A DNA stretch of 36,523 nucleotides from a virus. The stretch is from positions 1 through 36,523 of IMG/VR virus record IMGVR_UViG_3300049043_000073. One strand, 5' to 3'. The notes below the pieces were generated by a model. That model was given only the letters and a program-made list of their open reading frames with translations. It had not been told where the DNA came from and made no database searches. Below, piece after piece: positions 1 to 36,523 of the stretch (positions within the stretch are counted from its first letter, which is position 1; each line of letters begins with the position of its first letter). A program made the position numbers and the translations under genes.

Positions 1-49
1 TTTTTTTTTTTTTTTTTTTTAAATGTATTCAGTTCAGTTTCGTATTGCT
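1..49 (+). other. Nanopore sequencing adapter with poly-T leader
   Basis: Bases 1-20 are all T. Bases 21-49 match the Oxford Nanopore Y-adapter top strand (AATGTACTTCGTTC followed by AGTTACGTATTGCT) with a few mismatches and indels of the kind seen in raw nanopore reads. This is technical sequence, not biology. It marks the start of an untrimmed read. Confidence 0.9.
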
Positions 50-422
50 AAGCCACCCACGCTCGTCTTTTATCATCGCCCCGTAGCAAGGGCTAGACGG
101 AGGCCGACACTCAGTTTCAAGCACGTGCAGGGAACCTCCCGGGTGCTACTGCCCGGTTGAGTTCTCACGGTTGTGTTTTTGTTAGAATGAAATAAAATGA
201 GGTGTATTAAAATACACCAAAAATGAAATGAGAACCAGAGACGCACCAAGTCTCCAGCTCCCCCGGTGTGCCCAAGTACTCGGTGATGGCAGGTCAACCG
301 GAATAAATAAGATGAGAGGAGATGGGATACGCCAGGCCCTGTGGCCATGGGCGTGGGTTAAGGAAGCGCTGTGGGTGCGCGCCACAGAGATGTCCCGGAG
401 GGAAGTCTTCTCTGTGGCTCTC
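50..422. other. Unidentified fragment between two adapters, no supported gene
   Basis: This stretch of about 370 bases lies between two adapter copies, so it is a separate read insert unrelated to the phage. Its base composition is balanced and several short overlapping open frames exist, but none resembles a known protein to me. It contains a perfect 18-base palindrome at 201-218 (GGTGTATTAAAATACACC). I cannot name its source organism. Confidence 0.6.
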
Positions 423-472
423 AGCAATACATTAATGTTCTTTTGATGTTATTCGTTCAGTTACGTATTGCT
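423..472 (+). other. Internal Nanopore adapter junction
   Basis: Bases 423-430 (AGCAATAC) match the end of the reverse adapter strand. After a short T-rich stretch, 446-472 match the forward adapter with two or three differences and end in TTACGTATTGCT. Back-to-back reverse and forward adapters are the signature of two library molecules read as one. Phage sequence begins directly after base 472. Confidence 0.93.
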
Positions 473-2110
473 TCATCCATAAGTTCGGGTTCTTTTACAA
501 TGCAAAACCAATCCGAAGAGATTGACGAGGGGATGACCGTAGTAATAAATAAATGCTTACCTGTTGGAGTTAAGCAATTAGATTTATTAAAAGACGTTAT
601 TAAGATGTTCAACCTTGTTTTTATGATTGACAAGGATGATGAAAATAACTATATAATAGAACCATTTGTAGATTCAAGTAACCCGACTGAAAGTTTTTAT
701 CCGATGATGGGTGTGGCTTCAGGATCAGGAACTAATTATGAAGTATTTGATTGGACTGATAAATTAGATATAGGTAAAAAGTTTGAAGTATTGCCGATGC
801 AAGAACTTGACTTTAAAACCTATACTTTAAAATATAAAGATGATGGAGATTACCTAAATACTAAGGACAAAGAGATTTTAGGTGAAACTTTCGGAACAAA
901 GGAAATAGAAGTAGACAATGACTTTATAAACCAAGCTAAGACAAATGAATTAGGATTCAGTGCTACACCAAACGCATACCCTAATTTATACACGGCTACT
1001 GTACCTTATATTTATTCATTCGATAACGGAACGGTAAGTAAATTCAAACCTAATATTCGTTTGTTATACTATAATGATTGGGTTAATGGCACTAACTATG
1101 TAAGCGGAGTAGGGTATGGAACTATATTTAAAGATTGGACTCTTTACGGATTTACAACAAGTTTATACACCGCTGTATTCACTGGTAATGGTACATCTCA
1201 ACCAACTTATGGTTATTATCCTTATGCCGGACATACTGATAACCCATTAACACCTACTTACGATTTAAACTTTCAAACTAAATATTTAGATTATCCATTC
1301 TTAGGAACTTTTACTACTAACAATCTTTATAACCTATACCATAAAGCTTTTATCGACATGGTATCGGACCAAAACTCAAAAGTAGTAAAGGCTTATTTTA
1401 ATCTAAGCGCAATAGATATAAAGAGTTTCACATTCAGGTCAAAAGTATTTATTAATAACACTTATTATTTAGTTAATAAGATAGTTGACTTTGACCCACT
1501 AAGCTCAGAAACTACCTTAGTAGAGCTTATTAGAATGCCTTTATACAACGGATTTACTCCTGAGGTATATAACCCTGACAACGGGCCTAATTTAAGGCAA
1601 TTAAGCGGTAATACTAATTTAGGAGGTAGTGGTAATAATAACTACGGAGCGGATAGTGCTGTTATCGGAGGTAGTGATAATTACATATCCGATGGTGCAA
1701 GGAATGTAAATCTAATTAATTGTTCGGGTGTAATAGTTAATAGCGATGTACAGAATTTCACAGGAGTTGGTTTAACTAACGAAGTGATAGAAGTACAGCA
1801 CTCAGGTGTTTCGATGTTACGTGGTAGTATCGGAGGTTACACAAGGTTAGTAGGTACAGCAGCTTATACTACTGAGGATATTTATAGTATTTATTTAGTA
1901 GATACAAGCGACGGAAATATCTATGTAACTTTAAACGACAGAACGGATGAAATAACATTTAAAAAACTTGGAGCACCACATAAATTAATTATAACACCCG
2001 ATGAAGGAACTATTGACGGGAATGCAACATACGAAATAAACACAGCAAATCATTCAGTAAAAATTGTAAAATGGAACGGAAACTGGTACATAACAGCGAT
2101 ATATACTTAA
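473..2110 (+). CDS. Tail protein, C-terminal part (5' end missing)
   Basis: The frame is open from the adapter junction to the stop at 2108-2110, about 545 codons. Any start upstream of 473 lies in adapter sequence and is false. The protein is rich in Tyr, Asn, Thr and Gly. It has a stretch around 'IKMFNLVFMIDKDDENNYIIEP' type residues (about bases 595-665), which I associate with large tail or baseplate proteins of Bacteroidota phages, and a Gly/Asn-rich C-terminal region. It probably completes the protein that begins at 31143 and is cut off near 32290, which implies a circular genome. It is followed closely by the tape-measure gene. A tail role is inferred from context and overall character, not from a diagnostic motif. 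Confidence 0.65.
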   Translation, partial: SSISSGSFTMQNQSEEIDEGMTVVINKCLPVGVKQLDLLKDVIKMFNLVFMIDKDDENNYIIEPFVDSSNPTESFYPMMGVASGSGTNYEVFDWTDKLDIGKKFEVLPMQELDFKTYTLKYKDDGDYLNTKDKEILGETFGTKEIEVDNDFINQAKTNELGFSATPNAYPNLYTATVPYIYSFDNGTVSKFKPNIRLLYYNDWVNGTNYVSGVGYGTIFKDWTLYGFTTSLYTAVFTGNGTSQPTYGYYPYAGHTDNPLTPTYDLNFQTKYLDYPFLGTFTTNNLYNLYHKAFIDMVSDQNSKVVKAYFNLSAIDIKSFTFRSKVFINNTYYLVNKIVDFDPLSSETTLVELIRMPLYNGFTPEVYNPDNGPNLRQLSGNTNLGGSGNNNYGADSAVIGGSDNYISDGARNVNLINCSGVIVNSDVQNFTGVGLTNEVIEVQHSGVSMLRGSIGGYTRLVGTAAYTTEDIYSIYLVDTSDGNIYVTLNDRTDEITFKKLGAPHKLIITPDEGTIDGNATYEINTANHSVKIVKWNGNWYITAIYT

Positions 2111-2216
2111 TGGATAATATTCTCGATGGTATCGACGGATTATTCTTACATTAACTATGTATACTCAAAATAACGAAGAGATTAACCAATTAATAAAAGA
2201 CATTCAAAATGGCTGA
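2110..2216 (+). CDS. Possible small tail-region protein, one base missing
   Basis: An ATG overlaps the upstream stop (TAATG). The frame MDNILDGIDGLF runs into a stop, and a second frame (MYTQNNEEINQLIKDIQNG) follows and ends in a TGA that overlaps the ATG of the tape-measure gene. Adding one T near 2150 joins the two into about 35 residues. The coupling at both ends argues for a real gene, but the fusion is inferred. Without it these are two peptides of 14 and 19 residues. Function unknown. Confidence 0.35.
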
Positions 2217-4177
2217 AAATATAGCTTTCTCAGTTACTATCGACGGTGTTGACCGTGAGATAAAAACAATTCAAGACCTTAAAAGGGCTATTAAGGATGC
2301 TAACAACGAATTATTACAAGCAGGTGAAGTAGGTACACAATCTTATGCAGATGCTCAAAAGAAGGTAACGGACTTAAAGGATAAATTAGGAGATTTAGGG
2401 GATGCAGCAAAAGTACAAGGTACAGCAGTTGAAAAGCTTGGAGCGAGTACCGGATTACTTGGGGAAGGTTTTAAGAACTTAGATTTAGACAAAATAAAGA
2501 TAGGTTTTAAAGGAATAGGCGATGCTATAAAGGCTAATCCTTTAATGTTCTTAATAGGTATAATTATTCCTTTACTTGAAAAGTTTAAAGTATTTGAAAT
2601 TTTAATAGGGGGTGTTTCTAAAGCATTTGACTTATTAACGGATGCTATTGGATTTACTAATCATGCAGATGAAGAGGCTACAAAGAATTTTTTAAGTAAT
2701 GCCCAAGAGCGACAAAAGATAGTAACAGCGGAATACGATGCGAGAATTAAAGTAGCAAAAGCAGAAGGTAAGGATACTTATAATTTAGAACAAGAAAAAC
2801 TAAAAACAATTCAAGATAGTTTACAATCTCAATATAACAATTTACTTGAATTATCTAAAAAGAAAAAAGGACTTAACGATGAAGAGGCTAAACAATTCAA
2901 GGATTTACAACTTCAATTAATAAATATAAAAGCTGATATCGACGCTCAAAAAGCTCAAAGATTACAAGAAAATTTATCTAAAGAATTTAAATATAGAAAA
3001 GAATCCGAAGATGCAGAAGCAGCACGATCAAAAAGAACTAACCGATAAATACAAACAAGCGTATCAAGAGCAACTACAAGCCAATCAGGATTTAATAAAT
3101 AAAACTAAGGCTTTAAAAAATAAGGATTATTTAGATTCAATTACCGATGAACGCAAAAGAGCTTTAGAAACTTTAAGAATACAGAACGAAGCTCAAGCGG
3201 AAGACATTAACAAATCCAAAGCAAGTAAAAAACTAAAAAACGAAGCTTTAGCTCAGTTAGATATTGATTATAAATTACAACAAAAAGAAATAAATAAAGA
3301 ATTTGATAAAAAGGATGAGGAAATAAGAAAAGAAAATAAAGCAAAAGAAAAGGAACTTGAGCAAAAAAGATTAGATGCTATTAAAAAAGCCAATCAAGAT
3401 GCTTTAAATGAGGAAGCTAATTATAACGAATTAAGAATACTACAAACTCAAGAAGATACTCAGGCCCGATTAGATGCTGAAATAGAAGCAATACAATTTA
3501 AATTATTTAGAGAAACACAATTAACTGAAAAGTCCGAAGGAGAAAAGCTATTAATTAAAAAGCGTGCTGAACAGTCAATAGATAAATTAAGAGAAGATTT
3601 TGCTAAAAAAGAACGTGAACGTAGATTTAAAGAAACACAAGACAATTTAGCTACAAGCGCATTAGTTAATAAAGGTTTAACCGACTTATCAACGGTATTC
3701 TATAACACTAAATTAAATAACGCTAAAAAAGGCTCAGCCGAAGAGGAGAAGATTTTAAAAGAACAATTTGAAGTAAATAAAGCCTTTCAAATAGCAAACG
3801 CTGTTATTAACGGAGCTATGGCTGTTACTTCGATATTAGCTTCTCCTGCAAATAAAGTAGACCCATCCGGAACGGTAATGGCAATACAGATAGCGGCTGC
3901 AATAGCTTCAACTGCTGCTCAAATATCAACCATTGAACGGACAAGGTTTCAAGGTGGCGCACCTCAAGCACCTGAAGCACCTAACATGGGTGGAGCTGGC
4001 GGACAAGCACCAACAGGCACACCACAAATGCCACAAACCCGAACTGAACAGGGTACATTCTTAAATGAACAAGGACAAACGACTGGAAGATTAGATACCA
4101 GAGTATATGTCCTAGAATCAGATATAACAAGCACACAAAGAGATGTTAACCGAGTAAAAACACAATCAAAAGTATGA
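2209..4177 (+). CDS. Tail tape-measure-like protein, one-base frameshift
   Basis: Two overlapping frames (2209-3048 and 3011-4177) become one protein of about 655 residues if one extra base near 3025 (the C before GATCA) is removed. The joint then reads continuously through 'EDAEAADQKELTDKYKQ'. The N-terminal part has a hydrophobic segment (about residues 104-121, NPLMFLIGIIIPLL). It is followed by hundreds of residues of charged, heptad-like coiled coil, then a second apolar segment near 'VINGAMAVTSILAS' and a Gly/Pro/Gln-rich tail. Long coiled coil with embedded hydrophobic helices is the usual profile of tape measures, which set tail length and form the DNA channel. At this size it would be a short one. 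A coiled-coil internal virion protein is the alternative. Its stop overlaps the next start (ATGA). Confidence 0.7.
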
Positions 4178-4755
4178 AAGAACTACCAATAGTAAAAGCT
4201 ATCCTAACGGATGATAACCAAGGACTTAAATTCATGTCCGCTGTTGAATCCCCTGCCATCATGGTTAATTGGGTTAAATTCAACGATGAAAAGCCTATTA
4301 AAATGGCTATACAAAACGAAGAGCAACAGATAGTATTCGCTCCGGCTTTAATTCCTGACCTACCAATTTACAGGAATCACAACGGACGTGAGTTTTATTT
4401 AATGTTTGATAAAGAAACTATCGAACAAATCGCTCTTAAATTTGCAAAGGATAATTTGTTAAACTCTATTGATTTAAACCATGACGGAATTAAATTAAGT
4501 GGAGTTCAAATATATCAATCCTTTGTAACTAACGAACACACCGTAGATAATGTTAAAGCATTTGAAACACTACCAATCGGTACATGGTTCGTAGGGGCCA
4601 AAGTCGATAATCAAGACGTATGGCAATTAATCAAAGAAGAGAAGTTAAACGGATGGTCTATTGATGGCTTATTTGAGTTTAAAATAGATGACAGTTTATC
4701 CGATAACGAAATCGAGCAAATGATTGATGAGGTGTTAAATAGCACCAAAAATTAA
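4174..4755 (+). CDS. XkdF-like prohead protease
   Basis: 193 residues. The order of motifs fits the Phage_XkdF family of putative prohead serine proteases: 'AVESPAI' near the N-terminus, 'LIPDLPIYRN..GREFYLMFDKETIEQIALKF' in the middle, 'NHDG' and 'SFVTNEHTVD', then 'LPIGTWFVGAKVDNQDVWQLIKEEKLNGWSIDGLF'. Such proteins mature the capsid by trimming the scaffold and sometimes the capsid protein. The gene overlaps the tape-measure stop by four bases and lies directly before scaffold and capsid genes, the usual place for a maturation protease. Catalytic residues are not firmly assigned within this family, so I name none. Confidence 0.8.
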   Translation: MKELPIVKAILTDDNQGLKFMSAVESPAIMVNWVKFNDEKPIKMAIQNEEQQIVFAPALIPDLPIYRNHNGREFYLMFDKETIEQIALKFAKDNLLNSIDLNHDGIKLSGVQIYQSFVTNEHTVDNVKAFETLPIGTWFVGAKVDNQDVWQLIKEEKLNGWSIDGLFEFKIDDSLSDNEIEQMIDEVLNSTKN

Positions 4756-4756
4756 C

Positions 4757-4775
4757 TTAATGGTATTTAAAAATA
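4757..4775 (+). promoter_or_regulatory. Repeated start-site motif, copy 1
   Basis: TTAATGGTATTTAAAAATA ends one base before the ATG of the scaffold gene. Near-identical 19-base copies lie exactly at two other gene starts (7215-7233 and 28623-28641). The motif lacks a Shine-Dalgarno sequence and does not fit the host TAnnTTTG promoter. It could be a phage-specific promoter giving very short leaders, or a translation-initiation element. Confidence 0.5.
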
Positions 4776-4776
4776 T

Positions 4777-5331
4777 ATGGAAAAAAGTCAATTAATCGAA
4801 AAGGTAAAAGAGTTCATCGTAAAGTTGACCTCTCAGCCGGTAGCGGAGCCTGTTAAATTGGGTGAAGCTATGACCAGTGATGGTAAAAAAATCATGTTCG
4901 AAGGTGACGTTATTTCTGAAGGTGCTAACTTATTAATGGTTGATGAAGCTGGAAATCAAGGTCCTGTTCCTAATGGTGATTACACTATGGAAGATGGTAC
5001 AGTTGTTTCAGTTATGGATTCTAAAGTATCTAAAATCACTGTTAAAGAAGAGGAAATACCTTCTGAAGAACCCGCTCAAGAGCCTGCTCCAGTTGAACCT
5101 AAAATGGCTCAGCTTGAAAGTCAAGTTAACCAATTACAAAAGCAAGTTGAAGATTTAACTAAGCTTAACGCTGAATTTATTGAACAGCAAAAAGTTGTTA
5201 TGAGTTCGGTACAAAGTTTACTTGAAACTCCTATTCAAATGTCTAAACAAGAACCAAATCGTGAATTACGTTCTTTTGAAAAGCACTTAGCTGAGCAAAA
5301 ACGTCGTAACGAATTGTTAAAAGGTTTATGA
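4777..5331 (+). CDS. Putative capsid scaffold protein
   Basis: 184 residues. The N-terminal half is a small folded-looking region ('LGEAMTSDGKKIMFEGDVI', 'NGDYTMEDGTVVSVMDSKVSKI'). An acidic, Pro-rich stretch of repeated EEP/EPAP character follows. The C-terminal half is a Gln-rich coiled coil (from about 'MAQLESQVNQLQKQVEDLTKL') ending in basic residues. An acidic middle, coiled coil and basic tail between a protease and the major capsid protein is the classic scaffold arrangement. It starts just after copy 1 of the repeated 19-base motif and overlaps the next gene by four bases. Scaffold is inferred from position and shape, not from sequence family. Confidence 0.65.
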   Translation: MEKSQLIEKVKEFIVKLTSQPVAEPVKLGEAMTSDGKKIMFEGDVISEGANLLMVDEAGNQGPVPNGDYTMEDGTVVSVMDSKVSKITVKEEEIPSEEPAQEPAPVEPKMAQLESQVNQLQKQVEDLTKLNAEFIEQQKVVMSSVQSLLETPIQMSKQEPNRELRSFEKHLAEQKRRNELLKGL

Positions 5332-5564
5332 GTAAATATAAATTTTCAGATTCAGTTAAACCCGTAACCGTAGAGGTGTACGAAAATGGCTTGTATATAA
5401 ATAAACAAGTTGTAGGTATATTCCCTTATGGTATCCAATCGGGTGTTATAACTGAGGACATGCTAACGGATTCAATGTGCGAATACTTAATGACAAAACC
5501 CGAGTACGCTCATACATTTGTTAGTAACGATAATAAAGAAACAAAAACAAAAAATAAAAAATAA
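5328..5564 (+). CDS. Small head-region protein, unknown function
   Basis: 78 residues, starting within the scaffold stop (ATGAG overlap) and ending seven bases before the capsid gene. It has an N-terminal 'YKFSDSVKPVTVEVYENGLYINKQVVGIFPYG' region suggesting beta strands and a Lys/Asn-rich tail (KETKTKNKK). There is no signal peptide or membrane segment. The position suggests an accessory head protein or small assembly factor. I do not recognise a family. Confidence 0.6.
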   Translation: MSKYKFSDSVKPVTVEVYENGLYINKQVVGIFPYGIQSGVITEDMLTDSMCEYLMTKPEYAHTFVSNDNKETKTKNKK

Positions 5565-5570
5565 AAAATC

Positions 5571-6569
5571 ATGGCTATATCTTACACCGCTGTAGAATTT
5601 CGTGGTAAAGCTACTCCCGAAATTTTCAAAGAGCTGTATTTCTCTAACGACACTTTGGATAAAGGTTTAGTAACCTTCCAAGATGACGTAAAATACGACA
5701 CAATCTTCAGTGACGCTGCTGTTACTGTAACTCAACAAGCTTGGACTGCTGGTTCTCCTTCAGCTTCAGGTGCTATCACTTTAACTGATACTCAAATCAT
5801 CCCTGTAAAGGTTGAGTATTATGATGAATTCATCCCTTCTGCTGTTGTTTCTGGACGTTACAAAACTTCCATGAAAAAAGGTATTTGGAATGATGTAAGC
5901 GACGAATTTATGCGTGTGGTTCTTGATGACCTAATCGCTGGTAAAGTTTCTGCTGATGCTGAAGCTAAATTCTGGAATGCTGCTAAAACTGCTACTAAAA
6001 CTGCTGTTGCTGCTTTAACTCCCGGAACTGGTCAAGCTTCTGTTGGTGCTGCTGAGCAAACTTACGTTGCTTCTTTAACTGCTTCTCAATTTGATGGTGT
6101 TGTAACTCGTATGATTTATAACGCTGGTGCATTGGGTGGACGTGTTAAAGTTGCTGGTACTACTATCAGTTCATCTAACATCGCTACTGAATACGCTAAA
6201 GCTTACGCTGCTATCCCTGCTGTTAACTTAGCAAGCGGAGAGCAACCTGTAATCTACGCTCCTAAATCTCACAAGCAATTAATTAACTTATCTAACTTAA
6301 CTGCAACTAACTTTATAAAAGTATTTGACGTTCAAGGTGGAGAATATTACTATGCTGGTTTAGTTATTAAATTTGTTCCACTTCCTGAGAACTGTTTAGT
6401 AATTGCTAAGCCTTCTGACCTTCACTGGTGTACTGACACAACTTCTGACATCACTATGATGAAGGTTATGCCTGTATCTAACTTCAGCAAAACTTGGGGT
6501 TATAACGTAGCATTCACTGAATTTGCTCACGTTACTCACCAATCTGCTAACGTACTTTATTTAGGATAA
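5571..6569 (+). CDS. Major capsid protein
   Basis: 332 residues. It lies after protease and scaffold and before a strong terminator, as expected for a very highly expressed capsid gene. Codon choice is distinctly optimised here: many GCT, GTT, ACT and CGT codons, unlike the AT-richest neighbours. The N-terminal region ('YTAVEFRGKATPEIFKELYF') and the helix 'GIWNDVSDEFMRVVLDDLIAGK' resemble capsid proteins of Bacteroidota phages. An 'EFIPSAVVSGRYKTSMKKG' segment sits before it. The C-terminal part ('YYYAGLVIKFVPLPENCLVIAKPSDLHW') reads as the beta-rich peripheral domain. The HK97 fold is assumed from family knowledge. The function call rests on context, length and composition. Confidence 0.82.
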   Translation: MAISYTAVEFRGKATPEIFKELYFSNDTLDKGLVTFQDDVKYDTIFSDAAVTVTQQAWTAGSPSASGAITLTDTQIIPVKVEYYDEFIPSAVVSGRYKTSMKKGIWNDVSDEFMRVVLDDLIAGKVSADAEAKFWNAAKTATKTAVAALTPGTGQASVGAAEQTYVASLTASQFDGVVTRMIYNAGALGGRVKVAGTTISSSNIATEYAKAYAAIPAVNLASGEQPVIYAPKSHKQLINLSNLTATNFIKVFDVQGGEYYYAGLVIKFVPLPENCLVIAKPSDLHWCTDTTSDITMMKVMPVSNFSKTWGYNVAFTEFAHVTHQSANVLYLG

Positions 6570-6573
6570 TAAC

Positions 6574-6600
6574 AAGGGGGTGTAATTCCCCCTTATTTTA
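6574..6600 (+). terminator. Rho-independent terminator after capsid gene
   Basis: AAGGGGG and CCCCCTT form a perfect 7-bp stem around the loop TGTAATT, followed by ATTTTA. The tail is only moderately U-rich, so it may be partly read through or may act as an mRNA 3'-end stabiliser for the abundant capsid message. Confidence 0.75.
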
Positions 6601-6612
6601 AACAAAAAAAAT

Positions 6613-7143
6613 ATGCCTTGCGCTTTAACATCTGATTATTCTTACGTAGGTTGTAAGGGTGGTGCTGGTGGAATACGTCGAGTACTTATAACAGAGTACG
6701 CTAACGTAAACAAAACCACTACCGTAATTGCTTCCGGTGTAATAACTACCTTAGGTATGGTAACTACAAAAGAGTTCAAAGAATACCTATTGGATAAAGA
6801 GATGGGAATGTTTACTGATAACATGGCTCAAACTCTTGCAAACGGTACTATCGTTTACACTCCTGTAATCGACTTTACCGTAAAAGGGCTAACAACTGCT
6901 TTAATTCAAGAGCTTAAGTTAGTAAGTCAAAATACCTTAATGATGATTGTAGAAGATGAAACCGGTTCATACTGGATGTTCGGATACGGTCGTGGTATGG
7001 ATTTATTAACTGCTTCTAAAGAAAGTGGTACTGCACTTGGTGATTTCCGTGGACAAAAACTTCATTTTGAAGGCAAAGAATCTGAGCCTATCTATGGAGT
7101 AAGTTCGGGTATCATCGCTGCTTTATTGTCACCTGCCGCCTAA
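6613..7143 (+). CDS. Virion structural protein, possibly tail tube or decoration
   Basis: 176 residues between two terminators, so it is expressed as its own unit. It is a Gly/Thr-rich, beta-predicted protein with 'LITEYANVNKTTTVIASGVITTLG' near the N-terminus, 'ELKLVSQNTLMMIVEDETGSYWMFGYGRGMDLL' in the middle and 'SEPIYGVSSGIIAALL' at the C-terminus. Codon use is optimised as in the capsid gene, which points to an abundant virion component. A tail tube is the best guess, because no other tube candidate is evident. A capsid decoration protein is the alternative. Confidence 0.55.
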   Translation: MPCALTSDYSYVGCKGGAGGIRRVLITEYANVNKTTTVIASGVITTLGMVTTKEFKEYLLDKEMGMFTDNMAQTLANGTIVYTPVIDFTVKGLTTALIQELKLVSQNTLMMIVEDETGSYWMFGYGRGMDLLTASKESGTALGDFRGQKLHFEGKESEPIYGVSSGIIAALLSPAA

Positions 7144-7168
7144 TATATATCCCTCGTTGGGAAAGAAG

Positions 7169-7196
7169 AGCCTCACAAATAGTGGGGCTTTTTTTA
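7169..7196 (+). terminator. Rho-independent terminator
   Basis: AGCCTCAC pairs with GTGGGGCT (8 bp, one G-T wobble) around AAATA, followed by a run of seven or more T. This is a canonical intrinsic terminator. It isolates the upstream structural gene from the portal operon. Confidence 0.88.
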
Positions 7197-7214
7197 TTTA
7201 TGCCAAAATAAAAT

Positions 7215-7233
7215 TTAATGGTATTTATAAATA
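7215..7233 (+). promoter_or_regulatory. Repeated start-site motif, copy 2
   Basis: TTAATGGTATTTATAAATA ends immediately before the GTG start at 7234 and 19 bases after a strong terminator. A new transcript must start near here to express the portal operon, which favours a promoter role for this motif. It differs from copy 1 at one base and from copy 3 at one base. Confidence 0.55.
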
Positions 7234-7629
7234 GTGATTAAATTAACTACAAATACAACTCAAAACGTTTATTTAACTTTAACTGAAAAGGTTACTTTAA
7301 CTAATCCAAAGTTCTTATTTGAGTTTATCAATAACGAATCGCAATCTAAATATTACTGCATTTCTGCTAATCTTTCAACACATAAAGGGAGATTTGATTT
7401 ATTTAGCATTCAAGTTATGACATCTCCTAATAATCTTATAGGGCAAATAAGCCTATCTGTTGGAGAATATGATTATAGCGTTTACGAACAAACAAGTACT
7501 ACTAATTTAAATCCGTTAGGACTTAATAAGTTAGAGAATGGAAAGTGTATAGTATTTAATTCATCACCAAGCACTACAACTGAATACAACGGTGCTTCGC
7601 TTACAGATGTAATTTATGAAGGAGCTTAA
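7234..7629 (+). CDS. Small protein upstream of portal, unknown function
   Basis: 131 residues starting with GTG directly after copy 2 of the repeated motif. No better ATG lies nearby, and the residues following the GTG ('IKLTTNTTQNVYLTLTEKV') look like a genuine N-terminus. The protein appears all-beta ('PKFLFEFINNESQSKYYCI', 'GQISLSVGEYDYSVYEQTS') and resembles small proteins often encoded next to portals in Bacteroidota phages. Its stop overlaps the portal start by 14 bases. A virion or assembly role is inferred from position only. Confidence 0.6.
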   Translation: MIKLTTNTTQNVYLTLTEKVTLTNPKFLFEFINNESQSKYYCISANLSTHKGRFDLFSIQVMTSPNNLIGQISLSVGEYDYSVYEQTSTTNLNPLGLNKLENGKCIVFNSSPSTTTEYNGASLTDVIYEGA

Positions 7630-9638
7630 AAAATTATCCGACAATATATATTTAGTTAATCTCAAGGCACAACAAGCCCCTGAGAATTATTTAAACAAGT
7701 CAAAAGGTATTATCTCATGGGGTAAGAAAAATGATTATCCCTCTTACTTACTTTATTTATATGAGAATCACGCGGAACATGGCGGTATTATTAATGGCAA
7801 GACGCGCTATGTTGTCGGTACTGAAATCGTACCAAGCGTTGATACTAACGAAGTTAAAGCGTTCTTAAGTAAAGCTAATCCATACGAGAGTTGGTTTGAA
7901 TTATCTAAAAAATTAAAAAAGGACCAAACTATTTACAATGGTTATTCAGTTAAAGTAACTACTAACATGCTTGGAGTTCCTTTATATTTTGAGCATATAG
8001 ATATGGGGCGGTTAAGGGTATGTGATGATTTATGTTCGGTTAAATACTCCGAAGATTGGTCTAAGTATCACACCGACTCAATCGAATATCAATTATTTGA
8101 CTTTGCTAAAATAGGCACAAAACAAGTTGGTGAGTTTATTTATATTTATAGGTCGTACTCTCCGAAGGTAGATAGTATACAATCAGCATATCCTAATCCG
8201 GAATATCTTTCATGTATTTTAGACATTGACACGGATATCGAGATATCACAATTCGGTAATTCACTTATAAAGAATGGTTTTAGTGCTGGACATATTATAA
8301 CAATATTCTCAGGCGAACCAACAGAACAAGAAAAGGAATCCATTAATGACCGTTTATTAGAAGCGTCAACGGGTTCTAATCAAGCTGGTAAGGTATTAGT
8401 ATCCTTTGCACCAAAAGACGGTAAAGGGGCTGAAATCACTTCCGTTAACGTATCGGATTTAGACAAACAATACCAAGAAATAAGCAAAAGAAACTTACAA
8501 AAAATCTTAACAGGTCATAACGTACCGGGTGTTCTTTTTAAAATCCAAACAGAGGGCAAATTAGGTCAACGTAACGAACTAATCGAAGCGCATGAGTTAT
8601 TTATTAACGAATACGCAAAGCCTGAACAGATGCCTTTTAATGAGCTTTTAAAGAAGTCCTATAAAGCACGTTCCGGTCAGGATGTAGATTTTGAGATAAA
8701 ACAATTTGAGCCTATTGGTTTAGAATTACCTTTGGATAATCAAAATATTATTAACTTATTACCTAAGGAAGTAATTGTTGATTATATAGTTAAAAAATAC
8801 GGATTGGATTTAAATACTTCGGTTACTCAACCAACCAACGTACAGCCAGTTACTCAAGTTAACGAAGCTTTAAAAGGATTAACAGGTAGACAAATGCAAA
8901 ACCTAATGAGAATAGTTAGGAAGCACGAAAGAGGGGAATTAAGCAAAGACCAAGCCTTAGTATTAATTAAAGGTGGTTTTGGGGTTACCGACTCCGAAGC
9001 TATGACCTTATTAAACGCTGCCGAAGATGTTAAATTTGCACTTCAAAATAAAGAACAAAAATTCTTTGAATTGATTAACAAATATGGTGTTGAGTTTAGT
9101 GATGACCAAATTTTAGAACTCGAAGATAACAGAGTGCAATTAGCATCAGGATTTAACCTTAATTCTTTACGTAATTCAATTTTAAACATATTTAAAGGTA
9201 ATCCCGATACTGAATCAAGCTTTTTAAAAAAGCTCTTTGGAATAGGCTCTAATGACGTAAATAAGCAAATTGATTGGTTAGAGAAAAAGGGTTAGTAGAA
9301 AAAAAGATGGTTCATACTATCCAACCGAAAAGGCTTTAAATAAAGAAACTAACGAAATAGACTCAGAGGTTGTAACGCTTTATACTTATGAAAAGCGTGA
9401 AGATGTTGACGGACCAACAATAAAAGACACCACCCGACAATTCTGTAGGGATATGTATAATAACACTCATAGAGGTGGTAAAAAAGTAGGATTAAGTTAC
9501 GAAATGATTGATAACATCTCTAATGAGTTTGGCGAGAACGCTTGGGATTATAGAGGTGGTTGGTATAATGATGGAACAGAAACAACACCTTGGTGTAGAC
9601 ACGTGTGGCAAGGGCAAACAATTTTAAGAAAAAAATAA
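7616..9638 (+). CDS. Portal protein with C-terminal Cys/His domain, one-base frameshift
   Basis: The main frame (7616-9295, 559 residues) has portal features: an N-terminal 'GIISWGKKNDYPSYLLYLYENHAEHGGI' start, a stem region with long helices, and 'ILTGHNVPGVLFKI..EGKLGQRNELIEAHELF', typical of portals of this group. Two TAG codons then occur at 9293-9298. One extra base in AAAAAGGG (9284-9291) hides a continuation ('RKKDGSYYPTEKALNKE...') to 9638, giving about 673 residues. The extension ends in 'RQFCRDMYNNTHRGGKKVGLSYEMID' and 'CRHVWQ', a Cys/His-containing tail known from many phage portal or minor-head fusions. Portals form the dodecameric DNA gate of the head. The frameshift is probably a sequencing error. 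Start chosen at the ATG overlapping the upstream gene. Confidence 0.82.
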
Positions 9639-10186
9639 TGGCACTCTGGATAGGACAAGAATACTTAAAAAGCAAATCAGTAATAAACGACAACGCTGAT
9701 TTTCAAATATTAAAACCTATAATACAAGCGGTTCAGGATTTATTTATTGAACCTATTTTAGGCACTAAACTTTACAAACAAATAGATACTCAGATTACAA
9801 ATAACACTTTAACAGCAGCCAATCAAACACTACTTAACGATTATATTCTTAAGTGTATGTTATGGTACGTAATGGCTGAAAGTTCTAAGGTATTTAAGTT
9901 TAGATATACTAACAAAGGAATAGTGGTTAAAACAGGCGAAAACTCCGAAGCTATAAGCACGGATGATTTGAAATTCATAGTTGATGATTGGAAAAACTAC
10001 GCTGAGGTATACGCTGAAAAAACTATAAACTATATCGTACAAAACGAAAGTAGCTATCCTGAATATTCTAACAATAACGGAGTGGATGAAATACTACCTA
10101 AGGGTAGTGGGTTTGATTCTCCATTTTATTTACCTGACCCATTTGTTAAGAACTGGAAGGATAGAAAAAACGCAGGAAACTTTTAA
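9638..10186 (+). CDS. Head-tail connector (neck) protein
   Basis: 182 residues from the ATG that overlaps the portal stop (TAATG). Its start 'MALWIGQEYLKSKSVINDNADFQILKPIIQAVQDLFIEPILGTKLY' is a form I recognise from connector proteins of Bacteroidota phages, which are helical adaptors fitting the portal ring (gp6/gp15-like). The rest is mostly helical with a Pro/Gly-rich C-terminus. The location right after the portal supports a neck role. Confidence 0.65.
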   Translation: MALWIGQEYLKSKSVINDNADFQILKPIIQAVQDLFIEPILGTKLYKQIDTQITNNTLTAANQTLLNDYILKCMLWYVMAESSKVFKFRYTNKGIVVKTGENSEAISTDDLKFIVDDWKNYAEVYAEKTINYIVQNESSYPEYSNNNGVDEILPKGSGFDSPFYLPDPFVKNWKDRKNAGNF

Positions 10187-10237
10187 TGAATAAAACGGAT
10201 AAAAAAATAATCGAGTATCTTTTAAAAACTAAATTGA

Positions 10238-10675
10238 GTGCTTACATTAAACCAGATAGTCAAGAAGTTAGAAACATTCGCAAACGACCACAAGCAGCTA
10301 AGCGGTAATTTTCTGTTTGGTCAGTTTTACGATTATGTGGCGGATAAGGCAGAGCAATATCCTGCTATGATTGTTTATTTACAGCCTAACCAATTATCTG
10401 AGAATACAGATACATATACTTTTCAAATTACAATTTGTGACCGTTTAAAAAAGGATGATACTAACGAAATCGAAGTACTAAGTGATACTAACTTAATTGC
10501 AAAAGATTTAATAACATACTTTAAGAACTCACCAACGGAACGAGATGTAATAATAAACACTTCAGTTACTTTGAATGACTTTTCAGATAGAGAAGATTCA
10601 GAAACTGCTGGATACTTTTTTGATATAACATTTAGACAAAATTTTGATTATAACTATTGCGACATACCACTATGA
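10238..10675 (+). CDS. Neck or tail-terminator protein
   Basis: 145 residues from a GTG start, with 'MLTLNQIVKKLETFANDHKQL' as a plausible N-terminal helix. The middle is beta-rich ('YPAMIVYLQPNQLSENTDTYTFQITICDRL'). A helix ('EVLSDTNLIAKDLITYF') and a last strand ('GYFFDITFRQNFDYNYCDIPL') follow. Helix-plus-sheet order and the place after the connector fit tail-terminator or head-closure proteins. The stop overlaps the next ATG (ATGA). The family assignment is inference. Confidence 0.55.
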   Translation: MLTLNQIVKKLETFANDHKQLSGNFLFGQFYDYVADKAEQYPAMIVYLQPNQLSENTDTYTFQITICDRLKKDDTNEIEVLSDTNLIAKDLITYFKNSPTERDVIINTSVTLNDFSDREDSETAGYFFDITFRQNFDYNYCDIPL

Positions 10676-11154
10676 TAACTAAAACAACTATAACACGTCC
10701 AAACGATACCACTGCATACGCTACCGGAGATGTAATAAATGCGAGTGGCTCAACAACTCCTATTTTATTGGATTTAGGAAAACTTACAAATAATTCATTT
10801 GTATTTCAAACACATTTAATAAGCTCAAACGCTTCAAGCACACCGAGTATTGATGTTTACTTTTTTAGTGCATCTTTTACTATTGCTGCTGATAACGCTG
10901 CTTTGGCTCCAAGTGCTGCTAACTTAGGTACTTATTTAGGTAAAATCAGTCACACCTCATGGACTGCATTTTCTAATGGTAAGATATCAAGTGCAAAAGC
11001 TGATGCTCCGATAGGACTTCAGGCCATAAGTCAGTACTCAGGTGGAACAACTTTAACAACTGATTCAGCTTATATTTACGCTGTATTAGTGGCTGCCGGA
11101 GCATACACACCAACTGCTAACGAACAAATCACTTTAAAAGTAGACGTTGATTAA
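10672..11154 (+). CDS. Virion protein, probable tail component
   Basis: 160 residues. I start at the ATG overlapping the upstream stop rather than the TTG 15 bases earlier. The sequence is rich in Thr, Ser and Ala with repeated short strands ('TRPNDTTAYATGDVINASG', 'NNSFVFQTHLISSNAS', 'SAYIYAVLVAAGAYTPTANEQITLKV'). This composition is typical of phage surface beta proteins. It stands before the repeated receptor-binding-type genes and overlaps the next gene by one base (TAATG). Exact role unknown. Confidence 0.5.
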   Translation: MITKTTITRPNDTTAYATGDVINASGSTTPILLDLGKLTNNSFVFQTHLISSNASSTPSIDVYFFSASFTIAADNAALAPSAANLGTYLGKISHTSWTAFSNGKISSAKADAPIGLQAISQYSGGTTLTTDSAYIYAVLVAAGAYTPTANEQITLKVDVD

Positions 11155-12287
11155 TGAGGTTACAGCCTGTTAATTTATTCGGTACTAAGAAACAATCGGG
11201 GATTGGGAATATATGGTTCTCAGTCCCTGAACTTATTGGATTAACTCCATTAACTGCTTCAAGTGCTTTTACAATTAACGGTGAGAACTTGCCACTAAAT
11301 GGTACGGTTCAGGTAACATGTTCAAATAATTTAGAAATAACGGATTTTTTAGCCGGATACCCTCCGACATGGAGTTCAAGTTTAACTATCCCCTATCAAG
11401 GTTATAACTTAGCGACTGCTCCCCAAGTAGGTTCTAAATGCTTTCAAGTTAGATTAAAGAATGTTCAATACGGTTACTATAACGAATCATTAACTTGTAC
11501 CGTAGGTGATGTTAGTTCGGTTTTAAACTGCTCAGGGTATAATCTTACTTTGGATTCCGATGCTTTGTCTTTTATAAACGGAGCTGGGATAACTAACTCA
11601 CAACAAATGAGTGCTATTGATTATTTAGTAGTCAATTTAAAAAGTGCTGGTATTTGGTCTAAATTAAAAGCATGTTATCCATTTGTGGGTGGAACGTCTG
11701 CAAGGCATTCATATAACCTTAAAAACGTAGCTCAGTATCAGTTATATTTTGGCGGTGGATGGACGCACGTAAACACTGGAATACGTGGTAACGGGGTTAA
11801 TACTTACGCTGATACAGGACTTTACGATATAACAATGGGTCAGAATAGTATTCATTATTCTTTGAATGCACGAAATACAGGAGCTAATCACTCAGGGTTT
11901 GATATGGGTGCTTATAAGATAGTTGACTTTCCATCTTATATGATTATAAGCTATGGAAACACTAACATAATAACACGACTTAATCAATACGTTGATGACA
12001 TCGCAGTGAATACAGATACTCACGGATTTTACACCATTTCACGTACAGGAGCTAATACTTCAGCAACTTTCAAGAATGGAACTAAAATAATCAACTCAAC
12101 TCAAGCAAGTGTAGTGCCTAATAATACATTTACAACTTATATAGGTGCTATTCATTATTCAGGTGGTTCGCTTTATTCAACTTATAAAGAATATAACTTT
12201 GCGAGTATTGGGGACGGGTTGACGGATACAGAATGTCAGGATTTAAACACAATAGTAATTAATTACAATAATATTTTATCACGATGA
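11154..12287 (+). CDS. Receptor-binding-type virion protein, one repeat domain
   Basis: 377 residues. Residues about 20-125 form an Ig-like beta region with several Cys. Residues about 135-377 form one copy of a roughly 240-residue domain that occurs twice more in the next gene. Shared marks are 'AGITNSQQMSAIDYLVVNLKSAGIWSKLKACYPFVGG', 'ARHSYNLKN', 'GGWTH', 'GNGVNTYADTG' and a closing 'ASIGDGLTDTECQDLNTIVINYNNILSR'. The middle of the domain looks like a concanavalin-type jelly roll. Such domains usually bind carbohydrate on the host surface. The gene overlaps the next by four bases. Confidence 0.6.
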   Translation: MRLQPVNLFGTKKQSGIGNIWFSVPELIGLTPLTASSAFTINGENLPLNGTVQVTCSNNLEITDFLAGYPPTWSSSLTIPYQGYNLATAPQVGSKCFQVRLKNVQYGYYNESLTCTVGDVSSVLNCSGYNLTLDSDALSFINGAGITNSQQMSAIDYLVVNLKSAGIWSKLKACYPFVGGTSARHSYNLKNVAQYQLYFGGGWTHVNTGIRGNGVNTYADTGLYDITMGQNSIHYSLNARNTGANHSGFDMGAYKIVDFPSYMIISYGNTNIITRLNQYVDDIAVNTDTHGFYTISRTGANTSATFKNGTKIINSTQASVVPNNTFTTYIGAIHYSGGSLYSTYKEYNFASIGDGLTDTECQDLNTIVINYNNILSR

Positions 12288-13819
12288 GAAAAACTTTAAA
12301 GGTTGTTGCATTTGGTGGTGGACCGGCGGACGCATTTATAAAAGCTGCAGGAATAACAAACAGCACACAACAAACAGCTATTAAAACATTGGTTAATGAT
12401 TTAAACGGTTACGGGTTATGGACTAAAATGTTAGGCATATATCCATTAGTGGGTGGTACTGCAAGTTCACATTCATGGAATTTAAAAGATACTACTAAGT
12501 TAAAAATAACTTGGGCAGGTGGGATGACCCATGATTCAACAGGAGTTACAGGTAACGGTGCTAATTCTTATGGTCAACCTGGTGCTATAAACGCTACAAA
12601 TACTCCACCATTAACAGCAACTAATTATGGTTTTTCAGCATATCAAAGAACTACAAGTGTAGAATATGGACAAACTCATGGTTTTGGGTATGCTAATGGT
12701 TATGTACATCATTCATACGGTGGTGGCACTACTCATTATTTTAGAGGTATAACCGCTTCACCTGATAATGCTACAAATGCAAATAGAGTAGGATTAATAC
12801 AAATGTATGGCGGTTCAGGCGTTGGTTCTGGTTTTATTAACGGAACTAAAATAGTTTCAGGTACTGGAGGTGTTTTGCCCAGCACGGGTTTAGGTACTTT
12901 TTTATGGTTTGCTGGTAATAATGGTGGTGGGTATTCAAATCGTAACTTCGCATTCTTTACAGTATCGGAATATTTAAATGATACCGAAGCTGCTAATCTT
13001 TATACCTCTATACAAAAATTTCAAACTACATTAAATAGATTTGTAGGTACTCCTATTTATCCTTCGTTTGATTCCGATGCTCAGTCCTTTATGACATCCG
13101 CAAGCATAACAGATAGCACACAACAAGCTGCTGTTAATTATTTAGTAACTGACTTAAAATCTAATAACCTTTGGACTAAGATGAAAGCGGTTTATCCGAT
13201 GGTTGGAGGTAATGCTACAAGTCACTCATATAATCTTAAAAACCCTTCACAGTTTCAAATAACTTGGAATGGTGGTTTAACACATAGTTCAAATGGAGTT
13301 TTACCAAATGGAACAACTGGATATGGAAACACTAATTTTAATCCAAGCTCTAATATAACAACAAACAGCGCACATCACTCATTCTATTTTAAAACAAATA
13401 GGTCAATATATCAAACTGCTGTACATGGAGCTTATCAGTCAAATCAATTAGATATGGCTCTTTATCCTTATGCGTTTAATATAGGATGGATAAATGATAT
13501 ATTTGACAATTCAACTTCAAGATTAACTATAAGTACTGGAGATTCAACTGGTTATGTAATAGGAACAAGAAGTTCATCAAGTAGTCATAAATTATTTAGA
13601 AATAACACACAAATAGCATCAACTACATCCGCAACAACTGGAACACCACCTAATGCCAATTATTTTATAGGTGCATTGAATTATTTAGGGTCTGCTAATT
13701 ATTTTGATAATAACCAAATAGCTATGGCTACAATAGGTGACGGACTTACTGATACAGACGCATCTAACTTATACACAATAATTCAAAACTACCAAACAAT
13801 TTTAAGCCGACAAGTATGA
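12284..13819 (+). CDS. Receptor-binding-type virion protein, two tandem repeat domains
   Basis: 511 residues made almost entirely of two copies of the domain seen at the end of the preceding gene. Copy one spans about residues 15-255 ('AAGITNSTQQTAIKTLVNDL', 'GLWTKMLGIYPLVGGTA'). Copy two spans about 262-511 ('SASITDSTQQAAVNYLVTDL', 'NLWTKMKAVYPMVGGNA'). Each copy begins with a short helix, then 'YP.VGG...SHS.NLK', 'ITW.GG.TH' and strand-rich sequence, and closes with a helix that includes 'NLYT'. The copies have diverged in the presumed ligand-facing loops, which suggests duplication followed by variation in host range. There is no signal peptide, as expected for a virion part. Confidence 0.6.
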   Translation: MRKTLKVVAFGGGPADAFIKAAGITNSTQQTAIKTLVNDLNGYGLWTKMLGIYPLVGGTASSHSWNLKDTTKLKITWAGGMTHDSTGVTGNGANSYGQPGAINATNTPPLTATNYGFSAYQRTTSVEYGQTHGFGYANGYVHHSYGGGTTHYFRGITASPDNATNANRVGLIQMYGGSGVGSGFINGTKIVSGTGGVLPSTGLGTFLWFAGNNGGGYSNRNFAFFTVSEYLNDTEAANLYTSIQKFQTTLNRFVGTPIYPSFDSDAQSFMTSASITDSTQQAAVNYLVTDLKSNNLWTKMKAVYPMVGGNATSHSYNLKNPSQFQITWNGGLTHSSNGVLPNGTTGYGNTNFNPSSNITTNSAHHSFYFKTNRSIYQTAVHGAYQSNQLDMALYPYAFNIGWINDIFDNSTSRLTISTGDSTGYVIGTRSSSSSHKLFRNNTQIASTTSATTGTPPNANYFIGALNYLGSANYFDNNQIAMATIGDGLTDTDASNLYTIIQNYQTILSRQV

Positions 13820-14052
13820 TAGTATATAAACTAAAATCACAAGACGTAGACAAGGTAAAGGGCGGACAATTCGCACCTGATTGCTACTTTAATCCCGTTC
13901 AAGATGTTGACGGAAACTGGATAATCTCAATAGAAGAGTTAGAAGGTATACAAAATCCTGACTTCATATTTTTAACTTTAAAAGAAGATGGGGAGTATAT
14001 TAATGTAACTCCGATAGAATATAAACCTGTACCACCACCTCCGATGCCATGA
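13816..14052 (+). CDS. Small protein after fibre genes, unknown function
   Basis: 78 residues, with ATGA overlaps at both ends. It has a folded-looking N-terminal part ('GGQFAPDCYFNPVQDVDGNWIISIEELEG') and ends in a Pro-rich tail ('EYKPVPPPPMP'). There is no membrane segment. Its location between receptor-binding genes and lysis genes is where small tail accessory or chaperone proteins are often found. I do not recognise the family. Confidence 0.55.
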   Translation: MIVYKLKSQDVDKVKGGQFAPDCYFNPVQDVDGNWIISIEELEGIQNPDFIFLTLKEDGEYINVTPIEYKPVPPPPMP

Positions 14053-14264
14053 AATTTAGCGACTTAAAATTCACAAGTGCTGATGTTGTTAAACTCGTTG
14101 GCTTCTTAGGTGTTATCGGAATGATGTGGGCTGACCTTAAAAGCTCATACGTTTCAATGCAAAAGGACGTTGAGTTTTTACAATATCAAATCAATGAGAT
14201 TAAAAAAGAAAATCCAAAGATAGCTGCTGTACTACCAAAATCAATAGAATTAGAACGTGAATAA
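14049..14264 (+). CDS. Small membrane protein, holin-like
   Basis: 71 residues with one predicted membrane segment at about 14-28 ('VVKLVGFLGVIGMMWADL'), then a charged helix ('MQKDVEFLQYQINEIKKENPK'). A single N-terminal transmembrane helix with a charged coiled C-terminus directly upstream of an endolysin fits a class III-type holin or lysis accessory protein. The start overlaps the upstream stop by four bases. The next gene overlaps by eight bases. Confidence 0.55.
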   Translation: MKFSDLKFTSADVVKLVGFLGVIGMMWADLKSSYVSMQKDVEFLQYQINEIKKENPKIAAVLPKSIELERE

Positions 14265-14514
14265 TTATTCTTTAATAGGTGTTTTAATAGCTTTAATCGG
14301 AGTCCTTAAAGGTAAAGAGGTATGGGAATATTTAAAGTCCCGTAATGACTCAAAAGGAAACAAAGACCTAATTAAACTATACGAAACACAATTAAATGAA
14401 TGTAAAGAGCGTTCCGATGAACTGATTAAAAAGAACGAAGCACTATCGGAAAGGTTACAAAAACACTTATTAAAATCTAAAGGAAATGGACTTAAGCAAA
14501 ATAAAAGAGATTAA
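14257..14514 (+). CDS. Small membrane protein with coiled coil, lysis region
   Basis: 85 residues from a GTG that overlaps the previous stop (GTGAATAA). A short hydrophobic N-terminus ('YSLIGVLIALIGVLKG') is followed by a strongly charged coiled coil. One N-terminal membrane anchor plus a coiled coil next to the endolysin fits an inner-membrane spanin-like subunit or a second holin. It overlaps the endolysin start by 29 bases. Confidence 0.5.
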   Translation: MNNYSLIGVLIALIGVLKGKEVWEYLKSRNDSKGNKDLIKLYETQLNECKERSDELIKKNEALSERLQKHLLKSKGNGLKQNKRD

Positions 14515-15019
14515 CTCTAAATTAAGAAAAGCACACTTTTTAAGTCAATGCGCTCATGAGTCAGGAAACTTTACTTTTTTAAGTGAGAATTTAAATTATT
14601 CAGCCGACGGACTTTTAAAGATATTCCCTAAGTACTTTGATAAAGCATTAGCGTTAAGCTACGCTCGTAACCCTCAAAAGATAGCTAATAGAGTATATGC
14701 TAATCGTATGGGTAACGGAGATGAATCGACTGGAGATGGATTTAAATTTAAAGGCAGAGGTTATATTCAATTAACTGGTAAATCCAACTATGCCGAGTTT
14801 TCTAAATATATTGGCGAAGATTGTTTAACAAATCCCGATTTAGTTTCGGTTAAATATCCATTAGAGTCAGCAGCGTTCTTTTTTACAAAGAATAAACTAT
14901 GGGCCATTTGTGATGAGGGGGATAGTGAGGATGTTATTAAAAAACTAACTAAACGAATCAACGGAGGTCTACACGGAATAGATGACCGAATAAAAAAATT
15001 TAAAAGTTATTATATATGA
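14486..15019 (+). CDS. Endolysin, GH19 (chitinase class I) family
   Basis: 177 residues, a compact single-domain GH19 enzyme that would cut the glycan strands of peptidoglycan at lysis. The family signature 'AHFLSQCAHESGNF' places the catalytic Glu at residue 25. 'NRMGNGDESTGDGFKFKGRGYIQLTGKSNY' supplies a second acidic residue (about Glu80) and the conserved GRGYIQLTG strand. There is no signal peptide, so export depends on a holin. The gene sits among holin-like and spanin-like genes and overlaps the next start. Confidence 0.92.
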   Translation: MDLSKIKEINSKLRKAHFLSQCAHESGNFTFLSENLNYSADGLLKIFPKYFDKALALSYARNPQKIANRVYANRMGNGDESTGDGFKFKGRGYIQLTGKSNYAEFSKYIGEDCLTNPDLVSVKYPLESAAFFFTKNKLWAICDEGDSEDVIKKLTKRINGGLHGIDDRIKKFKSYYI

Positions 15020-15240
15020 AAAAATTTTTAGTATCTTTGTTCCTCGATGAAGTAGGGAATGTATCGAGCAAGAGAGTGTGTGGCGTTCTTTGTATAATAT
15101 CGTTATGCGTCACAATGTTTGCCAACCAGTTTACTCCCGAACACATAAAGCCTTCCGATACCTTAGTTGATACCGTTGGATTGTTAGCCTTTGGATGTTT
15201 AGGTTTAACAAGTGTAGATAAGTATACTAAAAAAGATTAG
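15016..15240 (+). CDS. Holin-like membrane protein
   Basis: 74 residues overlapping the endolysin stop (ATGA). Two predicted membrane segments are visible: about 20-36 ('RVCGVLCIISLCVTMFA') and about 50-64 ('LVDTVGLLAFGCLGLTSV'). They are separated by a short polar loop, with a Lys-rich C-terminus. Two-helix proteins of this size next to endolysins commonly act as class II holins. It ends just before a strong terminator. Confidence 0.65.
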   Translation: MKKFLVSLFLDEVGNVSSKRVCGVLCIISLCVTMFANQFTPEHIKPSDTLVDTVGLLAFGCLGLTSVDKYTKKD

Positions 15241-15262
15241 GTCATGCCCCGTAAGGCAGCCT

Positions 15263-15302
15263 CCCCCCAAGTAATGATGTGTGATGTGGGGGGTTCTTTT
15301 TT
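15263..15302 (+). terminator. Rho-independent terminator after lysis genes
   Basis: CCCCCC at 15263-15268 pairs with GGGGGG at 15288-15293 across a 19-base loop, followed by TTCTTTTTT. This closes the long late transcript of head, fibre and lysis genes. Confidence 0.75.
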
Positions 15303-15348
15303 GGTTTCTAATCTTAAGAATGCAGGACTTAAGTAATGAAACCTTAAA

Positions 15349-15362
15349 GCCCCTTCGGGGGC
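15349..15362 (+). terminator. UUCG-tetraloop hairpin
   Basis: GCCCC and GGGGC pair around the extra-stable tetraloop TTCG. The stem ends seven bases before the ATG at 15370, with ATTATTT between. It could be a second, weaker terminator or a structure that limits translation of the next gene. Confidence 0.55.
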
Positions 15363-15369
15363 ATTATTT

Positions 15370-15894
15370 ATGAAATACATAAGAGAAATAATAATATTAG
15401 GACTTTTAATAGTTATATTCTTATTGGTCCGATGTCAGGATAAAACTATCGAGTATAAAAGTATAGTAACACCAGTTGAAAAAACTATCTATAAAAAAGG
15501 TAAAAATATACATCATGTAAAAGTTAAATCTAAATTTATACATGATACTATCAAATTAACTAAATTAGATACCATTAGAATTGTTGAAGCTTATAATTCA
15601 ATGAATGTCTATAAAGATACTTTGAACTTTGATTCATTAGGATACGTGAGCATAACGGATACCATTTATAAGAACGAATTATGGTCAAGGTCTGTAAAAT
15701 CAAAGATTAACAAATTTGAAACTATTAAAATATTGAATCCTAATAAGTTTTTTATTGGGTTTGATTTGTGGATGAACTATATAGGCACCTCAGCAATTTT
15801 AACTTTGCCTAAGTATAGTATAAGAGCCGGAGTTGGTTACAACGGACATTTTAATTTTAATTTAGGTTTATACTATAAAATATGGTCGAAATAG
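15370..15894 (+). CDS. Membrane-anchored protein, spanin-like
   Basis: 174 residues. A hydrophobic N-terminal segment (about 5-20, 'REIIILGLLIVIFLLV') is followed by Cys22. The residue before the Cys is Arg, so this is not a good lipobox. A long, charged, periplasmic-type region with repeated 'DTI' motifs comes next. The C-terminus is Gly/aromatic strands ('YSIRAGVGYNGHFNFNLGLYY'). An inner-membrane anchor plus extended periplasmic part after the lysis genes fits an i-spanin or unimolecular spanin in a Gram-negative host. The strand-rich C-terminus could contact the outer membrane. It overlaps the next gene by 13 bases. Confidence 0.5.
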   Translation: MKYIREIIILGLLIVIFLLVRCQDKTIEYKSIVTPVEKTIYKKGKNIHHVKVKSKFIHDTIKLTKLDTIRIVEAYNSMNVYKDTLNFDSLGYVSITDTIYKNELWSRSVKSKINKFETIKILNPNKFFIGFDLWMNYIGTSAILTLPKYSIRAGVGYNGHFNFNLGLYYKIWSK

Positions 15895-16853
15895 TTAAAA
15901 AATATCTAAAACGGTTTCCTGATTTACCAAGCTTAACAATAGCTAAAAAGATTTACAAAGAACATCCCGAATTTATAAGCATTGAAAATATAAGAGGTAA
16001 AATCCGTAAACTACGAGGTCAGAGCGGACAAGATTCAAGGAAACGTAAAGACAAAACCTTTTTTAAACCCGAAGGCTCACGCAATCCATTTAAGTTACCT
16101 GAGTCACACGCTGATATTTATGAAGCATTCAGTATTAACCAAAGTAAAATACTTATATTATCGGATTTACATTTCCCTTATCAACATAATGATGCAATTA
16201 CCCTGGCTTTAGAGTATGGGTTACAAAAAGAAGTTAATTGTATATTAATCAATGGGGATTTAATCGATTTTGCTACCATCTCACGACACGAAAAGAACTG
16301 GAGGGATAGAAGTGTATTTGAAGAGTTTGAGTCCGTTAAAACGTTCTTAAAAACGCTTAGAGATACATTCCCTGATGCTAAGATAGTTTATAAATTAGGT
16401 AATCATGATGAACGCTTTGAAAAGTACTTATTCTTAAAAGCTCCTGAAATTTTTGATTGCGTTGAGTTTAAATTAGAAATACTTTTAAAGTTAGGGGAAT
16501 TAAGAATTGATATTGTTAAAGACAAACTGCCTATTCACATAGGTAAGTTAACAGTCCTTCATGGTCATGAGCTTGTTGGTGGTTCCGGCGGAGTCAACCC
16601 TGCTCGTGGTGCTTTTGTTAAAACATTATCTAATATCTTAATAGGTCACTTTCATAAAACCTCAAACCACGTAGAATCAACCATGCACGGTGATGTTATT
16701 TCTGTACATTCTCAAGGGTGTTTATGCGGAATGAATCCTTTATACATGCCTATTAACAAATGGAATTTAGGCTTCAGTTATGTAGAACACGAAATAAAAA
16801 CAGGGCAATTCATTATTCATAATCTTAAAATAATTAACGGTAAAGTATATTAA
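15882..16853 (+). CDS. Calcineurin-like metallophosphoesterase with N-terminal extension
   Basis: 323 residues. From residue 90 on it shows all metal-binding blocks of the family: 'ILSDLHFP' (Asp95, His97), 'INGDLIDF' (Asp126), 'LGNHDERFE' (Asn174, His175), 'LHGHELV' and 'IGHFHKTS'. It should hydrolyse phosphodiester or phosphomonoester bonds with two metal ions. The substrate could be nucleotides or nucleic acid. The first 80 residues are basic and helical ('IAKKIYKEHPEFISIENIRGKIRKLRG') and resemble a small helix-turn-helix, hinting at DNA binding. It lies at the end of the plus-strand block, after the lysis genes. Confidence 0.85.
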   Translation: MVEIVKKYLKRFPDLPSLTIAKKIYKEHPEFISIENIRGKIRKLRGQSGQDSRKRKDKTFFKPEGSRNPFKLPESHADIYEAFSINQSKILILSDLHFPYQHNDAITLALEYGLQKEVNCILINGDLIDFATISRHEKNWRDRSVFEEFESVKTFLKTLRDTFPDAKIVYKLGNHDERFEKYLFLKAPEIFDCVEFKLEILLKLGELRIDIVKDKLPIHIGKLTVLHGHELVGGSGGVNPARGAFVKTLSNILIGHFHKTSNHVESTMHGDVISVHSQGCLCGMNPLYMPINKWNLGFSYVEHEIKTGQFIIHNLKIINGKVY

Positions 16854-17197
16854 TGGACTTACATTGGTTAAAGTTAGATGTTATATTCCCCATTCAAAGT
16901 GGGTTAGATAACGAGGAGATGTCCGAAATAGACACTATTAGATTAAGGTCTGAAGGTATCGAAGATGGATTTGAAACTGGAACAGCATATTGTAATATCG
17001 GACATGACCCAATAGTACAAATCAATCCACGTTGTTTTATTCCAAAGGGCAGACAAAACCGTAAATATTACTCAGAGATTGTATTTCAATCAGGAACAAT
17101 TATCTACGGTATTGGTAAGCCTGACCTTATTTATTCTAAACTTAGTGAGTACGCTGCCCAGTTCGATACTCAGCCGGATAAAGAAACATCCGTGTAA
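16853..17197 (+). CDS. Hypothetical protein at end of plus-strand block
   Basis: 114 residues, starting on the last base of the previous stop (TAATG). The sequence is mixed strand and helix with a central 'GTAYCNIGHDPIVQINPRCFIPKGRQNRKYYSEIVFQSG'. There is no signal or membrane segment. Its last 56 bases overlap the convergent minus-strand gene, so the two transcription blocks collide here without an evident terminator. Function not recognised. Confidence 0.6.
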   Translation: MDLHWLKLDVIFPIQSGLDNEEMSEIDTIRLRSEGIEDGFETGTAYCNIGHDPIVQINPRCFIPKGRQNRKYYSEIVFQSGTIIYGIGKPDLIYSKLSEYAAQFDTQPDKETSV

Positions 17198-17462
17198 GTA
17201 ACTTCATATCAGCCATTTTAGTTTTATACTCAAAGTCACTTAAAGTACCACAAATTAAGTCATTCTCCATTTTAGCGATGTGCCTTAATAAGTCCTTCTT
17301 TTGTTCCTTTAATCCTTGGTAGTTTCCTAAGCTGAATCCGTTACGCTTAGCTATGTTAACTATTAAATAAGTATGCTCCATTATTAAGCGTTCCGATTCT
17401 TTATAGTCCTTACCTGAAAGTTCATTTAACCTTTCTGCTATTTTTATTGATTTGTCGTTCAT
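17142..17462 (-). CDS. Hypothetical helical early protein
   Basis: 106 residues, nearly all helix, charged ('IAERLNELSGKDYKESERLIMEH', 'GLKEQKKDLLRHIAKMENDLICG'). It is the last gene of the minus-strand early block. It overlaps the upstream minus gene by 41 bases and the convergent plus gene by 56. Function unknown. Confidence 0.6.
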   Translation of the reverse strand: MNDKSIKIAERLNELSGKDYKESERLIMEHTYLIVNIAKRNGFSLGNYQGLKEQKKDLLRHIAKMENDLICGTLSDFEYKTKMADMKLLTRMFLYPAEYRTGQRTH

Positions 17463-17748
17463 GTTGTAATTGGTCTAATAATACAGCGTAGTTAGCAAGG
17501 TCAAGGATGCTATCCGATATTGACTCGTTGTTTACTTTGTTAGTATGCAATAACACACCAAGCCTTGCTACCTTCGTTGCGATTAAGTTTAAACAGTTTA
17601 ATTGTCCCGATGTCCCAGTAATTGCGCCAGCCAGTTTAAAGTTACTAAGACGGTCAGTTCCAGCGTAATCAAAACCTTTCTTAAGCATCGTTTCAGCCAT
17701 TTTTTTAGTGAACTCAGCAAAGTGTTTTTTTTGTTCATCGAGTGTCAT
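17422..17748 (-). CDS. DUF1599-like (nucleotide-modification-associated) protein
   Basis: 108 residues. The N-terminal block 'KKGFDYAGTDRLSNFKLAGAITG' followed by 'ISDSILDLANYAVLLDQL' matches what I know of the DUF1599/Nmad1 group. That group is helical, related to MazG-like proteins, and predicted to work near nucleotide or base-modification steps. An enzymatic role is not shown by the sequence alone. It overlaps both neighbours slightly, so it is translated as part of the early operon. Confidence 0.6.
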   Translation of the reverse strand: MTLDEQKKHFAEFTKKMAETMLKKGFDYAGTDRLSNFKLAGAITGTSGQLNCLNLIATKVARLGVLLHTNKVNNESISDSILDLANYAVLLDQLQHERQINKNSRKVK

Positions 17749-17927
17749 TTTATACGAGTTATGCGTACACCAATATCCATTTTTTCTGTCTTAAACTTTT
17801 TTTCAGGTGCCTTACGTTTAACAAACATACACACTGCTGCACTCATTTTTAATTGAGTTTCATTAACCATTAATTGGTCCCCGACATTTAAAGAATTAAA
17901 GTCGTACTTTGTTTTTCTGCCTTTCAT
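17745..17927 (-). CDS. Small basic early protein
   Basis: 60 residues, rich in Lys/Arg ('KRKAPEKKFKTEKMDIGVRITRIK'), with a 'FNSLNVGDQLMVNE' start resembling a short beta-barrel or SH3-like fold. It overlaps the upstream lipoprotein stop (ATGA) and the next start. It may bind nucleic acid, judging only from charge. Confidence 0.5.
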   Translation of the reverse strand: MKGRKTKYDFNSLNVGDQLMVNETQLKMSAAVCMFVKRKAPEKKFKTEKMDIGVRITRIK

Positions 17928-18100
17928 TTTATTGTTAGTTGAGTTGTTGACTTACCTATTAAATAAGTATTTGTATCTAAGGTAAGTTGATAGATAACAA
18001 ATCCTTCTCCATGAGCAACTTCTTTGATGTTCTCACTTTGAGTTGGTTTCATCGGTAACTGAGTACACGATGCCAGTAGTAATCCTAATATATATTTCAT
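17924..18100 (-). CDS. Tiny phage lipoprotein
   Basis: 58 residues. The N-terminus 'MKYILGLLLASC' is a textbook short signal with lipobox L-A-S-C and lipidated Cys12, followed by a polar mature part of 47 residues. It should be anchored in a membrane, facing the periplasm. Phage lipoproteins of this size often block superinfection or alter the envelope. That role is inference. A good host-type promoter ends just upstream, so expression can be separate from the replication operon. Confidence 0.65.
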   Translation of the reverse strand: MKYILGLLLASCTQLPMKPTQSENIKEVAHGEGFVIYQLTLDTNTYLIGKSTTQLTIK

Positions 18101-18104
18101 ATTT

Positions 18105-18136
18105 CAAAAGTATTAATTTAAACTAACATTTACAAA
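18105..18136 (-). promoter_or_regulatory. Bacteroidota-type promoter for lipoprotein operon
   Basis: On the minus strand, TTTG (18133-18136), 20 bases, then TACTTTTG (18105-18112) match the Bacteroidota consensus TTTG-N19 to 21-TAnnTTTG. The start codon lies only four bases beyond the -7 element, so the transcript would be leaderless or start inside the gene. The promoter overlaps the 3' end of the dnaB-like gene. Confidence 0.55.
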
Positions 18137-19425
18137 TTTCCAATCTTCATTATTTTACCATCAAACTTTAAAGCCACTTCGCCCGTTTGAAGCCCACGAC
18201 CTTTAGCGATATCGAATAACATCAATCCCCTCGTATCTATTGGTTTACCTTTATATTCGTATCCGTTAGGGAATAATTCGTAATACTCAGGTCGGAATAT
18301 AAAACTAACAATATCCGCATCCTGTTCAATACTACCCGATTCCCGAAGGTCACTTAATAACGGTCGTTTATCTGGTCGTTCCTCACATTTTCTACTCAAC
18401 TGACTTAAAGCAATAACAGGAATATTTAAATCCTTTGCGATTGTTTTTAATCCTCTTGATATTGAGCTAATCTCCTGCTCTCGACTACCTTCGCCCTCAC
18501 CTCGCATTAATTGTAGATAATCTACTATGATTAATTTAATATTCCTTTCATACTTTAACTTTTTAGCCTTAGCTTTTAAATCCGAAATACTTAATACTGA
18601 GGAATCATCTATGTAGAATGGAGCATCGGATAATTTGTTAAATGATGTATTCATTACTTCAATATCATTAAGTCCGATTCTCTTTTGATTAATTAGAGTA
18701 CTTGGGATGTAAGATTCCGATGAAGCCAAGCGACCAGCTAATTCTGAAGCGGTCATCTCTAAACTAAAGAATGCCACAGGGATATTATTTAAAGCCGGTA
18801 TTTTAGCTAAATGTAAAGCGACTGCGGTTTTACCCATAGCAGGACGTGCTGCTATTATAATTAAATTACCATTCTGCCACCCTCCAGTTATTGAATCTAA
18901 ATCATTAAGTCCTGAAAGTATGCCGGTGGGTTGACCTGAGCTTATAACTTCGTAAATGTCTTTAACTAAATCCCCGTAAATAGTTTTTAGTGTTTTAACT
19001 TTGTCTAACTTAAAGGTAGTAATATCGGATATCTTATTGTTAATATCTTCAATTATTTCTAATGGGTCATTAACCGTGTCCGCTGTTTTCTTTTGAATCT
19101 GAAGTCCTAAAAACGAAAGTTCACGTATTAAATAAACTTCAACTAACCTATTAATTAAAAAGTTTAAATTCCCTATTTCATTTGTTAAACTTGTTATATA
19201 ATACGGGCCTCCAATTTGGTCTAATTGCCCTCTTTTTTTAAGTTCTAAACAAACGGTAACGGTATCTATGTTAAAACCACCCTTTAAAAGTTCACACATT
19301 GCGTTATAAACGCACTTCGTCTCAAAGTGGTAGAAATACTCCACTTTTAATTTATCTGCGCTTAAAACGAATTCTTGAGGGAATAACAAAATAGTACCTA
19401 ATAGATTCTCTTCTAACTTTTTCAT
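18130..19425 (-). CDS. dnaB: Replicative DNA helicase, DnaB family
   Basis: 431 residues, close to the bacterial family length. The N-terminal part is helical ('ENLLGTILLFPQEF', 'IGGPYYITSLTNEI'). The RecA-like motor shows Walker A 'ARPAMGKT' (193-200), 'FFSLEMTASELAGRLAS', Walker B 'LIIVDYLQLM' (Asp302), 'IPVIALSQLSRKCEERPDKRP' and the conserved 'SDLRESGSIEQDADIV'. It would form the hexameric fork helicase for phage DNA replication. It overlaps the upstream initiator-like gene by four bases. Confidence 0.95.
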   Translation of the reverse strand: MKKLEENLLGTILLFPQEFVLSADKLKVEYFYHFETKCVYNAMCELLKGGFNIDTVTVCLELKKRGQLDQIGGPYYITSLTNEIGNLNFLINRLVEVYLIRELSFLGLQIQKKTADTVNDPLEIIEDINNKISDITTFKLDKVKTLKTIYGDLVKDIYEVISSGQPTGILSGLNDLDSITGGWQNGNLIIIAARPAMGKTAVALHLAKIPALNNIPVAFFSLEMTASELAGRLASSESYIPSTLINQKRIGLNDIEVMNTSFNKLSDAPFYIDDSSVLSISDLKAKAKKLKYERNIKLIIVDYLQLMRGEGEGSREQEISSISRGLKTIAKDLNIPVIALSQLSRKCEERPDKRPLLSDLRESGSIEQDADIVSFIFRPEYYELFPNGYEYKGKPIDTRGLMLFDIAKGRGLQTGEVALKFDGKIMKIGNL

Positions 19426-20135
19426 AAATATTGATTACGTTGTGCTTTTTGAGGTCCCGAACTTACGGTTAATTTTTTAATGTATGGCAAAGTATTTAAC
19501 AAAGTAGATTTCCAATAAACTATCTTCTGATACTTACCTGAGCGGTTAATACTCCAGTCGGATTCTAACCAGCTATCGTATTTTAACTTTAAGTCCGATG
19601 AATCAACATTAGGCTCTTTTGTTTTAGCGTATTCTAAAAATTCATCAAAGTTTGGAATTATGCTTTTATTATTACTATTATTATTTATATTATTATTACT
19701 ATTATTATTAGGTAAAGTTTTTTTACCATCGTGGTAAAGTTTTTTTACCGAGCTTGGTATATTTTCTTTACCATCTTGACTAAGGTTATTTACCAATGGT
19801 AAACTTTCTTTACCAGATATAAATTGTTCATTTTCTGTACTTGCCACTATCCAGTTAGATTTATTTTGAATAGCATTACAATAAAATTCTGAGGCTCTTA
19901 AGTATTTAGTTGTAGGTTCTTTTATAACAAATCCTTTAATAATTAAAGAATCAATTATATTTAAAATTGATTGTTTACTTAAATCAAGATCATCAGCGAT
20001 TCTTTGTTTTGTTATAATTGCCCATCCTCCAAACTTTGTATTGTTAGACAAGTGGTAGATACAGTCAAGGACTGCGTACTCATGCATAGAAAGGTTCATT
20101 GCCTTTCTTAAGGGATGTAAAATGGTTGTATACAT
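19422..20135 (-). CDS. DnaD-like replication initiator / helicase loader
   Basis: 237 residues from the ATG at 20135 ('MYTTILHPLRKAMNLSMHEY'). The open frame extends upstream, but that part would be read through a hairpin leader, so I reject it. Residues about 20-75 are a winged-helix domain ('AIITKQRIADDLDLSKQSILNIIDSLIIKGF'). A low-complexity Asn/Ser linker and a C-terminal domain ('NFDEFLEYAKTKEPN...LKLKYDSWLESDW..N..GKYQKIVYWKSTL') follow. A wHTH plus a compact C-terminal domain directly before dnaB is the usual form of phage initiators that load the helicase. Confidence 0.72.
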   Translation of the reverse strand: MYTTILHPLRKAMNLSMHEYAVLDCIYHLSNNTKFGGWAIITKQRIADDLDLSKQSILNIIDSLIIKGFVIKEPTTKYLRASEFYCNAIQNKSNWIVASTENEQFISGKESLPLVNNLSQDGKENIPSSVKKLYHDGKKTLPNNNSNNNINNNSNNKSIIPNFDEFLEYAKTKEPNVDSSDLKLKYDSWLESDWSINRSGKYQKIVYWKSTLLNTLPYIKKLTVSSGPQKAQRNQYL

Positions 20136-20140
20136 ATTAA

Positions 20141-20189
20141 AAAGAAAAAACCCACGAGGTTCGGCGAGCGATGCCTCCCCCAGTGGGTT
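20141..20189 (-). terminator. Terminator-like hairpin in leader of replication operon
   Basis: On the minus strand AACCCAC (20183-20189 complement) pairs with GTGGGTT (20149-20155). An inner GAGG/CCTC pair follows, and TTTTTTCTTTTT comes directly after. The stem lies between a good promoter (20236-20266) and the start codon at 20135. It can act as an attenuator or as the end of the upstream transcript. Confidence 0.7.
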
Positions 20190-20235
20190 AATTAAACAAA
20201 CATGAAAAACAATGTATGTCGCTCTCATACGGGTA

Positions 20236-20266
20236 CAAATATAACTATTTTTTAGTTAAAAACAAA
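20236..20266 (-). promoter_or_regulatory. Bacteroidota-type promoter of replication operon
   Basis: On the minus strand TTTG (20263-20266), exactly 19 bases, then TATATTTG (20236-20243) fit TTTG-N19-TAnnTTTG. Transcription should start near 20229, leaving a leader of about 95 bases with a terminator-like hairpin before the DnaD-like gene. Confidence 0.75.
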
Positions 20267-20411
20267 CTTCCCAGCCTATTTTATTTAAAATATAAGGCCC
20301 GAAGTACCTATTAACTATCCATTTTTGACCATCCCAACAAAGTCGGGGATTATTACAGTCAGTAGTTGCGGCAATAAAATATTCTCGCACCGAATTTGAA
20401 AATTTTTTCAT
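20256..20411 (-). CDS. Small hypothetical early protein
   Basis: 51 residues ('MKKFSNSVREYFIAATTDCNN' and on), ending in 'ILNKIGWEVCF'. Aromatic and Cys residues suggest a small folded domain. The gene lies between the minus-strand cassette and the replication promoter, and its stop overlaps that promoter's -33 element. Function unknown. Confidence 0.5.
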   Translation of the reverse strand: MKKFSNSVREYFIAATTDCNNPRLCWDGQKWIVNRYFGPYILNKIGWEVCF

Positions 20412-20444
20412 AGGTTACAGTTGAATAATAGTTAGTATAAATAA

Positions 20445-20672
20445 TCATAATTTCTCGATTTCTTGTTTAACTTCTTGCCAATAATTATTTAATGATTGTA
20501 TAAGTCTGCCTTGAGCTGCATTACCAGTATTTACATTTATAGCATTCAATATCTCATCTACTGCTATTAAAGCACATTGTTTGGCTAAATCCTTATCCAT
20601 TCCGCCAAAGTCCTGCGGAACTACATTGATGTAATTCTTTACTAATTTTTCTGCTTTTTCTTTTCGTGTCAT
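20445..20672 (-). CDS. Small helical early protein
   Basis: 75 residues, helical ('KEKAEKLVKNYINVVPQDFGGMDKDLAKQCALIAVDEILNAI', then 'SLNNYWQEVKQEIEKL'). Proteins with this 'AKQCALIAVDEIL' pattern are common in Bacteroidota phage early regions, with unknown function. It overlaps the upstream gene (ATGA). Confidence 0.6.
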   Translation of the reverse strand: MTRKEKAEKLVKNYINVVPQDFGGMDKDLAKQCALIAVDEILNAINVNTGNAAQGRLIQSLNNYWQEVKQEIEKL

Positions 20673-20932
20673 AACTCTACTTCCATTAAATGTACAACAT
20701 AGTCTCTCAATCTCCTACTTAAAGTTGATTGCTTTTGTTTAACAAGTTCATATTCATCTTTTAGTGATATGAGTCGTTTAGCTAAGTGAGGATATAGTTC
20801 CATCCACATTCTATCTTCTTTGGTGTATGGTTGGTTGGACCATTGTTTACCATCAGGTGACATAAACATTCCCATTGCTGGATATGCATCACTACCATCT
20901 GCTGATTTGCCTGTAAAAATCATACCATTCAT
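20669..20932 (-). CDS. Hypothetical early protein
   Basis: 87 residues. The N-terminus 'MIFTGKSADGSDAYPAMGMFMSPDGKQWSNQPYTKEDRMWMELYPHLAKR' is followed by a helical C-terminus. Met and aromatic residues are enriched. It overlaps both neighbours by four bases. Not recognised. Confidence 0.55.
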   Translation of the reverse strand: MNGMIFTGKSADGSDAYPAMGMFMSPDGKQWSNQPYTKEDRMWMELYPHLAKRLISLKDEYELVKQKQSTLSRRLRDYVVHLMEVEL

Positions 20933-21198
20933 ATTTCAAACATTTGTTTATAAGTTATTTCTCCAATTGTTTCATCAGGTCTAAATAGTTTTTCTTTATC
21001 TTGAGTAATGATACCAATTGTGTCGTTTGCTATTTGAGTACACCTTTTGTTTTCTTTAGTGACAGCATAAATTAGCTGGTCTTTTTCTTTTTGTTTGGCA
21101 ATAGCGTAAGTCATACAAGCAACTTCAAATAAGTCACCATCATGTTCAAAATGGCTTTTAATTTTGTCAAAGTACCATTCTACTGCTGTTTGTTTCAT
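20929..21198 (-). CDS. MKQTAVE-family small protein, copy 1
   Basis: 89 residues beginning MKQTAVEWYFDKI. It shares its first eight residues, and nearly the same codons, with the proteins at 21850-22116 and 22310-22486. The body is helical, with 'ACMTYAIAKQKEKDQLIYAV'. A clear Shine-Dalgarno (GGAGGT) sits five bases before the ATG, which is rare in Bacteroidota. The family recurs in phages of this phylum, to my knowledge without a known function. Confidence 0.6.
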   Translation of the reverse strand: MKQTAVEWYFDKIKSHFEHDGDLFEVACMTYAIAKQKEKDQLIYAVTKENKRCTQIANDTIGIITQDKEKLFRPDETIGEITYKQMFEI

Positions 21199-21635
21199 TG
21201 TTTACCTCCGTATGTTAATCTATATTGTTTTACTGCTTCAATCCAATTAAAATATCCTTTTGCAAAGTCATTATCACCGTGTGTTTCTTTAATTTTTGTT
21301 TCAAACTCTAATAAAGTACCTTTAAAACATCCGCACACTATTTGTTCTTTTTCATCATTCCAATAAAATGTAGTTTGTGAATTTCTACTTCCTAAAATTC
21401 CAGATGTTATGCGTTCAGGATTTCTTTTAAATTCACTGCAAGAACTGCAAGAACTGCAAGAACGGCAAGAACTGCAAGAACTGCAATCACGGAAATCACT
21501 GCAATTTATACAATTTTCACAATTTATTAAAGTTGTTGCATACTTTTCGGCTTCTTGTTTAGTGTAGATATCAGCACTCCACTTATTTGTGCCAATTACC
21601 CAATATCCGTCAATTTGTTTTGTTTCGTTTGTCAT
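21195..21635 (-). CDS. Protein with period-3 cysteine repeat
   Basis: 146 residues. After an N-terminal region ('IDGYWVIGTNKWSADIYTKQEAEKYA') come ten positions spaced exactly every third residue: Cys, Cys, Cys, Phe and then six Cys ('DCSSCSSCRSCSSCSSC'). The C-terminal part is folded-looking, with 'VCGCFKGTLLEFETKI' and 'FNWIEAVKQYRLTYGG'. The regular C-x-x pattern could form a narrow solenoid, or bind metal or iron-sulfur. Nothing identifies an enzyme. A GGAGGT Shine-Dalgarno precedes the ATG. Confidence 0.6.
   Translation of the reverse strand: MTNETKQIDGYWVIGTNKWSADIYTKQEAEKYATTLINCENCINCSDFRDCSSCSSCRSCSSCSSCSEFKRNPERITSGILGSRNSQTTFYWNDEKEQIVCGCFKGTLLEFETKIKETHGDNDFAKGYFNWIEAVKQYRLTYGGKQ
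21434..21508. repeat. 9-bp tandem repeat encoding C-x-x units
   Basis: The plus strand carries about six near-identical 9-base units (ACTGCAAGA, one with CGG for CTG), then diverged copies. They encode Ser-Ser/Arg-Ser-Cys triplets on the minus strand. The high identity of the central units suggests recent expansion by slippage. Confidence 0.75.
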
Positions 21636-21853
21636 TTGTTACCTCCTTTTAGTTCTACTACTTTAAGTTCATATCGTTTACCATTATAAGAAAATTGTAA
21701 TTTTTCTTGGGTCTGTAACAAACTTTGTGCTACTGAACTAATTGCATCATCAGTTACATCTGTTTTGTTTTTGCCCCACAGTCCAGTTTTTGAAACGGTA
21801 CCTGCGTAAATAACTCCTGTTATCGGTGAACAGCCTACTTTTAATTTACTCAT
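21632..21853 (-). CDS. Small conserved phage protein, DUF7446-like
   Basis: 73 residues. The pattern 'KLKVGCSPITGVIYAGTVSKTGLWGKNKTDVTDDAISSVAQSLL' resembles a small protein family widespread in phages (I recall it as DUF7446) with no assigned role. It is preceded by GGAGGTAACAA and ends in 'KGGNK', because its last codons encode the Shine-Dalgarno of the next gene. Confidence 0.6.
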   Translation of the reverse strand: MSKLKVGCSPITGVIYAGTVSKTGLWGKNKTDVTDDAISSVAQSLLQTQEKLQFSYNGKRYELKVVELKGGNK

Positions 21854-22116
21854 TTGTTACCTCCGTATGTTTCGTTGTAGTATTCTAAAAAATAAGAAGG
21901 TTTTTTATCCCAATATTCAATTCCACCGTTTACTAAATCTCTCTGATATTGCATCCATTGAACACCTTGATTAAATGTTTCCCCGTGTTGCTCTTTCTCC
22001 ATTTCTTTGGCTTGTTTAACTAAATCATCTAATGTTTCCCATTCTAATTCACAGTACTGCGGATCGCCATAGGTTTCAAGCTGTTGTTTTAACCACTCAA
22101 CTGCCGTTTGTTTCAT
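21850..22116 (-). CDS. MKQTAVE-family small protein, copy 2
   Basis: 88 residues beginning MKQTAVEWLKQQLETYG, with 'LEWETLDDLVKQAKEMEKEQHGETFNQGVQWMQY', then an aromatic C-terminus ending 'YYNETYGGNK'. The 'AKEMEKEQ' block is also present in copy 3 as 'AKEMETEQ'. It overlaps both neighbours by four bases. Function unknown. Confidence 0.6.
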   Translation of the reverse strand: MKQTAVEWLKQQLETYGDPQYCELEWETLDDLVKQAKEMEKEQHGETFNQGVQWMQYQRDLVNGGIEYWDKKPSYFLEYYNETYGGNK

Positions 22117-22313
22117 AGTTTCTCGATTTTATAATTTTTAAAAGTATGGATTTCGTTTTCAATGTCTTCCGGTCTTCCATCCTCGACAAAGATTAATTTT
22201 CTAATAATTACTTCTCTGGCATTACCATACACCCAACTACCGCCTTCGGGCTCTTGGGTATCTTCTAACCAAATTATTATTCGGTCACCGTTTGTTAAGT
22301 TTTCTGTTTTCAT
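22113..22313 (-). CDS. Small hypothetical early protein
   Basis: 66 residues, acidic and beta-predicted ('NLTNGDRIIIWLEDTQEPEGGSWVYGNAREVIIRKLIFVEDG'). It resembles a small beta-barrel. It lies between two MKQTAVE-family genes and overlaps both by four bases. Function unknown. Confidence 0.55.
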   Translation of the reverse strand: MKTENLTNGDRIIIWLEDTQEPEGGSWVYGNAREVIIRKLIFVEDGRPEDIENEIHTFKNYKIEKL

Positions 22314-22486
22314 GGTAGTTTAAATTTATTATTGTTTCTATCTATATGCCCTTGATTATAAGCATCTTTTATCTGCTCCGTCTCCATTTCTTTGGCTTGT
22401 AAAATTGTTTTGTATGCATCTTCAATAGGCATACTTAAAAATGGCTTAATTTCTTCAATTAGAAATTCTACTGCTGTTTGTTTCAT
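22310..22486 (-). CDS. MKQTAVE-family small protein, copy 3
   Basis: 58 residues: MKQTAVEFLIEEIKPFLSMP and on, with 'AYKTILQAKEMETEQIKDAYNQGH'. The first seven residues are identical to copies 1 and 2. The first 18 bases match copy 1 exactly. The stop overlaps the next start (ATGA). The start overlaps the NinG-like stop. Confidence 0.6.
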   Translation of the reverse strand: MKQTAVEFLIEEIKPFLSMPIEDAYKTILQAKEMETEQIKDAYNQGHIDRNNNKFKLP

Positions 22487-22874
22487 ATTTCTTTATTTAT
22501 TTGTTTATAGTATTTGATTTTCTCTTCTAATTCAGTAACGGAGAATTTAATTGTAAAGTGGCGCATTCTCATCAGGGTTTCGGATGTACCTTGTCCATAC
22601 TTTTTATCTAAGAACTTTTGATATTCAAATATGTGAAATCCTTTATCCCAAGCGTTACATTGAACACATCCGGCATTACAATTAGTTTCATCGTAACGGG
22701 TAGCCATGTGTTGACGGTCTACAAAATGGCAACAGTTAGAATCCTTCCAGTGTACCTTTTTTTACATGATACACAAGTAATATATCCGTCAAGGTCTGCA
22801 TCACGCTTTCGTATATACTCAGAGAATACACGGTCCAATTCTTTTTTAACCGTACTTAAAGAGCGTTTTTTCAT
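22483..22874 (-). CDS. ninG: NinG-like recombination protein, one base missing
   Basis: Two frames join into about 130 residues if one base is added to a run of seven T (22757-22763, plus strand). The protein then reads 'MKKRSLSTVKKELDRVFSEYIRKRD', 'YITCVSCKKKVHWKDSNCCHF', 'RQHMATRYDETNCNAGCVQCN' and 'KYGQGTSETLMRM'. This is the NinG/Rap pattern: CxxC, a GHF-like CHF, R-H-ATR-DE-N, CxxCN. In lambda this protein helps RecBCD- or Red-linked recombination and resolves branched DNA. The missing base in a homopolymer is very likely a sequencing error. It neighbours the exonuclease gene, with an ATGA overlap. Confidence 0.8.
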
Positions 22875-23545
22875 AGAGTGTTTAAATAAGTTCTACATTC
22901 TAAAATTCTGTTTTTAAGCCTTTCGATAAAATCTTCATCATAGCGGACTTCGTATTCAACTACCCTTTCGGATTCAGGTATATGAGTAAAGATATGATTC
23001 TGTTCTATTTCCTCACAGGCTTTTAAGTACTCAGGGTTTAAATCCGATACCATGCCCATCTTCCAGCTTATACGTCTTTTTTCATCTTCTATTAACTGTA
23101 ATGGTGTATCAATTAAAACAAAAGCTACAACGGCCTCTTTTAAGCCAGTTAACCACATATAACCTTGTACCTGGGCAAAGTAATCTTTATTTAAGGCATC
23201 GTCTTTAAAAGGGAATGTGTGAGCGTTCCAAGAGCTTTTTATATCGATTATCTTATCGGATACTATATCCGGACTACCTGATATAAACTCATTTGAATAA
23301 AACTCTTCATTCTTAGAATAAAACCCGCCTTTAACATTAGAGTAAAATTGAATAGCGGTATCTTCAACTGCTAATCCTTTTTCTACGTACTTATTAGTGA
23401 AGTCCTTACGAACACCCCAGCGCACCTCACGGAATAACTCCTTGAGGTACGACTTTGAGGTTTCACCCATTTTTTTACCTGACTTATCATTAGTCATTAT
23501 CTTGCCCAGTGTTGAGCATCGGAATAGTTGATTATTAAAAGTCAT
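22871..23545 (-). CDS. YqaJ-type phage exonuclease
   Basis: 224 residues. PD-(D/E)XK nuclease marks: 'EKGLAVEDTAIQFYS' (about 56-69), 'SGSPDIV' with the active-site Asp93, 'IIDIKSSW' (Asp101, Lys103), then 'YFAQVQGYMWLTG', typical of YqaJ/lambda-Exo relatives. It should resect double-stranded ends 5' to 3' for single-strand annealing by the ERF-like protein encoded just upstream. One small gene lies between the two. Confidence 0.85.
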   Translation of the reverse strand: MTFNNQLFRCSTLGKIMTNDKSGKKMGETSKSYLKELFREVRWGVRKDFTNKYVEKGLAVEDTAIQFYSNVKGGFYSKNEEFYSNEFISGSPDIVSDKIIDIKSSWNAHTFPFKDDALNKDYFAQVQGYMWLTGLKEAVVAFVLIDTPLQLIEDEKRRISWKMGMVSDLNPEYLKACEEIEQNHIFTHIPESERVVEYEVRYDEDFIERLKNRILECRTYLNTL

Positions 23546-23747
23546 GAGTTTTAACTAAATTAACAAGTAAGTTATTAGGTACATTAACTTTTAAATAATA
23601 GTCGTAAAACGCTTCTGCTTCTGTTTGGCGCGAGAACCATTTACGGTATTCAGCACCGGATTCGTACTCAATGAATACACAAAAAAATGTTTCGTTTTTA
23701 ACGTTATCGGTTTCCGATATCATTGATATTTTTTTTAGTTTCTCCAT
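23535..23747 (-). CDS. Small protein between ERF and exonuclease genes
   Basis: 70 residues: basic N-terminus, then 'ETFFCVFIEYESGAEYRKWFSRQTEAEAFYDYYLKVN', a strand-helix pattern. It overlaps the exonuclease start by 11 bases and abuts the ERF stop, so it is co-translated with the recombination pair. Function unknown. Confidence 0.55.
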   Translation of the reverse strand: MEKLKKISMISETDNVKNETFFCVFIEYESGAEYRKWFSRQTEAEAFYDYYLKVNVPNNLLVNLVKTHDF

Positions 23748-24256
23748 TAGTTATTTTTAAAAGCGGTTTGAATTACTTTCCACTGGGTATCGGATAGCTC
23801 ATATTTGTCTAAAGCTTGTTCAACTTGCTTTTTTTGACCTTTCTCAATAGCATCTAACATTTTACTCATAGTGATATCGGATAGCTTAATTTTCTTTGAA
23901 CTAACCACACTATTCGCATCATCATCCTCCATTTCCAAAGATAAAAGCGAACTTAAAGTAAATCTCCGATAATAAGTTATGCACGCCCCTACTTGTTGAG
24001 CATTTAACCCATCTTGTATTCTTAAGGTCGAAGTAACGGACTCACCAGTTTCGGAATCTGTTATAACCGTACTAACATTTAAACCGTCAATAGGCTGAAT
24101 AATAACTAATCCAAGTTCTGAAAGTAATGGTTTAACATCGCTTAAGATTTGATTAAGCGTAGCGTAAGAGGATTTAAAGTGACTATTTTTACCATCTTTT
24201 TTAATAGCATTCACTTTGTTTTGAAATTCCAATAATTTAGAGTTGATTGTTTTCAT
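23747..24256 (-). CDS. ERF-family single-strand annealing protein
   Basis: 169 residues. The N-terminal 'KLLEFQNKVNAIKKDGKN' and 'YATLNQILSDVKPLLSELGLVIIQ' and the signature 'GACITYYRRFTLSSLL' (residues 90-105) match the ERF superfamily. These proteins anneal complementary single strands in recombination and can circularise phage genomes. The C-terminal 40 residues are a helical tail. Its start overlaps the upstream stop (TAATG). Confidence 0.88.
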   Translation of the reverse strand: MKTINSKLLEFQNKVNAIKKDGKNSHFKSSYATLNQILSDVKPLLSELGLVIIQPIDGLNVSTVITDSETGESVTSTLRIQDGLNAQQVGACITYYRRFTLSSLLSLEMEDDDANSVVSSKKIKLSDITMSKMLDAIEKGQKKQVEQALDKYELSDTQWKVIQTAFKNN

Positions 24257-24493
24257 TAGAATTGTTTGTCTGAATTATAAACTGTTTTACCGTTGCCTAT
24301 AAAGTTTTTCTTTACTTTATCTTTACGCTCCTGCTCACTTTGCCCTTCAGTAATAGTCACGTCCTTACCCCACTCGTTTTCGGAATCGTTACAGATAATT
24401 GAGATGTTAAGATATTCGTTACCGTCTTTACCTTTGATTAATTTACTTTTGTTGATTTTGTTTAGATTGATACTCGCTAGAGATTATTTTCAT
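24256..24493 (-). CDS. Small early protein, one-base frameshift
   Basis: Removing one base at 24475 (plus-strand C in TACTCGCT) gives 78 residues beginning MKIISSSINLNKINKSKLIKG, with 'GNEYLNISIICNDSENEWGKDVTI' and a Lys/Gln-rich tail. Unedited, the frame stops after 16 codons. It has no clear family. Its position directly before the ERF gene suggests a helper such as a small ssDNA-binding protein, but that is a guess. Confidence 0.55.
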
Positions 24494-24495
24494 AT

Positions 24496-24666
24496 TTAGT
24501 TATTTTTAGATTTTAATATTTCCATTTGTGCTTTAATAGATGCTTCTTGAATTAGATATGATTCTAACTTTAACAAGGTTTGTTTATTGTCTTTTAAGAA
24601 CTCAATAAAATGATAAGGCTCCAACCTTTCCATAGCTTCATAGATTTTCGAAACTGCGCTTTCCAT
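24496..24666 (-). CDS. Small helical early protein
   Basis: 56 residues, entirely helical ('VSKIYEAMERLEPYHFIEFLKDN', 'LKLESYLIQEASIKAQMEILKSKNN'). It overlaps the upstream gene by 29 bases. No membrane segment. Function unknown. Confidence 0.5.
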   Translation of the reverse strand: MESAVSKIYEAMERLEPYHFIEFLKDNKQTLLKLESYLIQEASIKAQMEILKSKNN

Positions 24667-24838
24667 AGATGTCTTTATAAATTAGTTCATAATCAACCTC
24701 GCATGCACCGTCCTCAGTGTATGCGTTAACATTAGTAATGTTAATGTCCTCGAAGCATGTATCATCTTCGTAGTAATAAGTGTACTCATATTCCACCGTT
24801 ACCTCTTGTCCGTTAATTACTGTTTCGAAGCTTTCCAT
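24638..24838 (-). CDS. Small acidic early protein
   Basis: 66 residues, very acidic and Tyr-rich ('VTVEYEYTYYYEDDTCFEDINITN', 'DGACEVDYELIYKDIYG'), beta-predicted. High negative charge on a small early phage protein can indicate a DNA mimic that inhibits host enzymes. This is only a charge-based suggestion. It overlaps neighbours on both sides. Confidence 0.55.
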   Translation of the reverse strand: MESFETVINGQEVTVEYEYTYYYEDDTCFEDINITNVNAYTEDGACEVDYELIYKDIYGKRSFENL

Positions 24839-24971
24839 TGAGTTTAAAATAAAGTTTTAAAGCGGCATCGATTGTTTTCCGAAAGTTTCCCCTACCCTCG
24901 GACCATAGCAAGTCTCGGACTTCTACGGATGGCCAATAATTAATTGACCAGTTTGGTTTTGGTTTATTCAT
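24813..24971 (-). CDS. Small hypothetical early protein
   Basis: 52 residues: 'MNKPKPNWSINYWPSVEVRD', then 'GNFRKTIDAALKLYFKLNG', basic. It overlaps the previous gene by eight bases and the next by 26. The overlaps and the ATG support a gene, but the product is too short to classify. Confidence 0.45.
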   Translation of the reverse strand: MNKPKPNWSINYWPSVEVRDLLWSEGRGNFRKTIDAALKLYFKLNGKLRNSN

Positions 24972-25173
24972 ATATATATTTTAGAGTGTTCTGAGTTAAA
25001 TGGAAATACCCATTAAGGTTCATAAAGTTAAATAATTCTAACCGAGTATAAAAATATCTTTTAAACTCAGTTGAATAAAACATTAGACCGTCGTGCATTT
25101 CCTTTTGTTTTACGAGGCTCATTTTAGAACCTTTAAAAAAGCAGATGTTTGTTTTCATGCAGCTAAAGTACAT
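24964..25173 (-). CDS. First gene of minus-strand early block, unknown
   Basis: 69 residues as given. A start at 25122 ('MSLVKQKEMHDGLMFYSTEF') is equally likely, because AAAGG and an A-rich stretch precede it. It contains 'MFYSTEFKRYFYTRLELFNFMNLNGYFHLTQ', rich in aromatic residues. It lies next to the divergent control region, so it should be among the first genes expressed. Function unknown. Confidence 0.5.
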   Translation of the reverse strand: MYFSCMKTNICFFKGSKMSLVKQKEMHDGLMFYSTEFKRYFYTRLELFNFMNLNGYFHLTQNTLKYIYE

Positions 25174-25356
25174 ATATACATTAACATGGATATTAACTAA
25201 AGTGTTAAATTTTAAGTAATTTATGTAACTTATTGATAATCAATGGGAAAAAATTACATTAACTTATCGGAATTGTATTAATTTTGACCTATCAAAACGA
25301 TAATCGATAGGCACATCACTGAAAACTACACGTTTTACAGGGATTTTTGTCGGAAT
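25174..25356. promoter_or_regulatory. Divergent control region with palindromes
   Basis: This AT-rich gap separates the two transcription directions. It holds ATTGATAATCAAT (25232-25244, perfect palindrome around one base), a TAnnTTTG match TAATTTTG (25279-25286, plus strand, without a good TTTG at -33), and an inverted repeat CCTATC...GATAGG (25288-25311). The repeat would overlap the predicted start of transcription. The pattern fits an operator/promoter switch. I found no convincing minus-strand promoter here. Confidence 0.5.
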
Positions 25357-25792
25357 TTGTATCGGAATCGTTACCTCATGGATGATCTGTTTAACGACTT
25401 TTATTTAAAGCTTGTTGAAATGCCGGACAAAGTAAAAGAGTACGCAGAAAAGGACAATCTAAAGAATTTGTGCTGTGCGACTATCTGGTATCTTTGGTCA
25501 AAGCGTGGACGTAAAAGCTCACTTTTAAATGAGGTATGTAATTTAGAATTAACTCAGGACATACCATCGGAACTCAGAGGGCGAATACGATATAGAACAA
25601 GCTTCACTTATAATTAACGACATATTAAAAAATCGAGAAACATTAGTTCCTGTGCTTATAACCCTTCAGGCCCAGGATGAAAGTTTACGCTCCATAGAAC
25701 GTAAAACCGGTATCGGACGTAATACTTTAAGTAAAAGATATAAAGAAGGATTTGAAATAATTAAAAACAGATTTAAAAATGAACTCAACTGA
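25357..25792 (+). CDS. Sigma-factor-like regulator, one-base frameshift
   Basis: The frame is intact to about 25572. Deleting the C at 25573 continues it to 25792 as about 144 residues ('DIPSESEGEYDIEQASL' across the joint). The N-terminal 'MDDLFNDFYLKLVEM' resembles sigma region 2 ('DLxQExxLKL'). The C-terminal 'DESLRSIERKTGIGRNTLSKRYKEGFEIIKN' is a sigma region-4 type helix-turn-helix. It likely directs host RNA polymerase to phage promoters. The start is uncertain: TTG at 25357 or ATG at 25378. Coding-like residues ('ENYTFYRDFCRNLYRNRYL') run back to about 25321 without an ATG. Confidence 0.68.
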
Positions 25793-26177
25793 ATCACTTA
25801 ATTACTATAACCAACACAAACAAACATTTGATGCTTGGTTAAGTATCGGAGAAAAGATTAACGTAGGTAACGGACTTGTAGCCCCTTTAATTTCATATTA
25901 CGAGGAAACTACCGGATTTAAGATTAACGGATGTCCTGATTGTATATCGGATATGTTAGTATGGTATTCAACTCAAGAAAATAAAAAGAAAAAAAGAATG
26001 ACTGAGCAACTAAATAAACTCGACTCAATAGCGGATAGGTTATATATTATCGCTGAACAATTAAAAGAGGAACGTTCCGGACGTCCGTTGAGATTACCAC
26101 AAAAACTAACTAATGAGGAGTACATGTGGTTAGCGGACTATCTTTTAAAACAAAGAGAGTTATTAAAGAGTGAATGA
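25779..26177 (+). CDS. Hypothetical protein with CPDC motif
   Basis: 132 residues, starting inside the end of the sigma-like gene. The N-terminal part is helical; 'FKINGCPDCISDMLVWY' (about 48-64) holds a CxxC. A Lys-rich coiled stretch and a helical C-terminus follow. The 'GCPDC' block is common in small proteins before terminase genes of Bacteroidota phages, as far as I recall. Function unknown. It overlaps the next gene by eight bases. Confidence 0.55.
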   Translation: MNSTESLNYYNQHKQTFDAWLSIGEKINVGNGLVAPLISYYEETTGFKINGCPDCISDMLVWYSTQENKKKKRMTEQLNKLDSIADRLYIIAEQLKEERSGRPLRLPQKLTNEEYMWLADYLLKQRELLKSE

Positions 26178-26640
26178 TGAATTTCAAATAAGAGCTTTTT
26201 TTATGCCAAAACCAAACAAAGGGGAAACCAAGGATGAATACCTACAAAGATGTATGGGCGATTCCGAAATGCAAAAGTATTCACAAGACCAAAGATACTT
26301 ACTATGTAATGTCTATTGGAAAGAGGTTAAGTTAGAATCATATACCGACTATCCTCAGGCCGCAACGGAGAATGCTAAAATAGCTTTACGCTGGGCTGAA
26401 GAGCATGGATGGGGAACTTGCCTTGAGGCTACTGGGAAAGCCCGTGCCAATCAGTTAGCAAACCGTGAGCCGATATCGGAGGAAACGATTTCAAGAATGG
26501 CAGCTTTTGAACGACATAGACAAAACTCTAAAAAAGAATTAGGTGATGGATGCGGAAGATTAGCTTGGTTAGCTTGGGGAGGCGATGAAGGTATCGAATG
26601 GAGTCAAAGAAAACTAAAACAGATTAGAAATGAAAATTAG
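26170..26640 (+). CDS. Phage protein with conserved capsid-region domain
   Basis: 156 residues. The C-terminal block 'YPQAATENAKIALRWAEEHGWGTCLEATGKARANQLANREPISEETISRMAAFERHRQN...GRLAWLAWGGDEGIEWSQRKL' is a module I know from many phage proteins near portal, protease and head genes. Its biochemical role is not established. The N-terminal 'MPKPNKGETKDEYLQRCMGDSEMQ' is typical of its short stand-alone form. It overlaps both neighbours, so it belongs to the packaging operon. Confidence 0.65.
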   Translation: MNDEFQIRAFFMPKPNKGETKDEYLQRCMGDSEMQKYSQDQRYLLCNVYWKEVKLESYTDYPQAATENAKIALRWAEEHGWGTCLEATGKARANQLANREPISEETISRMAAFERHRQNSKKELGDGCGRLAWLAWGGDEGIEWSQRKLKQIRNEN

Positions 26641-26912
26641 TTTCGATTACGATGGTGTATTAAGCACTCAAAGGGGCAAGATGTTAGCGGACTCTAAAAA
26701 GGAAACTTTATACATAATTCTCAGCTCGTAATGATAAAAAAGGAATGCTAAGTACCGCTAAAATGTTAAATATACCTGAGTCAAGAGTATACGCTACCGG
26801 AAGTAATAAAGCTAAGGTTGAAAAGATTAAAGAATTAGGAATAGATAAACACTACGACAATAACCCCGACGTGATATCGGACCTACCTAACATCGGAATA
26901 TTATTTAAATGA
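26630..26912 (+). CDS. HAD-type phosphatase, one-base frameshift
   Basis: Removing one C at 26720 yields 93 residues. HAD motifs appear in order: I 'SFDYDGVL' with nucleophile Asp6 and acid Asp8, II 'IISARND', a Lys (about 60) in 'SNKAKVEKI', and IV 'YDNNPDVISDL'. It is very small and lacks a cap domain, like phage-encoded nucleotide or polynucleotide 3'-phosphatases. It may repair or modify DNA ends near packaging. That role is inference. Starts within the previous stop region and overlaps the next ATG (AAATGA). Confidence 0.7.
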
Positions 26913-27022
26913 AAAAAGAACTCAGCCACAAACTAAACTTCGGAAAACGAAAAGTAGGCAAGTATAAAAAAAGAAAAGGACCAAAAGACAAACCCGTTAA
27001 AAAATACAGAGGTCAAGGATAA
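26909..27022 (+). CDS. Tiny basic protein before terminase genes
   Basis: 37 residues, almost half Lys/Arg ('MKKELSHKLNFGKRKVGKYK' then 'KRKGPKDKPVKKYRGQG'). It is coupled to both neighbours: ATGA with the phosphatase and TAATG with the terminase small subunit. Such tiny basic proteins can bind DNA or act as packaging helpers. No family recognised. Confidence 0.5.
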   Translation: MKKELSHKLNFGKRKVGKYKKRKGPKDKPVKKYRGQG

Positions 27023-27474
27023 TGGCAAAACATAAATACATTAAAACACCCGAAGAGCTTTACGATATGTGGACGGATTATAAAACCCACGTAAAAGCAA
27101 ATCCAAGGTATAAATATGTTCTTTCAGTAAAGACAGGATTAATGGTTCCTGAGCCTTTAGAATGCCCATTAACACAAAACGGGTTTGAAGCATTTTGTTA
27201 TACTAAATATAATGTATGTGTTAGTAATTATTTTGATAATCAGAACGGTGTTTACGATGAATATAATGCCATCTGTACACGTATAGTAAACGAACGTAAA
27301 GATGATCAAATAACTGGTGGTATGGTTGGTCAGTATAATGCAAGTATAACACAACGTCTTAACGGACTAACTGAAAAAACCGAAACCACTACCAACACTT
27401 CAATAAGTATTTTAAACATAGACCCTTTGGATGATTCAAGAGACAACCTCATTACGCAAGATAGCAGCTCTTAA
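27022..27474 (+). CDS. terS: Terminase small subunit, gp3-like
   Basis: 150 residues. The pattern 'LTQNGFEAFCYTKYN', 'YDEYNAICTRIVNERKDDQITGGMVGQYNASITQRLNGLTEK' fits the P22 gp3-type DNA-packaging family, which recognises the packaging site and feeds DNA to the motor. The C-terminal tail 'ISILNIDPLDD' is a usual end of this family. It overlaps the large subunit by 44 bases. Confidence 0.85.
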   Translation: MAKHKYIKTPEELYDMWTDYKTHVKANPRYKYVLSVKTGLMVPEPLECPLTQNGFEAFCYTKYNVCVSNYFDNQNGVYDEYNAICTRIVNERKDDQITGGMVGQYNASITQRLNGLTEKTETTTNTSISILNIDPLDDSRDNLITQDSSS

Positions 27475-28610
27475 AAAGCGTATTAAAGTCATAAGGGGTG
27501 GTCAGGGTGCTGGTAAAACAATAAGCATACTTATTCTATTAATTAACCACGCTTCAAGTAAGGCAGGGCGTGAGATTCTTATTTTATCATCGGAGTTAAC
27601 TAAAATGCGTTTAACAGTTATTAAGGACTTTGTTAAACTAATGAGGCAGATAGGTATTTACAATGAGTCAAGATTCATAGCCGGAACGCTTTATAGATTC
27701 CCTAATGGCTCTTTTATTAAATTTATAGGTTTAGATAAGTCCGATGTCGGAAAGGGCCTTAGAAGTGATGTAGCTTATTTTAATGAGGTTAACAAAATAG
27801 ATTTTGAAAGTTATAGACAAGTCGCTTCACGGGCCGGTCAGGTTTATGCGGATTACAACCCCGACGCTGAGTTCTACATCGACACGGATGTAATTAATAG
27901 GGGAAGACTGCGATTTCTTACAGTTAACATTTCAGGATAACGAGCTTTTATCGGATAGTGAAAAGGAAGAGATACTACTTTACAAAACTAACGGTTATAA
28001 TGAAGACGGAAGTGTTAAAAACAGTTATTGGGCTAACCTTTGGAATGTTTATGGACTTGGTAATATCGGAAATCTTCACGGGATTATATTCGAAAACTGG
28101 CAAATAGTTAAACAAATACCTGAAAGTGCTGAGTTATTAGGGTATGGATTAGACTTCGGGTTCACGAATGATCCGACTGCTTTAATTTCGGTTTATAGAT
28201 TCAACTCCGAGCTTTATGTTAAAGAGTTAATCTACAAGACAAGGTTAACAAATAACGACATAGTTAATTTAATGACTCAGTTAGGGGTTGACAAGTATAA
28301 AGACATAATAGCGGACTCAGCCGAACCAAAAAGCATAGAGGATATTTACAGAGGTGGTTTCAGGAATATCTACGGAGCTAAAAAAGGACCGGATTCAATA
28401 AGAAACTCAATCGACAAACTTCAAAGATATAAGATTAACATAACCGAAAGTTCTACTAACTTAATAAAAGAGTTTAGAGGATTTACATGGGCAAAGGACA
28501 AGACCGGAGCACAAACAGGAGAACCCATCGGAATAAACGACCACGGAATAGCAGCATTAAGATATTTCGCTTTAAATAAGCTTGACCAAACCCGAGTAAC
28601 CTTCATGTGA
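27431..28610 (+). CDS. terL: Terminase large subunit, one-base frameshift
   Basis: Removing one G from the GGGG at 27900-27903 gives about 392 residues. ATPase part: Walker A 'GGQGAGKT' (23-30), 'LILSSEL', Walker B 'VAYFNE' (114-119) and 'YADYNP'. Nuclease part after the joint ('DCDFLQLTFQDN'): 'GYGLDFGFTNDPTAL', 'IIADSAEPKSIEDI' and 'INDHGIAALRY', holding the acidic residues expected of the RNase H-like fold. It pumps DNA into the prohead and cuts it. The break in a G run is most likely a sequencing error. Confidence 0.92.
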
Positions 28611-28622
28611 CAAATAAACAAA

Positions 28623-28641
28623 TTAAAGGTATTTATAAATA
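28623..28641 (+). promoter_or_regulatory. Repeated start-site motif, copy 3
   Basis: TTAAAGGTATTTATAAATA reaches the A of the ATG at 28641, 12 bases after the terminase stop. It is the same motif, in the same register, as at 4757-4775 and 7215-7233. It marks the start of the tail gene block. Confidence 0.5.
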
Positions 28642-29410
28642 TGATTCCAACTAATTACAAGGATATAAAGTTAGAACAACTGGCAGGAGTTCACAAAATC
28701 CTAAAATCGGATGATGACCACGTAGATAAATGTATACGCTTACTATCTTATTTAACAAATAAGTCAAGAAGGTATTACGAGTCATTACCATTATGGAAAC
28801 TTCAACACTACTTTAAACAAATAAGCTTTTTATTCCAACCTAACCCTAAACTACCAGTAAAGAAAATCATTTGGCTAAATGGATATCCTTATAAGGCTTT
28901 ATTAGACGTTTCTAAGTTCTCGAGCTCACGTTATCTATCTTTAAAGCATTATGTTAGTAACGGACAAACAGAACAGAACTTACACAAGATAATAGCTTTA
29001 ATGTATAAGCCTTTATTTAAGAGTGATAAGTTAGATGAAGAGGGGAACTATAAAGATGATTCAATGAATGAAATAAACCGAAGGGCTGAACTCATTAAGC
29101 GCAAAAGTTGCTACGATGTTTACGGAGCGGTTTTTTTTTATTCCAAAGTGTCCACAATCTTGAGTGCCGGTATGCAGACCTATTTGGAACAAGCGATGGA
29201 GAAGATAAACCACCACATGAAAGAACTAAATCTAAATTAATAACTCACTACGGATGGTATCACATTTTAAACATAGTAACGGACAACGACCCATTCAAAG
29301 AAGAGGAATTAATGAAGTGGAATGTAAGGAGATTGTTAAACAGATTAATGTATTTAAAAGACAAAGCAAGCATTGAAGCTTGGGAGGCTGAACTTGGAAA
29401 GCATAAATAA
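28641..29410 (+). CDS. Tail-region protein, frameshifted (possible tail assembly chaperone)
   Basis: Frame A (28641-29240, 199 residues) ends at TAA. A second frame, with no start codon near its coding-like part, continues from about 29240 to 29410 ('THYGWYHILNIVTDNDPFKEEEL...NRLMYLKDK'). One added T in AAATTAATA (about 29237) joins them as '...KELNLNLITHYGWYHIL', about 256 residues. Alternatively a -1 slip on the nine-T run at 29131-29139 (T TTT TTT in frame) produces a fusion, as tail assembly chaperones do. Frame A is helical and charged. The position between terminase and tail genes suits a chaperone. Family not recognised. Confidence 0.5.
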
Positions 29411-29879
29411 AATAATAGAAGATTTTGCGATTAAGTTAGTTAATGACTTAAGATTATCACTTAAAAATAAAGGTGTTAGTTACGGAGGTGGTCAGGAATC
29501 AAGATTAGCTGCTTCTATTAAATACAAGTTGACGTATCCAAAGGATGATTTAAAAATGGATGTATCAATGAATGAGTATTGGAAGTGGGTTGATGGTGGT
29601 CGTGGAACTGGTCCGGTACCCTCAGATAAGATATTACCTTGGGTAAAGAAAAAAGGTATAGCACGTAAATTCGCTCAAGAAAAAAAGATGCCATTTGATA
29701 AAGCATCTAAATCTTTGGCTTTTTTAATATCAAGGAAGATAGCAAAGAACGGATATAAGGCTAATCACTTTTTTACTGAAGTAATTAACGACGGAAGGCA
29801 GGAAATATTAGCGCAGAAAATAAGACAAGAATACGGTAAAGTAATTAAAAATAATTTAGACACATGGCAATCACAATAA
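29394..29879 (+). CDS. Tail completion / HK97 gp10-like protein
   Basis: About 161 residues from a TTG at 29394 ('ESINKIIEDFAIKLVNDLR'). An earlier TTG at 29373 would add seven residues, and no ATG is available. The core 'YWKWVDGGRGTGPVPSDKILPWVKKKGI' and 'LAFLISRKIAKNGYKANHFFTEVINDGRQEI' is a pattern I know from gp10-like neck and tail completion proteins in this phage group. It overlaps neighbours on both sides. Confidence 0.6.
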   Translation: MESINKIIEDFAIKLVNDLRLSLKNKGVSYGGGQESRLAASIKYKLTYPKDDLKMDVSMNEYWKWVDGGRGTGPVPSDKILPWVKKKGIARKFAQEKKMPFDKASKSLAFLISRKIAKNGYKANHFFTEVINDGRQEILAQKIRQEYGKVIKNNLDTWQSQ

Positions 29880-31150
29880 CCAAGAGGCCTCATCGGATAG
29901 TCCCTGCATTTAATGATATAGAATTTGAGTTCTCAGGAAGCAACGTAACAAGCACCTCACAGTCATTTCAAGTTGTTGTAACAATAGGCTCAACAAGTTA
30001 CACATTCAACATTGACCCACATCCAACTACATTTAAAGGTTATTTCAATTTAAGACAAGTAGCTGAAAAGCACGTAGTAAATTATTATCCATTTGGTCTT
30101 GACGGATGGCAATTAGTAACCGGTGGAATAGAAAAGTTTATAGTAGATATTAACGAGGTATACGGAACTCCGCCGACAGTACACACAGGAAGCACAGGAA
30201 ATGTAGTATTAGCATGGAACGGTTCTTTAAATATGAGCGAACGAGCTATATACGAAGAGAATGATTTTGTTAATGTAGGTACGGACAGAGTAACTGCTTT
30301 AAATAATTTAGATACTATAACAAAAGTAAAAACCGACCAAGATGCTGTACTTTACTTTTTACAGAGCCCGGCGGATTACATTACAACGGTTAAATTAATT
30401 ACTTATAATTCAAGCGGAACAGCTTTAAACTCTTATTTCATTAATAACTCTTATACGACATTAGCACCTAATAACACCTATAACACTACAAATAAATACG
30501 TATGTATTAATATGGGTGTGGCAAGTTTAACGCAATTATTCGCTAATTCTCCTGCAAGCTTTACGGCTGTTACTTCGCCTGTAGTAAGTTCATCGCCTTT
30601 ATTCATAGGTACTGAATCTTACTATACGTGTACGTTTTATTCTAACTTAAACATGACTCCGAAAACCATACGTTTTGATATAGATGAAACGTGTGCTAAA
30701 TTCTACAATCAACCACTTTATTATTTAAATAGATACGGAGCTTATGACTGGATTAATATGTACGGAAACCATAAGAAAAAAGACAATGTAACACGCTCTA
30801 CATATAATGCTCAGTTAAATAAATTCGAAGCTTCTTATACTAATAGTACATTCACGACTAACTATACTAAAAGCCCACCATTAAGTATTCAAAGAAAAGT
30901 TTTATCAAGCACGTACGAAAAGGCGCATACTTTACAATCTAATTACTTATCGGACTTTCAAGTATTAGCATTAGAGGATTTATTCACTACCGCTGAATTG
31001 TTTTTAAACTCAGGATATCAGGATTATAAAAAGTTAGTACCAACGGACACAACTTACGAGTTCAAATCTAACAAAATTGATAAACTAATTAACCTTCAAG
31101 TTAACGTAAACGAAGGTATCACCGAACGTAGACAATTTACAAATGACTAA
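29864..31150 (+). CDS. Tail protein, distal-tail-like
   Basis: 428 residues. The start 'MAITITKRPHRIVPAFNDIEFEFSG' and a long beta-rich body with many Thr, Asn and Tyr residues are typical of tail-tip proteins of Bacteroidota phages. A 'YDWINMYGNHKKKDNVTRSTY' segment and a C-terminal 'LEDLFTTAELFLNSGYQDYKKLVP' support this. It lies immediately before the large tail protein and overlaps it by eight bases. Distal-tail function is inferred from position and shape. Confidence 0.6.
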   Translation: MAITITKRPHRIVPAFNDIEFEFSGSNVTSTSQSFQVVVTIGSTSYTFNIDPHPTTFKGYFNLRQVAEKHVVNYYPFGLDGWQLVTGGIEKFIVDINEVYGTPPTVHTGSTGNVVLAWNGSLNMSERAIYEENDFVNVGTDRVTALNNLDTITKVKTDQDAVLYFLQSPADYITTVKLITYNSSGTALNSYFINNSYTTLAPNNTYNTTNKYVCINMGVASLTQLFANSPASFTAVTSPVVSSSPLFIGTESYYTCTFYSNLNMTPKTIRFDIDETCAKFYNQPLYYLNRYGAYDWINMYGNHKKKDNVTRSTYNAQLNKFEASYTNSTFTTNYTKSPPLSIQRKVLSSTYEKAHTLQSNYLSDFQVLALEDLFTTAELFLNSGYQDYKKLVPTDTTYEFKSNKIDKLINLQVNVNEGITERRQFTND

Positions 31151-32290
31151 ACTATTTATAGCCGGAACTGAAGTACCTGTAATGCAGGACTTGGGAATTA
31201 AGATAACCTATGCGGTAGCGGACATGCGTACACCAGAGTTTAGGGATTTTGATTTCAGTAAGACAATATCTTTACCTTCAGTTAAAACAGTAGATAGGCT
31301 ATTTGAGTTTATTTTTGATGTTAACTTAGATTTACAAACCTTTAACCCTAATAAAAAAACAGATGCTGAAGTTTATTTAAACGAGCATAGAATATTCAAA
31401 GGCTCTATTCAGATAGTTAGAATAGAGATGAATCTTCAAACTGGTCAGTATGTTTATTCATGTAACTTAATAGGCGAAGGTGGGGATTTATTTAAACAAA
31501 TAGGCGATAAACTATTAATTAATAACGATGACTCAGCGGATGACATCGACTTAAACTCTAATCCTTATTCTTATAACTTTAACCACGCATTAGATAGGTC
31601 AACTATTCAACGCTCTTGGGGTGATTGGAATGGAACAGGATACAACGGAAGCAACACACCAAAGAATTGGAACGGTTCAGCATTTGTTAATACAGTAGCT
31701 GGTTATGGTTATAGATATCCTTTAATTTATTACGGACAGTATCAGTTTAACAATTTATCTCAAATGTTTGGGCATACCTGGGAAACGAGATACATGCGTC
31801 CGGCTATACCTATTTATCAAATCATAAAACAAATATTCACAAAAGCCGGTAAGACATTTACAAGTACATTTTTAGAATCAAGCAACTTTAAAAAGTTAGT
31901 AATACCATTCTCAAACGAAAGTTTAGAACCGGACCCAACAGAATACAATAATAGGACATTCTCAGTAGGGTATCATACACTTTACACGCAATCTTTTACT
32001 GCTCCGACTTTAACATTTATAACATCAGTTAGTGGTACTTATTTTTATACAACAGGGTTAAATACAGTAGCTTTAACAAATCCAAGAGAAACACCAACAA
32101 CTGCTCCTGCTTATAATTATTACGATAACGGAAACCAACATAACGCTACGACTGGTATTGTAACAGTAGGTCAAAGCGGTAACTATGTTTTAAGCCTTTT
32201 CGCTGGCACTCCTGTATTTAATCACAATATAAGTAACACAATAACAACAGCTACGATTGTAGGTGGTGCATATATTCAAAGGTCAACGGA
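31143..32290 (+). CDS. Large tail protein, N-terminal part (cut off at chimera junction)
   Basis: About 380 codons of phage sequence. 'MTKLFIAGTEVPVMQDLGIKI' and 'DFDFSKTISLPSVKTVDRLF' are typical of N-termini of tail-tip or baseplate proteins in Bacteroidota phages. A beta-rich part ends in '..GQSGNYVLSLFAGTPV' and '[11 protein letters not shown]'. After about 32290 the frame runs into foreign GC-rich sequence, so the residues after 'STDG' are not real. The missing remainder is probably the fragment at 473-2110. Confidence 0.65.
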
Positions 32291-33085
32291 TGGGGGTTTG
32301 ATCCATGGTCGGGATCCCGGAACCGAAAAATTACATTCTTGGCTGGGATGTTGCAGGAGACGTGGATGAGGTCGGCAAGAATGTGAAGCGCTTTACGCCA
32401 AGACGCCGTGTTCGGCTCCTGCCAGGGTGCTCTTGCTGAATATGCGTGCGCAGCCGAAGAACAGTTCGCAATAAAACCCACCAACCTCACCTTCGAGCAG
32501 GCTGAGCCGTTCCCACCGCAGCACTGACTGCCCTCCAAGGTCTTCGAGACGCAGGAAAAGTACAAGCAGGGCAGAGTGTCTGATCAACGAAGCCTCAGGC
32601 GGTGTCGGGACCTTCGCTGTGCAAATCGCAAAGTTTCTTGGGGCAGAGGTCACCGGCGTGTGCAGCACGAAAAATCTCGAATCTGGTCCGGTCGCTCGGC
32701 GCAGACCACGTCATCGATTACACCCAAGAAGACTTCGCACAAGGCGGGCCTGCGCTACGACCTGATCCTCGACAATGTCGGCAACCGTTCGTTCTCCGAT
32801 TGCCGACGCGCGCTAGCCCCTCGGGGAACGCTGCTGCCCGACACTGGCCACGCAGGGATGGGATACGTGCTCATGGCTTTTGCCGCGACTTCGGCCTTCG
32901 TGCGCCAACAGGGCCGTATGTTCGTCGAAAAGCCAAACACCCAAGACCTGCTCGTTCTCAAAAATCTCATCGAGGCCGGGAAAGTGATACCGGTCATCGA
33001 CAAAATATACCGGCTGGACGAGAGCCCCAAGGCGCTCGCCTATGTCGGCGAGGGGCACGCCCGTGGCAAAGTCGTCGTCTTGTGA
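32291..33085 (+). CDS. MDR alcohol dehydrogenase / quinone oxidoreductase, broken fragment
   Basis: Reading across several frames gives one protein: '[21 protein letters not shown]', '[19 protein letters not shown]', '[21 protein letters not shown]' (NAD(P)-binding loop), '[15 protein letters not shown]', '[13 protein letters not shown]' and '[15 protein letters not shown]'. This is the zinc-independent MDR family. The N-terminus is missing at the chimera junction. At least three or four indels in 800 bases indicate raw read quality rather than a decayed gene. High GC and codon use differ sharply from the phage. Confidence 0.8.
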
Positions 33086-33220
33086 GGTAGGCGAGGTGGG
33101 CACAGTCTTGTGAGGTGGGCACAACAACACGTCCTCGACCCTGAAGGAGCAGCAGACCGGGGCGCTATCTGAAAATGGCTGTTTTTGTGCGGTCAGCGGC
33201 CGAGAGCACGATCCAAACCC

Positions 33221-33640
33221 TCAAACGTTTTTCTGTTGCTCTATGTACTGCTTGATCGCCGACAGAGGCGATCCCCCCACCGTAGAAACAAAATAGGAGT
33301 TCGTCCAAAGGGTCGGCAACCGACTTTTCAGCTTGGGATACTCTTTGCGCAAAATCCGTGAACTGCGCCCTTTGAGCAGCTTCACCAGCCAATGTATGCC
33401 AAACTGCGGATCGACTTCACAAATGAGATGCACATGGTCAGGCATGATCTCCAGCTCAAGGATCTCAACCTGCAGCTCGACCACCGACTCACGCAAGATT
33501 TGTTGCAGCCTTTCCTCAACCCGTCCATTAAAACTTTTCGACGGTATTTGGGACACCACCACCAGTGGTCTTGCGCAGTCGGTGGCATTGCTGTTTTGTT
33601 TGTATTCTGCAATTTTCTCATAAAGAGATTATACAGCCGG
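33221..33640 (-). CDS. tnpA: IS200/IS605-type TnpA transposase, frameshifted
   Basis: Two minus-strand frames combine: 'WWWCPKYRRKVL', then 'GRVEERLQQILRE', 'ELEIMPDHVHLICEV' (HUH motif DHVHL), 'LVKLLKGRSSRILRKEYP', 'LWTNSYFVSTVGG' and 'AIKQYIEQQKNV' with the catalytic Tyr. This is the small Y1 single-strand transposase of about 140 residues. One indel near 33540 splits it. The end hairpins of the element could not be defined with confidence. Confidence 0.8.
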
Positions 33641-33852
33641 AAACAACGTAATCCAAAATGCAAGAAACTATCAGTAATCTCCGCTCGTTGCCCCCCTTCC
33701 CCTCAAAAAAAACAGCGTACAGCCACGCAGACTGCAACATCGTAACATCTGTTGCCGAAAAATATATTTACAGAACTGTATAGTAAATAAATAATCGACC
33801 GTGCAGAATCTGCACGACCCCCACAACCCAGGAGCACGCAAGGAGCGCGCCC

Positions 33853-34055
33853 ATGCCCCACCCCAACCGAAGTTGCCCGCTATATCCATTTCCGCGGCGC
33901 ACCCGACCAGAAGGCAAGATCCTGATGGTGGCCAGCGGCCCGGCCGCGTCTACCGCAGAGACGGGCTGGCCCATCGGCTTTTGGGCCGCCCGGCTTGTCG
34001 TTCCACCCGCTGCACGTCTTTCAAGAGGCGGGCCACCCGTTGCATCGAATCCCGT
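33853..34055 (+). CDS. DJ-1/PfpI-family protein, short fragment
   Basis: 'KILMVASGPA' and 'AETGWPIGFWAA', followed after a frame change by 'SFHPLHVFQEAGHP', are the usual N-terminal blocks of DJ-1/PfpI-type glutamine amidotransferase-like proteins. Only the first 65 or so residues can be followed before indels scramble the frame, and the nucleophilic Cys region is not seen. Part of the GC-rich bacterial fragment. Confidence 0.5.
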
Positions 34056-34089
34056 AGGTGCGGTCGCCAGGGAGCTGCCACCTTACAGC

Positions 34090-35455
<1,366 letters not shown>

Positions 35456-35673
35456 TTGTTTCCGGCCTCCTTGGCCCTGGATCTCACACCTTGCAAAGCA
35501 TGCGTTCCCCACTCCATGTGCAATCGTGAGCAGCCCCTGCTGGAAGACGCTGCCCTCCGTTCCACCCGCTTCTCCCCAAATGACAGATCTGTAGTATAAT
35601 CCAAACCAACACCCAGTCTTTTTGGCCTCACGGCCGAGGAGACCTGTTCCAAGAGCAGACGCCAACGTTTTTC

Positions 35674-36046
35674 ATGACCATGCGTGCCGACTATATCTGG
35701 ATGAACGGCAAGAATCATTCCCCTGGGACGAGGCCAAAGTCACACGTCTTCACCCATGCACTGCGCTACGGCAGCAGCGCCTTTGAAGGGATCCGCGTCT
35801 ACGAGACCACGCACGGGCCGGCCCTCTTCCGAGGCCGGGGAACATCTACGAACGGCTGCTCTACAGCGCCAAGGTGGCACGCATTCCCCTCCCCTTACAC
35901 CGTCGAAGAGTATCTGCAGGCCACTTTCGACGTGGTCCGCGCCAACCAACAGCGCAACGCCTACGTGCGCCCACTCCTTCCGCGGCTACGATAAGCTCGG
36001 CGTCGACGGACGCTCCTGCCCGGTCGAAAAGCGATCGTGCGCCTAG
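35674..36046 (+). CDS. ilvE: Branched-chain aminotransferase N-terminus, truncated and frameshifted
   Basis: 'MRADYIWMNGK', 'HVFTHALRYGSSAFEGIRVYET', 'GPALFRG', 'YTVEEYLQATFDVVRANQQRNAYVRPL' and 'FRGYDKLGVDG' match the start of IlvE, the PLP enzyme for the last step of Val, Leu and Ile synthesis. Several indels break the frame. The gene stops where adapter sequence begins (36070), so truncation is technical: the molecule ended there. Confidence 0.85.
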
Positions 36047-36069
36047 GTGCCCTGGTTTTTTGCAGGCCT

Positions 36070-36092
36070 TACTTGGTTCAGTTAGTATTGCT
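36070..36092 (+). other. Internal Nanopore adapter
   Basis: TACTTGGTTCAGTTAGTATTGCT matches the adapter TACTTCGTTCAGTTACGTATTGCT with one substitution and one missing base, and is preceded by a T-rich stretch. It separates the GC-rich bacterial fragment from an AT-rich one. Confidence 0.9.
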
Positions 36093-36108
36093 GGCTTTTT
36101 TGGCTTGG

Positions 36109-36480
36109 TCAAGATTTGCGTAAGCAAACATAGTTGTTGATATGACTAAGCGTGATACGATTGTTATGAGAGATATCATGTAATCCTCCTGCTATCAAAT
36201 TATATTTGGCATGGGATGGAACTATACCTTTATTCAGAAGCACCTTCTGTATCGAAGGATCTTTTTCCATGAATGTGGCAAATCCCCATACCAAGTCTTT
36301 TTTTTCGCTTTTTACATATGCAAATATAGGAAGTATCAAAGGATACATGTTTTGAACGATAAAACCCGGATGAACAATCTGTGGAGCTATCCTTCTACCT
36401 GTGCTATCAGTATAACCTATTCTAATCGCTTTGAGGGTACAAATCCTTAACAATATCTGACATCAAACCGACACCAATTG
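36109..36480 (-). CDS. PstS-like phosphate-binding protein, C-terminal fragment
   Basis: Minus-strand reading 'IGYTDSTGRRIAPQIV', then 'YPLILPIFAYVKSEKKDL' and 'FMEKDPSIQKVLLNKGIVPSH', is the typical C-terminal part of PstS-like phosphate-binding proteins ('YPL.RPL..YV', then a short helix before the end). One frame change near 36445 joins it to 'SKSIGVGLMSDIVKD' upstream. Source organism unknown. The window ends shortly after, beside a weak match to the reverse adapter (36493-36503). Confidence 0.5.
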
Positions 36481-36523
36481 ACTTTGACTTCAACAATACG
36501 TAAGATGTTTGGCGAGCCTTCCG

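Follow-up and report, generated by a model that had tools for sequence, protein, structure and literature searches.

Plasmids and the satellite P4 are the classic cases of RNA-based replication control that tells self from non-self. In ColE1, kissing between RNAI and RNAII through 7-nt loops in small hairpins sets the specificity of replication control, and the sense and antisense RNAs come from opposite strands. For Bacteroidota phages, no description of RNA-based self/non-self replication control was found in the open-access literature searched. The rep genes of pT181 and pIP501 are subject to countertranscript-driven attenuation, with a terminator between the promoter and the initiator start codon (PMC5703833). 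In the repZ leaders of IncI-alpha, IncB and IncL/M plasmids, as described in PMC10724649, a hairpin loop close to the 5' end of the initiator mRNA pairs with a downstream leader segment and loop changes alter incompatibility; the partner segment lies near the ribosome site and an antisense RNA (RNAI/Inc) competes. According to PMC4825925, pairing of leader segments leads to premature termination in P4 CI RNA immunity (seqA - CI/seqB - seqC), and at Gifsy-1 IsrK transcripts from one promoter either terminate early as a short RNA or read through into an mRNA, on which the short RNA acts in trans, controlling an antirepressor operon by opening a ribosome site.

The locus compared with these systems is the leader of a replication operon in a virus record of 36,523 nucleotides (IMG/VR record IMGVR_UViG_3300049043_000073, here called the window). 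Its features, in the direction of transcription, are as follows.

20236-20266, minus strand: Bacteroidota sigma-A type promoter TTTG-N19-TATATTTG (motif match, conserved in 11 relatives)
~20231, minus strand: predicted transcription start (+1), from box placement in F. psychrophilum (PMC9723704)
20133-20228, minus strand: reading frame opening at an ATG at ~+4 (within the stem of H1) and running through H2; in the window it continues in frame into the initiator
20214-20230, minus strand: hairpin H1, GTATG-[AGAGCGA]-CATAC, 5-bp stem and 7-nt loop (stem invariant in all relatives)
20219-20224, minus strand: H1 kissing segment GAGCGA, allele A (two-sided covariation with 20166-20171)
20190-20213, minus strand: linker between H1 and H2 (invariant across all relatives)
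20149-20189, minus strand: terminator-like hairpin H2, 7+4+3 bp with a 7-nt apical loop (fold, conservation)
20166-20171, minus strand: H2 kissing segment TCGCTC (reverse complement of GAGCGA in H1, without mismatch)
20139-20150, minus strand: U-rich tract TTTTTTCTTTTT, directly after H2; weak or interrupted in several relatives
19422-20135, minus strand: replication initiator/DnaD-like helicase loader, first gene of the operon (PHROG 270/186 matches)
18130-19425, minus strand: DnaB-like replicative helicase, second gene (PF03796, E=2e-88)

The window leader fits best among RNA-controlled replication leaders, as a variant that is neither P4-type nor pT181-type nor in Rfam (0 matches in the window for Rfam 15 at gathering score). 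As in P4, an untranslated leader stands ahead of replication genes; unlike P4, the window family has one complementary loop pair without a third downstream copy. It is not P4-type because this third site was tested for and is absent: no segment complementary to both upstream and downstream leader sites was found in the window family. A trans-acting processed CI RNA and lysogeny are features of P4; lysogenic immunity as such is unlikely for the window phage because no integrase was detected in it, though the record may be incomplete. As pT181 and pIP501 have a terminator, so the window leader has a terminator-like hairpin between promoter and initiator start, but no countertranscript was detected and there is no mutually exclusive antiterminator. 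The leader is not pT181-type because it has no such antiterminator and no antisense promoter, a scan limited to the consensus type having found no plus-strand TTG-N17..23-TAnnTTTG site near it. In contrast to ColE1, both loops lie on one strand.

With IncI-alpha repZ the window leader shares a 5' hairpin loop of the initiator mRNA, here that of H1, that pairs near the start codon; here, however, it pairs with the loop of a terminator-like hairpin, and the search for an antisense promoter found none. The window leader has only part of the IncI-alpha pseudoknot logic. Nor was a coupled leader peptide of the IncI-alpha type found: such coupling is not conserved, because the frame from the +4 ATG has 30 aa and ends beside the initiator ATG in L002, L004 and L014, has 47 aa in other relatives, and in the window is fused to the initiator through a one-base deletion in a G run. 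This frame is probably not a conserved gene. ATG 20228 was also considered as the true, near-leaderless start of the initiator and was ruled out, the frame not being conserved among relatives. The antirepressor target of IsrK recurs, as a putative one, in the Riemerella phage leaders described below; unlike in the window leader, hypervariable kissing loops are not mentioned in the description of IsrK consulted (PMC4825925).

The leader module and its relatives

Patterns for the H1 region, H2 and the linker each recovered the same 11 IMG/VR contigs, with one copy per contig. The promoter reported in the earlier note lies where it was placed and is retained in all 11; it agrees with the Bacteroidota sigma-A pattern of a -33 TTTG/TTG box, a spacer of ~19-21 nt and a -7 TAnnTTTG box. 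The motif alone is weak evidence, because the phage part of the window contains one strict match against 0.33 expected (shuffles, both strands). The flavobacterial TAnnTTTG box spans -12 to -5, as measured in F. psychrophilum (PMC9723704), and the distance from the +1 so predicted to the initiator ATG at 20135 bears out the leader length of ~95 nt given previously. In L004, an inserted DNA methyltransferase gene (L004:208-848) occupies precisely the interval from the small upstream gene to the -33 box, and sequence homology to the window restarts at the -33 TTTG, past the insertion; promoter and leader thus form a modular unit. H1 starts at ~+2 and the 5' boundary of the conserved module is the -33 box, which points to an element that acts as RNA.

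H2 reads AACCCAC-T-GGGG-GA-GGC-ATCGCTC-GCC-GAA-CCTC-GTGGGTT (20189-20149, minus strand), with stems AACCCAC/GTGGGTT (7 bp), GGGG/CCTC (4 bp) and GGC/GCC (3 bp). Its fold z-score is -2.05, and terminator-like sites in the region (3 observed versus 4.8 expected) are not above chance, so that the support for the element is conservation and covariation, not the motif. The hairpin, on whose presence in close relatives the earlier note had made its proposal depend, occurs in every close relative found. Blastn of the leader against phage records gave only 27-33 nt matches with E >= 0.01. A pattern scan of genome contigs gave 17 matches, none with promoter and H2 context, and these were taken as chance.

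Kissing loops and their alleles

H1, found at the extreme 5' end of the predicted transcript, has a 7-nt loop, 6 nt of which can pair with the apical loop of H2, likewise 7 nt long. In relatives the H1 loop reads GTGCAG, TCGCAG or TAGCAG and the matching H2 apex CTGCAC, CTGCGA or CTGCTA; there are thus four loop alleles (A-D), and the two loops always switch together. Neither H1 nor this hypervariability with preserved complementarity figured in the earlier note. Across an alignment that comprises seven distinct leaders, pairing in the kissing helix is 100%, with two-sided changes in 4 of 6 pairs and three pair types at one of them, a covariation score reached by 0 of 500 shuffles; pairing falls to 33-51% when the register is slid. 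The H2 closing pair under the loop also covaries (C-G, A-U, U-G). The kissing-loop leader RNA is therefore well supported computationally, with strong covariation support from the compared sequences.

Variation is confined to the loops. The H1 stem, the linker and the lower 11 bp of H2 do not vary among relatives, and the mean pairwise difference per site, at 0.36 for the H1 loop and 0.32 for the H2 apex, drops to 0.003 over the other 75 leader columns, against a background in which dnaB DNA identity to the window is 94-97.4% in most relatives and 86% in L011. A scan of all alignable contigs for allele swaps, in which one allele's 6-mer is replaced by that of another, hit only the H1 and H2 loops and thereby served as a control internal to each genome; in the alignable parts of the window family there is no third allele-specific copy, at the start codon or elsewhere, and the H2 loop has no complement around the start codon. 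Diversifying selection on the loops is only suggested by this pattern, since perhaps ~3 independent allele replacements underlie it and the contigs do not sample it independently. For allele A, the loop pairing energy is -8.6 kcal/mol with the cognate partner, against -2.0 to -3.9 kcal/mol with others, an own-partner preference of ~5 kcal/mol. Cross-pairing among alleles B, C and D still reaches -5.2 to -5.7 kcal/mol, so orthogonality is incomplete.

The earlier note had proposed that leaders of related phages be compared for covarying alternative pairing. Covarying pairing is indeed present, but as a loop-loop kiss; because the kiss is geometrically compatible with H2, H1-H2 pairing is not an either/or antiterminator. 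Folds of truncated transcripts, before the 3' arm of H2 is made, favour the H1-H2 helix, this alternative fold being only transient, and in the finished RNA both hairpins and the kiss can coexist.

Loop alleles reassort with initiator genes, allele A occurring with three initiator types and allele B with two. The initiator gene itself (window 19422-20135, L002-L016) comes with at least five interchangeable types of N-terminal part, is sometimes divided between two ORFs, and has a C-terminal tail that is constant across these types, ahead of a near-identical DnaB. From these sequences, the N-terminal exchange suggests swapping of origin specificity. Four perfect 17-bp palindromes, GGTAWA-N5-TWTACC, lie inside the window's initiator gene (19711-19814, minus strand) at spacings of 22, 23 and 42 bp, where 0.1 are expected in the whole phage part; they are probably iterons of the origin, as in lambda O. 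Where relatives have a different initiator the repeats differ too, being of the CATATG type in L003 and L005.

Leaders of Riemerella phages

Both the window family and a set of Riemerella phages emerged from a generic scan in which a 5'-end segment had to be complementary to the inside of a terminator-like hairpin. A similar leader plan was found in phages CRP6, RAP44, GRAP2, CRP12, PT03, CRP34 and GDF21, where the leaders precede a small ORF and an antirepressor, and the allele set includes two further IMG/VR contigs, L120 and L130. Their locations are as follows.

Riemerella-type leaders: L030:12155-12346; L041 (RAP44); L035-L040; L120; L130; L113

Three segments of these leaders covary with one another: the transcript's initial 14 nt, the complementary stretch immediately preceding CAGCACC in the hairpin, and a copy located directly at the start codon. 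Across eight alleles, 111 of 112 pairs are Watson-Crick and the 5' end and the start-codon copy agree at 88 of 88 positions; the own-allele pairing was matched by 1 of 20000 allele permutations. RAP44 carries two leaders with different alleles (13711, plus strand, and 30567, minus strand), and L130 has two in tandem, again with different alleles. In L113, a diverged member, the start codon itself lies in the third copy. P4 is a closer match to these leaders, in which an upstream segment, its complement and a second downstream copy are all present. No description of three-copy leaders of this type was found in the open-access literature searched, and no convincing copy in a 395-genome sample from the phylum of a Bacteroidales genome. 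The window family shares with them the principle that a hypervariable 5'-end segment pairs with a terminator-like hairpin and keeps its complementarity, but lacks the third copy; homology is not claimed.

Among other DnaB relatives, a generic scan for complementarity between the 5' end and a terminator loop gave nothing convincing. In L026, whose DnaB is 46% identical, the first 9 nt of the leader (L026:5163-5266), GCAGTTCAG, pair with CTGGACTGC with one G-U, and the latter sits within a ATATTCCC/GGGATATTTTTTT hairpin adjoining an ATG. This single example was taken only as a lead, its fold being no better than that of shuffles (z -0.32).

Function of the leader and makeup of the record

The leader may be an RNA attenuator that gives dosage-dependent, allele-specific feedback on replication, as in P4 and plasmids, a reading to which we give a probability of roughly 45%. 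Sequence comparison supports the two hairpins, the kissing covariation, the confinement of hypervariability to the loops and the modularity; we infer control in cis and, above all, specificity in trans, and the position of the transcription start, termination, stability of the RNA, the direction in which the kiss acts and trans action are predictions of the model. Transcription would begin at ~20231, and H1 would fold first, before the linker and H2 are synthesised. Once the apex of H2 emerges from RNA polymerase, its loop could kiss that of H1 (6 bp) while the 3' arm of H2 is yet to be made; H2 would then close beside the U-rich tract and the initiator start codon, so that a fraction of transcripts terminate or stay untranslated and the remainder go on to express initiator and DnaB. 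The resulting short RNA, of ~85 nt, would probably be stable because a hairpin caps each end, and its two hairpins would make it a natural trans-acting species. Because each RNA carries both lock and key, it could pair with the leader of another genome copy or with that of a co-infecting phage of the same allele, and selection to differ from such neighbours would be the reason why only the loops vary.

The kiss could time or stabilise H2, giving transcription attenuation, or gate ribosomes at the AUG. In the window the kissing complex sits 13 nt upstream of the initiator AUG, and the partner of the H1 loop is a segment 31-36 nt upstream of it, within H2. The terminator-like hairpin of 7+4 bp and the T run that the earlier note described just before the start are both real in the window, but the run is not conserved: a good U tract (T6CT5) occurs in the window, L002 and L004, the tract reads TTTCTTCATTTT in L005-L009 and TTTCTTTATTTT in L003, and it is weak in half of the alleles. 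Since it is interrupted in L003, L005 and L008 with the hairpin and kissing pairing kept, the claim that transcripts must end there unless antiterminated was too strong, and the pattern agrees better with partial attenuation or control of translation than with an obligate terminator. The wider proposal of attenuation of the replication genes survives as an RNA leader under selection, with translational control equally allowed.

It is fairly unlikely, in our estimate, that the leader is a translational switch and no terminator at all, the kissing complex upstream of the AUG opening or blocking ribosome access and the U tract being an unstructured initiation region. The relatives with an interrupted tract would suit such a switch, as would the short distance from hairpin to AUG, the variable segment at the start codon in Riemerella-type leaders and the precedent of the IncI-alpha and IncL/M pseudoknot switches (PMC10724649); the good tract of the window, L002 and L004 and the absence, in the window family, of any complement to the H2 loop around the start codon speak against it. 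That the attenuator is purely cis-acting, the kiss only stabilising or timing H2 and the loop diversity reflecting neutral compensatory drift or recombination without trans specificity, is distinctly unlikely. The complementarity is intramolecular in every contig and no trans partner is known, which would agree with such an arrangement, but drift confined to the loops needs a special reason because all other paired positions (the H1 stem and 11 bp of H2) and the linker are invariant. The different alleles within RAP44 and within L130 are, moreover, as expected if cross-talk is harmful.

Hypervariability restricted to exposed loops could also arise if an RNA or nuclease of a satellite, rival phage or host recognised the loops and the phage escaped by changing both, an improbable arms race that requires a partner RNA or protein, none of which has been identified. 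Because it adjoins the initiator gene, the element might act at the DNA level, its hairpins being single-stranded DNA structures such as part of a replication origin, but this is very improbable: the module limits match the promoter and transcript start, and the four palindromic iterons at 19711-19814 are a better origin candidate. Least probable is a self-assembling structural RNA, a small molecule whose two loops, complementary to each other, would drive oligomerisation as in phi29 pRNA (PMC7357161), since the element is the 5' leader of the initiator mRNA and not a separate late RNA gene.

Allele-specific feedback through the leader might extend beyond this family, although we hold the extension to be doubtful: Bacteroidota phages may use hypervariable self-complementary leader RNAs as identity tags that gate replication and antirepressor operons, with alleles as immunity or incompatibility groups. 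Lock and key would then lie on the same transcript, and the groups would separate co-infecting phages, lytic ones included. Such leaders would also be a source of orthogonal RNA regulators for Bacteroidota, the phages concerned being abundant. The four loop alleles, in which lock and key are swapped together on a near-unchanged leader, make allele-specific RNA regulation directly testable.

The window sequence is probably chimeric at both ends: GC climbs to 50-65% past ~32.25 kb (window 32250-36523), where the ORFs are unlike phage and a REP/IS200-like transposase frame lies at 33221-33562, and positions 1-400 also look foreign. The terminase large subunit (window 27431-28610) is apparently split into two ORFs of 169 and 112 aa with a gap between them, which appears to reflect a frameshift, an insertion or an assembly error.
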